A stretch of DNA of 64,000 bases from Gammaproteobacteria bacterium (GTDB taxonomy: Bacteria > Pseudomonadota > Gammaproteobacteria > Pseudomonadales > Pseudohongiellaceae): the NCBI GenBank assembly GCA_018661465.1, contig JABJIC010000028.1:186001-250000 (forward strand), read 5' to 3'. This document shows, piece by piece, positions 1 through 64,000 of the stretch. Position 1 is the stretch's first letter. The number at the start of each line of letters is the position of its first letter. The position numbers were made by a program, and so were the translations under genes. Below the pieces are notes generated by a model that was not told the DNA's origin, searched no databases, and saw only the letters and a program-made list of their open reading frames with translations.

Positions 1-212
1 AAAATGGCATCAGCTTCATCGCATAACTGTTTTGTCACGTCAGGAAACGGATGACCATGTTCGAAATAGGCGCTGGCTCCGAAAGAGCCATGAATCAATT
101 CAAAATCAATATTGTTGCGGGACGATACCAGTTCCAGGATTTTAATGGCTTCAGCCATTATTTCTGGTCCAATGCCATCTCCATCCAGAAGCGCGATTTT
201 ATAGCTGCTCAT
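1..212 (-). CDS. Isopropylmalate/isocitrate dehydrogenase family protein, N-terminal part (leuB-like)
   Basis: Only the first 70 or so codons lie in the window; the gene runs off the left edge. The N-terminus (MSSYKIALLDGDGIGPEIM) carries the GDGIGPEI motif that begins the NAD(P)-dependent beta-decarboxylating dehydrogenase family. The family oxidises 3-isopropylmalate, isocitrate or tartrate. The ATG at 212-210 is preceded by a CAGGA-type ribosome site. A leuB role (third step of leucine synthesis) would fit the leuA gene at 7425, but the substrate-determining residues lie outside the window, so an isocitrate or tartrate dehydrogenase cannot be excluded. Confidence 0.8.
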   Translation of the reverse strand, partial: MSSYKIALLDGDGIGPEIMAEAIKILELVSSRNNIDFELIHGSFGASAYFEHGHPFPDVTKQLCDEADAI

Positions 213-396
213 GATTTTTCCTGTGCCTGATGGTTTGTCAGGTATTTTCGAATAGGGTGAGTAAATTCGAATGAGTGAGTAAATTTAAATAGGGTGAGTA
301 AAAGAGGCGCGTAATTTACCATCGCAGCCTTATAGGAACAAGCGGCGAGGTATTGAGTATTTCTAGGGGAAAGCTAGTCGATATGGTGTTGGAGGT

Positions 397-552
397 CTAA
401 CCCAAGGCATCCAGGACAATTGATACCTGTCGGATAAAGATGAGCGTTAGAATTACCACGACGGTGTATACAACGCCATCACTCATTTCAAGACCAAAAA
501 ATGTCTTCGACTTCTTCTCTTTATTCTCGTTGTTATCTTCGTCGAAACTCAT
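397..552 (-). CDS. Small single-span membrane protein, 51 aa
   Basis: This short frame starts with ATG at 552-550, behind a GAGGG ribosome site about nine bases upstream, and ends with TAG at 399-397. The first 20 residues are very acidic and lysine-rich (SFDEDNNENKEKKSK). A hydrophobic stretch, VVYTVVVILTLIFI (about residues 27-40), can span the membrane once, followed by a short tail. I do not recognise the family. It lies between the AHSA1-like gene and the dehydrogenase, all on the minus strand, so co-transcription is possible. The ribosome site plus clean soluble/membrane architecture makes it more than a chance ORF. Confidence 0.5.
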   Translation of the reverse strand: MSFDEDNNENKEKKSKTFFGLEMSDGVVYTVVVILTLIFIRQVSIVLDALG

Positions 553-788
553 TTGTTTCTACCCTCTATTCTTTCAGTCAGCCTTGAAGCTCAGCGGACA
601 CACGAACTAAGTCTACACGACAGACTCCTACTAACACTATCGGCTTTTCTTAAGTAAGCTTCAGTTGCTTGTGAATCAATGGATCAATTCTATGCCAATT
701 TGTCGCTGGAGCCCATCCCTTAAGGGCTTTATCTTCAATAATGCCTGTATATCATCGTTTTAATTATGCATCTTACAGCCGGCGAAGC

Positions 789-1241
789 TTAGGAGTTTAG
801 GTAGGTTTTAAGAGAGTCCTGTAAGAAATAGCTCCAGCCTTCCTCACAACTGCTTCTGGAAAACTCTGGAATTTCTGCAGTAAAAGATTCCATTCCCTCA
901 CTGGTAACGCGAAGACTGACAGTGGACTCTTTCTCGCTTAACTCGAAGGTGACTACTCCGGCCCCTGGATATTCGAGATATCTCCAATCGTACACAATCT
1001 TCTTTTTGGGGATTACTTCCAGTATTTTCCAGAGATGGGTGAATTGTCTTTCTCCAGCATCTACAAAGAAGCGGGTTTCAAAATCGGGCTCGGCAGAAAA
1101 TTCCGCTATGTCTTCAAAGAACCATTTGATCATCTGACGGTGCTCGGATATAGCGTTCCACAGTTGATCTATCGAGCATTGGTAGGACTGCTCGACAACG
1201 ATAGGTTTATGGCTTGATGCTGCTTCTCCATCTCTATTCAT
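789..1241 (-). CDS. SRPBCC / AHSA1-like domain protein
   Basis: A 150-residue protein that is essentially one SRPBCC (START-like) domain of the AHSA1 type, a helix-grip fold with a hydrophobic cavity. Visible signatures are the opening VVEQSYQCSIDQLWNAIS, the RQMIKWFF segment, and the late VTSEGME plus EEGWSYFLQDSLKTYL helix that closes the cavity. Bacterial members bind small hydrophobic ligands or act in stress responses, but most have no known substrate, and none can be inferred here. The start is ATG with a GGAA ribosome site. It is downstream of the tRNA-Leu on the same strand. Confidence 0.8.
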   Translation of the reverse strand: MNRDGEAASSHKPIVVEQSYQCSIDQLWNAISEHRQMIKWFFEDIAEFSAEPDFETRFFVDAGERQFTHLWKILEVIPKKKIVYDWRYLEYPGAGVVTFELSEKESTVSLRVTSEGMESFTAEIPEFSRSSCEEGWSYFLQDSLKTYLNS

Positions 1242-1266
1242 AAGACAGATTCCGCGTCAGGAAAGA

Positions 1267-1353
1267 TGGTACCAGTGGGCGGACTTGAACCGCCACTCCC
1301 GTGAAGGAACCGGATTTTGAATCCGGCGTGTCTACCAATTTCACCACACTGGC
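1267..1353 (-). tRNA. tRNA-Leu (anticodon CAA)
   Basis: Read on the minus strand, an 87-nt tRNA begins GCCAGTG and ends CACTGGTACCA, giving a seven-pair acceptor stem (first pair G-U) with encoded CCA. The D-arm contains AATTGGTAGACACG, the anticodon stem CCGGA/TCCGG holds loop TTCAAAA (anticodon CAA), a long variable arm follows as expected for a class II tRNA, and the T-arm carries GGTTCAAGTCC. It reads UUG codons. A tRNA-type promoter and a truncated second tRNA-Leu lie upstream. Confidence 0.95.
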
Positions 1354-1495
1354 ATTGCATCGAACTACTCGAATTTGCGTAGCTTGATAGTCAAAACTTT
1401 GCAAATTTTGGCAAGAATAAAAATCAATAGATGATTTAAAATATTCTTTTAAAACAATTGCTTGAATAATTTTAATTTTACACGCGATGTACATT

Positions 1496-1529
1496 GGATC
1501 CTGCGTGTCTACCTATTGCACCATTCCGC
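1496..1529 (-). pseudogene. Truncated tRNA-Leu (5' half only)
   Basis: On the minus strand the segment from GCGGAATGG to GCAGGATCC copies the first 34 or so bases of a leucine tRNA: half an acceptor stem, the D-arm (AATAGGTAGACACGC is one base off the intact neighbour), and the 5' side of the anticodon stem. The match stops where the anticodon loop should begin and AT-rich sequence follows. No 3' half is found before the intact tRNA-Leu at 1353. It is either a decayed tandem copy or the scar of an element that integrated at the anticodon loop. Confidence 0.7.
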
Positions 1530-1562
1530 TAAGAGTCTAGGTAGCTTCTCTACTCCTTGAGA

Positions 1563-1599
1563 AGGGCGGCTATTATAGCAGCTAGTTTCGAAGGCGCAA
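1563..1599 (-). promoter_or_regulatory. tRNA-type sigma70 promoter with GC-rich discriminator
   Basis: On the minus strand, TTGCGC (1599-1594) and a perfect TATAAT (1577-1572) are separated by 16 bases. TATAAT is followed at once by AGCCGCCC, the GC-rich discriminator typical of stringently controlled tRNA and rRNA promoters. It points at the truncated tRNA-Leu 35 bases downstream and at the intact tRNA-Leu about 210 bases downstream, so the two were probably one transcript. Confidence 0.75.
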
Positions 1600-1698
1600 T
1601 TGGAGGGTGCAATAAGCAGTCTGCGCGAATGATCTTTAAGGTTTGAGCAAATTTCTATAGTCTTGCACTCCTGATTTCTCCACTAATTGAGCCGAAGC

Positions 1699-2742
1699 AT
1701 GCAGCTGCAAGATTTCCATTTCGAATTACCTGACGATTTGATCGCAAATTTTCCTGTGGAGAAGCGCAGTTCCAGTAAATTGTTATGTCTGGATAGGCAG
1801 TCAGGACAAATTGAGCACAAGATTTTTAATCAGTTGCTGGACAGGATCGATAACAATGACCTCCTAGTTTTTAATAATACTCGAGTAATACCTGCCCGCG
1901 TATATGGTCATAAGGAGTCCGGTGGAAAGATTGAGCTGCTGATCGAGAGAGTGATGGAGAATGGGTGCTTACTTGCCCAGATAAAGGCGAGCAAGTCGCC
2001 CAAGATTGGCGGGAAGTTAATTTTTGCTGATTCCGTATCTCAGCGAAATGAAAATGAAGCTGTGGCGGAAGTGATTGGCAGAGAGGGTGATTTTTTTGTT
2101 GTACGCTTTGACGAGCAGTTTGATATTCAGGATTTTCTCTCTCGAGTGGGCCACATGCCATTGCCTCCTTATATTCGACGTGAGGATGAAGAGTTTGATG
2201 AAGAGCGTTACCAAACCGTCTATGCAAAACAGCGGGGTGCTGTCGCAGCTCCCACAGCTGGCCTGCACTTCGATGATGAGCTGCTAAATGCAATTACGGC
2301 GAAGGGAATCGATACGGCATTTCTAACTCTTCATGTTGGTGCTGGCACTTTTCAGCCTATTCGTGTGGACAATATTCTGGAGCATCGAATGCACAAGGAA
2401 TTATTTGAGTTAGATGAGACTGTTTGCGAGAAGATAAAGGCTTGCAAGGAAAGAGGTGGAAGAGTTATTGCAGTAGGCACCACCTCGGTTCGAAGTCTTG
2501 AGAGTGCGGCAAGAAATGGTGAAGTCACCCCCTTTAAAGGTGAGACAGATATCTTTATCTACCCCGGATATAAATTTCAAATTGTCGATGCCATGATTAC
2601 GAATTTCCATTTACCGGAATCTACGCTGCTCATGTTAGTAAGTGCCTTTTGCTCGAAAGAGATGCTTCTTGCGGCTTATCAATCGGCAATCGAGAATAGG
2701 TATCGATTTTATAGCTATGGCGATGCAATGTTTATTGCATAG
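1699..2742 (+). CDS. queA: S-adenosylmethionine:tRNA ribosyltransferase-isomerase
   Basis: QueA transfers and isomerises the ribosyl part of SAM onto 7-aminomethyl-7-deazaguanine in tRNA, making epoxyqueuosine in the queuosine pathway. The 347-residue product is collinear with the family: [11 protein letters not shown] start, [76 protein letters not shown] and [12 protein letters not shown] end. ATG at 1699 is preferred over the upstream TTG at 1687 because homologues start at this MQ/MR-DF position. The usual partner tgt does not follow; mdh comes next after 255 bases. Confidence 0.96.
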
Positions 2743-2911
2743 ATCGCGCATATGCCTGGTTCGTACTATCAGATAGCTCCGAGTATTGAATAACTTCCAG
2801 ATTTTGAATTCCTTGCCTCTATTTTGTGCTCTCTGGCGCTACGACTGGGAGGGAGCTTGGTGGGGGGAATACTCTCATCTAAGGCTGTCTTCTGGTATAC
2901 TTCGCCCCTTG

Positions 2912-2925
2912 GTTTTTCAAGAACG
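2912..2925 (+). promoter_or_regulatory. Possible extended -10 promoter for mdh
   Basis: The sequence TGGTATACT followed by TCGCCCC has an extended -10 element (TGn before TATACT), about 80 bases before mdh. I see no good -35 hexamer at the right distance, which is tolerated for extended -10 promoters. The rest of the 2743-2997 gap holds nothing else I can name. Confidence 0.35.
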
Positions 2926-2997
2926 ATTTTCTACTATTTAGTATCTAAAACGAGGCGCATCTATAGCGCCCAATCACTATAAGGATCGGATTAAGAG

Positions 2998-3975
2998 ATG
3001 AAAGCACCTGTACGAGTTGCTGTCACTGGGGCAGCGGGACAAATCAGTTATTCACTACTTTTCAGGATCGCGGCGGGCGAGATGCTGGGAACAGACCAGC
3101 CGGTGATTCTGCAGCTGTTGGAGATCACTCCTGCTCTGAATGCATTGGCAGGAACAGCAATGGAAATTGAAGATTGCGCATTCCCGCTGGTGGCAGGCAT
3201 TGTGCAATCTGATGACCCTTCTGTGGCATTTAAAGACGCAGATTATTGTTTGCTGGTGGGTGCAAGACCTCGTGGTCCGGGAATGGAACGCAAAGACTTG
3301 CTGGAAGCAAATGCACAGATTTTTTCGGCACAGGGACAGGCGATAAACGACAACGCCAATCCTGCGGTTAAAGTCCTGGTGGTAGGCAATCCAGCGAATA
3401 CAAACGCATTGATCGCCTATCGGAATGCGCCAGACCTGAGTCCAGGACAGTTTACTGCTATGACTCGCCTGGATCACAACAGGGCAATTGCGCAGCTAGC
3501 TGATAAAACTGGAAAACATAATACCGATGTCGATGGAATGATTATCTGGGGTAACCATTCAGCGACGCAGTATCCGGATATTAATCACTGCTCTGTTGAT
3601 GGGGCTGCGGCTAATGATCTTGTTGATCAAGCCTGGGTTGAGGCTGATTTCATTCCAACGGTTCAGCAAAGAGGCGCGGCAATTATTAAAGCCCGTGGCT
3701 TGTCGAGTGCGGCATCCGCTGCAAACGCTGCTATTGAACATATGCGTGATTGGGCTCTGGGAACTTCGGGCAAAACAGTTAGCATGGGCATTCACAGCGA
3801 TGGTAGCTACGGAGTGGAAGAAGGCTTGATTTACTCCTTTCCGGTTACTTGTGATGGTGGGGAATACTCCATCGTGCAAGGACTGGAGATTAATGATTTC
3901 AGCCAGGACCTTATGAACAAAACTGAAGAGGAATTGAAGGGAGAGCGTGACGCCGTTGCGAGTCTGCTTCCCTAA
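2998..3975 (+). CDS. mdh: Malate dehydrogenase (NAD-dependent, type 2)
   Basis: Interconverts malate and oxaloacetate in the citric acid cycle. The 325-residue length fits the lactate/malate dehydrogenase-like type 2 MDH family. The N-terminal [19 protein letters not shown] is the nucleotide-binding GxxGxxG-type loop; [15 protein letters not shown], the substrate-binding arginine region MTRLDHNRA and the catalytic histidine in [12 protein letters not shown] are all present, as is the late HSDGSYG and [10 protein letters not shown]. It is monocistronic: its own possible promoter lies upstream and a strong hairpin terminator follows 10 bases after the stop. Confidence 0.96.
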
Positions 3976-3985
3976 GTACATTCCG

Positions 3986-4022
3986 AAGCCTGCTGCTGCA
4001 GCGGCGGGCTTTATTTCTTTTC
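3986..4022 (+). terminator. Rho-independent terminator of mdh
   Basis: AAGCCTGCTGC (3986-3996) pairs with GCGGCGGGCTT (4001-4011) around a TGCA loop, with three G-U pairs, and runs into TTATTTCTTTT. It starts ten bases after the mdh stop. Confidence 0.8.
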
Positions 4023-4096
4023 GCTCTAACTGAAAATCCTGCTAGATGATCCCACTGGATAGATAGTCCCATCAAATTGAGAGCCCAAGCAGAATT

Positions 4097-5200
4097 ATGA
4101 GCATAAGCACTCTCGCGCTAATACGCAGCAAGCAATTCTGGATTTTTCAGCTGGTGGGCTGGTCGATCTGGGTTTCCCTGCGTGTATTCGGAGATCTGTT
4201 TTTTGTTCCGCCCGAATATCTCTTTCCGCGTGCTCTAGTATATGCATTGAGTGCCTTGGCAGCTGTGGTGTTAACCACCCTCTTGCGTAAGCTTTACAAA
4301 ATGGTTTGGGAGCGGGGCTTTGTAGTCAGATTCCTGGTTACGTGGTTTGCCTCTCTTGTTGTTGCGCTGGTTTGGCAGCCGTTTCAAAACTATATCGCCT
4401 TAATACCCTATGGCGAAGTTATTAGTCTGGCTGATGCGAGCACAGAAGACTTGTTCGATGGATGGGGTCGAATTTCATTTCCCCTAATACTTCTGTGGAG
4501 TGGCCTCTACTACATCATTAAGTACTACCAGTTATTTCAGGCAGAGAAAGAGAAGAGTTTGCGTTCAGAAGCACTTGCCCACGAAGCGCAGCTTTTGATG
4601 TTGCGATATCAATTGAACCCTCATTTTTTGTTTAACACGCTCAATGCTATTTCCACCTTAGTTCTGTCTGAATCCACTGAGCAGGCAAACGGAATGCTAA
4701 CGAAGCTGAGTAAATTTCTACGCTATTCCCTCGACCATTCGCCTCTAGATAAGGTGAGCCTCGCACATGAGCTGGAAACTTCTCGGCTCTATCTTGATAT
4801 CGAAGAGGTGCGTTTTGGTGAGCGCCTGCGGCTGGAAATGAATATTGAGAGAGAGGCTGAGAATGCCATGGTTCCAACCATGATATTGCAGCCCTTGATC
4901 GAAAATTCAATTAAATACGCGATCTCCAAATCAGAAAGCGGTGGCACAATCAGTATTACGGCTCGCACCGGAAAGGATGAGGGCGTTAAGTATCTTCTAT
5001 TAAAGGTCAGTGATGACGGACCAGGTCTGCCAGATAATGATGGCGAATCAGATATACTGGCCTTTTCTCAAGGTGTTGGTATAAGTAATATCAGGAATCG
5101 TCTCCAACAGATTTATGGCGAACGGCACGACCTTGAATTCTTTAATGCCAAAACCGGCGGTTTAACAGTAATGGTTAAAATTCCTTATGACAGAACTTGA
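4097..5200 (+). CDS. LytS/YehU-type sensor histidine kinase
   Basis: An integral membrane histidine kinase of the His_kinase (PF06580) class. Four hydrophobic segments lie in the first 150 or so residues (for example FWIFQLVGWSIWVSL, LVYALSALAAVVLTTLL, FLVTWFASLVVALVW and FPLILLWSGLYYII). The phosphoacceptor region is LNPHFLFNTLNAIS with His176; the N-box is LQPLIENSIKYAI and the G-box SDDGPGLPDN. There is no recognisable extracellular sensor domain, so the signal is probably sensed by the membrane part. Its 3' end overlaps the response regulator by 14 bases, showing translational coupling. Confidence 0.93.
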   Translation: MSISTLALIRSKQFWIFQLVGWSIWVSLRVFGDLFFVPPEYLFPRALVYALSALAAVVLTTLLRKLYKMVWERGFVVRFLVTWFASLVVALVWQPFQNYIALIPYGEVISLADASTEDLFDGWGRISFPLILLWSGLYYIIKYYQLFQAEKEKSLRSEALAHEAQLLMLRYQLNPHFLFNTLNAISTLVLSESTEQANGMLTKLSKFLRYSLDHSPLDKVSLAHELETSRLYLDIEEVRFGERLRLEMNIEREAENAMVPTMILQPLIENSIKYAISKSESGGTISITARTGKDEGVKYLLLKVSDDGPGLPDNDGESDILAFSQGVGISNIRNRLQQIYGERHDLEFFNAKTGGLTVMVKIPYDRT

Positions 5201-6017
5201 AGCTCAAACATCCAGCGATTCACTTCGCGTAATCATCGTTGATGATGAAGAATTGGCAAGGAAAGGCCTCGAGATGCGTCTCAAGGAATTTTCGCAGGTA
5301 GAGCTATTGGGTAGTTGTGCCAATGCAAAGGAGGCTGTGTCCGCAATAATTGAGCATGAGCCGGATCTCATATTTCTCGATATTCAAATGCCCGGCAAAT
5401 CCGGCATTGAAATGGTTAGGGATATCCAAGTGGATATTCTTCCTATGATTATTTTTGTAACGGCGTTCGACTCCTTTGCTGTGGATGCCTTCAAAATGCA
5501 TGCGGTAGATTATTTGCTAAAACCCGTTGAGAGCGAAAGATTGCTGGAGGCCATAAATAAAGCGACAGATCAAAAAGCTCTGATCTCGGTAGCTGATGAA
5601 AAACAAAAATTATTGAGATTGGTTGTGAGCCTGACGGGTAAGTCAGAGTCGGCCATTGGTGAGCTACTGGATAATCAAGATGATGCTGGAGATCACATAG
5701 ATCGCTTAGCTATCAAGGATGGATCTTCAATTACCTTTGTGCCAATCAAAGATATTGACTGGATCGATGCGGCCGGCGACTACATGTGTGTCCATGTCTC
5801 AGGTGAAACCCACATCATGCGCACCACCATGAAAGATCTTGAGTCCAAACTCGACCCGGCGATATTTCAACGAGTTCATCGATCGACTATTGTGAACCTG
5901 CAGAGAGTTGAAAAAGTTTCATCCCATATCAATGGTGAGTTTCATTTGACTCTAAGCTGTGGCTCTTCTCTGAAAATGAGCCGATCCTATAAGGAAAAAG
6001 TTAAGCACTTTTTCTAG
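5187..6017 (+). CDS. LytTR-family response regulator
   Basis: A 276-residue cognate regulator of the preceding kinase. The receiver domain (residues about 13-125) has the acidic pair D19-D20, phosphoacceptor D65 in LIFLDIQMPG and the conserved lysine in YLLKPVES. A linker is followed by a C-terminal LytTR DNA-binding domain (about 175-276; FQRVHRSTIVNLQRVEKV, SRSYKEKV). Such AlgR/LytR-type regulators bind promoter repeats with beta-strand contacts. The target genes are not evident. The stop codon shares a CTAG palindrome with the stop of the convergent DsbA-like gene. Confidence 0.94.
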   Translation: MTELEAQTSSDSLRVIIVDDEELARKGLEMRLKEFSQVELLGSCANAKEAVSAIIEHEPDLIFLDIQMPGKSGIEMVRDIQVDILPMIIFVTAFDSFAVDAFKMHAVDYLLKPVESERLLEAINKATDQKALISVADEKQKLLRLVVSLTGKSESAIGELLDNQDDAGDHIDRLAIKDGSSITFVPIKDIDWIDAAGDYMCVHVSGETHIMRTTMKDLESKLDPAIFQRVHRSTIVNLQRVEKVSSHINGEFHLTLSCGSSLKMSRSYKEKVKHFF

Positions 6018-6619
6018 CCGAGGCGGCGTTGTGCTAGAGCTCTATCCAGGAATTCTAATCTGTCCTGGCCCCAGAAAATTTGTTCTCCCAAAGCATAGCT
6101 AGGGGCGCCAAATATCCCTTTTTGTACGGCGTCTTCGCTGTCACTGGCAATGAGTGCTAATGATTCGTCGATGTCTACAAGAAGCGACTCTCCATCTAGT
6201 TGATTGTCTGTCGCTAATTGCAGGAGAGTGTCTCTATCGCTGATGTCCTTTTCCTCGTTCCAGCAAGCTCTCAAACATGCAAAAGCTAGATTGACTGCCG
6301 CATCGGCATCGCTTTCGCGTAATTTTACGATCATGGATGCTGCCAACTTGTCATTTGTTGGAAAGAAGGCAGGTTCAAGGTTTAGTGGGATATTGAGATG
6401 ATCGCGCCAGCGTATGAGTTCCTGCATTCTATAGGCTTTACGTTGTGGAGAGCGTTTCGGTAGAGGGATTCCTCCGGTGCTGGGGAAGACAAGGCTAAAA
6501 TCAATAGGAAATATATTAATTCCCACATCATGTTCTTTGGCCATTGATATCAGGCGTTGGTGCCCAAGATAAGACCAGGGTGAAATAAGCGATAAATAGT
6601 AGTCGATAGTTTTTTCCAC
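6014..6619 (-). CDS. DsbA-like oxidoreductase / 2-hydroxychromene-2-carboxylate isomerase family
   Basis: A 201-residue thioredoxin-fold protein of the DSBA/NahD (kappa-class GST-like) branch. The N-terminus IDYYLSLISPWSYLGHQRL has the SPWSYLG signature with serine in place of the DsbA CxxC; FFPTNDKLAA and the late GIFGAPSYALGEQIFWGQDRLEFL (cis-Pro loop and C-terminal helix) match that family, which uses glutathione to isomerise aromatic intermediates. The substrate is unknown. The start is GTG at 6619, eight bases after AGGAG. It converges on the LytTR gene with a four-base overlap. Confidence 0.85.
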   Translation of the reverse strand: MEKTIDYYLSLISPWSYLGHQRLISMAKEHDVGINIFPIDFSLVFPSTGGIPLPKRSPQRKAYRMQELIRWRDHLNIPLNLEPAFFPTNDKLAASMIVKLRESDADAAVNLAFACLRACWNEEKDISDRDTLLQLATDNQLDGESLLVDIDESLALIASDSEDAVQKGIFGAPSYALGEQIFWGQDRLEFLDRALAQRRLG

Positions 6620-6670
6620 CCTGAGCGCTCCTGTGAAGGCGTTTCCTTGATGGATATATACTTTCAGAAA

Positions 6671-7150
6671 TCAGGCGCTGCGTAAATGGTCCAGAGGTAA
6701 CTCGGTAGTATTCAATACTTCACGAAGTATGAAGCTCGAATGAACATCACTTACTCCTTCGATGCGCGTTATCTTATTGAGAAGAAATTCATGGTAGTAC
6801 TCCATGTCAGGAACTACGACTTTGAGTTGGTAGTCCGCAGACTGGCCGGTAATGAGTAGGCATTCAACTACTTCGGGGAACGACATAATCTTTTTTTCAA
6901 AAATTTCGAAGCGATCGGGAGTATGTCGATCCATGCTGATTTGAATTAAGGCGATGAGTTTCAATTCCAGTTTTGAGGCGTTGAGAAGGGTTACGGATCC
7001 TTTAATAAATCCTTCATCTTCCAGCTGTTTTACTCTTCTTGCGCACGGGGAAGGAGAGAGGCCTATCTTTTCCGCCAGCTCCAGGTTGCTGATGCGCCCG
7101 TTTCTTTGTAATTCCTTTAAGATGCGTCTATCCAGTTTATCCAGGTCCAC
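6671..7150 (-). CDS. Lrp/AsnC-family transcriptional regulator
   Basis: A 159-residue regulator: N-terminal winged helix-turn-helix (LDRRILKELQRNGRISNLELAEKIGLSPSPCARRVKQLE, described in pieces: LDRRILKELQ, ISNLELAEKIGLS, CARRVKQLE), then the RAM effector-binding domain (VECLLITGQSADYQLKVV, IEGVSDVHSSFIL). The start is GTG at 7150 after GGGG. It is divergent from leuA across a 274-base gap holding three copies of an ATTAGC-type repeat, so it may control leuA and itself in response to an amino acid. The effector cannot be read from sequence. Confidence 0.9.
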   Translation of the reverse strand: MDLDKLDRRILKELQRNGRISNLELAEKIGLSPSPCARRVKQLEDEGFIKGSVTLLNASKLELKLIALIQISMDRHTPDRFEIFEKKIMSFPEVVECLLITGQSADYQLKVVVPDMEYYHEFLLNKITRIEGVSDVHSSFILREVLNTTELPLDHLRSA

Positions 7151-7219
7151 TGTCTATCCCCGTTGGTCGATGGCTTGAAGCTGTATCAAAAAGCTATTTA
7201 ATGGCATCATACTCCTTAG

Positions 7220-7269
7220 ATTAGCTAATATGAACACAAAATATTAATAAATTAGCTATATTAGCCAAT
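7220..7269 (+). promoter_or_regulatory. Repeated ATTAGCTAAT-like operator between Lrp-type gene and leuA
   Basis: Three related elements sit in the divergent region: the palindrome ATTAGCTAAT (7220-7229), ATTAGCTAT (7251-7259) and ATTAGCCAAT (7260-7269). Start-to-start distances are 31 and 9 bases, the first close to three helical turns. The surrounding DNA is AT-rich. This is the sort of phased site array used by Lrp-family octamers; the identity of the binding protein is inference. Confidence 0.5.
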
Positions 7270-7424
7270 ATATGCCGGTATCTGTAGAATATATGTGTAG
7301 AAACACTAATGACTTTGCTCTATTCTAGCGATTCTCGAACTATGGGCTGGGAACCCCGGATTAACTGGGGAGCACAGGTTAAACAGACCCGAAGCTCACA
7401 ATAGAATCCCAAAAGGAATTAGAG

Positions 7425-9089
7425 ATGTTTGATCACAGTAAGTACCCATCATTTCAGCCAATCGATATTCAGGATCGAACCTGGCCTGACAAGGTGATCG
7501 ATAAGGCTCCTCGCTGGTGTAGCGTGGATCTGCGTGATGGTAATCAGGCCTTGATTGAGCCCATGTCTGTAGCTCAAAAGAAGAAGATGTTTGAGCTGCT
7601 GGTGGAAGTAGGGTTCAAGGAAATAGAAGTTGGATTTCCGGCCGCCTCGCAACCGGATTTTGACTTCGTTCGCAGCCTCATAGAAGAAAACAAGATACCT
7701 GATGATGTCACCGTGCAGGTGCTCACTCAGGCCCGTCCAGAATTAATTCAACGTACCTTCGCATCGCTTAAAGGTGCCAAGAAAGCAATACTGCATGTCT
7801 ATAATTCTACTTCTGTGGTTCAGCGCGAGAAAGTTTTTAAGACAGACAAAAAAGGGATTATTGATATTGCTATCGCCGGTGCCAGTGAGGTTAAGCGCTG
7901 TGCAGAGTTGGCTCCGGAAACAGAATGGATATTTCAGTACTCGCCTGAAAGTTTTACCGGCACCGAAATAGATTTTGCTGTTGAGGTTTGTGATGCCGTC
8001 ACCTCGGTATGGAATCCCACAGCCGACAACCCCGTTATCTATAACCTGCCTTCAACGGTAGAGATGGCAACTCCTAATGTATATGCCGACCAGATTGAAT
8101 GGTTCTGCCGTAATATACAGAATCGAGATGCGGTCGTTGTAAGTCTGCATACCCATAACGATCGAGGCTGTGCTGTCGCAGCTGCCGAGCTGGCTGTAAT
8201 GGCTGGAGCTCAGCGCGTAGAAGGTACGCTTCTGGGTAATGGAGAGCGAACAGGAAACATGGATATCGTGGTGATGGCGATGAACATGTATAGCCAGGGA
8301 ATTGATCCCAATCTTGATCTTCGCAATATGGACAAAATTGTCTCTGTTATTCGCGAATGCACTCAAATTGATGTGCATCCTCGTCAGCCATATTCTGGCG
8401 ATCTGGTATTTACAGCTTTCTCTGGCTCTCATCAAGATGCGATTAAGAAGTGCCTGGATATCTATGAAGAAGGCAGTACCTGGGAGATAGCCTACCTACC
8501 AATTGACCCGCGAGATCTTGGTCGAACTTATCAAGATGTGATTCGGGTCAATAGCCAATCGGGTAAGGGTGGGGTCGCCTATGTTCTTGCCCATAAATTT
8601 GGCTGTGAACTTCCTCGCTGGCTACAGATTGAATTCAGCAGAGTGGTGCAAGGGGTAACCGAAGCCAGTGGCCAGGAAATTCATCCTGATGCGATTTGGG
8701 AATTGTTCAATGAGCATTACCTGAATAATAAAAAACTCATCAGTCTTGAAAATTTCAGCATCGAAAAAAATGATGAGCGTGAAACCTTCAATGCCAAGAT
8801 AGATTATTTTGGAAAGGAACTAGCTATCAGCGGTGAAGGCGATGGCGTGCTCGATGCATTCGTTGTCGGGCTGAGGCAAGCTATTAAGATTGATTTCGAA
8901 ATCATGGAATATGGAGAACATGCCCTCGGGCAAGGTGCCGACGCTGAAGCGGTTACCTATATTCAGCTGAAATGTGGTGGACGTCGTTACAGCGGTGTAG
9001 CAATCAGCAAAGACATTATTTCTTCCTCACTTAACGCGTTTATGGGTGCGGCCAGCCAGCTTCTTAGCGAGCAGCAAGCCGTCGCCTGA
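7425..9089 (+). CDS. leuA: 2-isopropylmalate synthase (long form)
   Basis: Condenses acetyl-CoA with 2-oxoisovalerate, the first committed step of leucine synthesis. At 554 residues it is the type 2 (mycobacterial/pseudomonad) form. Visible: WCSVDLRDGNQALIEPMS (metal-binding Asp and catalytic Arg), GFKEIEVGFPAAS, HVYNSTSVVQRE, the metal-binding HTHNDRGCAVAAAEL, LLGNGERTGN and a C-terminal LeuA regulatory domain (about 430-554) that gives leucine feedback inhibition. An AAAAGGAATT ribosome site precedes ATG. It is alone in its transcript, with leuB-like coding sequence at the opposite end of this segment. Confidence 0.96.
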   Translation: MFDHSKYPSFQPIDIQDRTWPDKVIDKAPRWCSVDLRDGNQALIEPMSVAQKKKMFELLVEVGFKEIEVGFPAASQPDFDFVRSLIEENKIPDDVTVQVLTQARPELIQRTFASLKGAKKAILHVYNSTSVVQREKVFKTDKKGIIDIAIAGASEVKRCAELAPETEWIFQYSPESFTGTEIDFAVEVCDAVTSVWNPTADNPVIYNLPSTVEMATPNVYADQIEWFCRNIQNRDAVVVSLHTHNDRGCAVAAAELAVMAGAQRVEGTLLGNGERTGNMDIVVMAMNMYSQGIDPNLDLRNMDKIVSVIRECTQIDVHPRQPYSGDLVFTAFSGSHQDAIKKCLDIYEEGSTWEIAYLPIDPRDLGRTYQDVIRVNSQSGKGGVAYVLAHKFGCELPRWLQIEFSRVVQGVTEASGQEIHPDAIWELFNEHYLNNKKLISLENFSIEKNDERETFNAKIDYFGKELAISGEGDGVLDAFVVGLRQAIKIDFEIMEYGEHALGQGADAEAVTYIQLKCGGRRYSGVAISKDIISSSLNAFMGAASQLLSEQQAVA

Positions 9090-9287
9090 TTCCTTTTGTT
9101 AGAAACGCGATCTAACGCAGAACAAGCAGCAAGCTGGACCAAGTAGAGAGTCGCTCACAAGGCGACCACCAAATCGATTGGATACTCCGGATCAGTGCGC
9201 TGTCTGCGTGCTTAGATTCACCCAACCCTCTTAGCTTAAAACCCTGATCCTGCGGGGCTTTGCTGCTTCCGAATACTTGATAAATCT

Positions 9288-9307
9288 AAATGAGAATGAT
9301 TTGCATT
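9288..9307 (+). promoter_or_regulatory. Fur box
   Basis: AAATGAGAATGATTTGCATT closely resembles the 19-bp Fur inverted-repeat consensus (GATAATGAT-A-ATCATTATC). It lies 73-92 bases before the porin start, where Fur-iron would block RNA polymerase. This predicts iron repression of the four genes that follow. The rest of 9090-9287 shows no other feature I can support. Confidence 0.7.
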
Positions 9308-9379
9308 AAGATTAAACTTAATCTATGATTCATTCCTATCGGGCTACAAGCCTTTTATCAAGGGTTGAAGGAAGTATTA

Positions 9380-10726
9380 ATGAAAGTTAGAAATGAATTA
9401 TCCCTGCTTATCGCAGCAGCTCTATGTGTTGGCGGTGTGAATGTAGCCGCGGCGGCAGAGGCGCCAAGTGTAGAAGAATTATGGGAAATCGTTCAGCGTC
9501 AGCAGGCTGAACTGGAATCTCTTAAGCAAGAATTGGAATCTACTCGTACTCAGACAGCGACAGTTCGTATTCAGAGTCTGGAGAACAGTGAGTTAATCGA
9601 GGCAGTAGGGGATGTCATAGAGCAGTCCGATGGTTTGGTGGGCAGTAATAACACTCAGAGAACCCGTATCGGCGGCTACGGTGAAATGCTCTATAACAAT
9701 GAAACCAGTAGTGCCTCAAGCAAAGAATTGGATATACAGCGGTTCGTTATTTTCTTCGGGCACCAATTTAGCGACACGCTTCGTTTTCATTCCGAGTTGG
9801 AAGTAGAACATTCCTTTATTAGTGATGACGCGCGAGCGCCGGGTGCTGTGGAACTTGAGCAGGCCTATCTGGAATGGGACTACTCGGCCAATCACAGTGT
9901 GCTAGCTGGCATGCATCTGGTACCGATGGGAATTCTTAACGAGACCCATGAACCAAATACTTTCTATGGCGTCGAACGAAATCGTATCGAATCAAGAATC
10001 ATTCCTTCTACCTATAGAGTTAACGGCATTAAATTTTCTGGCCGTCTCGGTGGAGGATTTAGCTATGACCTCGGAGTTCACGAAGGTTTATTTTTCGAGA
10101 GCGGCAATGGTGGTGAATTAGCCATCAGGGACTCGAGGCAGAGTGGTGCCAGAGCAGAGATGGATAACCCTGCCTACACGGGAAGAATTAGATACACCGG
10201 AGTTCCTGGATTGGAATTGGGTTTGTCGATGCAATACCAAAGCGATATGACCCAGAGTGAAAGCATCCGGGGCAATATCGGAAGGGATGGCGTACTGGAT
10301 GTATTTGGAAATCCGGTAGGTGACCTTAGTGGTATTTTGAGCGAAGCGCATATGGTCTATAGATCTGGCCCATGGGGATTACGAGCTCTCTATGCTCAAT
10401 GGGATATTGATAGTGCAATTGAGTCTGTTGCTAACAATGATCTCAGTAATAATGGCCTTGGGCGCGATCAGCAATTCGGCTACTACATTGAGCCTTCTTA
10501 TCAGATCAATGAGAAGCTGGGCGCTTTTCTTCGGCTTGAACGTACTGATGAGCGTGCAGGAAGTAATCTTGCTGCGGCAAATGATTCCACCACCGACAGA
10601 ATGCTGCTGGGTCTAAACTACTGGCTCACAAATAACACCGTGTTGAAGTTGGATTACCAGTTTGAGAATGATGACAAGGATCGTGATCTCGACGGCTTCA
10701 ATGCAGGAATCGGATGGCAGTTTTAG
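9380..10726 (+). CDS. Outer-membrane porin-like beta-barrel protein, Fur-box-linked
   Basis: A 448-residue exported protein. A signal peptide (MKVRNELSLLIAAALCVGGVNVAAAAEA) is followed by a short coiled coil (about 30-60, VEELWEIVQRQQAELESLKQ), then a beta-barrel with alternating hydrophobic strands, ending in ...FNAGIGWQF, where the terminal Phe is the outer-membrane insertion signal. The coiled coil plus barrel layout resembles phosphate-selective/OprO-P type porins. The ATG at 9380 is chosen over TTG at 9365 because GAAGGAAG lies six bases upstream and the signal peptide begins there. The cargo is unknown; the Fur box suggests iron-related import. Confidence 0.82.
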   Translation: MKVRNELSLLIAAALCVGGVNVAAAAEAPSVEELWEIVQRQQAELESLKQELESTRTQTATVRIQSLENSELIEAVGDVIEQSDGLVGSNNTQRTRIGGYGEMLYNNETSSASSKELDIQRFVIFFGHQFSDTLRFHSELEVEHSFISDDARAPGAVELEQAYLEWDYSANHSVLAGMHLVPMGILNETHEPNTFYGVERNRIESRIIPSTYRVNGIKFSGRLGGGFSYDLGVHEGLFFESGNGGELAIRDSRQSGARAEMDNPAYTGRIRYTGVPGLELGLSMQYQSDMTQSESIRGNIGRDGVLDVFGNPVGDLSGILSEAHMVYRSGPWGLRALYAQWDIDSAIESVANNDLSNNGLGRDQQFGYYIEPSYQINEKLGAFLRLERTDERAGSNLAAANDSTTDRMLLGLNYWLTNNTVLKLDYQFENDDKDRDLDGFNAGIGWQF

Positions 10727-10760
10727 GAAGGTGATAGTAAGAGAGAAGGTGAGAAAGAAC

Positions 10761-11294
10761 GTGAAAAATACCATTAAGCAACTTGTTCAATCATTAATTG
10801 CCATGAGTTTCATGGCGATTGTGCTTCCAGTATCGCTTGCCAGCAATGACTATATTGAGCCTGGAGATTTTCTGGCATCTGTTTTTTCAGGAAATCTTCC
10901 TGAGAGTAATACGGTTTGGTTAAGTGGAGAGAAGAAGGAGATAGCTGAAAAAATTCTGGGGCATAAACCGGATTTCTTGCGAGCTCGCTACTGGGGCGAT
11001 AACAGCAGGTCTGCCTGGATACTGGATGAGATTGGTAAAACAGAGCCAATTACCATTGGAATAGTGATCAATGATAATCAGATAGAGGATATCCAGGTTC
11101 TAGCCTTTCGGGAATCCAGGGGTTGGGAAATCAAACACGATTTTTTTACACGCCAGTTTATGGGTGCTCGTATTATTGAGACCCAGCAGCTGAGCAAGTC
11201 AATCGATGGCATTAGTGGTGCCACTCTTTCTGTCAGGGCCATGACTAATGTTTCCCGTCTGGTATTATTCCTCTCAGCTTCCCTGAATACCTGA
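10761..11294 (+). CDS. Periplasmic FMN-binding domain protein (flavinylation motif)
   Basis: A 177-residue exported protein: signal peptide MKNTIKQLVQSLIAMSFMAIV..VSLAS, then an FMN-binding domain like those of NqrC/RnfG. The motif DGISGATLS (149-157) is the ApbE target, with Thr155 the expected residue carrying covalently bound FMN. The start is GTG at 10761, because AAGGTGAG lies upstream and it places the signal peptide at the N-terminus; the longer frame would overlap the porin. Next to a PepSY-type membrane protein, it probably shuttles electrons across or within the periplasm. No apbE is in the window. Confidence 0.82.
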   Translation: MKNTIKQLVQSLIAMSFMAIVLPVSLASNDYIEPGDFLASVFSGNLPESNTVWLSGEKKEIAEKILGHKPDFLRARYWGDNSRSAWILDEIGKTEPITIGIVINDNQIEDIQVLAFRESRGWEIKHDFFTRQFMGARIIETQQLSKSIDGISGATLSVRAMTNVSRLVLFLSASLNT

Positions 11295-11313
11295 GTGGGC
11301 AATACAACGAGTT

Positions 11314-12138
11314 GTGGTAAAACGTAAAGTAGTACTAAGTCTGCATCGAAGAATAGGCATAACTAGTGCCTTGTTTGTTGTGCTGCTTTCATTCACCGGA
11401 ATACTTCTTCAGCATATTTCCAGCTTTGGGCTGGACTCTTCTTTTATCAGTTCGGAAAGACTCTTGGCTTGGTACGGAATTGAAATTCCTGAAATTGAAT
11501 CAAGTTACAACAGCGAAACCAATACCGTCAGCCTTATTGAGGATGCTCTGTTTTTTAATGGAAGTGCGCTCTCTGGGAACTATTCTTCTTTAGCAGGCTT
11601 GGTCAATACCGAATTTGGCTCAGTCGTCGCTACTGGTAATCAATTGATTTTAATCAGTGAAGAAGGGGAGTTGATAGAGGTACTGGGGTCGGTTCACGGA
11701 GTGCCAGGTGAAATTATTTCTATTGGATTGGGTCTAGATACATTAAGTCTTGATACAACTGGTCTAAATACAACAGGTCTAGAGACAACAGAGGTATCTG
11801 TGAACTCAACTGTGCCCATTATATTGAGGCTTTCCAATAGACTCGTTGAAGCCGATCTTGATGCTTTGGCCTGGGTAGATGCTGAGTTGGATTCAGCAGG
11901 CGTACGCTGGTCCGAAGCTGCAGAGTTGAGTGCTTCTGAAGCAGAGTCGATCAAACAACGATACGGCGCGTCTCTGCTAAGCTGGGAAAGAATAGTATTG
12001 GATATTCATAGTGGTCGAGTGTTTGGTCAGTTTGGTGTTTTCCTTGTTGACCTGATGGCAATTCTTTTTCTGTTCATGGCGATAACTGGCGTCTGGATAT
12101 GGTCTCGGCGCCGCTCTAAAATTAAGAATCATTCTTGA
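11314..12138 (+). CDS. PepSY-associated transmembrane protein
   Basis: A 274-residue protein with one membrane helix at each end: LHRRIGITSALFVVLLSFTGILL near the N-terminus and FLVDLMAILFLFMAITGVWIW near the C-terminus, with a periplasmic middle. The LHRRIG...TGILL and DIHSGRVFG...TGVWIWSRRR signatures are those of PepSY-TM proteins, which accompany iron-uptake and flavin electron-transfer systems. A four-copy 15-bp repeat encodes GLDTL-SLDTT-GLNTT-GLETT in the middle. It starts with GTG at 11314, 19 bases after the FMN-binding gene, so the two are probably co-translated. An inner-membrane electron donor for the flavoprotein is my inference. Confidence 0.8.
   Translation: MVKRKVVLSLHRRIGITSALFVVLLSFTGILLQHISSFGLDSSFISSERLLAWYGIEIPEIESSYNSETNTVSLIEDALFFNGSALSGNYSSLAGLVNTEFGSVVATGNQLILISEEGELIEVLGSVHGVPGEIISIGLGLDTLSLDTTGLNTTGLETTEVSVNSTVPIILRLSNRLVEADLDALAWVDAELDSAGVRWSEAAELSASEAESIKQRYGASLLSWERIVLDIHSGRVFGQFGVFLVDLMAILFLFMAITGVWIWSRRRSKIKNHS
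11731..11790 (+). repeat. Four tandem in-frame 15-bp repeats
   Basis: Four consecutive units of the form GGTCTAGATACATTA vary at a few positions each and encode (G/S)L(D/N/E)T(L/T). They are within the PepSY-type gene, in its periplasmic part, and keep the frame. Such short in-frame repeats can change number by slippage without breaking the gene. Confidence 0.85.
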
Positions 12139-12163
12139 TAGAAGCGTGGGATAGTTTAATACA

Positions 12164-12670
12164 ATGCAATATTTCATACTTTCAGCGTCTATTTCTTCAT
12201 TCATCCTTGGCTTCTTTGGCGTTAGCTGGGAAGACGTGGATGAAAAGATTGAAGATGAGTTTCCTGCGGTGGAATTTATCTCAGTCGATGCCCTGCAAAC
12301 CCAATTCCAGTCAAACCCGGGGCAATTACCTCTGATTATAGATGTACGTGAAGCTGATGAGTTTGCTGTTAGTCATCTCGCTGAAGCCAGAAATGTACTC
12401 ACTGGTATAGAAATATCCAAGCTCGTGCAGGACAAGACCAGCCCAATCGTCGTCTACTGCTCGGTAGGATATCGTTCTGCGGCAGTTGCGGCAGAGCTTG
12501 AAGCGCTGGGCTATACCAGCGTGAGAAATCTTCGACATTCGCTCTTTGAGTGGGCAGATAAGGGCTTGCCTATGGAAAACCTGCAAGGGCAGACCTCCTT
12601 GGTTCATCCCTATAATCGGGCCTGGGGCAGCCTTGTCAAAGAACAGCTCCATTCCTATACTCCTGAGTAA
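12164..12670 (+). CDS. Rhodanese-like protein with N-terminal membrane/signal segment
   Basis: A 168-residue protein with a hydrophobic N-terminus (MQYFILSASISSFILGFFGVSW) and one rhodanese domain (about 38-150): LIIDVREADEFAVSHLAEARN, then the active-site loop CSVGYRSAAVA with catalytic Cys, and SLFEWADKGLPM at the end. Single-domain rhodaneses transfer sulfur or bind thiols or oxyanions. Here it is exported or membrane-anchored, unlike cytosolic forms. It follows the PepSY gene by 25 bases and probably belongs to the same Fur-linked transcript. Its link to flavin or iron chemistry is unknown. Confidence 0.85.
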   Translation: MQYFILSASISSFILGFFGVSWEDVDEKIEDEFPAVEFISVDALQTQFQSNPGQLPLIIDVREADEFAVSHLAEARNVLTGIEISKLVQDKTSPIVVYCSVGYRSAAVAAELEALGYTSVRNLRHSLFEWADKGLPMENLQGQTSLVHPYNRAWGSLVKEQLHSYTPE

Positions 12671-12821
12671 GTCTTTCTTTTTTCAGTCTTTTATGTAGCC
12701 TTTTATTTCTCCGATATAGGGCAAACTATTTCTCCCCCGCTTGCGACTTACTCTTAAAAACCAGTATCCTGTTTTAAACGCGTAGTTTGCTTACACAGTC
12801 TGAAAGAGACAGGACAAACCC

Positions 12822-13403
12822 ATGGCTTTGATTAACGAAGACGAGGCACTGATTGCTGCGGCACTCAATGGGTCGGCCTTTGCCTGGGAAAAGCTGGTGA
12901 AGCGTTATGAAAGCCGTGTGTATAACCAGGGTTTGCGGTTGATGGGCAACCCGGCCGATGCCATGGATTTATGTCAGGAGGTTTTTCTCGGTGTGTATCG
13001 AAACCTTCACAGATTCCGTGGAGATGCCAAGTTTAGTAGTTGGTTATTTCGAATTGCCCACAACAAGTCGGTTGATCTGAATCGCCGTAAACGTCTTATG
13101 ATGGTTCAGGCAAAACCCTGGTCCCAGGAAGAAGATGATGGTCTGGATATGTATCCAGCTGCTACAGGATTTGAGCCAGATGAAAAGCTTGATCAATCCC
13201 AGGCGAACACACAAGTAATGACTATGTTGGCCCAGCTGCCGATGGATCAACGTTTGATAGTCGAACTAAAAATATATCAATCTCTCACATTTGAAGAGAT
13301 AGCAGATATGCAAGATATCTCAACTAATACAGCAAAAACGCGCTTCTATACCGCGCTTAAAAAACTGAAAGTAGTATCGGAGAAAGATCATGTCCTGCCC
13401 TAA
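12822..13403 (+). CDS. ECF-type RNA polymerase sigma factor
   Basis: A 193-residue RpoE-like extracytoplasmic-function sigma factor. Region 2 (about 25-95: NPADAMDLCQEVFLGVYRNLHRFRG, FSSWLFRIAHNKSVDLNRR) contacts the -10 element; region 4 (about 140-185: LAQLPMDQRLIVELK, LTFEEIADMQDISTNTAKTR) contacts the -35. The gene overlaps the downstream anti-sigma gene by 14 bases, a coupling usual for sigma/anti-sigma pairs. The inducing signal is not evident. An AGACAGGACAAACCC ribosome region precedes the ATG. Confidence 0.95.
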   Translation: MALINEDEALIAAALNGSAFAWEKLVKRYESRVYNQGLRLMGNPADAMDLCQEVFLGVYRNLHRFRGDAKFSSWLFRIAHNKSVDLNRRKRLMMVQAKPWSQEEDDGLDMYPAATGFEPDEKLDQSQANTQVMTMLAQLPMDQRLIVELKIYQSLTFEEIADMQDISTNTAKTRFYTALKKLKVVSEKDHVLP

Positions 13404-14070
13404 GACTCAACACGTAATGCTGGAATATTTTTCAGATGACCTGGCACCTTTGATGCGGGAAGAGATGGAAAAGCATCTCGCAAGCTGTGCTGAATGCAAT
13501 CAAGAGTTGGAATCCCTCTTGATGACAAAGAGTAGCTTGGAAGCATGGCAGGAACAGCGTGTACCTCATTGGGATCGTGGCGTTGAATTATTTAGTCGCG
13601 AGCATCGAACATCCAAAACTGGAAATGCTTCGTGGGATATTTGGCAGTGGATACCGACGGCCGCTTCATTCGCCATGTTGTGTGTACTGTTGCTAAACGT
13701 AAATTTCTCCACCACAGAGCAGGGCTTCTCCATCAGTTTTAATTCAGGTGCAAATGCCCAGTCGGATGTTACGGAGATGCTAGCTTCATTTGAAGGGGCT
13801 CAGCAGCTCGAAATGAATCAAGCCATAGAGCGTATGGAGGATCGCCAGGATGGAAATAATCTACGCATGATGCAGGCCATGTTGGAACAAAATCAACAAG
13901 CGACTGCTGAGAACTTGGAACAAATTTATGCTTATTTCGAGCAACAACGGATATTGGATCTTCAGGACATGAGAGTGGGTTACCAGCAGTTGGTAGACAG
14001 CGATTACGAAACTATTCGATCTCTGCAGCAGTTGGCTAGTTTCGTCAGTTTTCAAGATGATGTGAGATAG
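13390..14070 (+). CDS. Zinc-type anti-sigma factor, membrane-anchored
   Basis: A 226-residue protein. The N-terminal anti-sigma domain has the ZAS motif His29-x3-Cys33-x2-Cys36 (KHLASCAECNQ) with Cys3 as possible fourth ligand. A membrane helix follows (about 95-112, IPTAASFAMLCVLLLNVNF), then a periplasmic part rich in Gln/Glu that is predicted to be helical (QQLEMNQAIERMEDRQ onwards). It should hold the sigma factor at the membrane until a thiol, metal or envelope signal releases it. It overlaps the sigma gene by 14 bases. Confidence 0.88.
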   Translation: MSCPKTQHVMLEYFSDDLAPLMREEMEKHLASCAECNQELESLLMTKSSLEAWQEQRVPHWDRGVELFSREHRTSKTGNASWDIWQWIPTAASFAMLCVLLLNVNFSTTEQGFSISFNSGANAQSDVTEMLASFEGAQQLEMNQAIERMEDRQDGNNLRMMQAMLEQNQQATAENLEQIYAYFEQQRILDLQDMRVGYQQLVDSDYETIRSLQQLASFVSFQDDVR

Positions 14071-14152
14071 AACAATGTTCAATTTGAATCCAACAGCTTT
14101 TTTTTGTAAAACCAGTGCTCGTAAAACAAAAGATCGTAGTGCTGGAGAAAGA

Positions 14153-15235
14153 ATGAGTAGCCCTAAACTTGGATTGATAAATCCTAGAGCTGGAATTATT
14201 ACTGTATTGCTTCTGATTTTTCCGGCGCCATTGTTTTCACAAGACGCAGCTGTTGAAGAATTTGATGCGGGAGACTTGCAAAACAATATAGATATTTTTG
14301 CCGGTATTCTTGAAGATAGCCTGGACTTGAATCAATCCGAGGCTCCGTTTAGCAGATCTCTTAGTGGCATCGACAGTACTTATCTTTATGCCCAGGGTGT
14401 TGTACTGGAAGTGAGAACGCCTCTTGCCAATCGCCGAAACAGATTAGGTTTTGCGTCATTAAACACTGCTTTGCAGGCGCTGCAAGCCAGGAGAATGCCG
14501 TTTGGACCATTACCTGTTTCTGAAATCTCTGTTGAAGAATCAAATACAGGTTTTGCGTTACAGGCAGAGTCCCTTGAAGATTCCAATCAGGCAGGTGATT
14601 TTTACTCCTCGATGATGGACCGGATTGCAAATATTGATTATTCCCTGATCGTGAATAATGCGATTCAGCAAGCTTCTAATTCGGCGAGGTCTCTGAGGAC
14701 GCTGGACGGTATCGATGACAACAACTATCAGCAAATTCGCGAGCAATTGGAAGACTTGCGGGATGAGATGACTCAGAGCCAACGGGAATTGCGTGGACTC
14801 ATTGAAGAGCTTCAATCCGCCAGTGAAGTTTCTGCCGAAGTTGTAGACCCTGATTCAAATACAGAAATGGAATCCACTCTGGATAGAATGTACAGCCAAT
14901 TAGAGCCTTTGAAAGACAGGGCTGTCGAATTTGCAGGAGATTTGCGGCAGAGAGCTGAACAGGCGGAGTTGGATTACGCAAACCGTTGGCAGGATGAATT
15001 GATTCAGTTCGAAGATCGACTTTATCAGGCCATGTGTGAATACGGAGCTACATTACGTGAGCTACCGGATGATGAGCATGTTTCCGTCATCCTCAGTGGT
15101 CTTGGTGAAGAAATCGAAGAGAACAGGCTAACAGATAAAGTATTTATCTTTAGCAAGACCGATATCACAGCCTGTCAATCGGGAGATATCGATCTTGCAA
15201 CTCTGAGAACCCGTTCTATTCAATACAGCTACTAA
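14153..15235 (+). CDS. Exported coiled-coil protein of unknown function (sigma-factor operon)
   Basis: A protein of 360 residues from the ATG at 14153, which has GGAGAAAG six bases upstream; an in-frame ATG at 14075 is possible but has a poor ribosome site and puts 26 basic residues before the signal peptide. The N-terminus has a signal peptide (AGIITVLLLIFPAPLFSQ). The middle (about 195-280) is a likely coiled coil (QIREQLEDLRDEMTQSQREL, RGLIEELQSA). It has four cysteines at most. I do not recognise a family. As third gene of the sigma/anti-sigma operon it may be a sensor or effector in the envelope. Confidence 0.75.
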   Translation: MSSPKLGLINPRAGIITVLLLIFPAPLFSQDAAVEEFDAGDLQNNIDIFAGILEDSLDLNQSEAPFSRSLSGIDSTYLYAQGVVLEVRTPLANRRNRLGFASLNTALQALQARRMPFGPLPVSEISVEESNTGFALQAESLEDSNQAGDFYSSMMDRIANIDYSLIVNNAIQQASNSARSLRTLDGIDDNNYQQIREQLEDLRDEMTQSQRELRGLIEELQSASEVSAEVVDPDSNTEMESTLDRMYSQLEPLKDRAVEFAGDLRQRAEQAELDYANRWQDELIQFEDRLYQAMCEYGATLRELPDDEHVSVILSGLGEEIEENRLTDKVFIFSKTDITACQSGDIDLATLRTRSIQYSY

Positions 15236-15282
15236 ACCAGTTTCTAGTTAAATTAGGCGGTTCAGCTCATTCAGCAGTCAAG

Positions 15283-16092
15283 CTAGAAAGGTGCGCCGGT
15301 TATATTTATATCCGCCGGTGCAAATTGCTTTGCAGAGTCAGTCGCCTGATATAGCCGTGTAACAAGCAGCAATACCCCCGGAACATCCAGCAGGTCGATA
15401 TCGTCGAATATCAATTTGCGGCGAATTCTTTCGCTACTTGTATACAGACTGCCGTCCTGGGTGAAATTTAGAAACGTAAAACTTTCGTCTTCGTTTCCCC
15501 AGTTGCTGGAAATTACTTCCTGACCAACGCCTCCATCCAGTCGTTCAAATGGATAGAACCACCTTCCTCCAGCATAGCCGGCTTCATAGGTAATGATATG
15601 GCCATCTGGGTAATACCAGGTTTCATCCAAGGCTCTGAAGTAATTGCTTGCCAAATAGCCATTTGGCCAGAATATAGCCTGATCACCATGCATCCAGTGA
15701 TGAGCCATAACACGACCATTAGGATAGTAGATTGTGGTGTCTTCTCCTGGCTCAGCCATGAATAGCTGGCCATTGGGGAAATACCACGCCTTGTGGTACA
15801 GGTCTGTGGAAGCCAGAGTCCCATTTAGATAGTAGCTATTGCCGCGATTGTATCCGGTAAGGATTACTGGTTGGCATGCCATCAAATTAAGCTCTGCCAG
15901 TTGGTTTTCCATGGCTACCATCTCTCCCACGTCGTCATAGTCATCTGGAAGCATGGTGTTGAGAGAGACCATTTTCGCCATAAACTCGAGAGTCGCACAG
16001 GCGCTGCTCACATTCGCTGAGCCCTCACGGGCAAACGATAGGGATGAAAAACTCATCAATAGAATTAGTAGCAATGTGCTGCTTCGTTTCAT
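15283..16092 (-). CDS. Exported protein with YYPNG-type (MORN-like) repeats
   Basis: Translation from ATG at 16092 (perfect AGGAGG upstream) gives 269 residues with signal peptide MKRSSTLLLILLMSFSSLSFA; the frame is open further upstream, but without a ribosome site. The centre (about 110-205) repeats a short motif every 20 or so residues: WYFPNGQL, IYYPNGRV, IFWPNGYL, WYYPDGHI, WFYPFERL. This resembles MORN-like/YwqK-type antitoxin repeats that form beta-hairpin ribbons. I do not recognise a function. It lies convergent with the coiled-coil gene across 47 bases. Confidence 0.75.
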   Translation of the reverse strand: MKRSSTLLLILLMSFSSLSFAREGSANVSSACATLEFMAKMVSLNTMLPDDYDDVGEMVAMENQLAELNLMACQPVILTGYNRGNSYYLNGTLASTDLYHKAWYFPNGQLFMAEPGEDTTIYYPNGRVMAHHWMHGDQAIFWPNGYLASNYFRALDETWYYPDGHIITYEAGYAGGRWFYPFERLDGGVGQEVISSNWGNEDESFTFLNFTQDGSLYTSSERIRRKLIFDDIDLLDVPGVLLLVTRLYQATDSAKQFAPADINITGAPF

Positions 16093-16219
16093 GACTTTCC
16101 TCCTGTCGGTGATTTTCCGACCATTTCCTTGAACGTAGGGGTATCCTAGCCTGAGTAATGTGAACGCGGACTTAATGCCGTAGGGGTTCAACAGTATTTG
16201 AACTAAGCAAGATTTTTGC

Positions 16220-16247
16220 TTGGTCTTGACGGGAATTTGCTTATAAT
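16220..16247 (+). promoter_or_regulatory. Possible sigma70 promoter before the zinc-ribbon gene
   Basis: TATAAT (16242-16247) with a weak TTGGTC (16220-16225) 16 bases upstream, followed by a G/C-containing start region. It would give a leader of about 120 bases before the gene at 16375. The alternative TTGACG at 16226 is too close to the -10. Confidence 0.5.
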
Positions 16248-16374
16248 AAGGGCTCTGTGGCTGTCTTTGGGTCGCGAAGATCATATAGAACCATCAGAAT
16301 AGCTTAAGAATTCAAGGTTTGATTAGCTGTTGTTAGGGTCCTAATAATAAAAAGCCGCCTTTTAGGAGGATAGA

Positions 16375-16761
16375 ATGGACTGTCCGAAGTGTAATTCCGA
16401 GATGCAAGAGCTCAAGATCGAGACTCTTCACGGCCAAGTGGTTATTGATAAATGTAATAGCTGCAAAGGTCTGTGGTTCGATAACGGTGAAGCAGAGCAG
16501 CTAAAGGGTGACTGGATGGCTGATTTTGCTGACAGCGGTGATCCCGAAGTTGGCAAGACTTACAATACGGTTCGAGATATTGATTGCCCTCGCTGCGGTA
16601 AGGCTATGAAGAAGATTAATGATGCTAAGCAGAGTCATCTGGAATATGAAGCCTGTGAAGAGCATGGCATATTTATGGATGCAGGTGAGTTTACGGACTA
16701 TAAGCACGAGACTTTATTAGATATCTTTCGTGATGCAGTGGCTTCAATTAGAAGACGATAA
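16375..16761 (+). CDS. Double zf-TFIIB zinc-ribbon protein
   Basis: A 128-residue cytosolic protein made of two zinc-ribbon units of the zf-TFIIB (PF13453) type. The first has Cys3-x2-Cys6 and Cys27-x2-Cys30 with the GLWFDNGE signature; the second has Cys71-x2-Cys74 and Cys94-x2-His97 with GIFMDAGE. Members occur widely in bacteria without an assigned role. A strong ribosome site (TTTTAGGAGGATAGA) precedes ATG and a strong terminator follows 25 bases after the stop. The gene stands alone in its transcript. Confidence 0.9.
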   Translation: MDCPKCNSEMQELKIETLHGQVVIDKCNSCKGLWFDNGEAEQLKGDWMADFADSGDPEVGKTYNTVRDIDCPRCGKAMKKINDAKQSHLEYEACEEHGIFMDAGEFTDYKHETLLDIFRDAVASIRRR

Positions 16762-16776
16762 ACTCACAGTTCAGAT

Positions 16777-17613
16777 TTAATTATAGTGCCATCTGGGATG
16801 ATTCCAGATGGCATTTTTTTTTGTTTGTTGATCTAGGTCCGGATACTTGCCAATGTCTGTCCAATGCGCCGCTTCATCATGAAAGTCGGACCCCGCAGAG
16901 GAATAGAGCTTAAATTCTGCTGCAAGTTCTGAAAGTTGTCGTCGAGTATTGGGATCGATATTGGAGTAAGAAGTCTCGATGGCTTCCCCTCCGCAGTTTG
17001 CGAACTCTTCAGTTAGACTATTGAGTTTTCTTTTACTCAAGGGATAGCGACTGGGATGAGCTAATACGGCAATACCATTGGCGGAACAAATAGTTTGCAC
17101 CGCTTCCTCTAGTGAGCACCATTTTGCCGGCACATAAATTCTGCCTCTCTTGGCGAGGTATTTTTTAAAGGCTTTCTGCCGATTCTTGCTTAGTTGTTTT
17201 TCTACCAGGAAATCTGCGACATGACTTCGAGTCATAGCGATGCATTGTTTGGATTCAAACCAGGAGGACAAATCCTTAACACCCAGGTCTTGAAGTTTTT
17301 GATCCATGGCATCGATGCGGTTTCGACGATGACTTTGCTGTAAATCGAGAAGGCTTTGTAATTCTTCATTGCTGAGATCTATCAATAACCCAACTACATG
17401 TATTTCTAATCCCTGCCAGAAACAGGAAATTTCTACTCCATTCAGCAATTCAATATCATCATAGTCTTGATCTAATTGTGAGAAAGCGTGAATGCAGTCA
17501 TGGTCGGTTATTGCAAGATGGCTTACACCATTTTCCCTTGCTCGCTGTAGTAAAAACTCCGGCGAGTGCTTTCCATCGGAGTAGTAACTATGGCAATGCA
17601 GGTCGACTTTCAT
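16777..17613 (-). CDS. PHP-domain phosphoesterase (RNase AM/YciV-like)
   Basis: A 278-residue PHP (polymerase and histidinol phosphatase) domain enzyme. The metal-binding motifs are DLHCHSYYSDG at the N-terminus, AITDHDC, the EISC segment, LAHPSRYP and late SAGSDFHDE. The closest described type is E. coli YciV/TrpH, a 3',5'-nucleotide phosphatase and 5'-3' exoribonuclease (RNase AM). The ATG at 17613 is chosen: the upstream frame extension starts with TTG (17625) and has no better ribosome site. Its last codons contain the terminator hairpin of the convergent zinc-ribbon gene. Confidence 0.88.
   Translation of the reverse strand: MKVDLHCHSYYSDGKHSPEFLLQRARENGVSHLAITDHDCIHAFSQLDQDYDDIELLNGVEISCFWQGLEIHVVGLLIDLSNEELQSLLDLQQSHRRNRIDAMDQKLQDLGVKDLSSWFESKQCIAMTRSHVADFLVEKQLSKNRQKAFKKYLAKRGRIYVPAKWCSLEEAVQTICSANGIAVLAHPSRYPLSKRKLNSLTEEFANCGGEAIETSYSNIDPNTRRQLSELAAEFKLYSSAGSDFHDEAAHWTDIGKYPDLDQQTKKNAIWNHPRWHYN
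16787..16822 (+). terminator. Rho-independent terminator of the zinc-ribbon gene, inside the PHP gene end
   Basis: TGCCATCTGG (16787-16796) pairs perfectly with CCAGATGGCA (16804-16813) and is followed by nine T residues. It terminates plus-strand transcription. It sits inside the last coding codons of the convergent PHP gene; on the minus strand there is no T-run after the hairpin. Confidence 0.92.
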
Positions 17614-17810
17614 GATATGGGTCAAATTTGAGCAATTCTGTTAATGAGTTTGAGACTATGGCAGCTATACTGCTCAACTTGCAATGCTTATGCAATAAAC
17701 TGGCGGTAGTGCAATAAACTTGTATGGGATGGGGTCTTGTACATAGTTAGCTGATGGTTTGCCCGTCACGGGATTCTTCTCGTGTAACGATTACAAAATG
17801 AGTGAATACA

Positions 17811-18353
17811 ATGACAAAAGCTCGGAGCCTTGCAGAAGATTCAGATGAGGCATCATCACAATTGATTTTAGGATGCAGTCACTGCATTGACCAGTGTCAG
17901 CAGTTGCTTGAACTCCTTAGTCAGGAGGACTATGTGGCATCCTCAAAAGGGAATTCCTCAATTGGTGCTCATGTTCGTCATGTGCTGGATCGTTTTCACT
18001 GCTTCTTTAATGGCTTAACTGAAGAAGCGATTAACTACGATGCTCGAAAGAGGGATCCGGAAATAGAAAACAACCTATCTGCGGCGGAGTTTTCCGTGAC
18101 AAGCGTGGCTCGGCGAATTCAGAGCCTGGGAGAGACTGATTTCCATGACAAAGTAGTCTCGGTTCAGGAATCTGTGCACCATCAGGGCTCCTCTGTGGCA
18201 ATTTCCAGTACAGTGGAGAGGGAATTGATGGGCTTGATTACCCATAGTATTCATCACCTCGCTATTATTGCGCTTATCGCTAAATCCCTTGGCTATTCGA
18301 TTGATCCTGATTTCGGGAAAGCACCGTCCACTATAGTCTACGAGCAAATCTAA
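17811..18353 (+). CDS. DinB-like four-helix protein
   Basis: A protein of 180 residues from ATG at 17811 (a GTG at 17802 would add three residues; neither has a clear ribosome site). It has the DinB/YfiT-like pattern: a first helix (CSHCIDQCQQLLELL), the metal-ligand His in GAHVRHVLDRFHCF and the paired His in THSIHHLAIIALIAKSLG near the end. DinB proteins bind divalent metal in a four-helix bundle and some are thiol transferases. Substrate and partners are unknown. It stands just before iscR but ends over 30 bases before the IscR-type promoter. Confidence 0.78.
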   Translation: MTKARSLAEDSDEASSQLILGCSHCIDQCQQLLELLSQEDYVASSKGNSSIGAHVRHVLDRFHCFFNGLTEEAINYDARKRDPEIENNLSAAEFSVTSVARRIQSLGETDFHDKVVSVQESVHHQGSSVAISSTVERELMGLITHSIHHLAIIALIAKSLGYSIDPDFGKAPSTIVYEQI

Positions 18354-18387
18354 AGCCGCTTCCCTCTGAGCTCCTGCCTGGCTCTTA

Positions 18388-18420
18388 ATACTTGACTATT
18401 TTACTTAGGTATTCGATAAT
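18388..18420 (+). promoter_or_regulatory. isc promoter with type 1 IscR binding site
   Basis: TTGACT (18392-18397) and GATAAT (18415-18420) are 17 bases apart. Overlapping the -35, the 25-bp stretch 18388-18412 (ATACTTGACT, ATTTTA, CTTAGGTAT) agrees with the published type 1 IscR site at 23 of 25 positions by my alignment; the two mismatches are in the right-hand AGTC. Holo-IscR would repress its own operon here, as in E. coli. Confidence 0.85.
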
Positions 18421-18455
18421 CTGCTCCCTGTTTTAGGTTCTGAGAAGGTAGCCTC

Positions 18456-18947
18456 ATGCGCTTAACCACCAAAGGTAGATATGCTGTAACCGCTATGCTG
18501 GACCTGGCTCTTCATAAAGACCAGGGTCCTGTGAGCTTGGCTGATATTTCCCAGCGGCAAGGAATTTCCCTTTCCTATCTTGAGCAATTATTTGCCAAGT
18601 TGAGAAAGCAGACTCTGGTAAGTAGTGTTCGAGGACCAGGTGGAGGCTATGAACTCGATAGAGATTCAGCTTCCATTTTTATTGCGGAAATAATTGATGC
18701 AGTAAATGAGTCCGTAGATACGACAAAATGTCAGGGGAAAGGTGACTGCCAGGGCGGCGAAACTTGCCTTACTCATTATCTATGGAAAGACCTTAGTGAC
18801 CAGATACATACATTTCTAGAAGGCATAAGCCTGGCCGACCTGGTATTGAAAAACGAAGTTAAACGTATATCTGAGCATCAGGACAGGAAACACTTAATTG
18901 TTAGTGAGAACGTCGAAGAGATGCGAGCCACTGCACCCGGTCTATAG
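18456..18947 (+). CDS. iscR: Fe-S cluster regulator IscR (Rrf2 family)
   Basis: A 163-residue winged-helix repressor that carries a [2Fe-2S] cluster and represses the isc operon when clusters are plentiful. N-terminus [20 protein letters not shown] and recognition helix [16 protein letters not shown] are typical. The cluster ligands Cys92, Cys98, Cys104 and His107 ([20 protein letters not shown]) are at the E. coli numbering. First gene of iscR-S-U-A-hscBA-fdx-iscX; an IscR site overlaps its promoter. Confidence 0.98.
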
Positions 18948-18967
18948 CGATATTCGCGGAGTTAATA

Positions 18968-20182
18968 ATGCAATTTCCAATCTATCTCGATTATTCAGCC
19001 ACCACCCCGGTTGATCCCCGTGTAGCCGAAAAAATGTCTGAGTGTCTGACACTAGAGGCGAACTTTGGTAATCCTGCGTCACGCTCGCATATGTTTGGCT
19101 GGAAAGCAGAAGAGGCCGTGGAAAACGCTCGTCGCCAAGTTGCTGATTTATTGCATTGTGATCCAAGAGAGATCGTATGGACATCCGGCGCAACGGAAGC
19201 TGACAATTTGGCTATTAAGGGTGCTGCGCATTTCCATGCAAAGAAAGGCAAACACATAATTACTTCCAAAATCGAACACAAAGCGGTTTTGGATAGTTGT
19301 CGCCAGTTGGAAAGAGAGGGCTTTGAGGTTACTTATCTAGACCCCGGAGCGGATGGTCTTACCACTCCTCAATCGGTCGCCGACGCAATTCGCCCCGACA
19401 CAATTCTAGTTTCATTGATGCATGTAAATAATGAGATAGGAGTTATCAACGACATTGAAGCCATCGGCAAGATCACTCGAGAGAATGGAATTCTTTTTCA
19501 TGTGGATGCCGCTCAAAGCGCTGGTAAAGTAGAGATCGATCTCGAAAATATGCAAGTCGACTTGATGTCTTTGACCGCACACAAAGTATATGGCCCAAAA
19601 GGAATTGGTGCGCTCTACGTGAGGCGAAAGCCCAGAGTGAGAATCGAGCCGCAAATCCACGGTGGTGGACACGAAAGAGGTATGCGTTCGGGTACCTTGG
19701 CCACACATCAAATTGTTGGCATGGGTGAAGCCTATAGATTAGCTCGCGAAGAGAAAGACAGCGACAATGAGCGACAGCTTTCATTGCGAAAGCGCCTTCT
19801 CGACGGTTTAAAAGATATGGAAGAGGTCTATGTAAATGGAGATTTGGACCAGCGAGTAGCTGGCAATCTGAATATCAGCTTCAATTTCGTAGAAGGCGAA
19901 TCCTTGATGATGGCTCTGCGAGATCTGGCAGTGTCTTCTGGCTCTGCCTGTACTTCAGCAAGCCTTGAGCCTTCATACGTGCTGAGGGCAATAGGACTTA
20001 ACGACGAATTGGCGCACAGCTCATTGCGAATAAGCATGGGTCGATTTACCACTGAAGAAGAAATAGACTATGCCATTGGCAAAATTAGAGAAGCAGTGGC
20101 AAAACTTAGAGAACTTTCACCGCTCTGGGATATGTACAAGGACGGTGTCGATTTAAATCAGGTCAAGTGGGCTGCCCACTAG
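18968..20182 (+). CDS. iscS: Cysteine desulfurase IscS
   Basis: A PLP enzyme of 404 residues that takes sulfur from cysteine and hands persulfide to IscU and other acceptors. PLP lysine is Lys206 ([12 protein letters not shown]), the catalytic persulfide Cys is Cys328 ([14 protein letters not shown]), both at the E. coli positions, and [10 protein letters not shown] holds the PLP-contacting Asp and Gln. It starts 20 bases after iscR with CGGAG ahead of ATG. Confidence 0.98.
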
Positions 20183-20206
20183 TCACTCTGGTACCAGGAG
20201 AAAGAA

Positions 20207-20590
20207 ATGGCTTATTCAGACAAGGTGTTGGATCACTACGAAAACCCACGCAATGTTGGCAAGATGGATGACAATGACATAAATGTCGGAACAGGTATGG
20301 TGGGAGCACCAGCTTGTGGAGATGTTATGCGGCTACAAATCAAAGTTGATGATAACGGTGTTATCGAAGACGCCAAATTTAAAACCTATGGCTGTGGTTC
20401 TGCTATCGCATCCAGTTCTCTTCTCACTGAGTGGGTAAAGGGTCGCTCTTTGGATGAAGCAGTTCAAATCAAGAATCAAGATATAGCTGACGAATTAGGT
20501 CTTCCTCCGGTGAAAATTCATTGCTCTGTGCTTGCCGAAGATGCAATTAAGGCGGCTATTGAAGACGTAAAACAGAAGCGTGAGTCGTAA
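20207..20590 (+). CDS. iscU: Fe-S cluster scaffold IscU
   Basis: The 127-residue scaffold on which [2Fe-2S] clusters are built. Ligands Cys37, Asp39, Cys63 and Cys106 (APACGDV, YGCGSAIASSS, KIHCSVLAEDA) are all present, as is the LPPVK motif (99-103) recognised by the HscA chaperone. AGGAG precedes ATG by seven bases. Confidence 0.98.
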   Translation: MAYSDKVLDHYENPRNVGKMDDNDINVGTGMVGAPACGDVMRLQIKVDDNGVIEDAKFKTYGCGSAIASSSLLTEWVKGRSLDEAVQIKNQDIADELGLPPVKIHCSVLAEDAIKAAIEDVKQKRES

Positions 20591-20609
20591 GATTTAAGGA
20601 ACGAGCTAA

Positions 20610-20936
20610 ATGGCATTATCAATTACTCAAAACGCTGCGCAACATGTAGCCGAGCAGTTGAGCAGCAGGGGACACGGGCTCGGTATTAGGGTCGGTGTAA
20701 CAACCACTGGCTGTTCCGGCATGGCCTACGTGCTCGAATTCGTCGACAAACTCGAAGTCGGTGATCAGGTATTCGAAGATCACGGTGTAAAGATAATCGT
20801 AGACCCTAAAAGCCTGGTCTATATCGATGGCACAGAAATGGATTTTGTGAAGCAGGGAGTTAATGAAGGTTTCGAGTTCACTAACCCCAATGCCAAAGGC
20901 GAATGCGGCTGCGGAGAAAGCTTTAGCGTCGGATAA
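20610..20936 (+). CDS. iscA: A-type Fe-S carrier IscA
   Basis: A 108-residue A-type carrier that receives clusters or iron for transfer to target proteins. It retains the three invariant cysteines Cys35 (TTGCSGMAY), Cys99 and Cys101 (GECGCGESF). It lies 19 bases after iscU in the same operon. Confidence 0.97.
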
Positions 20937-21037
20937 GTGAGCTTCAGTATAGGGTGAATGAATTTAGCGTCGAATAATGATACTTAGATTAGGTTCTCCC
21001 TCCCCACTAACAAACCAAAGTCCAGAACACCTTCATA

Positions 21038-21571
21038 GTGCAAGATTTTAAAAAAAATTATTTCCAACTCTTCGAAATCTCCGAGTCATTTGATGTGGAT
21101 ATCGAATTGGTATCTGAAAAATATCGTGAATTGCAGGCCCAGTCTCATCCTGATCGGGTTGCCGGCGCATCTGAAGAGCAGAAGTTAAGAGCAGTTCAAT
21201 TTAGTAGCTATATCAATGAAGCTTATGCTGCCTTAAAGGATCCGCTAAAAAGAGCAGCTTATCTGCTGTCAATTCACGGACTCGATGTGGGAAAAGTTAG
21301 CCAGAGTGATCTCGGAATGGATTTGCTCATGGAGCAAATGCAGCTAAGAGAGCGTTTGGAAGATTTACCGAAAGATGATTCGGCTCTTGAGGAATTGGAG
21401 TCTCTTAAGAAGGATGTGCTTGGCAAGCTAGCTCAACGGCTTGAAAAGTTAGCAGAAGATTTTTCCGGACAGAATTTTGACTCCGCCAAGAAGCTCTATC
21501 ATGAAATGCAGTTTCTCTATAAGCTGCTTTCTGAAATTGAATCAGGCGAAGAATCAAGACTGGGTTATTGA
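21038..21571 (+). CDS. hscB: Co-chaperone HscB
   Basis: The 177-residue J-domain partner that brings IscU to HscA and stimulates its ATPase. The N-terminal J domain has the HPD tripeptide at 37-39 (QSHPDRVAG) and the C-terminal three-helix domain binds IscU. It starts with GTG at 21038, with no strong ribosome site in view, 101 bases after iscA; that spacing is wider than elsewhere in the operon. Confidence 0.95.
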   Translation: MQDFKKNYFQLFEISESFDVDIELVSEKYRELQAQSHPDRVAGASEEQKLRAVQFSSYINEAYAALKDPLKRAAYLLSIHGLDVGKVSQSDLGMDLLMEQMQLRERLEDLPKDDSALEELESLKKDVLGKLAQRLEKLAEDFSGQNFDSAKKLYHEMQFLYKLLSEIESGEESRLGY

Positions 21572-21655
21572 TCTGACTCTATAGATTGATAACTTCATGA
21601 ATGGCTGAATGAATAGCTGATTAAGAATCTAAATCAGGCACATAGACGCAGCAAT

Positions 21656-23527
21656 ATGGCTTTACTACAGATACAGGAACCGGGAGGAAAACCTGCCAAG
21701 GTGCTACATCGCCTGGCGGTAGGGATTGACTTGGGCACAAGCAATTCTCTGGTCTCTGCCCTCTGTGGAACTGGCGTTGAAACTCTTCCTGACGATAATG
21801 GCCAACACTTACTGCCTTCGGTGGTGCGTTACTCTGCTGACGGGTCGCCTTTGGTGGGTTATGCCGCTCTTTCCGGACTGGTGGATGACCCTGAAAACAC
21901 CGTTGCATCCTCCAAACGTCTTCTGGGCAAGAGTCTGAGCGAGCTGCAAAATCTGCCGCAAGTTCTGCCATTCAAATTTGATCCTGAGCGTGAAGAAACC
22001 TCTCCTGCTATTTCTACAGTCAGTGGCAGCAAAGACCCTGTTCAAATTTCCGCTGACATACTCGAAAAACTGAAAGTCCGAGCCGAGCAATGCCTGAAGG
22101 GTGAGTTAGAAGGTGCGGTGATTACGGTTCCGGCATATTTTAATGATGCGCAGCGACAACAAACCAAAGATGCGGCGAAGCTCGCGGGCTTGAATGTGCT
22201 ACGGCTTTTGAATGAGCCTACTGCGGCAGCAGTTGCATACGGCCTTGATTCGGAGGATCAGGGCAAGGTCTGTGTTTTTGATCTGGGTGGAGGGACCTTT
22301 GATGTTTCTCTATTGAGTCTGCAGAAGGGAGTGTTTGAAGTTCTGGCCACCGGTGGCGACACAAATCTGGGTGGCAATGATTTTGATCACGCTCTTGCTC
22401 AATGGATCCTTCAACAAGCTGGCTACAATGCTGAGCTCGATTTTTCCGAAAGGGCTATCCTTAATCAATTAGCCATGGATGTTAAGCATCAGCTTAGTGA
22501 GCAGGACCAGCTTGAAATAAGCTGGCAGGATTGGTCGGGCACTATCACTAATACAGAATATTCCGAAATTTGTGCGGAATTGATTAAGCGCACTATCAAC
22601 ACTTGCCGGCGAGTACTCAGGGATGCATCTCTCACTATTAATGATATCGACAATATTGTCCTGGTAGGCGGATCAACCAGAATGCCAGTCATTCGTCAGG
22701 CAGTGGCCAGCTTTTTCAGCAAAGAGGCCTTAACTAATATTGACCCAGATAAGGTGGTGGCCATCGGAGCAGGCATTCAAGCCGATGTGTTAATTGGCAA
22801 CAAATCTTCGAATAATTTCCTGCTACTGGATGTAAACCCCTTGTCCCTGGGTATTGAAACAATGGGTGAACTGGTTGAGAAAATCATTCCTCGAAATACC
22901 ACCATACCTGTTGCCAGAGCTCAGGAATTCACGACATTTAAAGACGGGCAGACTGCCATGTCACTCCATGTTGTGCAGGGTGAGAGAGAATTAGTAGAGG
23001 ATTGCAGGTCTTTGGCTCGTTTCGAGCTTCGAGGAATTCCAGCAATGGTAGCTGGTGCGGCCAAGATACGAGTTAGTTTTCAAGTAGATGCTGATGGCTT
23101 ACTTAGCGTAGCAGCCGAAGAGTTGAGTACAGGCAAGAAGGCAGAGATACAGATTAAGCCAAGCTATGGTCTGAAGTCCGATCTAATCGAAGAGATGTTG
23201 CAGTCATCTCAAGAAAACGCTCAGGTAGATATGGAGCTCCGTTCGGTTAAGGAAGCGCAACTGGAGGCGACTCAGCTAATCGATGCCATAGCAAATGCCC
23301 GTTCTTCAGATGGAGAAATTTTAAACACTGAGGAATTGCTGCTTATTGAGAAAGCAGTGGAAACTCTTGAATTGGCGATGAAGGATTCATCAGCTAACAA
23401 GATTCGGGAGTTGACTGAAGACCTTAATAGAATTAGCGGAGACTTTGCCTCGAGGCGAATGGATCTACATATCGGACGCGCCTTGAAAGGGGAGTCTATT
23501 GACGAGGTTGCAAATAGTTCGTCTTAA
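21656..23527 (+). CDS. hscA: Hsp70-class chaperone HscA
   Basis: A 623-residue specialised Hsp70 that releases clusters from IscU. N-terminal ATPase domain: [62 protein letters not shown]; substrate-binding domain from about 390 ([24 protein letters not shown]) binds the LPPVK peptide of IscU. ATG at 21656 is 84 bases after hscB. Confidence 0.97.
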
Positions 23528-23587
23528 GATCAACACCCAAATGTTCAACGCTCACACGAATAGAGTCAAAAACGGAACTACACAGAC

Positions 23588-23926
23588 ATGCCCAAACTAC
23601 AATTTCTTCCCAATGAAACAATCTGTCCCGATGGCGCGACCATCGAAGCGCAGCCACAAGAGAGCATCTTGAACGCCGCTCTGCGTAACAATATTCCTAT
23701 CGAGCATGCCTGCGAGAAGTCCTGTGCCTGCACGACTTGTCATGTAATTGTTAGACAAGGTTTCAATTCCCTCGATGATGCTGAAGAAAATGAAGAAGAT
23801 TACCTGGACAAGGCTTGGGGTCTCGAAGCGGAGTCACGCCTGAGTTGTCAGGCTCTGGTTGGGGAAGAGGATCTGCAAATTGAGATCCCTAAATACACTA
23901 TCAATATGGTATCTGAGGATCATTGA
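23588..23926 (+). CDS. fdx: [2Fe-2S] ferredoxin of the isc operon
   Basis: A 112-residue adrenodoxin-type ferredoxin giving electrons for cluster assembly. Ligands Cys42, Cys48, Cys51 and Cys87 ([20 protein letters not shown]) match the E. coli Fdx positions. It follows hscA by 60 bases. Confidence 0.97.
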
Positions 23927-23987
23927 TCCGGCATCACGCGGCGATGAGCTTAAGGCTGTGAAAAGGGAAGCTGAGAAGGGGTGACTT

Positions 23988-24185
23988 ATGAAGTGGACTG
24001 ATGTGTTCGAAATAGCCATAGAACTAACGGACAAATTTCCGGATACAGACCCCCGTTTTGTCAATTTCGTCGACCTTCGGCGCTGGGTCTGTGAGCTTGA
24101 AGAGTTCGATGATGATCCAGAGAGATGCGGCGAGAAAATCCTGGAAGCAATCCAGGCAGCCTGGATTGAAGAGAGTTCTGAGTAA
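23988..24185 (+). CDS. iscX: Fe-S assembly protein IscX
   Basis: A 65-residue acidic protein that binds IscS and iron and tunes cluster assembly. The WTDVFEIAIEL start, DLRRWVCELEEFDDDPERC centre and EKILEAIQAAWIEE end are the family pattern. It is the last isc gene. A weak hairpin with a T-run (24190-24210) follows it. Confidence 0.96.
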   Translation: MKWTDVFEIAIELTDKFPDTDPRFVNFVDLRRWVCELEEFDDDPERCGEKILEAIQAAWIEESSE

Positions 24186-24188
24186 AAC

Positions 24189-24211
24189 CCTGAAAAAACA
24201 GGCTTTTTTCC
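24189..24211 (+). terminator. Weak terminator after iscX
   Basis: CCTG and CAGG flank a six-A loop, followed by C and six T residues. The four-pair stem is short, so this is probably a leaky stop between isc and ndk. Confidence 0.4.
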
Positions 24212-24233
24212 TACTAATTTCTATTGAAAACCG

Positions 24234-24262
24234 TACAAAACCGCAGTATTACCACGTATAAT
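24234..24262 (+). promoter_or_regulatory. ndk promoter
   Basis: TATAAT (24257-24262) followed by GCGCG, with TACAAA (24234-24239) 17 bases upstream. The -35 is weak but spacing is ideal, and the -10 ends 38 bases before the ndk start. Confidence 0.6.
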
Positions 24263-24300
24263 GCGCGATCTTTTGCATATACAGAATATTGGGAGTTGTA

Positions 24301-24723
24301 ATGGCGGTCGAACGAACTTTATCAATCATCAAGCCGGACGCGGTAGCTAAGAATATTATCGGTAAGATCTATAGCCGTTTTGAGAAGGCTGGGCTGAAAG
24401 TAGTAGCAGCAAAACTGGTGCAGCTGGACGACAAGTCTGCAGGCGGATTTTATGCTGAGCACGAAGGCAGACCTTTCTATAACGACCTCATCGAATTCAT
24501 GACCTCTGGACCTGTAATGGTTTCAGCTCTGGAAGGTGAAGGTGCCGTTATGCTTAACCGCGATCTTATGGGTGCTACCAATCCTGCCGAAGCTGAATCG
24601 GGCACAATCAGAGCCGATTTCGCAAAGTCTATCGATGCCAACGCGGTTCATGGTTCGGACTCTACAACATCTGCAGCTAGGGAAGTGGCCTACTTCTTTA
24701 ACGAAGACGAAATCTGCTCATAG
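24301..24723 (+). CDS. ndk: Nucleoside diphosphate kinase
   Basis: A 140-residue enzyme that balances nucleoside triphosphates through a phosphohistidine. [12 protein letters not shown] at the start and the active-site His117 in NAVHGSDS are visible. ATG at 24301 is used: it follows GGGAG by six bases, and the frame extension starts with TTG. The position between iscX and rlmN is the usual gammaproteobacterial one. Confidence 0.97.
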
Positions 24724-24803
24724 GCAGACGGAACTCAAGCACACCGGAAAACAACACACCTGCCTGCTGAAAAGAGCAGGGTTTGAATAAAGGTAAGTTG
24801 ATT

Positions 24804-25982
24804 ATGACGGCGACAAGCAAATCCAATTTGGCTGGTCTTAGTCTCGAAAAACTTCGGGAGTTGTTCGTTGTCGCCGGTGAAAAACCTTTCCGTGCCGCTC
24901 AGGTAATGAAATGGATACACCAGCGCGGAGTTCTGGATATCGATTTGATGACCGATATCAGCAAGGACTTGCGAGAAAACCTCAAAACTATTGCTGAAAT
25001 AAAACTTCCCATAGTAGTGGAAGACTTCAAGTCTGAAGACGGTAGTCGTAAATGGATAATTGAAGTAGCCAGTGGTTCCCGTGTTGAGATGGTATTTATA
25101 CCGGAGGGCAGTAGAGGGACGCTATGCATTTCGTCTCAAGCCGGTTGTTCTCTGGATTGCAGTTTTTGTGCAACTGGGAAACAGGGTTTCAATAGTAATC
25201 TGACAGTAGCTGAGATTATAGGCCAGCTATGGTGGGCTAATTCTCTTCTCGGTGGCTTTAAGAGTTCAACTGAACGACCAGTTAGTAATGTTGTCATGAT
25301 GGGCATGGGTGAGCCATTGCTGAATTTCGAAAATGTTATGGATGCCCTGAGCATCATGATGGAAGATTCAGCTTACGGCCTTTCCAAGAGGAAAGTAACT
25401 ATCAGTACTTCTGGTGTAGTCCCTGCGATAGATCGCCTCAAGGACTATACCGATGCATCTCTAGCGATTTCGCTCCATGCTCCAAACGATGAATTGCGAA
25501 GCTCGATCATGCCAATCAACAAGAAATATCCGATTAAGGAACTGCTTCGGTCTATTGATGGCTATATGGAGAGTCTTTCAGATAAGCGTGTTCCGGTATT
25601 CGAATACACTTTAATCGCTGGTGTTAACGACCACAGACAACATGCCCGGGACCTGGCTGTTCTACTAAAAGATATGCCCTGCAAGATCAACCTGATTCCA
25701 TTTAATCCGTTTTCTCTTAGTGACTATCGCCAGCCCAGTTCATCTTCAATATCCAATTTTCGACAAATACTTCAGCAAGCTGGTTATACGGTGACGGTGA
25801 GAACGACAAGAGGTGATGATATCGGAGCTGCCTGCGGTCAACTGGTAGGTGATGTAGAAGATCAAACCCGGAGAAGCCAGCGCCACAAGAAGCGGCAGCT
25901 TGATGCTGCGGAAGCCGCCAAAAATGGCAAAAAAGCCTTTGATAGCACTGATAATCTCGCTGTCGCTGCCGACAGACTATAA
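24804..25982 (+). CDS. rlmN: Dual-specificity 23S rRNA/tRNA C2-adenosine methyltransferase
   Basis: A 392-residue radical-SAM enzyme that methylates A2503 of 23S rRNA and A37 of some tRNAs. The cluster cysteines are Cys115, Cys119 and Cys122 ([13 protein letters not shown]); the carrier cysteine is in [19 protein letters not shown] and [11 protein letters not shown] are family motifs. ATG at 24804 is chosen over TTG at 24783 because AAAGG lies about ten bases before it. The C-terminal tail (about 350-392) is longer and more lysine/alanine-rich than in E. coli. Confidence 0.97.
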
Positions 25983-26003
25983 AGGTAAATAGGTAATTTC
26001 GTT

Positions 26004-26804
26004 ATGAGGCTGTATATGCTTATCTCTCCAGTTCGCACACTTTATCCTTGCTTAGTCATGCTGCTGGCAGGATTGTCCCTGAGTGCATGTATAACCACCA
26101 CAACAGGCGGTTTTATAGCGGAGGCTTCTGATGAGCAGGCGCTAGATGACTATTTGCAATTAGCCATAGCCTACTATGATGAGAACGACATGCAAGGCGC
26201 CCGGCGACACATCAACAATGCCATGCAGATTGATGGCCGGAATTCCGACGTTTTTACCATTCTTGCTCTAGTTTTTCAGCGCGAAGGAGATTTGGATCGC
26301 GCTGCTGAAAATTTCGATCGAGCTATTGATTTAGATCGGGGAAATTCAATGGCCCGGAATAACTACGCGGTCCTGCTGTTTGAAATGGGGCGATATCAAG
26401 ATGCCTACGAGCAATTAGAACAAGTTGCCAATGATCCCGATTATGATGGCAGAGCAATTGCTTACGAAAATTTAGGGCGTGCTGCTATTCAATTAGACAG
26501 AGTTGAAGATGCCAAAAATGCTTTTCAGCGCGCCTTGCAGCTAAACAGCAATTTGTATATCTCAGCCTTGGAATCGGCGCTTATAGAGTTTGAGCAAGGG
26601 AATTATGAAAGAGCCCGATCAAGCTTTCAAAGTTATCTAACTATAGTTGAATTTTCCAGCGTGCCTCATTCTCCAAGGGCATTGCTCGCCGGAATTCGAA
26701 TAGAAGGCTATTTTCAGAACCAGCAATTCGTGAACAATTTTTCTCGAGTGCTGGAAGCTCTCTATCGAAATTCTCCAGAGTACCAAAGCTATTTAGAGCT
26801 CTAA
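26004..26804 (+). CDS. pilW: Type IV pilus biogenesis lipoprotein PilW/PilF (TPR)
   Basis: A 266-residue lipoprotein: signal peptide with lipobox LSAC (Cys after about 27 residues), then about six tetratricopeptide repeats (for example LQLAIAYYDENDMQGARRHI, ALVFQREGDLDRAAENFDRA, NYAVLLFEMGRYQDAYEQL). PilF/PilW pilots the secretin PilQ to the outer membrane and is needed for its multimerisation. The place between rlmN and rodZ matches other gammaproteobacteria. It ends one base before the rodZ ATG. Confidence 0.92.
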   Translation: MRLYMLISPVRTLYPCLVMLLAGLSLSACITTTTGGFIAEASDEQALDDYLQLAIAYYDENDMQGARRHINNAMQIDGRNSDVFTILALVFQREGDLDRAAENFDRAIDLDRGNSMARNNYAVLLFEMGRYQDAYEQLEQVANDPDYDGRAIAYENLGRAAIQLDRVEDAKNAFQRALQLNSNLYISALESALIEFEQGNYERARSSFQSYLTIVEFSSVPHSPRALLAGIRIEGYFQNQQFVNNFSRVLEALYRNSPEYQSYLEL

Positions 26805-26805
26805 C

Positions 26806-27810
26806 ATGGCAGAAAACGAGTTAAACACCGACATGGGAAGCGAAGGCGGCGAAGATCAACAAGCTGCACGTTTGTCTGTGGGCGCGACACTCCGGGAAGA
26901 GAGGCTTCGCCAGGAGCTTTCTGAAAAAGAAGTCGCTGATAAGTTACACATTACCATGCACTATGTGAAAGCCATCGAGTCTGATTGTTACGAAAAACTT
27001 CCTGGTGCCGTATTCGCAAAAGGATACATTAAAAGCTACGCCGGAATTCTGGAACTGAACGAAGGTGAAATCCTGCAGCTTTATTCTGATATTTCGAAAC
27101 GGCAGGAAGAAAGCAAAGAAGAAGAAATTCGTCAGAAGGCAAGGAAGCGAAAGGATAGAAACAAGCCGTGGCTAATCCTGTCTGCAATTATTTTCATTGG
27201 CGGTTTCACCGGTTTGTGGTTGTACAATAAATTTTCCACCGATGATGCTTCTCAACCGGGCGCACCTCTGCCTAATACGCAAACACAGGAAGCCAGAACT
27301 TCCGAATCCTTGAACAGCCAGATAAGCGCTAACTCTCAGCTTGTGCCTGAAACCGATGTCGAAGATGACGTAGTGGCTACTCGTTCTCCGTTAGATACAC
27401 GGGGTTCAAATTCTTCAATTCCTACGCGTTATTCAACTGTAGAAAGCCAACTTGATGGGATTTCTTCTATACCTGCATCGTCGGCGGAGACAAATGCTTC
27501 TGAATTGGGCAGCCAACTGCTCGAAGAAGCTCCGCTGCAGCAAGTAATATCTGTAGGTGAGGCGGGAAATGATATGCTTCGAGTCTCTTTCAGTGGCGAA
27601 AGCTGGATCGAGATTAGCGATGCTGATTCGAATCAGCTTTATAGAAATATCCGAGAAGCCGGAGATATTTTGGAGGTTTCCGGCAATGCTCCGTTTAACA
27701 TTCTACTTGGTGATGCACCTTTCGCTTCGATGACACTTAATGGTGAATCTATTAATGTCACTGATAATATCCGCATCGATAACTCCGCCAGATTGACCGT
27801 TGGCTTATAA
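26806..27810 (+). CDS. rodZ: Cytoskeletal protein RodZ
   Basis: A 334-residue bitopic protein that links MreB to the elongation machinery. The N-terminal helix-turn-helix domain (about 24-95: GATLREERLRQELSEKEVADKL, MHYVKAIESD) is followed by a basic stretch, one membrane helix (about 125-143, PWLILSAIIFIGGFTGLWLY), a Ser/Thr/Asn-rich periplasmic linker and the C-terminal DUF4115 domain (LRVSFSGESWIEISDADS, FNILLGDAPFASMTLNG). One base separates it from pilW. Confidence 0.92.
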   Translation: MAENELNTDMGSEGGEDQQAARLSVGATLREERLRQELSEKEVADKLHITMHYVKAIESDCYEKLPGAVFAKGYIKSYAGILELNEGEILQLYSDISKRQEESKEEEIRQKARKRKDRNKPWLILSAIIFIGGFTGLWLYNKFSTDDASQPGAPLPNTQTQEARTSESLNSQISANSQLVPETDVEDDVVATRSPLDTRGSNSSIPTRYSTVESQLDGISSIPASSAETNASELGSQLLEEAPLQQVISVGEAGNDMLRVSFSGESWIEISDADSNQLYRNIREAGDILEVSGNAPFNILLGDAPFASMTLNGESINVTDNIRIDNSARLTVGL

Positions 27811-27856
27811 TATCTATTTAATTCCTATTTAATTTCAGACTCAACAGAACTAAACC

Positions 27857-28969
27857 ATGAGTAGTAATCAGAATATTAATCGTCGTAAGACTCGCCAGAT
27901 TATGGTGGGAGATGTCGCTGTTGGAGGCGATGCACCTATTTCGGTGCAGAGCATGACCAATACAGAGACCTGCGATGTAGAGGCTACTCTCGGTCAGATA
28001 TCTCGCCTGGTAAATGCTGGCGTGGATATCGTGCGTGTCTCAGTCCCGAGCATGGATGCAGCTGAGGCATTCAAATCTATTCGGGCTCAAGTGGATGTGC
28101 CCCTCGTAGCCGATATTCATTTCGATTACCGCATCGCGCTCAAAGTTCTTGAATACGGCGTTGATTGCCTACGAATTAATCCTGGAAATATTGGCAGTGA
28201 AGATCGAATCCGTATGGTTGTCGATAGTGCTGGGGATAAAAATATTCCTCTGAGAATTGGAGTAAATGCGGGTTCATTAGGCAAGGCTTTATTGAGAAAA
28301 TACAAAGAGCCTAACGCTGAAGCTATGGTTGAATCTGCGCTAACTCAAATTGAAATTCTCGACAAGCTCGATTTTCAAAACTTCAAAATCAGTTTGAAAG
28401 CTTCTGAAATATTCATGACGCTTCAGGCTTATCGAAGCCTGGCTACGCAAATTGATCAACCTTTCCATCTAGGAATTACCGAGGCTGGAGGTTTACGATC
28501 GGGAACAGTGAAGTCTGCCATCGGTCTTGGCTCGCTGCTCATGGATGGAATTGGAGACACTCTGCGAGTTTCTCTGGCGGCGGACCCGGTTGAGGAAGTT
28601 AAGGTTGGATTCGACATACTGAAGAGTCTGGGACTTCGGCACAAAGGAGTTAATTTAGTAGCTTGCCCGAGTTGTTCGAGACAAAATTTTGATGTTATTT
28701 CTGTGGTTAATGAGCTGGAATCCAGACTGGAAGATATAGTTACTCCAATCGATGTGGCAGTGATTGGCTGTATCGTAAACGGACCTGGCGAAGCCAAGGT
28801 CGCAGAAATTGGACTCACCGGAGCAAGCCCCAATAACCTTGTTTATGTCGAAGGTGCGCCGGATCATAAAATTAGTAATGAAAATCTCGTGGATGAATTA
28901 GAAGCAATGGTTCGCCAACGGGTGGCAGATAAGCAGGCTGCAGAAAAAGACCTGATCGCTTCAAGCTAA
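27857..28969 (+). CDS. ispG: 4-hydroxy-3-methylbut-2-enyl diphosphate synthase
   Basis: The penultimate enzyme of the methylerythritol phosphate isoprenoid pathway. This 370-residue protein has a TIM-barrel start ([19 protein letters not shown]) and the [4Fe-4S] ligands Cys270, Cys273, Cys305 and Glu312 ([21 protein letters not shown]). It depends on Fe-S assembly, which is encoded a few genes upstream. Confidence 0.98.
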
Positions 28970-29006
28970 GCCAGGGACATTCAAGAAATTAGAAAATTAT
29001 AGAGCT

Positions 29007-30293
29007 ATGGCAAAACTACAAGCAATACGAGGGATGAACGACATCCTTCCTGAACAGACCCCTAGTTGGCAGTATCTGGAAAAATGTTTTCAGCAGGTAA
29101 TGCATCGTTATGCTTATCAGGAAATCAGGTTTCCCATACTCGAACAGACAGCACTCTTTAAGCGTTCTATAGGCGAAGTAACCGACATTGTTGAGAAGGA
29201 AATGTATAGCTTCGATGATCGCAATGGTGACAATTTGAGCTTACGTCCGGAAGGTACAGCTGGATGTGTGAGAGCCGCCGATCAGAATGGACTTCTTTAT
29301 AACCAACAACAACGACTCTGGTATCAAGGGCCGATGTTTCGACATGAGCGTCCCCAAAAAGGACGTTATCGCCAGTTTCACCAATTTGGAGTCGAAGCAT
29401 TTGGCATGGATGGACCTGACATCGATGCAGAGATTATTCAGCTGTCGGCTAGCTTGTGGAATGAACTTGATCTTGGCGAATATCTGACACTGGAAATCAA
29501 CAATATTGGTTCCGCCGAAGATCGGAAGTCCTATGGAGCTGCTCTGACAAGTTTTCTTGAGGAGAGGGCAGAGAGTCTTGATGATGATGCGCGTAAGCGT
29601 ATGCACACTAACCCCATGCGTGTTTTGGACAGCAAGAATCCGGATGTCCAGAGTGCCCTCGGTGATGCTCCTGCTTTGGAAGACTATGTTAACGAACAGA
29701 GTATTGAGCACTTTTCAAAATTAAAGGCATTGCTGGACCGAGTTGGTATTACCTATGTGGTGAACCCGCGTCTGGTAAGAGGTCTCGATTATTACAATAA
29801 CTGTGTATTTGAGTGGATTACAGATTCATTGGGTGCGCAGGGAACTGTATGTGGCGGCGGCCGATATGATGGCCTGGTTGCTCAACTGGGTGGCAAACCC
29901 ACTAAGGCTGCAGGGTTTGCCATAGGGGAAGAAAGACTTGTCTTAATGCTGGATTCTCTGAGCAAGGTTCCTGCACAAAGCCTCCAGAAAACAGATGTCT
30001 ATATTGTGGTCATCGGTGAGGAAATGTCGGCGGCGGCTATGGAGCTCTCGCTACAACTGCGCTCAAGCTACCCGCAATTGGGAATTATCAGTCATTGCGG
30101 TGGTGGCAAGTACAATAGCCAGCTAAAACGAGCATTTAGCAGCGGAGCCGAACTGGCTGTCGTTCTGGAGTCAGATTCTGGGGAGGAAACAGTAAAATTG
30201 CGCCGTTTAGACGATTCTGCAGACTCAGTTAGCGTGAATATCAGCGAGGCGGTGCTAAAAGTAGGTGAAATTCTCGGAATTTCAGGGTCATAG
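29007..30293 (+). CDS. hisS: Histidyl-tRNA synthetase
   Basis: A 428-residue class II aminoacyl-tRNA synthetase. [11 protein letters not shown] at the N-terminus, motif 2 ([23 protein letters not shown]), the histidine-specific [14 protein letters not shown] and motif 3 ([11 protein letters not shown]) are present; the C-terminal domain (about 330-428) binds the anticodon. It lies 37 bases after ispG, as in E. coli. Confidence 0.98.
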
Positions 30294-30417
30294 CCTCATT
30301 CAGCAGTGTCAGGCGAGGCACAAACAGGTAGAATTGCGGTTTTCCTCATTTGGGGATATTTATTTAATAGTGGCGGTCATAAAAGAGACTGTCTGCGTGT
30401 TGAAATAGGAGTAAGTC

Positions 30418-31086
30418 GTGGCGATTAACGCGGCAGAAGAAGAAAGTTTAGAAGCACTGAAGAAATGGTGGGAAGAAAACGGCAAGCAATTACTTACCAT
30501 GGTAATTGTAGTTTTCGCTCTGGGTACTTCCTGGCTGCTTTGGCAGAATTCACAGATAGCCGCGGCAGATGCAGCATCTGATATTTATGAAGAGATCTTG
30601 ACCTTGGCTGTTGCCGAGCCAGGGACTGAGGTGAGCGCTGAAAATGGGGCGCAAATCCTAGACTTAGGCAATCAGTTGAGAGCAGACCACAGCGGCACAG
30701 TCTATGCACTGTTTGGTTCCCTGTTTTCTGCGCAGCAGCAAGTTCGCACTGATGACTTAGCTGCAGCTGAAGAATCACTACAGTGGATTCTCGACAATCA
30801 GAAAGACGGTATGTTTGATAAAACCGATGAAGGTCTGATTTTGACGGCAAGCCTGCGTCTGGGTCGAGTAATTCTTGCCCAGGGTGATGCGGAACGCGCA
30901 TTGAGTCTAATTAACAATCTTGATCCAAAGACATTCGAACCGGGCTTTGCTGAATTGCGCGGCGATGTCTACCTAGCAATGGGTAGGTTGGTAGATGCGA
31001 GAGAAGCGTATCAAGCGGCACAACAGGCCGGCTCTAATAGCGGTGGTTTAAGAATGAAGTTGGATGATCTCTCTGCTGAAAGTTAG
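30418..31086 (+). CDS. yfgM: YfgM-like tetratricopeptide ancillary SecYEG translocon protein
   Basis: A 222-residue inner-membrane protein: cytosolic N-tail (AEEESLEALKKWWEENG), one membrane helix (about 24-42, LLTMVIVVFALGTSWLLW) and a periplasmic TPR-like domain. YfgM joins the Sec translocon and PpiD and hands clients to periplasmic chaperones. The start is GTG at 30418 after AGGAG. It lies between hisS and bamB, the usual order. Confidence 0.92.
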   Translation: MAINAAEEESLEALKKWWEENGKQLLTMVIVVFALGTSWLLWQNSQIAAADAASDIYEEILTLAVAEPGTEVSAENGAQILDLGNQLRADHSGTVYALFGSLFSAQQQVRTDDLAAAEESLQWILDNQKDGMFDKTDEGLILTASLRLGRVILAQGDAERALSLINNLDPKTFEPGFAELRGDVYLAMGRLVDAREAYQAAQQAGSNSGGLRMKLDDLSAES

Positions 31087-31163
31087 GCATCACAATTGTT
31101 TGCTCATAAATACGCACTCACAACTTACTTAAATATACAAAAACTGAATTGATAAAACACCCC

Positions 31164-32387
31164 ATGACCATACTCAGCAATCAAAGGCCTCAATCGTTGA
31201 AGACTAGCAGCTCTTTTTTAAAGGTCGCTATGTTTCCTTTGCTTGCTTCTCTCTCTGCATGCTCGGGTTTCGATGCGGCAGTACTCAATCCTGGAAATTG
31301 GTTTGATGATGAAGAAGTTAATCCTCCTAAGGAATTAGTGAGGATCGAGCAGGAAGTTCAGCTAAACCGACAGTGGAGTGTAAGTGTTGGTAATGGTCAG
31401 GGGCGTAATTACACTGAGATAACTCCTGCACTGGATGCGGGCATGATTTATGCCGCCAGTCAAAATGGAAATGTCGCCGCTGTAAATGCCGAGACCGGAG
31501 ATATTCGTTGGCGCACTGATCTCGAGATAGCTATCACGGGTGGTGTTGGCGCTGGTGATGGTTTGGTGATGATTGGAACAGAGGATGCCGAGGTGGTTGC
31601 TTTGGACCAGGTTACTGGAGAGATTCTTTGGCGTCAGCCAGTCTCCAGCGAAGTGCTATCGGCACCACAAACTGATGGAGAAGTTGTTGTCGCACAGACC
31701 GTGGACGGCAAATTGCTGGGCTTAAATGCTGAAGATGGCGCCCAGCGCTGGATTTATGAAACCAGCCTGCCCGCTCTAACCCTCAGGGGAACAAGTATTC
31801 CCGTTATCACTTCCACTGGATCAGTTGTAGCAGGGTTCAGTAACGGAACACTGATTTCAGTATCTTCCGATACGGGAGTCTGGCAGTGGGAAGAGAGAGT
31901 AGCAGTCCCGGAAGGGCAGTATGATATTGATCGAGTTATCGATGTTGATGGCGATTTATTACTAGATGGCACCAGAATATTTGCTTCAAGCTATCAGGGA
32001 AATTTAATGGCCTTCGATGTTGCAACGGGTCGAATTGTCTGGGGCATGGAAGCATCCAGTTACCACGGTCTTGAACAGGGCTTCGGGAATCTCTACTACT
32101 GCAGTGACAAAAGCATTGTAACTGCGGTAAGAGATAATTCAGAAGATGTTGTGTGGGAAAACACAGATCTTGAAAACCGTGCACTTACAGCGCCAAAGTC
32201 TATTGGTAACTATATAGCAGTTGCAGACTTTGAAGGCTATGTACACTTAATCTCCCAGATAGACGGACGCATCGTAGGTCGAACCGAAGTCGATGGTGAT
32301 GGAGTCAGGTCGAATATGTTGGCGGACAACGGTAGATTATTTGTTTATGGAAATAGTGGTCGCCTCACAGCATACGACCTGCGTTAG
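31164..32387 (+). CDS. bamB: Outer membrane protein assembly factor BamB
   Basis: A lipoprotein of 407 residues from ATG at 31164 (TTG at 31149 would add five). Signal peptide with lipobox LSAC (ACSGFDAAVLNP), then an eight-bladed beta-propeller of PQQ-like repeats (for example GMIYAASQNGNVAAVNAETGD and VVVAQTVDGKLLGLNAEDG, given in parts). It supports BamA in beta-barrel insertion. The propeller is structural and does not bind PQQ, unlike the dehydrogenases at 38.8-50.0 kb. Confidence 0.95.
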   Translation: MTILSNQRPQSLKTSSSFLKVAMFPLLASLSACSGFDAAVLNPGNWFDDEEVNPPKELVRIEQEVQLNRQWSVSVGNGQGRNYTEITPALDAGMIYAASQNGNVAAVNAETGDIRWRTDLEIAITGGVGAGDGLVMIGTEDAEVVALDQVTGEILWRQPVSSEVLSAPQTDGEVVVAQTVDGKLLGLNAEDGAQRWIYETSLPALTLRGTSIPVITSTGSVVAGFSNGTLISVSSDTGVWQWEERVAVPEGQYDIDRVIDVDGDLLLDGTRIFASSYQGNLMAFDVATGRIVWGMEASSYHGLEQGFGNLYYCSDKSIVTAVRDNSEDVVWENTDLENRALTAPKSIGNYIAVADFEGYVHLISQIDGRIVGRTEVDGDGVRSNMLADNGRLFVYGNSGRLTAYDLR

Positions 32388-32456
32388 TCCTCTCTCCAAG
32401 ATCTAATTACACAAGCTGATTAGCACAACCCGATTTATACAACTACAGGCTAGTAC

Positions 32457-33989
32457 ATGACACCAGTAATTGCTCTGGTGGGTCGGCCCAATGTGGGCAA
32501 ATCCACTCTATTCAACCGATTGACTCGAAGTCGAGAAGCACTAGTGGCTAATATGCCAGGGCTCACTCGTGATCGAAAATACGGTGAGGGCAAGATGGAC
32601 AATAAAAAGTTCATTTGCATCGATACCGGCGGTATTACTGGGGACGAAGAAGGCATCGATATGGAGATGGCTTCCCAGTCTCTTCTGGCTATCGAAGAGG
32701 CTAACATCTGTCTGTTTCTGGTAGACGCGAAGGACGGTTTGCTTCCAGATGATAGTCGAATTTTAGATCATCTACGTAAGCGTGAAAAAAATACCTACGT
32801 AATTGTTAATAAAGTTGATGGTCTGGATCCGGATCAAGCTCTCGCAGATTTTTACAGCTTTGGTTTTGCTCAGCTATTCCCAATTACTGCCACCCAGGGC
32901 CGAGGCGTAAAGGCCATGCTGGAAACAGTGCTGGCGGAATTTGACTATAAAGAAGAGCCAGATGAAGTAGTTGACGACCCTGCTCTTGGTATCAAGATAG
33001 CCATAGCGGGAAGACCAAATGTAGGCAAGTCGACCCTGGTCAATCGAATGCTCGGCGAAGATCGAGTCGTTGTTTATGATGAGCCAGGAACTACCCGAGA
33101 CAGTGTATACATACCATTCGAGAGACGCGGAAAGAAATATACGCTGATTGATACTGCCGGTATTAAAAAGCGAGGGAAGACCCGAGAGACAATAGAAAAA
33201 TTCTCTGTAGTGAAATCATTACAGGCAATTCAGGATGCGAATGTTGTTGTGCTAATCGTCGATGCTCAAACTGGCATCGTCGAACAAGATCTACACCTCC
33301 TTGGATACGTAATCGATACCGGTAGAGCTTTGGTTATTGCATTGAATAAATGGGATGGCATGGAGCTAGAGGCGAAGGAAAGAATTAACGAAGAAATTCG
33401 TCGCCGCTTTACCTTTGTTGATTTTGCCAAGATTCATTTTATATCCGCACTCCATGGTACTGGAGTGGGGGATCTCTATAAATCAATTCATACCGCCTAT
33501 GATTCTGCCCGTAAGCAGCTTGCTACAAACAAGTTGACTCTACTTTTACAGGACGCTGTAACCGATCATGCACCACCGGTTGTTAACGGAAGAAGAATTA
33601 AATTGCGCTATGCTCATGCTGGCGGTCAGAATCCACCAACAATTATAATTCATGGAAAGCAGACCGATAGAGTTCCCGCTTCTTACAGTCGTTATTTGGA
33701 AAAAACATTTCGAAGAGTTCTTAAGCTTGAAGGAACGCCTGTTCGTATTGAGTATAAAAGCGACGAAAATCCGTTTACAAAGCATGAGAAAAACCTTACT
33801 CAACAGCAAGTAGCACAGAAACGGCGAATTGCCAGGAATAAGGGCCTTGGCAAAGGTGTGGGCAAGGCCGCCAAGAAGACTGTCAGTGATCGCAAGGAAA
33901 GACAAAAGGTGGCAGCTGGCAGGCCCGGAACCAAAGGCAGTAAGCGCAACTCGCAAGTTGGCGGTAGCGGTCGCAGTAAGCCCAAATGA
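32457..33989 (+). CDS. der: Ribosome biogenesis GTPase Der (EngA)
   Basis: A 510-residue protein with two tandem GTPase domains, each with a P-loop (GRPNVGKSTLFNRL near residue 8; GRPNVGKSTLVNRM near 189), then a KH-like domain (about 370-450). The tail after about 455 is strongly basic (RKERQKVAAGRP, KGSKRNSQ) and may touch rRNA; the E. coli tail is shorter. Last gene of the conserved run. Confidence 0.97.
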   Translation: MTPVIALVGRPNVGKSTLFNRLTRSREALVANMPGLTRDRKYGEGKMDNKKFICIDTGGITGDEEGIDMEMASQSLLAIEEANICLFLVDAKDGLLPDDSRILDHLRKREKNTYVIVNKVDGLDPDQALADFYSFGFAQLFPITATQGRGVKAMLETVLAEFDYKEEPDEVVDDPALGIKIAIAGRPNVGKSTLVNRMLGEDRVVVYDEPGTTRDSVYIPFERRGKKYTLIDTAGIKKRGKTRETIEKFSVVKSLQAIQDANVVVLIVDAQTGIVEQDLHLLGYVIDTGRALVIALNKWDGMELEAKERINEEIRRRFTFVDFAKIHFISALHGTGVGDLYKSIHTAYDSARKQLATNKLTLLLQDAVTDHAPPVVNGRRIKLRYAHAGGQNPPTIIIHGKQTDRVPASYSRYLEKTFRRVLKLEGTPVRIEYKSDENPFTKHEKNLTQQQVAQKRRIARNKGLGKGVGKAAKKTVSDRKERQKVAAGRPGTKGSKRNSQVGGSGRSKPK

Positions 33990-34108
33990 TTCGACTCAAG
34001 CCCTGTAGCTTGATTCCTCCCGAGAACAGATATAAGGCCCAAGCCTGATTTGATGGCAGCTCCTATTGAGTTAGCCTCTTTTTGAGACAGACAAGCCAGG
34101 AGAGAAAA

Positions 34109-35092
34109 GTGAGTATTACCCTAAGCGATATTAAAAGTGCTGCCCAGCGCTTGAACGGTGTTGCAATACGAACTCCTCTACTTACTTCCGCTGTACTGGA
34201 TGAAAGGCTAGCCGCACGAGTTTACATTAAACCTGAATGCCTTCAACATATTGGCGCCTTCAAATTCCGTGGCGCCTATAACCGTATGAGCCAGTTATCG
34301 GATCAACAAAAAACGCTCGGGGTAGTTGCGTTTTCATCAGGAAATCATGCTCAGGGTGTTGCATACGCAGCGCAAATTATTGGAACGGCGGCCACCATAG
34401 TAATGCCGTCTGATGCTCCAAAAATTAAGTTGGAAAACACCAAACGATTGGGTGCCACGGTTCGTCTTTATGATAGGGGCACAGAATCTCGTGAAGAAAT
34501 AGCTGCAGAAATAGCTACTACCACTGGCGCCACTCTAGTCCCTGCATTCGATGACCTAGATATTATTGCAGGCCAAGGGACATGTGCTCTGGAGCTGATT
34601 GAGCAGTTGCATGAGAAAGAGTCTTCTCCCGACATTTTGCTATGTCCATGTGGTGGTGGCGGGTTATTAGCGGGCGTGTCCACTGCTGTAAAATCATTGC
34701 AGGGTGATTGCAAAATATATGGAGTTGAACCGGAAAATTACGATGATCATCTACAATCAAAACTAGCCGGTGAGAGAGTAACCATCAGCCCTCCTTGTGG
34801 AACGTCTTGTGATGCGCTTATGGCCACCAGTCCCGGAGAAATAACCTGGTCAATAAATAGCAATACTGTAGATGACTACCTGGTAGTAACTGAGGAAGAA
34901 GTGAAGCATGCTATCAGCTTTGCATTTCGTTATTTGAAAGTTGTAGTTGAGCCAGGTGGTGTAGTCCCATTAGCAGCATTGCTGAGTAATAAAATTGACG
35001 TCAAAGGTCAAACAGTAGCAATAATTCTCTCTGGTGGTAATATCGATTCGCAATCCTATTCCCTTTGCCTTGAGCAATATCCATCACCATAG
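34109..35092 (+). CDS. Threonine/serine dehydratase-type PLP enzyme
   Basis: A 327-residue fold-type II PLP enzyme without an ACT regulatory domain, the size of catabolic threonine dehydratase or serine racemase. The PLP lysine is in GAFKFRGAYNRM, the phosphate loop is CGGGGLLAG, and FSSGNHAQGVAYAA binds the substrate carboxylate. It probably deaminates L-threonine or L-serine, or interconverts hydroxyaspartate; sequence reading cannot decide. GTG at 34109 is used because AGGAG is seven bases upstream. Confidence 0.9.
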   Translation: MSITLSDIKSAAQRLNGVAIRTPLLTSAVLDERLAARVYIKPECLQHIGAFKFRGAYNRMSQLSDQQKTLGVVAFSSGNHAQGVAYAAQIIGTAATIVMPSDAPKIKLENTKRLGATVRLYDRGTESREEIAAEIATTTGATLVPAFDDLDIIAGQGTCALELIEQLHEKESSPDILLCPCGGGGLLAGVSTAVKSLQGDCKIYGVEPENYDDHLQSKLAGERVTISPPCGTSCDALMATSPGEITWSINSNTVDDYLVVTEEEVKHAISFAFRYLKVVVEPGGVVPLAALLSNKIDVKGQTVAIILSGGNIDSQSYSLCLEQYPSP

Positions 35093-35281
35093 AAAAATAC
35101 CTGTCACCATAAATAGTTTTTCTTAAGAGTGGGCTCGCAAACAATTTGTAACTGTGGCAATCAGTCTCTGGGATTCTGAAGTACAATCTTGAACTTGCTC
35201 ATTCAAACTTAAGATGTCAGGCCTAAAATTTCAAATGGAAAAACCCGAATAAATACTAGCGGCACATAGAGAGAGCTGAAT

Positions 35282-36730
35282 ATGAAAGCTAAAAATTACA
35301 TTTCCTACCTTCCGTTAATACTGCTCATTATGAGCGCGGGGACTTATTCTCAGGACCTCGATGATTGCGTCGATTCCCTTCAGTGTGAATCTTCCTGGAT
35401 TGGTCTTTCGGAAGATGATCGAGAGAGCGTTTTCGAGTTCGCAGAGGAATATAAAGATTTTATAAACCTCGCCAGAACTGAACTGAGCTTCGTAGATGAA
35501 GCAACCGCCTTCGCTGAAGCTAATGGATTTGAGCCGCTCACTTCTGCGACATCCCTGCGAGTTGGCACTCGAGTTTATGAAGTCAACAGAGATCGTACTA
35601 TCAGCCTGATGGTTATAGGTGAAAAATCCCTGACAGAGGGCTTTCACGTGATCGGCGCGCACATCGATTCTCCAAGACTTGAGTTAAAGGGACGACCTCT
35701 TTATGGCGACAGTGAATTCGCACTCTTCCAAACCAATTACCACGGTGGCATAAAATATCATCAGTGGACCAATATTCCGCTTGCCTTAATGGGACGTGTT
35801 GATAAGAAAGATGGAACCACGATTTCTATTTCTATCGGGCTGGACCGAGATGATCCTATCTTTATGATTCCGGAACTTTCTCCACATGTGGATAGAGGTC
35901 GAAACAGCGAAACACTAGGGAATTTCTTGAGACCTGAGGATATGGACCCGATCATTGCTCATGTACCCGGTGAGGGCGGAGAAGAAGTAGTAGATCAGGT
36001 TCTGGCATACCTCACGGACGAATATGGAATCAGCAGAGCTGACCTGGTTTCGGCAGAATTGTCTTTAGTTCCGGCGACAGCACCTCGAGACATGGGCTTG
36101 GATCGCGGGCTCATAGCTGCCTACGGGCAGGATGATCGGCTCGCATCCTATGCAGCGATGAGGGCAATTGCAGAGGTTGATCGCCCGCAGAAGACTACAA
36201 TGGCATTTCTTGTGGATAATGAAGAAGTCGGTAATCGAAACAATACCGGTGCAAGGTCAGATCATTTCAGTGATCTGCTTTCCCGACTTCTTTATGCAGA
36301 ACTGGGGGACGATTATCGAGAGCCTGTCTTCAGAGGCGCTCTGCGGCAAACCAAATTTATCTCCATAGATGTTAACCCAGGCATAAACCCGATCGACACA
36401 TCGGTATGGGAGAGTGGCAATGCTCCGAAGCTAGGCTATGGCGTTAATTTGAAACTCTATGGTCAGGGCAATACGGCTAACTCTGAATTTATTGCCTGGA
36501 CTCGCCAGCTGTTGGACGGCAATGACATTCCCTGGCAAACGGCTACGTATAAAGTCGGAGTCGGAGGCGGGGGAACTATCGGTGGTGAATTTTCCAGCCA
36601 AAATATCGAAGTTATTGATTTTGGTGTGCCCTTGCTTTCGATTCACACTCCTTACGCCGTCAGCTCAAAGATTGATGTCTACAGCTTGTATCGCGCTGCC
36701 CGTGCCTTCTATGCATATGTTGAGCAGTAA
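35282..36730 (+). CDS. Exported M18-family zinc aminopeptidase
   Basis: A 482-residue protein with signal peptide MKAKNYISYLPLILLIMSAGTYS, then the M18 (aminopeptidase I / aspartyl aminopeptidase) fold. Metal-binding and catalytic motifs: GAHIDSPRLELKGRPL (His and Asp), YGQDDRLASYAAM (bridging Asp), VDNEEVGNRNNTGAR (catalytic Glu) and the late IDFGVPLLSIHTPYAVSSK (final His). M18 enzymes are usually cytosolic, so the signal peptide is unusual and implies periplasmic or secreted peptide trimming, possibly feeding the peptide importer at 52-60 kb. Confidence 0.88.
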   Translation: MKAKNYISYLPLILLIMSAGTYSQDLDDCVDSLQCESSWIGLSEDDRESVFEFAEEYKDFINLARTELSFVDEATAFAEANGFEPLTSATSLRVGTRVYEVNRDRTISLMVIGEKSLTEGFHVIGAHIDSPRLELKGRPLYGDSEFALFQTNYHGGIKYHQWTNIPLALMGRVDKKDGTTISISIGLDRDDPIFMIPELSPHVDRGRNSETLGNFLRPEDMDPIIAHVPGEGGEEVVDQVLAYLTDEYGISRADLVSAELSLVPATAPRDMGLDRGLIAAYGQDDRLASYAAMRAIAEVDRPQKTTMAFLVDNEEVGNRNNTGARSDHFSDLLSRLLYAELGDDYREPVFRGALRQTKFISIDVNPGINPIDTSVWESGNAPKLGYGVNLKLYGQGNTANSEFIAWTRQLLDGNDIPWQTATYKVGVGGGGTIGGEFSSQNIEVIDFGVPLLSIHTPYAVSSKIDVYSLYRAARAFYAYVEQ

Positions 36731-36804
36731 AATTTGTCTGTAGTTAAAAAAAGTTAGAACAAGAGCTAGAGCTAAAGTTGAAGCAAAAGTAGATACAGCA
36801 GTCG

Positions 36805-37779
36805 ATGCAAAAAAAAGGGAATACGACAGTGCTACCAGAGGAGGTTTATTTTGAGGATTTGGGTAATGGAATTACCTGCATCGATACCATGCTTCAACGC
36901 AGGGGTTTGGCAAGCTGCTATCTAATAGAGCAGGAAGAAATGGCGGGCTTTATAGATACCGGCACTAATAACTCCATACCAATTCTTCTGGAAGTATTGA
37001 AGCGAAAGAAAATCCCCAGGGAAAATGTCGCCTATATCATGCCTACCCATGTTCACCTTGATCATGCCGGTGGAACCGGTGGCTTGATGCAGGAACTTCC
37101 GAATGCAGAGCTAATAGTCCACCCCAGAGGTGCTCGTCATATGATCGACCCCTCGAAGCTGGAACAAGGATCACTAGCGGTTTATGGTGAAACAGCATAC
37201 GCCAAGAGGTTTGGAGGACTAATTCCCGTAGACCCAGGCCGTGTAATTGAAGCCGCAGATGAATTTGAGATGGATTTTAATGGCAGGAAACTGCTGTTTC
37301 TGGATACTCAGGGTCATGCGAAGCATCACTATTGTGTTTTTGATGAACAGACTCAGGGTTTGTTTACAGGGGACACCTTTGGCGCGAGTTATCCCGAATT
37401 AAATTGGGGAAGGGCTCCACTAATTTTTCCACCGACAACACCAATCCATTTCGATCCGGCTGCGTGGTATGAGTCTTTAAAGCGGTTGATGTCGTTAGAC
37501 CCAAAACGAGTTTATTTAACCCATTTTGGCATGCATGAAAATGTCCCCGATCTTTATACTCAATTGAGGCTAACTATTAAGGACTACGCCGAGACTGCCC
37601 AGGAATTCAAATCAAGTGATAACTCTGAAAGAAGAATAGCTGATTCCATATTGCAATCTGCTATTAACCATCTACTCGACCAGCAATGTGGTGTCGATGT
37701 TGAAACCATCAAATCTCTCATTGGCGGAGATATGAAATTGAATGCTCAAGGTTTGCAGTACTGGTTGGAGAACAGCTAG
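36805..37779 (+). CDS. Metallo-beta-lactamase-fold hydrolase
   Basis: A 324-residue cytosolic protein. The metal site is His82-x-His84-x-Asp86-His87 (PTHVHLDHAGG), followed by DTQGHAKHHYCVFD, FTGDTFG and YLTHFGMHEN, giving a two-metal site. No catalytic domain fusion is seen; a C-terminal helical tail of about 90 residues follows. The substrate is unknown. The start ATG at 36805 has no strong ribosome site; GTG at 36829 is an alternative. Confidence 0.85.
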   Translation: MQKKGNTTVLPEEVYFEDLGNGITCIDTMLQRRGLASCYLIEQEEMAGFIDTGTNNSIPILLEVLKRKKIPRENVAYIMPTHVHLDHAGGTGGLMQELPNAELIVHPRGARHMIDPSKLEQGSLAVYGETAYAKRFGGLIPVDPGRVIEAADEFEMDFNGRKLLFLDTQGHAKHHYCVFDEQTQGLFTGDTFGASYPELNWGRAPLIFPPTTPIHFDPAAWYESLKRLMSLDPKRVYLTHFGMHENVPDLYTQLRLTIKDYAETAQEFKSSDNSERRIADSILQSAINHLLDQQCGVDVETIKSLIGGDMKLNAQGLQYWLENS

Positions 37780-37991
37780 ACAATCTCTTCCTAATGCTTT
37801 TACCTCTGCTCCTTTTAACTGTTCAAGCCCGATTCTTCGCTCCCCAATATGCTTCTCTCAGACTTATTAATAGGCCCAAGAGGCACACGCCTGAAATAAG
37901 GTCCGTTTTCCTCTTTTTATTAGTCATAGATATTCGTTAAGATGGGGCAGCAATTAATTTTAACGGAACTATCAGTGCAGTGAGCAATACA

Positions 37992-38786
37992 ATGAAGCTA
38001 CTAGCGGTAAAATCAAACTATCGAATGTTCTTCCTGTTATCCCTTTCTATGGTTAGCCTGTTTGCAAGTCAGCAATCTATGGCTCAGGAAGTAGGCGATC
38101 ATCAATACACCACCGAAGCGATTCAGGCAGGTTCCAGGGTCTATACCCAGCAATGTGCCCTCTGTCATGGGCCCCAAGGAGCTACGGTTGATGGCATCGA
38201 CCTGAGGCGAGGGCAGTTTCGCACCGCAACCTCAGATGATGATCTGCGTTCTGTAATCGCAGAAGGTGCGGCAGAAGGTCGAATGCCAGCCTTTAGTCTC
38301 AGTTCGGTGGAGCTAAGCGGCGTTATCGCCTTCATAAGAGCAGGCTTTGATCCAGATGGGATTGCAGTAAAGATCGGTGATCCCGTTCGTGGAAAGGCAT
38401 TGTTTGAAGGCAAGGGAGAGTGTGCGGATTGTCATCGAGTAAACGGGGTTGGTCCTAGAACAGCGCCTGACTTAAGTGATATTGGCGCCATTCGTACGCC
38501 TGCTTCTTTGCAGCGTAATCTTCTGGACCCAGCTACGGCATTGCTTCCCATAAATCGTCCAATAAGAATTGTCACTCGTAACGAAGAAACCATCGTTGGC
38601 CGCAGGCTTAATGAGGACACTTACACAGTGCAGGTTCTTGATTCCAATGAGAGGCTAAGGTCCTTGCGTAAATCCGACCTGGTGACCTACGAAATTAGCG
38701 ATGCACCATCTAAGCAACCCACAACTCTTTCCAGTGAAGAAGTAGCCGATGTGATCGGCTACATGCTTACCTTGCGAGGCCTGTAA
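37992..38786 (+). CDS. Exported di-heme-motif cytochrome c
   Basis: From ATG at 37992 (GTG at 37980 possible) the product has a signal peptide (FFLLSLSMVSLFASQQSMAQ) and two c-type heme sites: CALCH near residue 55 and CADCH near 142, each inside a small cytochrome c domain. Methionines in RMPAFS and elsewhere may be axial ligands. The stop overlaps the ATG of the PQQ dehydrogenase (TAATG), so this is very likely its electron acceptor in the periplasm. Confidence 0.9.
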   Translation: MKLLAVKSNYRMFFLLSLSMVSLFASQQSMAQEVGDHQYTTEAIQAGSRVYTQQCALCHGPQGATVDGIDLRRGQFRTATSDDDLRSVIAEGAAEGRMPAFSLSSVELSGVIAFIRAGFDPDGIAVKIGDPVRGKALFEGKGECADCHRVNGVGPRTAPDLSDIGAIRTPASLQRNLLDPATALLPINRPIRIVTRNEETIVGRRLNEDTYTVQVLDSNERLRSLRKSDLVTYEISDAPSKQPTTLSSEEVADVIGYMLTLRGL

Positions 38787-40456
38787 TGACACTAACTAAA
38801 CTACGTATAAAAACACTTATACTTTTCTGTGGCTCGGTATTGCTACTCTCGCAGAGCATGCTATCCAGCGCACAAGTTCCATATGAACGTATTCTCAATG
38901 CAGCTGATGAGCCAGAAAACTGGTTAACCTATAACGGCGGTTATTCAGCCCAGCGTCATAGCGCCTTGGATCAGATCAATGCGGACAATGTCGATAATCT
39001 TCAATTGCAATGGACGTTGCAGAATCAGGTTTTCGGTGCCTGGCAATCCAATCCTATTATTGTCGATGGGGTGATGTATGTAACCGAGCGACCTAATAGT
39101 GTAATGGCTGTTGATGCTGTTACTGGCCGAGTATTCTGGAAGTATCGTCACACTCCTGCTGAGAATTCTCTAGTTTGCTGTGGTGCGAATAATCGAGGTG
39201 TTGCTGTACTCGGAGATATGGTCTACATGGGAACTCTTGATGCTCGACTCGTTGCCCTCGATCGAGTGAATGGTCAGCCCTTGTGGGATGTAGAAGTAGG
39301 TGATGTTAATCAGGCCTACTCAGTTACCATGGCGCCATTAGCTGTTAAGGATAAAATAATAGTTGGTGTAGGCGGTGGTGAGTTTGGTATTCGTGGCTAC
39401 GTCGCTGCCTATGACGCCCTTACAGGTGAAGAGGCTTGGAAGACTTACACAATCCCTGGTCCTGGCGAGCCTAATCATGATTCCTGGGAAGGTGATGACT
39501 GGGAGCATGGTGGTGCGCCGGTGTGGATAACAGGGTCATTTGATCCAGAACTAAATCTAACCTATTGGGGCGTAGGTAATCCCGGCCCTGACTGGAATGC
39601 AGGACAACGGCCTGGAGACAATTTGTATTCTGACTCTGCTATCGCGCTTGATGCCGATACCGGAGAACTAAAATGGTATTTTCAATTCACACCTAACGAT
39701 GCATATGACTACGACTCGGTACAGGTGCCAGTTTTGGCAGACATAGTTTGGCGCGGTAGTCCGAAGAAGATAATGATGTGGGCTAATCGCAATGGTTACT
39801 TCTACGTTCTGGATCGTGTTACTGGTGAGTTCCTTGAAGGTAAGCCCTATGTGACTGTTAACTGGTCCAGCGGTCTTGATGAAAATGGCAGACCCATTCC
39901 AACACCTCAACCTGAAGGTATGCCAACCTTTCCGGGCAATCAGGGAGGCACTAACTGGTATCCACCTTCCTATAGTCCGAATACTGGACTCTTCTATTTC
40001 AGTGCGTGGAAGGACTATGCAACTATCTATCGAGCAGAAGAATCTGATTATGTTCCGGGCCGGGCATTCCTCGGTGGAGGCTTCTCAGTTTTAGCCCCGG
40101 CGCCAGGTGCTCCAACAATCGGGATCGGTCGAACCAATCCTATTAACAACTGGACTAACGAAGTAGGTCACGCCTCACTGAAGGCTATGGACCCTCAAAC
40201 TGGTGAAGCGGTGTGGAGCTATGATCAATTCGATGTTAGTGATAGCGGTATGTTAACTACTGGTTCGGACCTACTTTTTACAGGTGGAAGAGAAGGTTAT
40301 TTTCATGCAATCGATGCAAAAAATGGTGACCTGTTGTGGAACGTAAATCTGGGAGGTCAGATCGTAATGGCTCCGGTGACTTTTATGGTTGATGGCATTC
40401 AGTATGTATCAGTTATTTCCGGACACGCACTTTCAACTTTTGCGCTTCGAAATTAG
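38786..40456 (+). CDS. PQQ-dependent alcohol dehydrogenase, lanthanide-type motif
   Basis: A 556-residue periplasmic quinoprotein: signal peptide to about residue 30 (SMLSSAQ), then an eight-bladed propeller. Neighbouring Cys131-Cys132 (SLVCCGANNRG) form the disulfide ring over PQQ. Asp308-Tyr309-Asp310 (AYDYDSVQV) places a catalytic Asp and, two residues on, the extra Asp that marks lanthanide-dependent (XoxF/ExaF-type) enzymes; calcium-type enzymes have Ala or Ser there. The substrate is an alcohol or aldehyde, not further defined. It is co-translated with the cytochrome c. No pqq synthesis genes are in the window. Confidence 0.88.
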   Translation: MTLTKLRIKTLILFCGSVLLLSQSMLSSAQVPYERILNAADEPENWLTYNGGYSAQRHSALDQINADNVDNLQLQWTLQNQVFGAWQSNPIIVDGVMYVTERPNSVMAVDAVTGRVFWKYRHTPAENSLVCCGANNRGVAVLGDMVYMGTLDARLVALDRVNGQPLWDVEVGDVNQAYSVTMAPLAVKDKIIVGVGGGEFGIRGYVAAYDALTGEEAWKTYTIPGPGEPNHDSWEGDDWEHGGAPVWITGSFDPELNLTYWGVGNPGPDWNAGQRPGDNLYSDSAIALDADTGELKWYFQFTPNDAYDYDSVQVPVLADIVWRGSPKKIMMWANRNGYFYVLDRVTGEFLEGKPYVTVNWSSGLDENGRPIPTPQPEGMPTFPGNQGGTNWYPPSYSPNTGLFYFSAWKDYATIYRAEESDYVPGRAFLGGGFSVLAPAPGAPTIGIGRTNPINNWTNEVGHASLKAMDPQTGEAVWSYDQFDVSDSGMLTTGSDLLFTGGREGYFHAIDAKNGDLLWNVNLGGQIVMAPVTFMVDGIQYVSVISGHALSTFALRN

Positions 40457-40484
40457 TAGCAGAGATTCTGTCTACTATTCCAAA

Positions 40485-40518
40485 TTTAACAGGAGTCCAC
40501 ATGGGCTCCTGTTAAAAT
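40485..40518 (+). terminator. Long hairpin after the PQQ dehydrogenase
   Basis: TTTAACAGGAGTCC (40485-40498) and GGGCTCCTGTTAAA (40503-40516) form 14 pairs (one G-U) around ACAT, 28 bases after the stop. Downstream is AAAAT rather than a T-run, so it may protect the mRNA 3' end or act as a weak terminator. Confidence 0.5.
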
Positions 40519-40904
40519 AGAAACACCTGTGATTGTTAAGGGGCTAGCGCTGCTCCGTAAGCTTTAACAGCTCATTTATCGTACCTATTGAGCAACCCAG
40601 AGCCCCTTCCTCCGGTGAGTCTAAAGTCTGTCTGATATGCTTGTTGTGCTGTCATCAAGGAGAAGGCATTAAGATCGAAGTAAATCCCCCCTACAAGTCA
40701 CAAATTGCTACAAATCAAACGAGAACTCCTGAAGCCTTGTGCCCTCTTGCTGTCTATGGACTAAGCCGTGGAAATCCTTACAGTTTCGGCCCCTACAGCT
40801 CAAATAATCATAGTCTGAGCACTGATTTCTTGGTACTTTTAGCCGGTTAAAGTGAATCGCGTTCCCTTCGGATCGCTTTTTGAAAAGTTATAAGTGAGGA
40901 AATT
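40519..40904. other. Non-coding gap before the second PQQ dehydrogenase
   Basis: About 390 bases without a convincing gene. A 69-codon frame (40641-40850) opens with TTG, has no ribosome site and no recognisable protein features. I cannot name a promoter with confidence; a GTGAGGAAATT ribosome site immediately precedes the ATG at 40905. Confidence 0.5.
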
Positions 40905-42962
40905 ATGCAAGCTCCAATTACTGGAAGAATTACAGGGAAATTAGCATCGGCATTCGCTGCTGCAGTTCTGCTGACTTCTTCAGGCCTTGCGGCCGCTCAG
41001 GACATTCCACTATTCAATACAGAACCGGATGAGTGGTACACGCTGGGGGGTGACTATGCCCATACTCGTTTTACTCCAGCCGATGAGATTACAGCAGAGA
41101 ATTTCTCTGACCTCGAAGTTGCCTGGGAATGGGATGGTGCTAGCTTCAACGCGATCAGTGGTCGTTCGACTCCGTCTTTGATTGACGGCAAGTTGATTAC
41201 CGTTGCCGGTAACAAGCGTTATGTTATCGCTATTGATCCGAAGACTGGTGACACTATTTGGACATACCGTGAGCCGGATACTGGCCGTGCTGCATACTCT
41301 ATGCGTGCCGATTATGGTAAAGGTGTGGGTTATGGAGAAGTCGATGGCCGAGGCGTTATCTATATTGTCTCTCCTGCGTTTTTTCTCACCGCATTAGATG
41401 CAGAAACTGGTGTTCCTCTTGAAGGTTTTGGTCGACCAGTTCCAATTGATGGTTTTCCTGAAACCGGGGTTGTGGATCTGATTGCCGATCTTGGTCATCC
41501 ATATGACCCATACGATGGTATTCCTCTTGAAACTGGTTACATCACTTCATCATCTCCGCCTATCGTTGTTAATGACACTGTAATCGTCGGTAACTCAGCC
41601 GAGCAGGGTTACCATCAGGCACGTATTGAAAACGTACCCGGTGACATTCTTGCTTATGATGCGAGAACTGGCGCACTGAAGTGGAAATTCAACGTAATTC
41701 CCAAGCCGGGTGAGTACGGTCATGAAACCTGGGAGAACGATGCCTGGGAATGGACCGGTGATGTTTCTTCCTGGGCGCCACTGACGGCTGACCCTGTAAA
41801 CAATCTGGTATATATCCCGACTAACAGTGCCACCATCGATTATTACGGCGGCTTTCGACCCGGCGACAATCTCTACGGTGCAGCTCTGATCGCTCTCGAT
41901 GTTGAAACCGGTGAGCGTGCATGGCACTTCCAGATGGTGAAGCATGAGATCTGGAATTTTGACAATCCAACGGCTCCAGTACTTCTTGATTTGAATATGC
42001 CTGGTCGCGGTACCGTGCCTGCAGTAATGCAGATAACAAAACAAGCTTGGGTATACGCGTTCAATCGTGTAACTGGTGAGCCACTGTGGCCGATCGTCGA
42101 TCGTCCGGTTCCGCCTTCGATTGTACCTGGTGAAGTATTGTCACCCACTCAACCACACGTAACCAAGCCCGCTGCTTACGATATGCAGGGTATTACTGAA
42201 GATGATCTAATTGATTTTACTCCCGCATTGAGAGCAGAAGCTTTGGAAGTAATGGATGACTACGTTATGGGTCCTCTGTTTAATCCGCCAATTCATGCTG
42301 ACAATGCGATGGGCAAATACGCTGCAATGAATTGCCCAGGTGGTGCTGGTGGTTCAAATATCACTGCGCCTGCAGTCGCTGATCCGACTACGGGTATGCT
42401 CTATGTTTCTTCCCATAAGGCTTGTTTTACATTGCGCCTGATTCCTGGTGAAGAATCTGATCTGTTATTTCCGAACTCAACAGGAACCACCACAGCCCGT
42501 TATGCTAACGGTGCCCGTGGCGCTACCGCCAGAACTCCTAGATTGGCGTCCGGTATTCCAATCTGGAAGCCGCCCTATAGCCGCATCACTGCGATAGATA
42601 TGAACACCGGTGAGCACGCCTGGATGATTCCAACTGGTGAGACTCCAGATCGAATCAAGAACAGCCCGGCGCTGGATGGTGTTGATATTGGTAATACAGG
42701 TACAGGCGCCTTGGTGCCTATGGTTGTAACCGCCAATATGCTGATCTATTCTGATCAGGCAAGCGATGGAACTCCAATGCTATACGCAATCGATAAAGCC
42801 AGTGGCGACATTGTTGGTGAAATCGAAGCGCCAGCGAGAAGTAGCTACGGCATGAGCTCCTGGGTCCTGGACGGACACCAATACATCATGTTGCAGACTG
42901 GCTCCAAGCTAACTGCCATGGCATTGCCAGGTGCGCGTGACGAGGGTGGTGACGCTCACTAA
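40905..42962 (+). CDS. PQQ-dependent dehydrogenase, glucose-dehydrogenase-like, soluble
   Basis: A 685-residue exported quinoprotein with signal peptide (LASAFAAAVLLTSSGLAAAQ) and repeated propeller blades (VIAIDPKTGDTIW, ILAYDARTGALKW, ALIALDVETGERAW, AIDKASGDIVGE). It lacks the N-terminal membrane domain of Gcd. At the active site HEIWNFDNPTAP has Asn351 where Gcd has catalytic Asp (WDMD) but keeps the Asp two residues later (Asp353). It may oxidise sugars or polyols. It is closed by a strong terminator and followed by an SMP-30/gluconolactonase, which suits an aldose-to-lactone-to-acid route. Confidence 0.82.
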   Translation: MQAPITGRITGKLASAFAAAVLLTSSGLAAAQDIPLFNTEPDEWYTLGGDYAHTRFTPADEITAENFSDLEVAWEWDGASFNAISGRSTPSLIDGKLITVAGNKRYVIAIDPKTGDTIWTYREPDTGRAAYSMRADYGKGVGYGEVDGRGVIYIVSPAFFLTALDAETGVPLEGFGRPVPIDGFPETGVVDLIADLGHPYDPYDGIPLETGYITSSSPPIVVNDTVIVGNSAEQGYHQARIENVPGDILAYDARTGALKWKFNVIPKPGEYGHETWENDAWEWTGDVSSWAPLTADPVNNLVYIPTNSATIDYYGGFRPGDNLYGAALIALDVETGERAWHFQMVKHEIWNFDNPTAPVLLDLNMPGRGTVPAVMQITKQAWVYAFNRVTGEPLWPIVDRPVPPSIVPGEVLSPTQPHVTKPAAYDMQGITEDDLIDFTPALRAEALEVMDDYVMGPLFNPPIHADNAMGKYAAMNCPGGAGGSNITAPAVADPTTGMLYVSSHKACFTLRLIPGEESDLLFPNSTGTTTARYANGARGATARTPRLASGIPIWKPPYSRITAIDMNTGEHAWMIPTGETPDRIKNSPALDGVDIGNTGTGALVPMVVTANMLIYSDQASDGTPMLYAIDKASGDIVGEIEAPARSSYGMSSWVLDGHQYIMLQTGSKLTAMALPGARDEGGDAH

Positions 42963-43011
42963 TCGCCAGCCCTGTTTGTAACAAAAAACAGGGAAATATA
43001 GGCTAAATCAG

Positions 43012-43048
43012 AAGGGGCAGAGTTCGCATTGAGCTCTGCCCCTTTTTT
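43012..43048 (+). terminator. Rho-independent terminator of the second PQQ dehydrogenase
   Basis: GGGGCAGAG (43014-43022) pairs with CTCTGCCCC (43034-43042), followed by six T residues. A second hairpin without T-run (CCCTGTTT/AAACAGGG, 42970-42993) precedes it. Confidence 0.92.
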
Positions 43049-43134
43049 ATGGTGATAGAAGGACTTATGATGCTAGAGGACGGTTAGCCTGTACTAGAAA
43101 ACAATTGGTAGAAAAATAATACGAGGGTGAGCAT

Positions 43135-44169
43135 ATGAAGCGAAGAACATTTCTTACCGCCAGCCTGGCAACGACTGCAGCCTTGCCATTCCTGAGTGCT
43201 GCGCAGCCTCAAATTCCCGAATATGAGCAGAGGGACTGGTCCGGAAATACGCCACTGCGCTATCCGGACCCTGATCTCATCGCCCTCGATCCGCGATTCC
43301 AACGATATATCCTTTTCAATACGCCCATAAGACGTCACCACGTCGGAACTCTCTGGGCGGAGGGTCCAGCGTGGAATGGTGTGGGCAAATATCTTGTGTG
43401 GAGTGATATTCCCAATAATCATCAGCTGAGGTGGCTAGAAGATGACAATCAAGTAACGGTTTTCCGCAGCCCTTCAGGCAACAGTAACGGCAATACCTTC
43501 GACTATGAGGGCCGCCAACTCTCTTGTGAACATGGCGGGCGCCGAGTTGTACGTTATGAGTATTCAGGCGAGGTGACTGTCATTGCTGATAGCTATGATG
43601 GAAAGCCGCTGAATTCTCCCAACGATGTAATAGTACATCCAGATAAAAGCATTTGGTTTACCGACCCTCCCTATGGTGTGCGAGGCAACTATGAAGGAAG
43701 TCGAGCGGATGCTGAGCTTCCGCTGTCTGTTTATCGTGTCGATGGCGTGACGGGTCGAATAACTAAGCTAACAGATGATATAGGGGCTCCAAACGGATTG
43801 TGCTTTTCTCCTGAGCATGATCGACTTTATGTTGCAGATACCGGTAGCGGTAGAGAAATTAAAGTATGGGATATCGACGGGGAAGAAATTCGTAATGGCC
43901 GACGACATGCTCAGCTAACTTTGCCAGGAACAGATTCTATTACCAGTGCGGACGGCATACGCTGTGATGTAGACGGCAATATTTGGGCTGGAGCACGACC
44001 GGGTGTTCAGGTGGTAGCTCCCGATGGCGACACCATCGGAGTTATTCGTTTGCCAGAGGTCTGTGCCAATGTTTGTTTTGGTGGTGTGGGTCGGAACAGA
44101 CTATTCATGACAGCGAGTCAGTCACTCTACTCGGTTTATGTCGGGGTAAGAGGAGCGGGTGTTGCCTGA
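43135..44169 (+). CDS. Tat-exported SMP-30/gluconolactonase-family hydrolase
   Basis: A 344-residue six-bladed propeller enzyme. The N-terminus MKRRTFLTASLATTAALPFLSAA is a twin-arginine signal (RRTFL). Family residues: WAEGPAWN (metal Glu), CEHGGRRVVR, LNSPNDVIVHPDKSIWFTDPPYG (metal Asn), APNGLCFSPEHDRLYVADTG and SADGIRCDVDGNIWAG (metal Asp). SMP-30 enzymes hydrolyse sugar lactones. Tat export implies a periplasmic site with the metal loaded inside the cell. Placed after a glucose-dehydrogenase-like quinoprotein, it may open that enzyme's lactone product. Confidence 0.9.
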   Translation: MKRRTFLTASLATTAALPFLSAAQPQIPEYEQRDWSGNTPLRYPDPDLIALDPRFQRYILFNTPIRRHHVGTLWAEGPAWNGVGKYLVWSDIPNNHQLRWLEDDNQVTVFRSPSGNSNGNTFDYEGRQLSCEHGGRRVVRYEYSGEVTVIADSYDGKPLNSPNDVIVHPDKSIWFTDPPYGVRGNYEGSRADAELPLSVYRVDGVTGRITKLTDDIGAPNGLCFSPEHDRLYVADTGSGREIKVWDIDGEEIRNGRRHAQLTLPGTDSITSADGIRCDVDGNIWAGARPGVQVVAPDGDTIGVIRLPEVCANVCFGGVGRNRLFMTASQSLYSVYVGVRGAGVA

Positions 44170-44223
44170 TTTTGAAAACTGCTCAGCGGAAGTACATAAT
44201 TTGTGATGGCTGATAGTGATAGC

Positions 44224-45348
44224 CTAACTTTTCGAAAGGGTATTTTTTGATGTAGCGAATCTGGAGAGGTTTAGTTCTTCTCGAACTTGTTGTCCTAAAT
44301 CAGTTTCCATGTTGTCCACAGGGATTCCGATGGAGTCAGCGATTCTCACCATACGCTGAAAATTTGCTGCAACACCGGCAGCATCTACCAGGACGTTTCC
44401 ACCAGCTTTGGCCAGTAGTGCCTCTCTAGATTCAGAGAGTGAAACAGCCTCACCGCTTGCCAGAGCCTCAGCAAATTTCATCAATTCTTCGCCGTGTTCT
44501 ATTCCTGTGGCTGCTGCTGAGGCATCGCCATTGACACCCTGGATGTCGATTTCAGTTTGATTGGTCAGCGCGCTCGCACGGAGCATCGATGCATGTGCAC
44601 TGGTTCAGTAGAAACACTGGTTAATAGCGGACACTCGTCCTGCGACTAGTTCCATCTGCATGCGATCGATACTGCGATCTTCTTGCTTGAACATGCTTCC
44701 CATTCCTTCCATGGAAAGGTATTGCGCGTTTGAGACCTTCATCCAGCCCCTTAAGGCATCTGGAACAAGACTGAGCGCTCTTAACACATTGGCTGTCCGC
44801 CCGTTTGGCCAAAGATCTGCTTCTTCACCCACTGCGCCATCTGCAGGAATTGTGGGAACGAAGCCGATGTCATCGCGGAGATGCTGAGGTCGATGCAGAG
44901 AAGGTTCGCCCGATTGTGCTTCGGGCAAAGGCTCTGGGTTCAACCCTAGAGCTCGATTAAATTCGTCAATACTGAATAGAGTAACCGTAATGCCAGTCAG
45001 CTCCACATAGGCTTCCTTAGATAGACCCTGGTTTGCATTGTTTTCCACCCATGCACGGGTGATTCGAGTTTGGTCGGTAATTATTCGATGGATGGCATCT
45101 ACGGCGATAGCAGGCAATGATGTGCTGCAGCTGTGTTCACCTTCAAAATGATAGGGAGAAAGAGCTTGCTTACGATCGGTGCAATAGTTGCAGGAATAGG
45201 CATTTCTGACTTCCTGGGCAATTTCTACACGCTGAGCACCGGTCCACCAGTTGCCAGGCAAGGACAGCGACGTCCAATATTCCTGGTAAGCGTCCTTGAT
45301 GTCTTGCCGAATAGGGAACTGGCAATCACTGTATTGAAATTGACTCAT
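44224..45348 (-). CDS. AhpD/carboxymuconolactone-decarboxylase-like protein with in-frame UGA: probable selenoprotein
   Basis: One frame of 374 codons from ATG 45348 to the stop at 44224, broken only by TGA at 44607-44605. Read through, it gives Cys245-Phe-Tyr-Sec248 then TSAH, so UGA replaces the second Cys of the AhpD CxxC motif. Glu233, Cys245 and His252 sit at the spacings of Glu118, Cys130 and His137 of Mycobacterium tuberculosis AhpD, where Cys133 is the reactive thiol. The N-terminal half has its own CNYC (residues 53-56). Hairpin-forming sequence follows the UGA. AhpD enzymes reduce peroxides through a thiol pair. The gene follows pckA by 36 bases. A nonsense mutation or sequencing error is the alternative. 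Confidence 0.82.
44566..44602 (-). promoter_or_regulatory. Candidate bacterial SECIS hairpin
   Basis: Just after the in-frame UGA, CAGTGC (44602-44597) can pair with GCGCTG (44571-44566), one G-U included, and GCA/TGC closes a TCGA loop inside (44592-44583). An alternative uses GCAC (44598-44595) with GTGC (44579-44576). The distance to UGA suits SelB recruitment, but the fold was drawn by eye and is not unusual enough alone. Confidence 0.35.
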
Positions 45349-45384
45349 TCAGCTCTCACCCATTCCCTCTAGGTTTTTCAAGCC

Positions 45385-47004
45385 CTAGCTTTCTAACTGC
45401 GGACCCGCTGCTACCAGTTTTTTACCTTCGTCGGTATCGGTAAACTTCTCGAAGTTCTTCACAAATAACTCGGCAAGGTTTCTCGCCTTTTCATCCCATT
45501 CAGCAGGATTATCATAGGTATTGCGAGGATCGAGAATGCCGTTGTCTACCGCATCGATATTCAAAGGTACATCGAGATTGAAGTAAGGCAGAGTAAAAGA
45601 CTCTGCATTATCGATGGAGCCATTCAAAATGGCATGGATAATTGCTCGAGTGGCTTCGATGGATATTCTTTTGCCGGTACCGTTCCATCCAGTGTTAACT
45701 AGATAAGCTGTTGATCCGGTTGCTTCCATTCGCTTCACTAGCTCTTTTGCATACTTGGTAGGGTGCAAGGAAAGAAAAGCAGCACCGAAGCAGCTTGAGA
45801 ATGTTGGAGTAGGCTCGGTAATTCCGCGCTCAGTACCAGCAAGCTTAGCCGTAAAACCAGAAAGGAAGTGATACTTCGTCTGCTCGGGGTCCAGTTTCGA
45901 AACTGGAGGTAGTACACCAAAAGCGTCGGCAGTGAGAAAGATCACTTGCTTGGCGTGGCCACCTTTTGACACCGGCTTAACTATATTTTCAATGTGGTAA
46001 ATAGGATAAGAAACCCGAGTGTTCTCTGTTTTCGAGTTATCGGTATAGTCGATCACGCCACCATCATTTACAGTCACGTTTTCCAGCAATGCATCTCTTC
46101 GAATGGCATTGTAAATGTCTGGCTCGCTTTCTTTGCTCAGATTAATAGTCTTTGCATAACAGCCGCCTTCGAAATTGAAAACGCCATCGTCATCCCACCC
46201 GTGTTCGTCATCGCCGATGAGAGCGCGCTCGGGGTCGGTGGAGAGGGTGGTCTTACCGGTTCCTGACAAACCAAAGAAGATAGCCGTATCTCCGTCACTG
46301 CCAATATTTGCTGAACAGTGCATGGAAGCCATGCCGTTAAGCGGAAGCAGGTAGTTCATCATTGAGAACATACCCTTCTTCATTTCTCCGCCATACCATG
46401 TGCCGCCGATCAGCTGGATTTTTTCTGTAAGATTAAAGGCGACGAAATTCTCGGAATTCAGACCCAGGTCCTGCCATTGAGGATTGGTACATTTAGCGCC
46501 ATTCATCACGACGAAATCTGGTTCGAAGCCTTCCAGCTCTTCTTCGCTGGGTCGGATAAACATGTTCTTCACGAAGTGCGCCTGCCAGGCAACTTCCATA
46601 ACAAATCGTACTTTGAGTTGGCTGTTCTTGTTGGCACCACAGATGGTGTCCATGACATAGAGGCGTTTACCACTCAATCGATCGGTCACCAGTGACTTAA
46701 GGTGATCCCAGGTATCCTGCTCTATAGGCTTGTTGTCATTCTTGCCTTGATCGGACCACCATACAGTGTCTCTGCTAGTGTCATCGCGGACAATATACTT
46801 ATCTTTTGGGGAGCGCCCGGTAAATATACCGGTGTCTACGGCTATAGCACCTGAATCGGTGAGCTTGCCCTGTTCATATCCTTCCAGATCAGGATTGGTT
46901 TCGTGCTCAAACAGCAGCTCATAGGAGGGGTTGTAAAAAACCTCATCGACATTGTTAATACCGTACTGCCCGAGATCTGGTGTCTTGATTGAATTTCCTG
47001 TCAC
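45385..47004 (-). CDS. pckA: Phosphoenolpyruvate carboxykinase (ATP)
   Basis: Makes phosphoenolpyruvate from oxaloacetate and ATP in gluconeogenesis. 539 residues, usual for the ATP form. [31 protein letters not shown], the kinase-1a loop [19 protein letters not shown] and [16 protein letters not shown] are present. GTG at 47004 follows AAGGG by eight bases. Growth on acids or amino acids is implied. Confidence 0.97.
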
Positions 47005-47320
47005 GCTTCTGACCCTTCTAGGTTTTATTTAAGTATTTTGCAGCATGAAAGCGCAGCCGCGATTGCAGGTATTGTACTCAGACTGACCTCGAATTCACAT
47101 TAGCAAAAGCAGGAATAGATCAAATATTTTGGAATTATTTGTAACGCACGGGTCAGCTGGTTTTCTGTGCTTGGCTTTAGTGGCAGGCTGCGGTTCACGC
47201 CTTGATTTACTCGCTTGAATTACTTGGATTTATTCTTCTAGTGTAGTTCAGATGAGCCGGTACGAGGAGCCGATCGGGGTGAGCTGTTGATGATGAGCTA
47301 TTATTATGAATTCCTTATTA
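47005..47320. other. pckA upstream region
   Basis: About 316 bases between pckA and the thioesterase stop. On the minus strand TACAAT (47076-47071) could be the pckA -10, with only a poor -35 (TGTGAA) 17 bases upstream. The part 47280-47320 is AT-rich. I see no gene. Confidence 0.4.
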
Positions 47321-47707
47321 TTAGAAAAGGGCAAAGCTGCCACTGGCTTTCGCCACCAGCTGGCCATCGCTAAAAACCTCGGACTCCACCATGGCAACTC
47401 GCCGACCTTTCTTCAGTACTACCGACCTGCTCATCAAGTCATTTGTTCCCGCTGGGCTGAGATAAGTCATCTTGATTTCGATGGTGGCGCAACGCTCACC
47501 CTTCTCCAGTAAAGAGAATACAGCGGCACCCATGCAAGTATCCGCCAAGGAATATATAGCTCCTCCATGTACCACCTTATTGGGGTTGTCCAGTTTGGGG
47601 TCGAAGGGAAGCGATGAGACGGATTTGCCATCAGCACAACTGATAACTTCCATGCCAAGTAGCTCGGCAAATGGATGGCTGCTTTTCGATGAGTCTGAAT
47701 CTGGCAT
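47321..47707 (-). CDS. PaaI-family hotdog thioesterase
   Basis: A 128-residue single-domain acyl-CoA thioesterase. NKVVHGGAIYSLADTCMGAA contains the family HGG and the helix with the catalytic Asp; the C-terminal strands include KGRRVAMVESEVFSDGQLVAKASGSFAL. PaaI/YbgC-like enzymes hydrolyse aryl or acyl-CoA thioesters, often as housekeeping. The exact acyl group is unknown. AGGAAAG precedes ATG. Confidence 0.88.
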   Translation of the reverse strand: MPDSDSSKSSHPFAELLGMEVISCADGKSVSSLPFDPKLDNPNKVVHGGAIYSLADTCMGAAVFSLLEKGERCATIEIKMTYLSPAGTNDLMSRSVVLKKGRRVAMVESEVFSDGQLVAKASGSFALF

Positions 47708-47793
47708 TGTGTCCGTCTTTCCTATTATGAGAAGCCTCTTATGAGGAGGCTATAGCGAGAAGCCTGTAATGGGCAGGCACGAGTGAGCAAGTA

Positions 47794-48210
47794 TCAAGGG
47801 GCAGGAATGATGTTCAATGTTTCTAAAGTAGGGGAGTTGGCTTTGAGATCCTGTGCTCCTGACGGGAAGTTATTAACTTGCAGTAGAAAGGCCAGTAAAT
47901 CCTGATAGGTTTCTGTGCCCAGGCTTGCAGGGCGGTCAGAGGGCATGTTCTCGCGCATTTTGGTGTAGAGCTCGGCAAGGCTGCGACCTTCCCAGATAAA
48001 CATAAAGCTCATTCCTAACAGACTGGGAGTGTTGCTGTTTCCCCCGAGGTTACTGCCATGACAAGATTCACAATTTGCTCGGTAAGCCAGTTGCCCGCGG
48101 CTCGCTTGTTCTTCGCTGTAGACTCCATCCCAGATATTTGTCTGTGCAAATAGTGGAGATGTGGAGGCGCAGACTAACAACAATGAAATAACAAAGTTAA
48201 ATTTTCCCAT
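47794..48210 (-). CDS. Exported mono-heme cytochrome c
   Basis: Using ATG at 48210, two bases after the upstream dehydrogenase stop, gives 138 residues with signal peptide MGKFNFVISLLLVCASTSPLFA. The heme site is CESCH (RANCESCHGSNLGG) and a Met in MRENMPSD is a candidate sixth ligand. It is probably the electron acceptor for the PQQ dehydrogenase directly upstream. Confidence 0.92.
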   Translation of the reverse strand: MGKFNFVISLLLVCASTSPLFAQTNIWDGVYSEEQASRGQLAYRANCESCHGSNLGGNSNTPSLLGMSFMFIWEGRSLAELYTKMRENMPSDRPASLGTETYQDLLAFLLQVNNFPSGAQDLKANSPTLETLNIIPAP

Positions 48211-48212
48211 AG

Positions 48213-50006
48213 CTATTTTTCCGGCAGGGCGAAGACATGCATAGCATTGCCATTTCGTGGACGTTTCAATTCGCTTGCCAATTGCCGAGGTAGCGAGGCG
48301 GCCCAACTCGCTCCGCTGGTGCCAGAGGGCAGGGCGATATATTGCCGGCCATCGACTTCATAGGATATAGGAAAGCCTTGAGCAGAGGTGGTGACTCTGG
48401 TTTGCCAAAGTACTTCTCCATTTTCGGCATCCAGGGCGTACATTTTTCGATCCCAGTCGCCGAAAAACACCAAGCCGCCACCGGTAGTCAGAGCCGCCGT
48501 ATTAACCGGAGCGCGAGATCGAAATCGCCATTTAACTTCGCCGCTGGGGATGTCCAATACCAGAAGCTCGCCAAGATTATCGCCGGCATCCGGGTGTGGG
48601 TAATTAATGCGCCTCACTGGACCGGTTCCGCCGCCACCTAATTCTCGTTCCGTTGGACCGAAGGTGGCGAGTTCACAATTCAGGGTGATGGGGATATACA
48701 TGGCGCTGGTTTGTGGGGAATAGGCCATCGCTCTCCAGCTCTTAAAACCGGAGGTGCTGGGACACATATCGATCTGCTCACCAATGCGGGGAATCATCCC
48801 ATCACGATATCGAACGGAACCGGTCACCGGGTCTACGTTTACGATATTCTGATACCCAATATCGGTGGCTTTTATGACTTCGCCACTGACTCTATCCAGT
48901 TCCCAGAGAATGCCCAGCTTGCCCATCTTGAACAGAGACTGTCGGCCATCGATATCAACGAGAATGTTCTCAAATACCTCATCCATGTCCTGAGTTTCTC
49001 CAGGAAGGTGTTGGTAGTACCAGATCATCTCCCCGGTGTCAGGATTAAGTGCCAGAGTAGAATTAGTATAGAGAGCATCGGCATCTGTTCCTCGCACGGC
49101 CCTTGCCCAGGGCTTTGCCTGAGCCGTTCCCCAGTAAATCAAATTGGTTTTCGGGTCATAAGACCCGGCAATCCAGGCATCGGATCCTGCGCGAAATCTC
49201 AGCGGTAAATCATCCCAGGTGTCGCCACCGGGCTCTCCGGGACGGGCGACGGTTGAAGTTCGCCACAATTCTTCTCCACTCTCCGAATCGTGTCCGGTGA
49301 TGAAGCATACGTCCTCTTTGTAGCGGCCGCAACCACTGATGCCAGTTATGAGTTTTCCATCAGCGATGATGGGGCCGGCAACATAAAAATAGCCTAACTC
49401 AGGATTCGCTGTCTGGGTTTCCCAAACTAATCGACCTGTTCTAATGTCGATAGCCACGATACTTGCGTTCTCGGTAGCGGCATATATCTTATCTCCATAG
49501 ATCGCGATGTTTTTCTGAACACCTCTGCCAACGCCTGCATAGGCGGTGGCCGCCATCACAGATTGAACTCTTTCTTCGGCCGGAACTGCGGCAGCTATGG
49601 AGCCTTCCAGAGCTTCGGTGATGCCTGGCCTATATTCCCAGATCAGGTCGCCAGTGGCCGCATTAAGCGCCTGTATTACTCCGCGAGGTGCCGGAATGAA
49701 CATCACTCCATCATGAACCAGAGGGGCTGCTTCGCCGGCTCCGGTGTCATCCATGGCCCAGGACCAGACCAGTTGTAGCTGATCCACATTGTCAGTATTA
49801 ATTTGACTAAGCGAGCTATATCCCCAGGAAGCAGTATTGCCTCGCCAACTTAGCCAGTCTCCGGGGAGAGGATTGTTCAGGGTATCATCCGTGACCGGGG
49901 CGATATCTGACAGCTGGCTGAATGCCATGGTGCTGAAGATGAATAGCATGCAAGCCATTAGAAAGTGGTAAAACTTGTTGACTCTATGCAGGCTGGAACA
50001 ATTCAT
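48213..50006 (-). CDS. PQQ-dependent dehydrogenase (third)
   Basis: A 597-residue quinoprotein with signal peptide (FHLLMACMLFIFSTMAFS region, about 1-30). Blade repeats include VIQALNAATGDLIWEY, IVAIDIRTGRLVWE, ALDAENGEVLWQT and LLVLDIPSGEVKWRF. The active-site segment is ETQDMDEVFENI with Asp340-Met-Asp342, the same D-x-D spacing as lanthanide-type enzymes. The Cys pair expected over PQQ is not adjacent; Cys226 and Cys234 (GISGCGRYKEDVCF) are the nearest. Two bases separate it from the cytochrome c. AGGGG precedes ATG. Confidence 0.85.
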   Translation of the reverse strand: MNCSSLHRVNKFYHFLMACMLFIFSTMAFSQLSDIAPVTDDTLNNPLPGDWLSWRGNTASWGYSSLSQINTDNVDQLQLVWSWAMDDTGAGEAAPLVHDGVMFIPAPRGVIQALNAATGDLIWEYRPGITEALEGSIAAAVPAEERVQSVMAATAYAGVGRGVQKNIAIYGDKIYAATENASIVAIDIRTGRLVWETQTANPELGYFYVAGPIIADGKLITGISGCGRYKEDVCFITGHDSESGEELWRTSTVARPGEPGGDTWDDLPLRFRAGSDAWIAGSYDPKTNLIYWGTAQAKPWARAVRGTDADALYTNSTLALNPDTGEMIWYYQHLPGETQDMDEVFENILVDIDGRQSLFKMGKLGILWELDRVSGEVIKATDIGYQNIVNVDPVTGSVRYRDGMIPRIGEQIDMCPSTSGFKSWRAMAYSPQTSAMYIPITLNCELATFGPTERELGGGGTGPVRRINYPHPDAGDNLGELLVLDIPSGEVKWRFRSRAPVNTAALTTGGGLVFFGDWDRKMYALDAENGEVLWQTRVTTSAQGFPISYEVDGRQYIALPSGTSGASWAASLPRQLASELKRPRNGNAMHVFALPEK

Positions 50007-50176
50007 TTGCTTGCTTCCCCTGTTTTTATTAAATTATTTTTAAGTTGCTTTAAGTAGTTATCAAGAAAGTATCAAATAGTTGTAATTAAAAAATTAGTCA
50101 ATAGATGCGTATGTTCAAGAAGAGAATAAACAGTCTCGGCAAATCAGTCTAGCTTCATTAGAATAGAAAATACTTC

Positions 50177-51097
50177 TCATTGACTGATTATAGAATGTCG
50201 GGCTTCTGCTTCGACAAAAACCCGTTTTACATTTTCATACTCGGCTTTGATTCTTTCATCCAGAGCCGTTACCGCATCTTCAATATCATTTGCTGTGGCT
50301 TCATCACGAAATTCCACACTGATATTCACCAAAATAAAATCAGGCCCCATGTGCATGGTGAGCACTTCGTTGACATGATCTATATTTTCAATATTGGCAG
50401 CCAGTTTGTGAATGCCATCGACGACATAATTGTTAGCCGCTTCACCAATCAACAAGCCTTTGGTTTCCTTCGCCAGCCAGATTGCAGTTCCCGCAAGAAT
50501 GCATCCGATTATAATTGAAGCAAGGCCATCGAAGACAAGGTTTCCTGTGACTTGAGTTAGATAGGTGGCGATTAGCGCTACGAAGAGGCCCAGCAGTGCA
50601 GCAGAATCTTCAAATAAAACGACAAACATGGAAGGGTCTTTACCACGCTGTACGGCCTCGATGTATCCTTTATCGCCCTTAGCCTGATTGAATTCCTTCA
50701 GCGCGAAAAACCAGGCAGCGCCTTCGAAGATAATGGCGAGCCCAAGAACGATATAATTGATCTGCAAATTTTCAAGAGGATGGGGGTCCGTTAGACTATG
50801 AATTCCTTCGTAGATTGAAATACCGGCCCCAACTGCGAAGATCAATATCGCAACCACAAAGCTCCAGAAATAAATTTCTTTTCCATGCCCGAATGGGAAA
50901 CGTTTGTCAGCAGGTTTCTGTGCTTGTTTTAAACCATAGAGCAAGAGTATTTGATTGCCGGTGTCTACTACAGAATGAACACCTTCTGAAAACATAGCCG
51001 AGCTTCCCGTAATGAGCGCGGCTGCAAATTTCATCACAGCGATAAGCGAGTTTCCGATCAGGGCTGCATAGATGACAAGTTTTCTTGAGGAGGCCAT
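50177..51097 (-). CDS. Cation diffusion facilitator (CDF) family transporter
   Basis: A 306-residue inner-membrane metal/proton antiporter with about six helices. The metal site motif HxxxD is in SEGVHSVVDTGNQ (helix 2), with a second in FEDSAALLG (helix 5), and the cytosolic C-terminal domain (about 210-306) includes HVNEVLTMHMGP. The FGHGKEIYFW segment is typical of the group of CDF proteins for zinc or iron/manganese. The exported metal is not determined. It is divergent from the acetyltransferase gene. Confidence 0.9.
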   Translation of the reverse strand: MASSRKLVIYAALIGNSLIAVMKFAAALITGSSAMFSEGVHSVVDTGNQILLLYGLKQAQKPADKRFPFGHGKEIYFWSFVVAILIFAVGAGISIYEGIHSLTDPHPLENLQINYIVLGLAIIFEGAAWFFALKEFNQAKGDKGYIEAVQRGKDPSMFVVLFEDSAALLGLFVALIATYLTQVTGNLVFDGLASIIIGCILAGTAIWLAKETKGLLIGEAANNYVVDGIHKLAANIENIDHVNEVLTMHMGPDFILVNISVEFRDEATANDIEDAVTALDERIKAEYENVKRVFVEAEARHSIISQ

Positions 51098-51227
51098 AGC
51101 TAATACTGTGCCTGTTTCAAACTGGAGTTGAATTATTAGAGTTGTTACTCTACAGCGAATTCCAAATTATTGCATGCGCGCTCTAGCTGAGAAATCCCTG
51201 GTATGCAGCCGTGTTGAGTTCAGCTCT

Positions 51228-51755
51228 ATGACAGATGTATTCTTTGAAACAAATCGCCTTCGTATGAGGGCTGTGACAGAGTTTGATTTTGATCAGATGC
51301 TTGCTCTCTATTCTGATCCTCAGGTAATTAAGTATGTAGATGATGGCCAGCCAATCAGCGTGGAAGACTGCCATCTCTGGATTGAGCGAACGCTTAACAA
51401 TTATCAAACCCAGGGTTATGGCATGACTGTCATTGAATCGAGGGACGGTGAGTCCTTTATTGGTTTCGTTGGCGTCACCCACCCTGGTAATCAGGTGGAA
51501 GCCGAGATCAAGTATTCGCTATTTCCTCAGCATTGGGGCAAGGGTTATGCCACCGAAGTGGTTCAAGGGATGCTTGTCTACGTTGCCGAAAAATTTGGCT
51601 TAGAGCGGGTAATAGCGACAACCTATCCGGAAAACACTCAATCCCACAGAGTATTGGAGAAATCAGGGATGAGCTGTTTTCAGACCGTAATCGATGAAGA
51701 TGGTGACACCAGTAAGGACTTCGAATGGCTCGCTGAGAGCAGTTCAGCCCACTAA
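51228..51755 (+). CDS. GNAT-family N-acetyltransferase (RimJ/RimL type)
   Basis: The frame opens at 51174; ATG at 51228 gives a 175-residue product beginning MTDVFFETNRLRMRAV, where RimJ/RimL-type homologues start. The acetyl-CoA loop is HWGKGYATEVVQG and YPENTQSHRVLEKSGM is the usual late motif. It acetylates an amino group, possibly a ribosomal protein or small molecule; the target is unknown. An extended hairpin surrounds its stop codon. Confidence 0.85.
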   Translation: MTDVFFETNRLRMRAVTEFDFDQMLALYSDPQVIKYVDDGQPISVEDCHLWIERTLNNYQTQGYGMTVIESRDGESFIGFVGVTHPGNQVEAEIKYSLFPQHWGKGYATEVVQGMLVYVAEKFGLERVIATTYPENTQSHRVLEKSGMSCFQTVIDEDGDTSKDFEWLAESSSAH

Positions 51756-51796
51756 CTAAGTAAGACTGAAAATAGTCTATAAATTCAATTAGTTAG
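51752..51796 (+). terminator. Nested hairpin after the acetyltransferase
   Basis: CTAACTAA (51752-51759) pairs with TTAGTTAG (51789-51796) and AGACT (51763-51767) with AGTCT (51774-51778) inside. No T-run follows, so whether it terminates is unclear; the stop codon is inside the outer arm. Confidence 0.35.
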
Positions 51797-51969
51797 ATGT
51801 TCTTTTCTGGATTCATGCCAGGCTTGAAAATAAACTCCCTATATTGATTTTACCCACGCCCGAATTGTGGCAGTATTGCTCGCCGAGCCCGATTTTTGTG
51901 GCTTGGAGCTGCCCATCCTCACAATAATTAAAAGCGAGGGCATCTTGAAATACACTAAAGAATTATTAA

Positions 51970-52983
51970 ATGCGTGACTATTTTATTCGACGATTAATGT
52001 TGATTCCTCCTACTCTGGTAGGCGTTACCATAATCGTGTTTCTCATAACCCGTCTGGTTCCAGGCGGTCCTATCGAGCGTGCCATCATGGAAGCCCAGTT
52101 AGCAGGGGGCTCCAGTCGTTCCACTGCGGGACAAAACATGGCGCTGTCTGAGGATCAACTAGATCGGTTAAAGGAATACTACGGGTTCGACAAACCCGTT
52201 CTGCAGTCTTATGTGGATTGGGTTAGCAAAGTTGCTAGAGGAGATCTGGGCACTTCATATCGCTATAATCAGCCGGTATGGGATGTCATCGCCAGTCGCT
52301 TTCCGGTCTCGCTCTACTACGGGCTCATAACCCTCTTCATAACCTATCTGGTCTGCATACCCCTTGGGGTACTCAAAGCCATAAAACATAGAACCTTCGT
52401 AGACAACGCCACCAGTATTTTTATATTTATTGGCTATGCCGTTCCAGGATATGCACTAGGTTCTTTGTTGCTGCTTTATTTTTCAGTGCGGCTTGAGTGG
52501 TTTCCCATGGGCGGATTTACCAGCCTGCAATTTAACGACATGAGTTTTTGGGGAAAGGCCAAAGACTTGTTGGACCATTCTGTGTTGCCGCTGATCTGTT
52601 ATCTGGTAGGAAGCTTTGCTCTTGTTACCTTGTTGCTCAAGAACCATCTCATGGACAATCTGGCCTCAGACTATATTCGAACCGCCGTAGCGAAAGGCGT
52701 GTCATTTAGAAGCGCGGTTACCAAACATGCACTTCGAAACTCTCTGATTCCCATCGCGACTACATTTGGGCAGAACATTACCCTGTTGGTTTCTGGCTCG
52801 TTCCTGATTGAGACTATTTTCGATATCAATGGGTTTGGTTTGCTGGGTCTAACCTCGATTATCGATCGCGATTATCCTGTGGTGATGGGTGTAGTATTTC
52901 TCGCCAGCCTGCTCTTGCTATTAGGCAATATCATTTCCGACGTACTGGTTGCGTTGGTTGATCCGCGGATTAGATTCCACTAG
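51970..52983 (+). CDS. Peptide ABC transporter permease, YejB/OppB type
   Basis: A 337-residue inner-membrane permease. N-terminal MRDYFIRRLMLIPPTLVGVTIIVF and the domain MVQ..GGPIERA-like segment (RLVPGGPIERAIMEAQ) are YejB-like; six helices follow, with the EAA-type loop YIRTAVAKGVSFRSAVTKHALRNSL that docks the ATPase. First gene of a five-gene importer. It precedes the second permease by two bases. Confidence 0.93.
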   Translation: MRDYFIRRLMLIPPTLVGVTIIVFLITRLVPGGPIERAIMEAQLAGGSSRSTAGQNMALSEDQLDRLKEYYGFDKPVLQSYVDWVSKVARGDLGTSYRYNQPVWDVIASRFPVSLYYGLITLFITYLVCIPLGVLKAIKHRTFVDNATSIFIFIGYAVPGYALGSLLLLYFSVRLEWFPMGGFTSLQFNDMSFWGKAKDLLDHSVLPLICYLVGSFALVTLLLKNHLMDNLASDYIRTAVAKGVSFRSAVTKHALRNSLIPIATTFGQNITLLVSGSFLIETIFDINGFGLLGLTSIIDRDYPVVMGVVFLASLLLLLGNIISDVLVALVDPRIRFH

Positions 52984-52985
52984 CC

Positions 52986-54059
52986 ATGAAACTCTTTCGA
53001 TTCAATCCTCAAACCCAGAAAAAGTTGCGTCGATTTCGCGAAATCAAACGCGGCTATTACAGCTTCCTCATTCTAATGACTTTTTTGGTCTTATCTCTGT
53101 TTGGCGAGATGCTAATTAATAATCGAGCACTGATTGTCAGTTACGACGGAGAACTCTTCTTTCCTACTTATTCGGATTTTCACGCGGGGACAGACTTCGG
53201 TCTGGATTATCCCTATGAGGTGAATTACCGAGAGCTCGCCGAGAAATTTGAGCAAGAGCAATCAGATAACTGGGTGCTAATGCCGCTGGTGCCATACAGC
53301 CCCTACGAGAACGATGCCAGTACCGGCATCTTCCGTCCTGAGCCTCCAGACGCTTCCAAGAATCACTATTTGGGAACTGATACAACCAGCCGGGATATTC
53401 TTGGCCGGCTATTCTTCGGTACTCGAATAGCCTTGCTGTTCGCGCTCGGCTTCATGGCTTCAGTTTATTTTATTGGAGTCGCTGTCGGTTGTGCCATGGG
53501 TTATTTTGGAGGCGTCTTCGATATCGTGACCCAGCGCCTCATCGAGATTTGGAGCAACATTCCATTTCTTTATATGGTGATAATCGTCTTCTCGATAATA
53601 CCGGACACTTTTACTGTCGCCATGAGAATTCTAATCCTGCTGTCTGTGATGGTCTTGTTCTCCTGGACATCGATGACCTATTACATGCGTACTGAAACCT
53701 ATAAAGAGAAGGTTAGGGACTATGTCGCAGCTGCTGTTCTAATAGGTGCTTCAAACACTCGAATCGTTTTTAAACATATCCTGCCAAATGTTTTGGCAAC
53801 TCTGGTTACGTTTATGCCGTTCACTATTGTTTCGGCAATATCGGCAATTACTGCCTTGGACTTTTTGGGTTTTGGTTTGCCACCGCCCACGCCAAGCCTG
53901 GGTGAATTATTAAAGCAGGGTACTCAAACCCTGCGTACGGCACCATGGATTGTAATGTCAGCTTTCGGTACATTGGTTGTGCTGCTAACGCTGGTGACGT
54001 TTATTGGTGAAGCAATTAGGGAATCATTCGATCCCAAGAAATTTACTGTCTATAAATAG
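52986..54059 (+). CDS. Peptide ABC transporter permease, YejE/OppC type
   Basis: A 357-residue permease. The long periplasmic loop after helix 1 (NNRALIVSYDGELFFPTYSDF and ANYRELAEKFEQE region) is characteristic of YejE. LGTDTTSRDILGRLFFGTRIAL and the EAA loop YVAAAVLIGASNTRIVFKHILPN are present. It pairs with the YejB-like permease. Confidence 0.93.
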   Translation: MKLFRFNPQTQKKLRRFREIKRGYYSFLILMTFLVLSLFGEMLINNRALIVSYDGELFFPTYSDFHAGTDFGLDYPYEVNYRELAEKFEQEQSDNWVLMPLVPYSPYENDASTGIFRPEPPDASKNHYLGTDTTSRDILGRLFFGTRIALLFALGFMASVYFIGVAVGCAMGYFGGVFDIVTQRLIEIWSNIPFLYMVIIVFSIIPDTFTVAMRILILLSVMVLFSWTSMTYYMRTETYKEKVRDYVAAAVLIGASNTRIVFKHILPNVLATLVTFMPFTIVSAISAITALDFLGFGLPPPTPSLGELLKQGTQTLRTAPWIVMSAFGTLVVLLTLVTFIGEAIRESFDPKKFTVYK

Positions 54060-54110
54060 ATGGCAGTGACTGCGACAAAATATCGCGAACAGGTTTCGAG
54101 AGGAATAATT

Positions 54111-56075
54111 ATGAAAAGTAACAGCTGTTATAGGATAACTGTCCTTTTATTTATGTCTGTAGTGTTAGGGGCATGTGGTGGAGAGTCAGGGCCTGCGTCT
54201 ACGGTTGACGAGTCTCTGGATAATACGCAGGCAGTTCAGGATTTCTATGCTGCAAATCCTGACCTGTTTACCTTCGCAACCATCGATGATCTACCCGACG
54301 ACCTGGTTTGGGAAGATGGCATGGAGCAGGAAGAAATAGGTTCACCAGAAGCGGTAAAAGGTGGAACTTATTACGCAACTCTTGAAGACTTCCCGCCAAC
54401 TCTTAGAACTATTGGCCCTGATTCAAACTCGTCAGCCCGTTCCTGGATTCGCGACAACTATATGCTCACATGGGCTATGCCGCACCCCAACACGAATGAG
54501 TTTCACCCCGGTATTGCCAACGCTTGGTCTATTGTGCCCGAAGACAATAAAGTCTATGTGAAAATTAACCCTGAAGCTCGCTGGACCGACGGTGTGAAAA
54601 TTACCAGCGACGATATGTTGTTCGCATTCTACTTTTATTTGTCGGATTATATTCAAGCACCTTTTACTACGAATTATTTTCAAACCGAGTACACCAATAT
54701 TACTCGATATGACGAACATACCTTTGCAATAACTGTTCCCAAGGCAAAGCCAGACATGGCATCTAGAGTGTTAACGGGAAGCGGTGTGCCGCAACACTTC
54801 TACAAAGAATTTGGTGAAGACTTCACCGAGAGATATCAGTGGCGTTATGCGCCACACGCCGGAGCTTATTATATCGATCCCGATGAGATCGATATGGGTG
54901 TGAATATTGTTCTTCATCGTCTCGAAGACTGGTGGGCTAAAGATAATAAATATTTTAAGAATCGATACAATCCCGACCGTATCAACCTCTCTGTAGTGAG
55001 AGATGCAGCTAAACGCTATGAAGCATTTCGGCGTGGCGATATGGATATGTTCCGAATTGCCACTGCGGACATGTGGTATGACAATTTGCCAAACGATGAT
55101 CCTGATGTGGCAAATGGCTATATTCATAAAACCACTTTCTACAACGGAGGGGCTCGCAGTAATTGGGGACTCTGGATGAATTCGGCGCGGCCGATGCTTA
55201 ACGATCGTGAAGTTCGACTGGGTATTCAATATGCAGCGAACTGGGATCTCGTAATAAGCAATTATTTTCGTGGTGACATGGAGAGGCTAAAGACCCAGGA
55301 CGATGGTTATGGAGAATTCTCCCATCCTGATTTAACAGCTCGTCCATTTGATATTGAACAGGCTCAGGTTCACTTTGCCAACGCGGGCTTCACCCAGCGC
55401 GGTCCCGATGGAATCCTGGTTAATGCCGAAGGCGAGCGTTTGGCCTTAACCTTGAGCACTCACTACGAACGATTCTCTGATGTATTTACAATTCTGAAGG
55501 AAGAGGCGATCAAGGCTGGCCTTGAGCTTCGTATAGAAATGATGGATGCCGCGGCTGGCTTTCGAAAGGCTCAAGAGAAGCAGCATGATATATATTTTGT
55601 GAGCTTTTCACCCTTCCAGGGCGAGATGTATCCGCGAATGTGGTCTTACTACCACTGCGATAACGCCTATGATCAGGCATTTCTGGAAGACGGAAGCATA
55701 AACCCAGATCGCAGGCCAAAGCCCCAGACAAATAACCTTCAGAGCACTTGTATGCCTGAGATGGATCCGCTGATTGATGAGTATCAGGACTCTGATGATA
55801 AGGAAAGAATGATAGAGCTTTCTCATCAAATTCTTCAAGCTCACTATGAGTATGCGTCTTTCTCTCCGGGGTTTGTGGAGCCGTTTTATCGGACTGCCTA
55901 TTGGCGCTGGGTGAAATGGCCAGAGGAATTTAACTATAGGCTCACGACGTATCCCTATGAGGCTTTTGTCCATTGGATCGATACTGAGGCGCGTGAGGAG
56001 ACTATGGCAGCCCGAAGCGCGGGTACGGCATTCGAGCCTCACATCGCTATCTATGATCAGCACAGAGAGCAGTAA
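54111..56075 (+). CDS. Peptide-binding lipoprotein 1 (YejA/OppA type)
   Basis: A family 5 extracellular solute-binding protein of 654 residues from ATG 54111 (the frame opens at 54060, immediately after the permease stop; the later ATG has GAGAGGAA upstream and starts the signal peptide). Lipobox LGAC anchors it to a membrane. Family motifs: GGTYYATLEDFPPTLRTIGPDSNSS, WTDGVKITSDDM, DDPDVANGYIHK. It shows strong similarity along its length to the next gene. Confidence 0.92.
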   Translation: MKSNSCYRITVLLFMSVVLGACGGESGPASTVDESLDNTQAVQDFYAANPDLFTFATIDDLPDDLVWEDGMEQEEIGSPEAVKGGTYYATLEDFPPTLRTIGPDSNSSARSWIRDNYMLTWAMPHPNTNEFHPGIANAWSIVPEDNKVYVKINPEARWTDGVKITSDDMLFAFYFYLSDYIQAPFTTNYFQTEYTNITRYDEHTFAITVPKAKPDMASRVLTGSGVPQHFYKEFGEDFTERYQWRYAPHAGAYYIDPDEIDMGVNIVLHRLEDWWAKDNKYFKNRYNPDRINLSVVRDAAKRYEAFRRGDMDMFRIATADMWYDNLPNDDPDVANGYIHKTTFYNGGARSNWGLWMNSARPMLNDREVRLGIQYAANWDLVISNYFRGDMERLKTQDDGYGEFSHPDLTARPFDIEQAQVHFANAGFTQRGPDGILVNAEGERLALTLSTHYERFSDVFTILKEEAIKAGLELRIEMMDAAAGFRKAQEKQHDIYFVSFSPFQGEMYPRMWSYYHCDNAYDQAFLEDGSINPDRRPKPQTNNLQSTCMPEMDPLIDEYQDSDDKERMIELSHQILQAHYEYASFSPGFVEPFYRTAYWRWVKWPEEFNYRLTTYPYEAFVHWIDTEAREETMAARSAGTAFEPHIAIYDQHREQ

Positions 56076-56129
56076 ATAGAGATTTTGAGTAAAAATTCAT
56101 TCTGAAACAGAAACTAAGAAACTGAAAAT

Positions 56130-58085
56130 ATGAAACAGAATTTTAGAGTAATAGCGCTATTCTCCATGCTTGGTGTTTTAGCTTCTTGTGGCGGCGAGTC
56201 CACCAGTTCAAGTGAGGTAGATCTCACCCTCGATAATACCCAAGAGATTGAAGACTTCTACGCTGCGAATCCCGAGCGTTTTATGTTTAAAACTCTAGCT
56301 GATATTCCTGCCGATTTAGTTTGGGAAGACGGCATGCACCTTTCGGAAATTGGTTCCCCTGAGGCAGTTGAGGGCGGTACCTATTACGAATACATAGAAG
56401 ATTTCCCACCTACTATTCGTGCCAATGGTCCAGACGCCAATAGTTCGTTCAGGCCTTATGTACAGGATAATGTTGGAATGATGTTAGCGGAGCGTCATCC
56501 CAATGAGTTTGAGTTTTACCCTGGTGTCGCGGACGCTTGGGCGATTTCTCAAGAAGAGAAAAAGGTCTATATAAAACTAGCTCCCGGTGCTCGCTGGACT
56601 GACGGCGAGCCTATCACTGTTGATGATATGTTCTTTACCATGTTCTTCAATATGTCCGCCTACATCACTGATCCCTGGATGAATAATTATTGGACCAATG
56701 AGCTAGTTAGCATTACTAAATATGATGATCACACATTCTCCTTTGAGGTTCCTGAGGTTCGCCTCGATGTGCTAGCCAAGACGCTAGAGGTTGCGCCTAA
56801 GCCACGCCACTTCTTTAAGGAATTGGGTGACGATTATCCTGAGCGCTACCAATGGCGTTTTGTTCCTACACCTGGTCGTTATGAAATTCGTGATGAAAAC
56901 ATAAACATGGGCTCCAATATCGTGCTCACCAAGATCGATAATTGGTGGGCTGCCGACAGAAAGTTCTGGCAACACCGTTTCAATCCCGATCGTGTAAACC
57001 TCGCGGTTATTCGTGACCCTTCTAAACATTTCGAAGCTTTTCGAGCGGGTGATATCGACCAGTACGAAATAAGAACAGCAGACTATTGGTACGACTTCCT
57101 GCCAGATGACGATCCCGATGTAGCTAATGGCTATATATCTAAAGCCAAATTTTTTAATGGTGGCCCAAAGACTACTTGGGGCTTGTGGATGAATTCCTCT
57201 AGACCATATCTTGATAACAGGGATGTGCGCGTAGGTATTCAACATGCTATGAATTGGGATCTAGTGCTGGAAAGCTATTTTCGTGGCGAACTATTTAGAA
57301 GAAATTCCCCCAAGGATGGTTACGGCAAGTTTTCTCACCCGACACTTGAAGCTCGCAATTTCGATGTGGACTTAGCAGGTGAATATTTCGCCAAGGCAGG
57401 ATTTGTAGAACGCGGACCCGATGGCATCCTCTTAAATGCTCAAGGAGAACGCCTGGCATTTACACTGACAACCCATTACGACCGTTATACTGATGTCTTT
57501 ACCATATTAAAGGAAGAGGCTGTGAAAGCCGGCCTCGAGATACGTATCGAGATGCTCGATAGTGCAGCGGGCTTCCGTAAGGCACAGGAAAAACAGCATG
57601 ATATTTATTTTGTCGGATTCAATGTTTCTCTAGAGTTACTGCCGCGATACTGGGATAACTTCCATTCCGATAATGCCTATGACGATGCATTCCTCGAAGA
57701 TGGCAGTATCAATCCTGATCGTAAAATCAAACCACAAACAAACAATCTGGAGAGTCTAGCTGACTTCGAGATGGATCAACTGGTAGATCGTTTCGATGCT
57801 GCTGTCGATGAAGATGAAGTAGTGGAACTCTCCCATACACTAATTGAAATGCACCACGACTATGCTTCCCATAGCCCGGGGTTTGTACAGCCGTTCTATT
57901 GGTGGGGTTATTGGAATTGGGTCAAGTATCCTGAAGGGTTCAATTACAGATATACCAAGAAAGCGGACCGGCTGTTTATTCACTGGATAGACACAGAGGC
58001 GAAAGAAGCAACGCTTGCCGCAAGAAGGTCTGGTGAAGCGATGGAACCCCATGTTGAAGTCTTCGATCAATTTAGAGAGTACTAG
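56130..58085 (+). CDS. Peptide-binding lipoprotein 2 (YejA/OppA type), paralogue
   Basis: A 651-residue lipoprotein (lipobox LASC) that is a tandem paralogue of the preceding gene: shared opening LDNTQ..DFYAANP, then LVWEDGM, EIGSPEAV and many later blocks (GPDGIL, QKQHDIYFV-like, HYDRYTDVFTILKEEA). Differences cluster in the middle and C-terminal pocket-forming parts, suggesting a different ligand range served by the same permease. Confidence 0.92.
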   Translation: MKQNFRVIALFSMLGVLASCGGESTSSSEVDLTLDNTQEIEDFYAANPERFMFKTLADIPADLVWEDGMHLSEIGSPEAVEGGTYYEYIEDFPPTIRANGPDANSSFRPYVQDNVGMMLAERHPNEFEFYPGVADAWAISQEEKKVYIKLAPGARWTDGEPITVDDMFFTMFFNMSAYITDPWMNNYWTNELVSITKYDDHTFSFEVPEVRLDVLAKTLEVAPKPRHFFKELGDDYPERYQWRFVPTPGRYEIRDENINMGSNIVLTKIDNWWAADRKFWQHRFNPDRVNLAVIRDPSKHFEAFRAGDIDQYEIRTADYWYDFLPDDDPDVANGYISKAKFFNGGPKTTWGLWMNSSRPYLDNRDVRVGIQHAMNWDLVLESYFRGELFRRNSPKDGYGKFSHPTLEARNFDVDLAGEYFAKAGFVERGPDGILLNAQGERLAFTLTTHYDRYTDVFTILKEEAVKAGLEIRIEMLDSAAGFRKAQEKQHDIYFVGFNVSLELLPRYWDNFHSDNAYDDAFLEDGSINPDRKIKPQTNNLESLADFEMDQLVDRFDAAVDEDEVVELSHTLIEMHHDYASHSPGFVQPFYWWGYWNWVKYPEGFNYRYTKKADRLFIHWIDTEAKEATLAARRSGEAMEPHVEVFDQFREY

Positions 58086-58090
58086 CCTAA

Positions 58091-59077
58091 ATGTCTGACG
58101 CCTTACTTTCTGTAGACAATCTGATAACCGAGTTTGAAACCGATGAAGGTCGGGTTCGAGCCGTGGACGATATCAGCTTTTCGGTACAGCCCGGTGAGAC
58201 TTTGGGTATCGTTGGCGAATCGGGATGTGGAAAAAGTGTTACGGCACTTTCCATCATGCGTCTTCTGCCTCAGCCTATGGGTCAAATTGTGGGTGGTGAG
58301 ATTAAGTTGAATGGAGAGGACCTAACTAAGTTAAAGCTTTCCCAGATGGAAAAAATTCGGGGCAATAAAATCGGCATGGTTTTTCAGGAACCGATGACGG
58401 CACTAAACCCTGTACACACCGTAGGCAGGCAACTCGCCGAAGTATTATATCTCCACAAAGACATCAGTAAGGATCAGGCCCTCAGGGAATGCCTTGAGAT
58501 GCTCGATAAGGTAGGTATTCCGTCCCCAGATGTGCGCATGGGGGAATACCCCCACCAGCTTTCAGGAGGCATGAGGCAGCGTGTGGTAATAGCCATGGCC
58601 CTGGCATGTCAGCCCAGTTTATTAATTGCCGACGAGCCTACAACGGCACTAGACGTTACTATTCAGGCGCAGATCCTCGAGCTAATAAAAGAGCTGCAAA
58701 ATGATATGGGCATGGCGGTAATGCTGATTACCCATGACCTGGGTGTAATTGCTGAAACCTCTAATAGCGTAGTGGTGATGTATGCGGGCAAAGTAGCAGA
58801 GCAGGGCAATGTCTATGAAATTTTTGATAATCCGAGTCATCCCTATACTCGAGGTTTGTTGGATTCCATTCCGAAACTTGAGACCGTACCAAAGTCTGAA
58901 TTAAGTACTATCGAAGGCATGGTTCCCGGACTGCTGGATTTGCCAGTAGGATGTCGTTTTGAGAACCGCTGTCCGCGAAGAAAAGAAAGTTGCAAAGCAG
59001 CACCTCCTCCAATTGAAGTCATAGCAGGCAGTCATCAGGTTAGCTGTTATGAATGGAGTAAATCTGTCAATGAGTGA
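58091..59077 (+). CDS. Peptide ABC transporter ATPase, OppD type
   Basis: A 328-residue ATPase: Walker A GESGCGKSVTAL, Q-loop FQEPMTALNPVHT, signature LSGGMRQRVV, Walker B LLIADEPTTALD, then the oligopeptide C-terminal extension with CRFENRCPRRKESC (a Cys pattern that binds Fe-S or is disulfide-like in OppD/DppD). In E. coli yejF fuses both ATPases; here they are separate genes. Confidence 0.95.
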   Translation: MSDALLSVDNLITEFETDEGRVRAVDDISFSVQPGETLGIVGESGCGKSVTALSIMRLLPQPMGQIVGGEIKLNGEDLTKLKLSQMEKIRGNKIGMVFQEPMTALNPVHTVGRQLAEVLYLHKDISKDQALRECLEMLDKVGIPSPDVRMGEYPHQLSGGMRQRVVIAMALACQPSLLIADEPTTALDVTIQAQILELIKELQNDMGMAVMLITHDLGVIAETSNSVVVMYAGKVAEQGNVYEIFDNPSHPYTRGLLDSIPKLETVPKSELSTIEGMVPGLLDLPVGCRFENRCPRRKESCKAAPPPIEVIAGSHQVSCYEWSKSVNE

Positions 59078-60062
59078 TAAGGCTGAGACTAACTCTCCAA
59101 TTCTTCAAGTGCGCGACTTGAAAATGCACTTCCCGGTGAAGGAAGGTATTTTCCTGCGTACCGGCAAATATAATAAGGCGGTTGACGGTGTAAGTTTCGA
59201 TATTCAACCCGGCGAAACTATGGGTCTGGTGGGAGAATCCGGTTGCGGCAAGTCTACATTGGGTCGCTGTATCACTCGTTTATACAAACCCACAGCGGGA
59301 TCCATTGTCTTCGAAGATAAAGACATAACAAATATTAGTGGCAGGGAACTAAAGCCTTACCGTCAAGATATTCAAATGATTTTTCAGGACCCGATGGAGT
59401 CCCTGAATTCCCGTCATACAGTTGGCGATATTTTAATGGAACCATTCATCGTCCAGAACATCGGCGATAAGCAATACAGACAAAAACGGGTAAAGGAATT
59501 GTTAGAGATTGTAGGTCTGCCGTCTCGATCTATTACTCGTTATCCCTTCGAATTCTCCGGTGGGCAGAGACAAAGAATTGGTATTGCGCGTTCGATTGCG
59601 CTGAATCCAAAGCTAATAGTTTGTGACGAGCCTGTGTCGGCTCTGGATGTTTCTATTCAAAGCCAAATTTTGAATTTGTTGATCGAGCTACAGCGAGAAT
59701 TTAATCTTTCCTATTTGTTTATCGCTCATGATCTTGCGGTGGTGAAACACATATCGGATCGAATCGCTATCATGTATCTGGGCAAGGTTGTTGAGTCCAG
59801 TGATGGGGAGTCAGTCTATCGTGAGGCAAAACATCCTTACACACAGTCGCTGATATCAGCTATTCCTGTTCCAGATCCACACCGTAAGGCTGATCGTCAA
59901 ATATTGGTGGGTGACGTGCCTTCGCCAATCAATCCGCCGGATGGTTGTACTTTTCATACTCGCTGCCCCAAGGCGATGGACTCCTGTTCCAATAAATCAC
60001 CCCAACTGGTGTCGTTACCGGAGAAGACCCAGCATAAAGTATCCTGTCACCTGTATGAGTAA
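59070..60062 (+). CDS. Peptide ABC transporter ATPase, OppF type
   Basis: A 330-residue partner ATPase. Walker A GESGCGKSTLGRC, signature FSGGQRQRIGIARS, Walker B LIVCDEPVSALD and C-terminal CTFHTRCPKAMDSC. ATG at 59070 gives an eight-base overlap with oppD-type gene and sits 11 bases after GGAG; the frame could start at 59049. Last gene of the operon, followed by a strong terminator. Confidence 0.95.
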   Translation: MSDKAETNSPILQVRDLKMHFPVKEGIFLRTGKYNKAVDGVSFDIQPGETMGLVGESGCGKSTLGRCITRLYKPTAGSIVFEDKDITNISGRELKPYRQDIQMIFQDPMESLNSRHTVGDILMEPFIVQNIGDKQYRQKRVKELLEIVGLPSRSITRYPFEFSGGQRQRIGIARSIALNPKLIVCDEPVSALDVSIQSQILNLLIELQREFNLSYLFIAHDLAVVKHISDRIAIMYLGKVVESSDGESVYREAKHPYTQSLISAIPVPDPHRKADRQILVGDVPSPINPPDGCTFHTRCPKAMDSCSNKSPQLVSLPEKTQHKVSCHLYE

Positions 60063-60111
60063 CGATAGTTGCTCTATTAGTTAGATAAAAGGGTAAAACA
60101 GAAAACAAGAA

Positions 60112-60147
60112 AAAGGCCGAAGAGTAATCCTATTCGGCCTTTTTTTG
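60112..60147 (+). terminator. Rho-independent terminator of the peptide importer operon
   Basis: AGGCCGAA (60114-60121) pairs with TTCGGCCT (60133-60140), preceded by A residues and followed by a run of T. The A-run on the left makes it usable in both directions, so it may also stop the convergent esterase transcript. Confidence 0.92.
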
Positions 60148-60170
60148 GTTCTGTGCTTGTTCTAAGCTTA

Positions 60171-61109
60171 CTAATCGAAGCGGGAGAGTCGGTCGGCGTA
60201 GCTACCACCGTCGCCTTCAAATGCCGCGGCGAATTTTGGCTCGCCACTCATGGCTGAACGTAACCAGGCAAAAACAAAGTGAGCCTGAGCCTGAAGATCG
60301 CTGCCGCCATTTGTTGTCATGGTATGTGTGCCTTCTTTGAATTCAACATAGGCTTTGGGCGTGCTGTCCGCGATTGAGTCGAAGAGCGCACGGGCGTGTT
60401 GTTCAGGTGCTGCAACCGTATCAACGGCGCTGGCGATAATCAGAGTTGGCACATCAAGACCGCTGTAGTCACCTTCAAAGGACTCGCCCAATTCGCAGCA
60501 ATACGGTAGAAGAGGAACAACAGCCTTAATGCCGCTTCCTAATTCCTCTGCGGCTACAAGTGAAGCACCGCCGGCAAGTGAATGCCCCATGATGGCTAGC
60601 TTGTTGAGGTCGAGTTTTCCGGCGAGAGGGCTGTCGCTGTCAGTATTTACGCCTCGTAGAAATTCCACAGCCGCTATATGGGCAGCTCTTCTTGGCTGGA
60701 AAGTGTCTGTTGGAGTGTTAGTGTCGATAATCATTACCGCGATGCCAAGTGACGCCAGTGTCGGGCCCCACCAGTCATAGGCTTCTTGAACTCCGGTGTA
60801 GCCAGGCATCATAACCACCGCACCCATAGGAGCGGCGAAGCTAAGGGTAAGAGGATAGAAAATAGTAGCGGCTGCGAATTCTGGTACATCGGGCTGCGGA
60901 TCATAAGTTCGCACTTCGTATAAGGCTTCATCGAAATGATTGCCTATTTGACGTGCAAATTCTCTTCCCTGCGGTCGATATCGTCCGGGCTCGTCTTGAG
61001 CCATAACGGAAGTGATAGCAACCAGGTTTATGCAGAGGCTGGCCACTAGTGTTAGAACAAGTTTATTTGTGCGCTGAAGCATGGTGCTTACTGCAATCAA
61101 TGTGTGCAT
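60171..61109 (-). CDS. Exported PET-hydrolase/cutinase-like alpha/beta hydrolase
   Basis: A 312-residue protein with a signal peptide ending about residue 37 (SVMAQ). It follows the polyester hydrolase (cutinase/PETase) fold: MPGYTG (oxyanion Tyr104), YDWWGPTLASLG, VMIIDTNTPTD, nucleophile Ser177 in IMGHSLAGGAS, Asp230 in IASAVDTVAAP, His262 in KEGTHTMTT. The WWGP.LAS.G and DTN blocks match Ideonella PETase. Odd: the nucleophile elbow is GHSLA, not GxSxG, and the PETase-specific disulfide cysteines are absent; Cys204-Cys205 are adjacent. ATG at 61109 has AGAGGTAA upstream. It may act on polyesters, cutin or lipids. Confidence 0.85.
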   Translation of the reverse strand: MHTLIAVSTMLQRTNKLVLTLVASLCINLVAITSVMAQDEPGRYRPQGREFARQIGNHFDEALYEVRTYDPQPDVPEFAAATIFYPLTLSFAAPMGAVVMMPGYTGVQEAYDWWGPTLASLGIAVMIIDTNTPTDTFQPRRAAHIAAVEFLRGVNTDSDSPLAGKLDLNKLAIMGHSLAGGASLVAAEELGSGIKAVVPLLPYCCELGESFEGDYSGLDVPTLIIASAVDTVAAPEQHARALFDSIADSTPKAYVEFKEGTHTMTTNGGSDLQAQAHFVFAWLRSAMSGEPKFAAAFEGDGGSYADRLSRFD

Positions 61110-61286
61110 CGAATTACCTCTATTCCTTATGTGTTTGCTTGCGTGCGTGCTCTATAAGATCATCAACAATGTCAACTTACAGGCTGAGAGTAGGTTTTGC
61201 GTTCATCGATGATCAGGGAGAATGTAATATAACAGAGCGCTAGGTCCTGTGGTATATCAATGTAACTTATTGTTTATTAACAACTA

Positions 61287-61784
61287 TTAGAATTTTTCCG
61301 CCATTTTATCCCGACGTTTCTCCTGTCTTCTTTCCGCGAGGACGCTGTCCAGACTCAGGGTTCCAGGTCCGAAGGAGAAGAAAATCAGGAATATAACCGT
61401 ATTGAGGGCTGTGAGTTCACCGCCATTAAACGTTGGAGACCAGGCAAGATGAAGGGTTAGATAAGTAAGGATCATAACAAGCACTATTAACAGAGACACG
61501 AGATGAGTCCAGAGACCGATAAGCACTAAAATACCTCCTCCGAATTCAATCACGGCCATAACAAATAGTGCATTAATGTCCATAGGCAATTGGTAGTTGA
61601 ACAAATCCCCAACACTTATGCTGGTCATTCCGCGCCCGGTGACTGCTTGCGCATTGTCACCAAATAATTCGAAATACCCGTGGCTTATTAACAAGCCGCA
61701 ACTAAGAAATCTGAATAGTAGCCAAGTAGTGTTCTTTGACTTATTTCCGATATTTCCAAATGCTGAATTTAATCTGCCAATCAT
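61287..61784 (-). CDS. DoxX-family membrane protein
   Basis: A 165-residue protein with four hydrophobic helices (LLFRFLSCGLLISHGYF, LFVMAVIEFGGGILVLIGLW, LVSLLIVLVMILTYLTL, ALNTVIFLIFFSFGPG), the DoxX/DoxD pattern with conserved SHGYFELFG. DoxX members can partner with thiosulfate:quinone oxidoreductases or act in redox stress. No partner is evident. AAGGATGAG precedes ATG. Confidence 0.85.
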   Translation of the reverse strand: MIGRLNSAFGNIGNKSKNTTWLLFRFLSCGLLISHGYFELFGDNAQAVTGRGMTSISVGDLFNYQLPMDINALFVMAVIEFGGGILVLIGLWTHLVSLLIVLVMILTYLTLHLAWSPTFNGGELTALNTVIFLIFFSFGPGTLSLDSVLAERRQEKRRDKMAEKF

Positions 61785-61876
61785 TGCTCATCCTTGTTTG
61801 CCGACCGTCTTCGTAATATAAGGAGTATTGTGTTGGAGCTTTTCGATAATAGCAAAAAAGCTTTTCGGGAAAACAT

Positions 61877-62599
61877 ATGTTCAAAAAGATACTAATCATC
61901 AAAACAGGATCCACTGTGCCTTCGCTGTTGGAGAAGGGTGAAGATTTTGAAGACTGGATCATCGAGACGTCGGGCTTAACTGCTGAAAAGTTTGTAGTCT
62001 GTTCTTTGCACTTGGGGCAGGATCTAGCGGACATCCACAGAGTTAGTGGCATCATTGTTACGGGTTCTCCAGCGTATCTTACTGATCTGGAGAAATGGAA
62101 TTATATCGGGGCGGAATATTTGCGAGAGGCATTTGATCTTTCAATTCCTATTTTGGGGATTTGTTATGGCCATCAACTACTCGCGTGGGCATTTGGTGGA
62201 GAAGTAGGTTTTCATCCCCAGGGTCGCGAAATTGGAACAGTGGATATAGAGCTAAGCAGCAATGCTCTGGACGATTTGCTGTTCGGTGATACACCGTCTA
62301 ATTTCTCGGCTCAGGCTTCTCATCAACAGACTGTTCTTAAACTTCCAGACGGAGCTGTGCTCTTGGCAAAGAATAATTTCGAGCCCCATCATGGCTTTCG
62401 CTTGGGCAGTTGTGCCTGGGGTATACAATTCCATCCTGAGTTTAGTGATGAGGTGGTGGCGGAGTATATTCGAGCGCGTAAACAAGCTATAGAGGAGGAG
62501 GGGCTCGATTCTGCTGAATTGCTAAAGCAAGTTCATGCCACTCCGGACTCGGCTGCTCTGCTACAGCAATTCGCCCGGATTGTGGATGGAGAAGTCTAG
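61877..62599 (+). CDS. Class I glutamine amidotransferase domain protein
   Basis: A 240-residue stand-alone GATase1 protein. Catalytic Cys96 lies in GICYGHQLLAWAFGG, and the His-Glu pair in WGIQFHPEFSD, so the triad is complete. Such stand-alone proteins (YfeJ/GuaA-like) hydrolyse glutamine or gamma-glutamyl compounds; the acceptor is unknown. ATG at 61877 follows GGGAA. Confidence 0.88.
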   Translation: MFKKILIIKTGSTVPSLLEKGEDFEDWIIETSGLTAEKFVVCSLHLGQDLADIHRVSGIIVTGSPAYLTDLEKWNYIGAEYLREAFDLSIPILGICYGHQLLAWAFGGEVGFHPQGREIGTVDIELSSNALDDLLFGDTPSNFSAQASHQQTVLKLPDGAVLLAKNNFEPHHGFRLGSCAWGIQFHPEFSDEVVAEYIRARKQAIEEEGLDSAELLKQVHATPDSAALLQQFARIVDGEV

Positions 62600-62616
62600 G
62601 GGTTTCTTGTCAGTCT

Positions 62617-63327
62617 TTAATCGGCTCCGTTCGCCTGCTCAAATTCCTCATCAACCAGTTCTCTGATTCGAGAGGCAGTGGGCTGGGCAATCATTCGGCC
62701 ATTAATGAAAAGTGTTGGTGTGGCGCGAACGCCGGCAGAGTTTCCGCCCCGTTGATCATTTCTAACTTTCTGTACGACCTCATCAGACTCAATGTCAGCA
62801 TGAAGTTGCTCAAGGTTCAGGTCGAGCTCAAGAGCATAGCTATCGAATTCCGATTCCGCATCGGAAAGACCAGCCCAGATAGGCTGGGCGGCAAACAGAT
62901 AATCATGCATTTCCCAAAACCTGCCTTGCTTTCCGGCCGCTTCTGCATATAGAGAAGCAGTCCAGGCGTGAGGGTGACTAGTGGTAACTGGAAAATGTCT
63001 GAAAATCAGATGAGCCTTGTCTCGAATTCTGGGCCAGATTCGGGTGACAGTCTGATGCTCTGTCGAGCAGGCGGGGCATTGGAAGTCCGCGTAGACAACG
63101 ATACTGACCGGATTGCCGCGTTCGCCTCGAATATGATCATTATCGGCAATTTCTACGGGTGAGTATGTCGGTCCCTGAGAAAATACAATGTAGAGGGTAA
63201 CAATCAAGAGTATCGGTGCAATACCAAATAAACCCACCTTGGTTAGCAGCTTTCGAGTTTGCTCTCGATGTTTGGCGGCTAATTGTTTCTCTTCCTTGCG
63301 CTTTTGCTGTTCTTCTCTCTTGCCCAT
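62617..63327 (-). CDS. Membrane-anchored DsbA-like thiol oxidoreductase
   Basis: A 236-residue protein: Lys/Glu/Gln-rich cytosolic tail (EEQQKRKEEKQLAAK), one membrane helix (about 31-48, LFGIAPILLIVTLYIVFS), then a thioredoxin fold with CPAC active site (ADFQCPACSTEH) and the cis-proline loop RATPTLFING. It would oxidise or isomerise disulfides of exported proteins. The membrane-anchored form with a long coiled N-terminus differs from the soluble DsbA. Confidence 0.88.
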   Translation of the reverse strand: MGKREEQQKRKEEKQLAAKHREQTRKLLTKVGLFGIAPILLIVTLYIVFSQGPTYSPVEIADNDHIRGERGNPVSIVVYADFQCPACSTEHQTVTRIWPRIRDKAHLIFRHFPVTTSHPHAWTASLYAEAAGKQGRFWEMHDYLFAAQPIWAGLSDAESEFDSYALELDLNLEQLHADIESDEVVQKVRNDQRGGNSAGVRATPTLFINGRMIAQPTASRIRELVDEEFEQANGAD

Positions 63328-63528
63328 TTGCCTGAGGTTCCTTTGTGTTTCGTGCCGAAACCGAACACGGTTACCGACATAATATAATTGAGATAATGTA
63401 GTGAGACAGTGTTCTAAGCTTGTTGTCAGCAGCGAACGCGGCTGCAGCCAACTCTGTTCCCTTACTATAACCCGCTATAGTCAGCAGTCAATACAGGGAA
63501 CGCTTTGTCATGGAGATAAGCGGCCGCA

Positions 63529-63561
63529 GAACAGGGCTGTGCAGAAATTAAAGCCCTGTTC
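63529..63561 (+). other. Ten-pair hairpin in the gap before the DUF3307-like gene
   Basis: GAACAGGGCT (63529-63538) and AGCCCTGTTC (63552-63561) pair perfectly around a 13-base loop, 33 bases from the stop of the convergent gene. There is no T-run. It could be a bidirectional end or an unrelated element. Confidence 0.4.
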
Positions 63562-63593
63562 GAGCCTGGTAGAGCTAGTGTGAGCTGAATTTC

Positions 63594-63959
63594 CTAGAGG
63601 ATACCCAGAAGCTGAGCCTGGTCGGTAAGAAAGTAGCAGTAGCCAATCTTGCAGGCTATATGGATTGCCTGATCCTGATGCATGCCTATCCAGCCTTCAC
63701 ATTTAGCGAAGTCGGTAATCCAGTGAACAACGGTTTCAATTATTCCGAATAGGAAATTGCCAGTAATAAGATATACGACACCACCATGAACGATGGAATG
63801 GGCGCTTAGCCAATACCACCAAACTGGGAACAAGCTGTGCTCCTTGTCATGTATCTTGTCGTTACGGTTTTTTCCATAACCCATAGCATCTGGTTGCAAT
63901 ACAAAGTCTGCAAGCGCGTGACCAAAGATGAGCATAAAAAGATTTTCGATAAAGACCAC
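63594..63959 (-). CDS. DUF3307-like membrane protein
   Basis: A 121-residue protein. Start GTG at 63959 with GAGGG upstream. Hydrophobic helices at about 5-18, 48-72 and 95-112 and the pattern GHALADFVLQPDAMG, SAHSIVHGGVVYLITG, VHWITDFAKCEG, HQDQAIHIACKIGY fit the DUF3307 family of small multi-pass proteins with His/Asp residues in the membrane. The role is unknown. Confidence 0.8.
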   Translation of the reverse strand: MVFIENLFMLIFGHALADFVLQPDAMGYGKNRNDKIHDKEHSLFPVWWYWLSAHSIVHGGVVYLITGNFLFGIIETVVHWITDFAKCEGWIGMHQDQAIHIACKIGYCYFLTDQAQLLGIL

Positions 63960-64000
63960 AATATCCCTCTTACGTGTTGTGCTTATGTCTAATATCGATA

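Follow-up and report, generated by a model that had tools for sequence, protein, structure and literature searches.

The gene described here lies within the window, the 64,000-nucleotide stretch of DNA that was analysed, and encodes a predicted selenoprotein whose reading frame contains a single in-frame UGA. The features referred to in the text are the following.

45385..47004, minus strand: ATP-dependent PEP carboxykinase, the upstream neighbour on the same strand, ending 36 nt before the gene (context only)
45348..44224, minus strand: complete coding sequence of a 374-residue protein, NF041238 member, with ATG at 45348, UGA as codon 248 and the stop TAG at 44226-44224
44605..44607, minus strand: in-frame UGA, codon 248, predicted selenocysteine (Sec)
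44884..45348, minus strand: N-terminal domain, predicted to be CMD/AhpD-like and lacking the Glu/His relay (residues 1-155, from predicted structure)
45181..45192, minus strand: Cys53-x-x-Cys56 of the N-terminal domain
44281..44874, minus strand: C-terminal AhpD-like domain (residues 159-356, with PF02627 at 221-264)
44650..44652, minus strand: Glu233, proton-relay equivalent of AhpD Glu118
44614..44616, minus strand: Cys245, equivalent of AhpD Cys130 and predicted resolving Cys, conserved in relatives
44593..44595, minus strand: His252, equivalent of AhpD His137, conserved in relatives
44572..44584, minus strand: apical stem-loop GCUC-CGUGC-GAGC, predicted bacterial SECIS (nt 24-36 with the U of UGA numbered 1, or 21-33 nt past the UGA)

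PQQ-type proteins are encoded around the gene at 31149-32387 (with PQQ_2 repeats), 38786-40456, 40905-42962 and 48213-50006, and c-type cytochromes at 37980-38786 and 47794-48306. When neighbouring genes at 77 loci of the family were clustered, no cluster occurred at more than 12 of them, and no neighbour gene pointed to a substrate. The most frequent cluster (12 loci, the window included) consists of ORFs of about PQQ-type protein length. Elsewhere in the window's genome, a 389-residue frame contains three CMD domain matches in tandem (G000:C28:22880-23779, L131-L133).

The frame was read again and consists of 247 sense codons, a TGA at 44607-44605, 126 further sense codons and TAG on the minus strand, in agreement with all coordinates of the initial annotation, which had described an intact 374-codon frame around one TGA. 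The residues surrounding codon 248 are N-Q-C245-F-Y-[UGA248]-T-S-A-H252, and the catalytic spacing it had proposed is likewise correct, Glu233 preceding Cys245 by 12 residues and His252 following codon 248 by four. Translation with Table 11 gives a 247-residue ORF and a separate 120-residue ORF, as had been foretold, and the annotated proteins of relatives are divided at the same place. Among 1287 matches, the best 120 (one of them being the piece from the window itself) have CFY or CYY as their C terminus, where a UGA would be expected, as judged from the protein ends. These listed relatives are N-terminal pieces, mostly of about 247 residues and mostly nameless or called "hypothetical protein", making the gene a clean case of a protein cut in two by annotation at a predicted catalytic Sec.

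Related loci were taken from a search of the order (12 loci, of which L023 is the window's own copy) and from relatives in named genome contigs (80 kept of 124). The two collections overlap, with duplicates such as L021/L130, so the resulting 92 loci are not independent genes; after removal of L097 and L129 (short start, frame break) and of identical copies, 85 loci were left, and 77 at less than 90% identity. The aligned codon 248 is TGA in 92 of 92 loci, and the plain Cys codon (TGC or TGT) in close relatives that the initial annotation had named as grounds for rejecting its reading is therefore absent from this set. Median dN/dS was 0.224 before and 0.223 after the UGA in 73 pairs of relatives. 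Because dN/dS is equal on either side and TGA is found at every locus, a chance read-through frame is ruled out. The terminal stops of the 77 relatives are mixed (29 TGA, 26 TAG, and 22 TAA), so the invariant TGA at codon 248 does not reflect a stop-codon habit.

These data bear on two other explanations of the UGA. It could be a real stop, giving a functional 247-residue product and leaving the downstream frame as a relic, which is how the predicted proteins of the 120 listed relatives end; this is very improbable given the equal dN/dS and the invariant TGA among mixed terminal stops, and also given that the catalytic His252 and the remainder of the CMD fold are encoded after the UGA, that a full-length Cys paralogue exists and that synonymous positions are constrained over a downstream hairpin (both described below). 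The chance that the TGA is a sequencing error, or that UGA is decoded as an ordinary amino acid in this organism, is negligible, since the same TGA occurs in many separate assemblies and TGA also serves as a terminal stop in the relatives.

The machinery for Sec insertion, which the initial annotation had proposed as a check, is present in the window's own genome (37 contigs, 97.7% complete). selA (576.6 bits), selB (402.2) and selD (272.5) each score over their cut-offs, and a tRNA-Sec was found at 64.9 bits with the anticodon UCA (tca by ARAGORN). The SelD of this genome (L019, G000:C16:43268-44185) lies in a 788-residue open frame whose N-terminal part resembles an FAD/NAD oxidoreductase, a layout similar to the Ndh-SelD fusions named in the available text of PMC2398784. 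NF041238 exceeds its cut-off in 12 of 293 genomes of the order, with 14 matches that contain one TGA apiece. A selA match at E 1e-60 is present in 39 of the 293, and these include every one of the 12 carriers (Fisher 5.9e-12, uncorrected for relatedness). In addition, selA lies within the gene flanks at 5 of the 77 loci, where about 0.22 loci would be expected by chance in 4-Mb genomes. At L106, L112 and L117 it is divergent, the selA match and the start of the gene being 86-113 bp apart. At L029 it lies about 220 bp downstream in the same orientation, and at L099 it is about 3 kb upstream, with selB also present about 1 kb upstream. On the tree of these loci L112 and L117 are sisters, and L106, L029 and L099 lie apart.

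Synonymous codon bias, tested in 334 columns against each gene's own usage in the 77 relatives, is strongest just before the UGA and over a hairpin downstream of it. The four strongest biases are at codons 247, 256, 259 and 257, with codon 258 sixth: codon 247 is TAC in 75 of 77, codon 256 is CTC in 73 and CTT in 4, codon 259 is AGC in 61 and AGT in 16, and codon 257 is CGT in 59 of the 63 sequences with Arg. The fifth, Ser126 (AGT or AGC in 72 of 74 sequences, z 16.4), is far from the hairpin. Tyr codon 247 (44608-44610) also lies outside the hairpin, yet shares the strongest bias with codon 256, and TAC before the UGA is perhaps an upstream context favouring Sec insertion. Codons 256 to 259 coincide with a predicted hairpin in which positions 24-27 pair with 33-36 around a loop at 28-32, mostly CGUGU or CGUGC. 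RNAalifold, run on 30 sequences chosen from the loci, of which 86 were distinct, gave the same stem plus the pair 23-37. Pair 27-33 is C-G in 73 sequences, U-A in 3 and U-G in 1, and in L093 and L106 both changes of this pair are synonymous (CTT with GTA). For the 30 sequences, the observed pairing and covariation score was reached by 5 of 500 shuffles. Covariation is thin, with one pair changed on both sides, and because 95 of 500 shuffles of the 30 sequences reach such a doubly changed pair, codon constraint is the stronger part of the case for the hairpin.

The bSECIS rule allows a loop of 3-9 nt, a stem of 4-16 bp, a G in the first two loop positions and a distance of 16-37 nt from the UGA (as given in the available text of PMC13188914). 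The hairpin has this geometry, with a 5-nt loop (CGUGC), a stem of 4-5 bp and G second in the loop at 24 nt from the UGA, so the suggested look for a bSECIS past the UGA yielded a conserved candidate. Left unmasked, the full 50 nt in the window's own RNA fold differently: the lowest-energy fold (-16.6) is another hairpin, and the conserved pairs have a probability of 0.0001. When held in place, the conserved hairpin has an energy of -11.2 kcal/mol in the window, against a bSECIS threshold of -7.5 kcal/mol that is reached in only 51 of the 77 relatives. The ribosome covers the bases directly after the UGA. The conserved hairpin becomes the best fold of the window's RNA (-8.0 kcal/mol) when 8, 9 or 12 nt are masked at the start, and masking of at least 8 nt after the UGA is needed for this. 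Under the 12-nt mask, the pairs of the hairpin have a probability above 0.5 in 52 of the 77 relatives. We predict that this constrained hairpin is the SECIS element of the gene.

A Cys homologue aligned at codon 248, which the initial annotation had suggested looking for, was found once. Among 46 rows from 32 genomes, 42 have TGA and 4 do not, three of the latter not spanning the site and one being a Cys copy, P0125 (G1114:C41). It is full length without an internal stop, reads ECFYC with TGC at the UGA position, and has 37% identity to the window protein and an NF041238 score of 348.9 bits, over the cut-off. The G1114 assembly, which also holds full-length TGA copies, is estimated to be 7% contaminated, and the Cys copy could stem from another organism. 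In P0125 the predicted hairpin is broken, with TTA-AAG replacing CTC-CGT so that pair 27-33 is lost, and TAT replaces TAC before the site. This natural control shows, in one case, loss of the candidate element where the UGA is absent.

Searches of protein collections gave no further Cys form. Residues 249-374 had two matches among 5.8 billion proteins, both C-terminal ORF pieces starting after the UGA, and the distant member P0124 as query had no match in a second protein search for Cys forms; both searches need shared short words and U-bearing records are missed by identity, so the results make Cys forms less likely only within these limits. In the genome search of one family, each of the matches listed (down to E 9e-110) has at least one TGA. 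Several genomes have more than one copy: G1199 (assembly estimated 8% contaminated) carries five separate family copies with TGA, and G1114 and G1180 have five family matches each, some only pieces, including a copy in G1114 (C346) that is divided between two frames. The predicted selenocysteine at UGA 248 is very well supported, as strongly as sequence can make it.

By its profile match, the gene is a member of the already named selenoprotein family NF041238 (AhpD_rel_CFYUT), an NCBIfam equivalog described as an alkylhydroperoxidase-related (seleno)protein. The window protein scores 459.2 bits against a cut-off of 175, over profile positions 1-356 of 357, and carries the C-F-Y-U-T motif as CFY-UGA-T; it shares the CxxU as well, and no feature sets it apart from the family. 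The available text of PMC13188914 lists NF041238 as the AhpD-related protein that was "hypothetical protein 1" of the Sargasso Sea metagenome. For that protein, the CxxU motif is the only pointer to function given in the available part of the 2005 Sargasso Sea selenoproteome (PMC1088965), whose table counts 7 and 5 Cys homologues, compared with one full-length Cys form here. Within the order, 137 of 206 genomes of one family are over the NF041238 cut-off. In wider samples, a match at E 1e-30 was found in 1 of 369 genomes of the class and 1 of 398 of the phylum, both being the window's own genome. One family member (L116) is on a contig labelled Verrucomicrobiales and clusters in the tree among gammaproteobacterial sequences, a placement for which a binning error or a transfer is possible. 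A literature search made mostly outside subscription journals, in the text available, found no description of the family as two-domain and no activity test. As the family is already curated, the new part is limited to the predicted two-domain architecture and the nearly exclusive use of Sec.

The C-terminal half carries the residues of a known catalytic site. In AhpD the relay consists of Glu118, Cys130, Cys133 and His137 (available text of PMC3141380), and their spacing is identical to that of Glu233, Cys245, codon 248 and His252; the pattern Glu-x11-Cys-x-x-Sec-x3-His is invariant in 77 of 77 relatives. PF02627 (CMD) matches residues 221-264 at 28.3 against a gathering score of 23 and is the sole Pfam match at E <= 1, and at E <= 0.1 each of the 48 aligned members has a CMD match. 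Residues 1-155 have no convincing Pfam domain by sequence. A tandem reading rests on predicted structure, because sequence profiles show no significant relation between the N-half and the C-half (hhalign probability 1-2%). Foldseek returned no match at E 0.001 for either predicted model, and the best Z of the N-half is 8.8, a range in which helical proteins can match by arrangement alone. In both predicted domains the CxxC or CxxU opens the helix after the relay helix (H37-50 then H54-61 in the N-half, H229-242 then H246-262 in the C-half), and the protein is predicted to consist of two fused AhpD-like domains. The initial annotation of an AhpD-like selenoprotein thus holds for the selenoprotein and for its AhpD-like C-terminal domain, but the protein is not a plain AhpD, having a second predicted CMD/AhpD-like domain at its N terminus.

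Taken together, the gene probably encodes an NF041238 member with Sec inserted at UGA 248 via the downstream hairpin, two fused AhpD-like domains, and the activity of a selenol/thiol peroxidase or a related oxidoreductase. By analogy with AhpD Cys133, we infer a reaction of Sec248 with peroxide. The relay of Glu233 and His252 would activate the selenolate of this residue, which would attack the hydroperoxide, Cys245 would close an Se-S bond with Sec248, and this bond would be reduced either by the N-terminal Cys53/Cys56 pair or by an external dithiol, the electron donor being the least certain step. A Sec enzyme of the same fold might instead perform other chemistry, either reductive dehalogenation, as does Bmp8, a debrominase with the CMD fold, or the reduction of a peroxiredoxin disulfide. 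Bmp8-like dehalogenation would fit the predicted fold nearly as well, but the full AhpD relay is invariant and two-domain Sestrin2 reduces cumene hydroperoxide (PMC4674687, in the text available), and we regard other chemistry as unlikely.

For the N-terminal half, we tentatively suggest that the protein is a Sec enzyme with Sestrin architecture, in which the C-half holds the Cys-Sec peroxidatic site and the N-half, lacking the relay, offers its invariant CxxC as a built-in electron donor. If so, one chain would carry both reduction steps. It is also possible, though doubtful, that the N-terminal CxxC domain serves as one half of a pseudo-dimer in a structural or metal-binding role rather than as a redox partner, and that Cys53, Cys56, His72 and His87 might bind a metal. 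Cys53, Cys56 and His87 are each conserved in 77 of 77 relatives and His72 in 75, and the domain is without relay Glu and His and has Lys/Arg at position 60 in 75 of 77, all consistent with such a role; against it, the predicted CxxC begins the helix after the relay helix, as in the C-terminal domain. Jointly with the Sestrin-architecture proposal, and just as tentatively, we suggest that the lineage is almost wholly selenium-dependent, with one Cys form against TGA in every other site-spanning copy examined, and that the gene lies repeatedly near selA/selB. The tandem-domain reading would give the family a testable mechanism and tie a selenoprotein without known function to the Sestrin fold.

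Compared with AhpD and "peroxidase-related" proteins (TIGR01926; PDB 6k40, 2oyo, 3c1l; M. tuberculosis AhpD 1gu9), the window protein is predicted to have Sec in place of the second Cys and, at the N terminus, an additional CMD-like domain carrying a separate CxxC. It lies below the cut-offs of TIGR00777 (19.3 against 191.95) and TIGR01926 (42.3 against 81.8). Bmp8 is, to our knowledge, without Sec. Its chain (PDB 6ohi) has 187 residues and 13-14% identity to the window protein, the likeness being in fold only.

Sestrins, for which PMC11429811 describes prokaryotic homologues as difficult to identify, also have two AhpD-like domains in one chain, a likeness that here comes from predicted structure only and is accompanied by 9% identity to human Sestrin2. 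The predicted catalytic set with Sec is in the C-terminal domain of the window protein, whereas Sestrin2 has its active domain at the N terminus, with a single Cys (PMC4674687). The DDYDY-type motif for GATOR2 in the Sestrin hinge (PMC11429811) is absent from the sequence of the window protein, whose predicted C-terminal domain retains the helix instead. Against NF053654, the NCBIfam YciW-related (seleno)protein, the window protein scores 12.6 bits where 310 is the cut-off. The fused bacterial AhpD-like analogues of Sestrins given in the available text of PMC11429811, among which no Sec form is named there, comprise YciW, a Rokubacteria CMD protein and a Corynebacterium alkylhydroperoxidase, and with these the window protein would share its tandem AhpD-like architecture.
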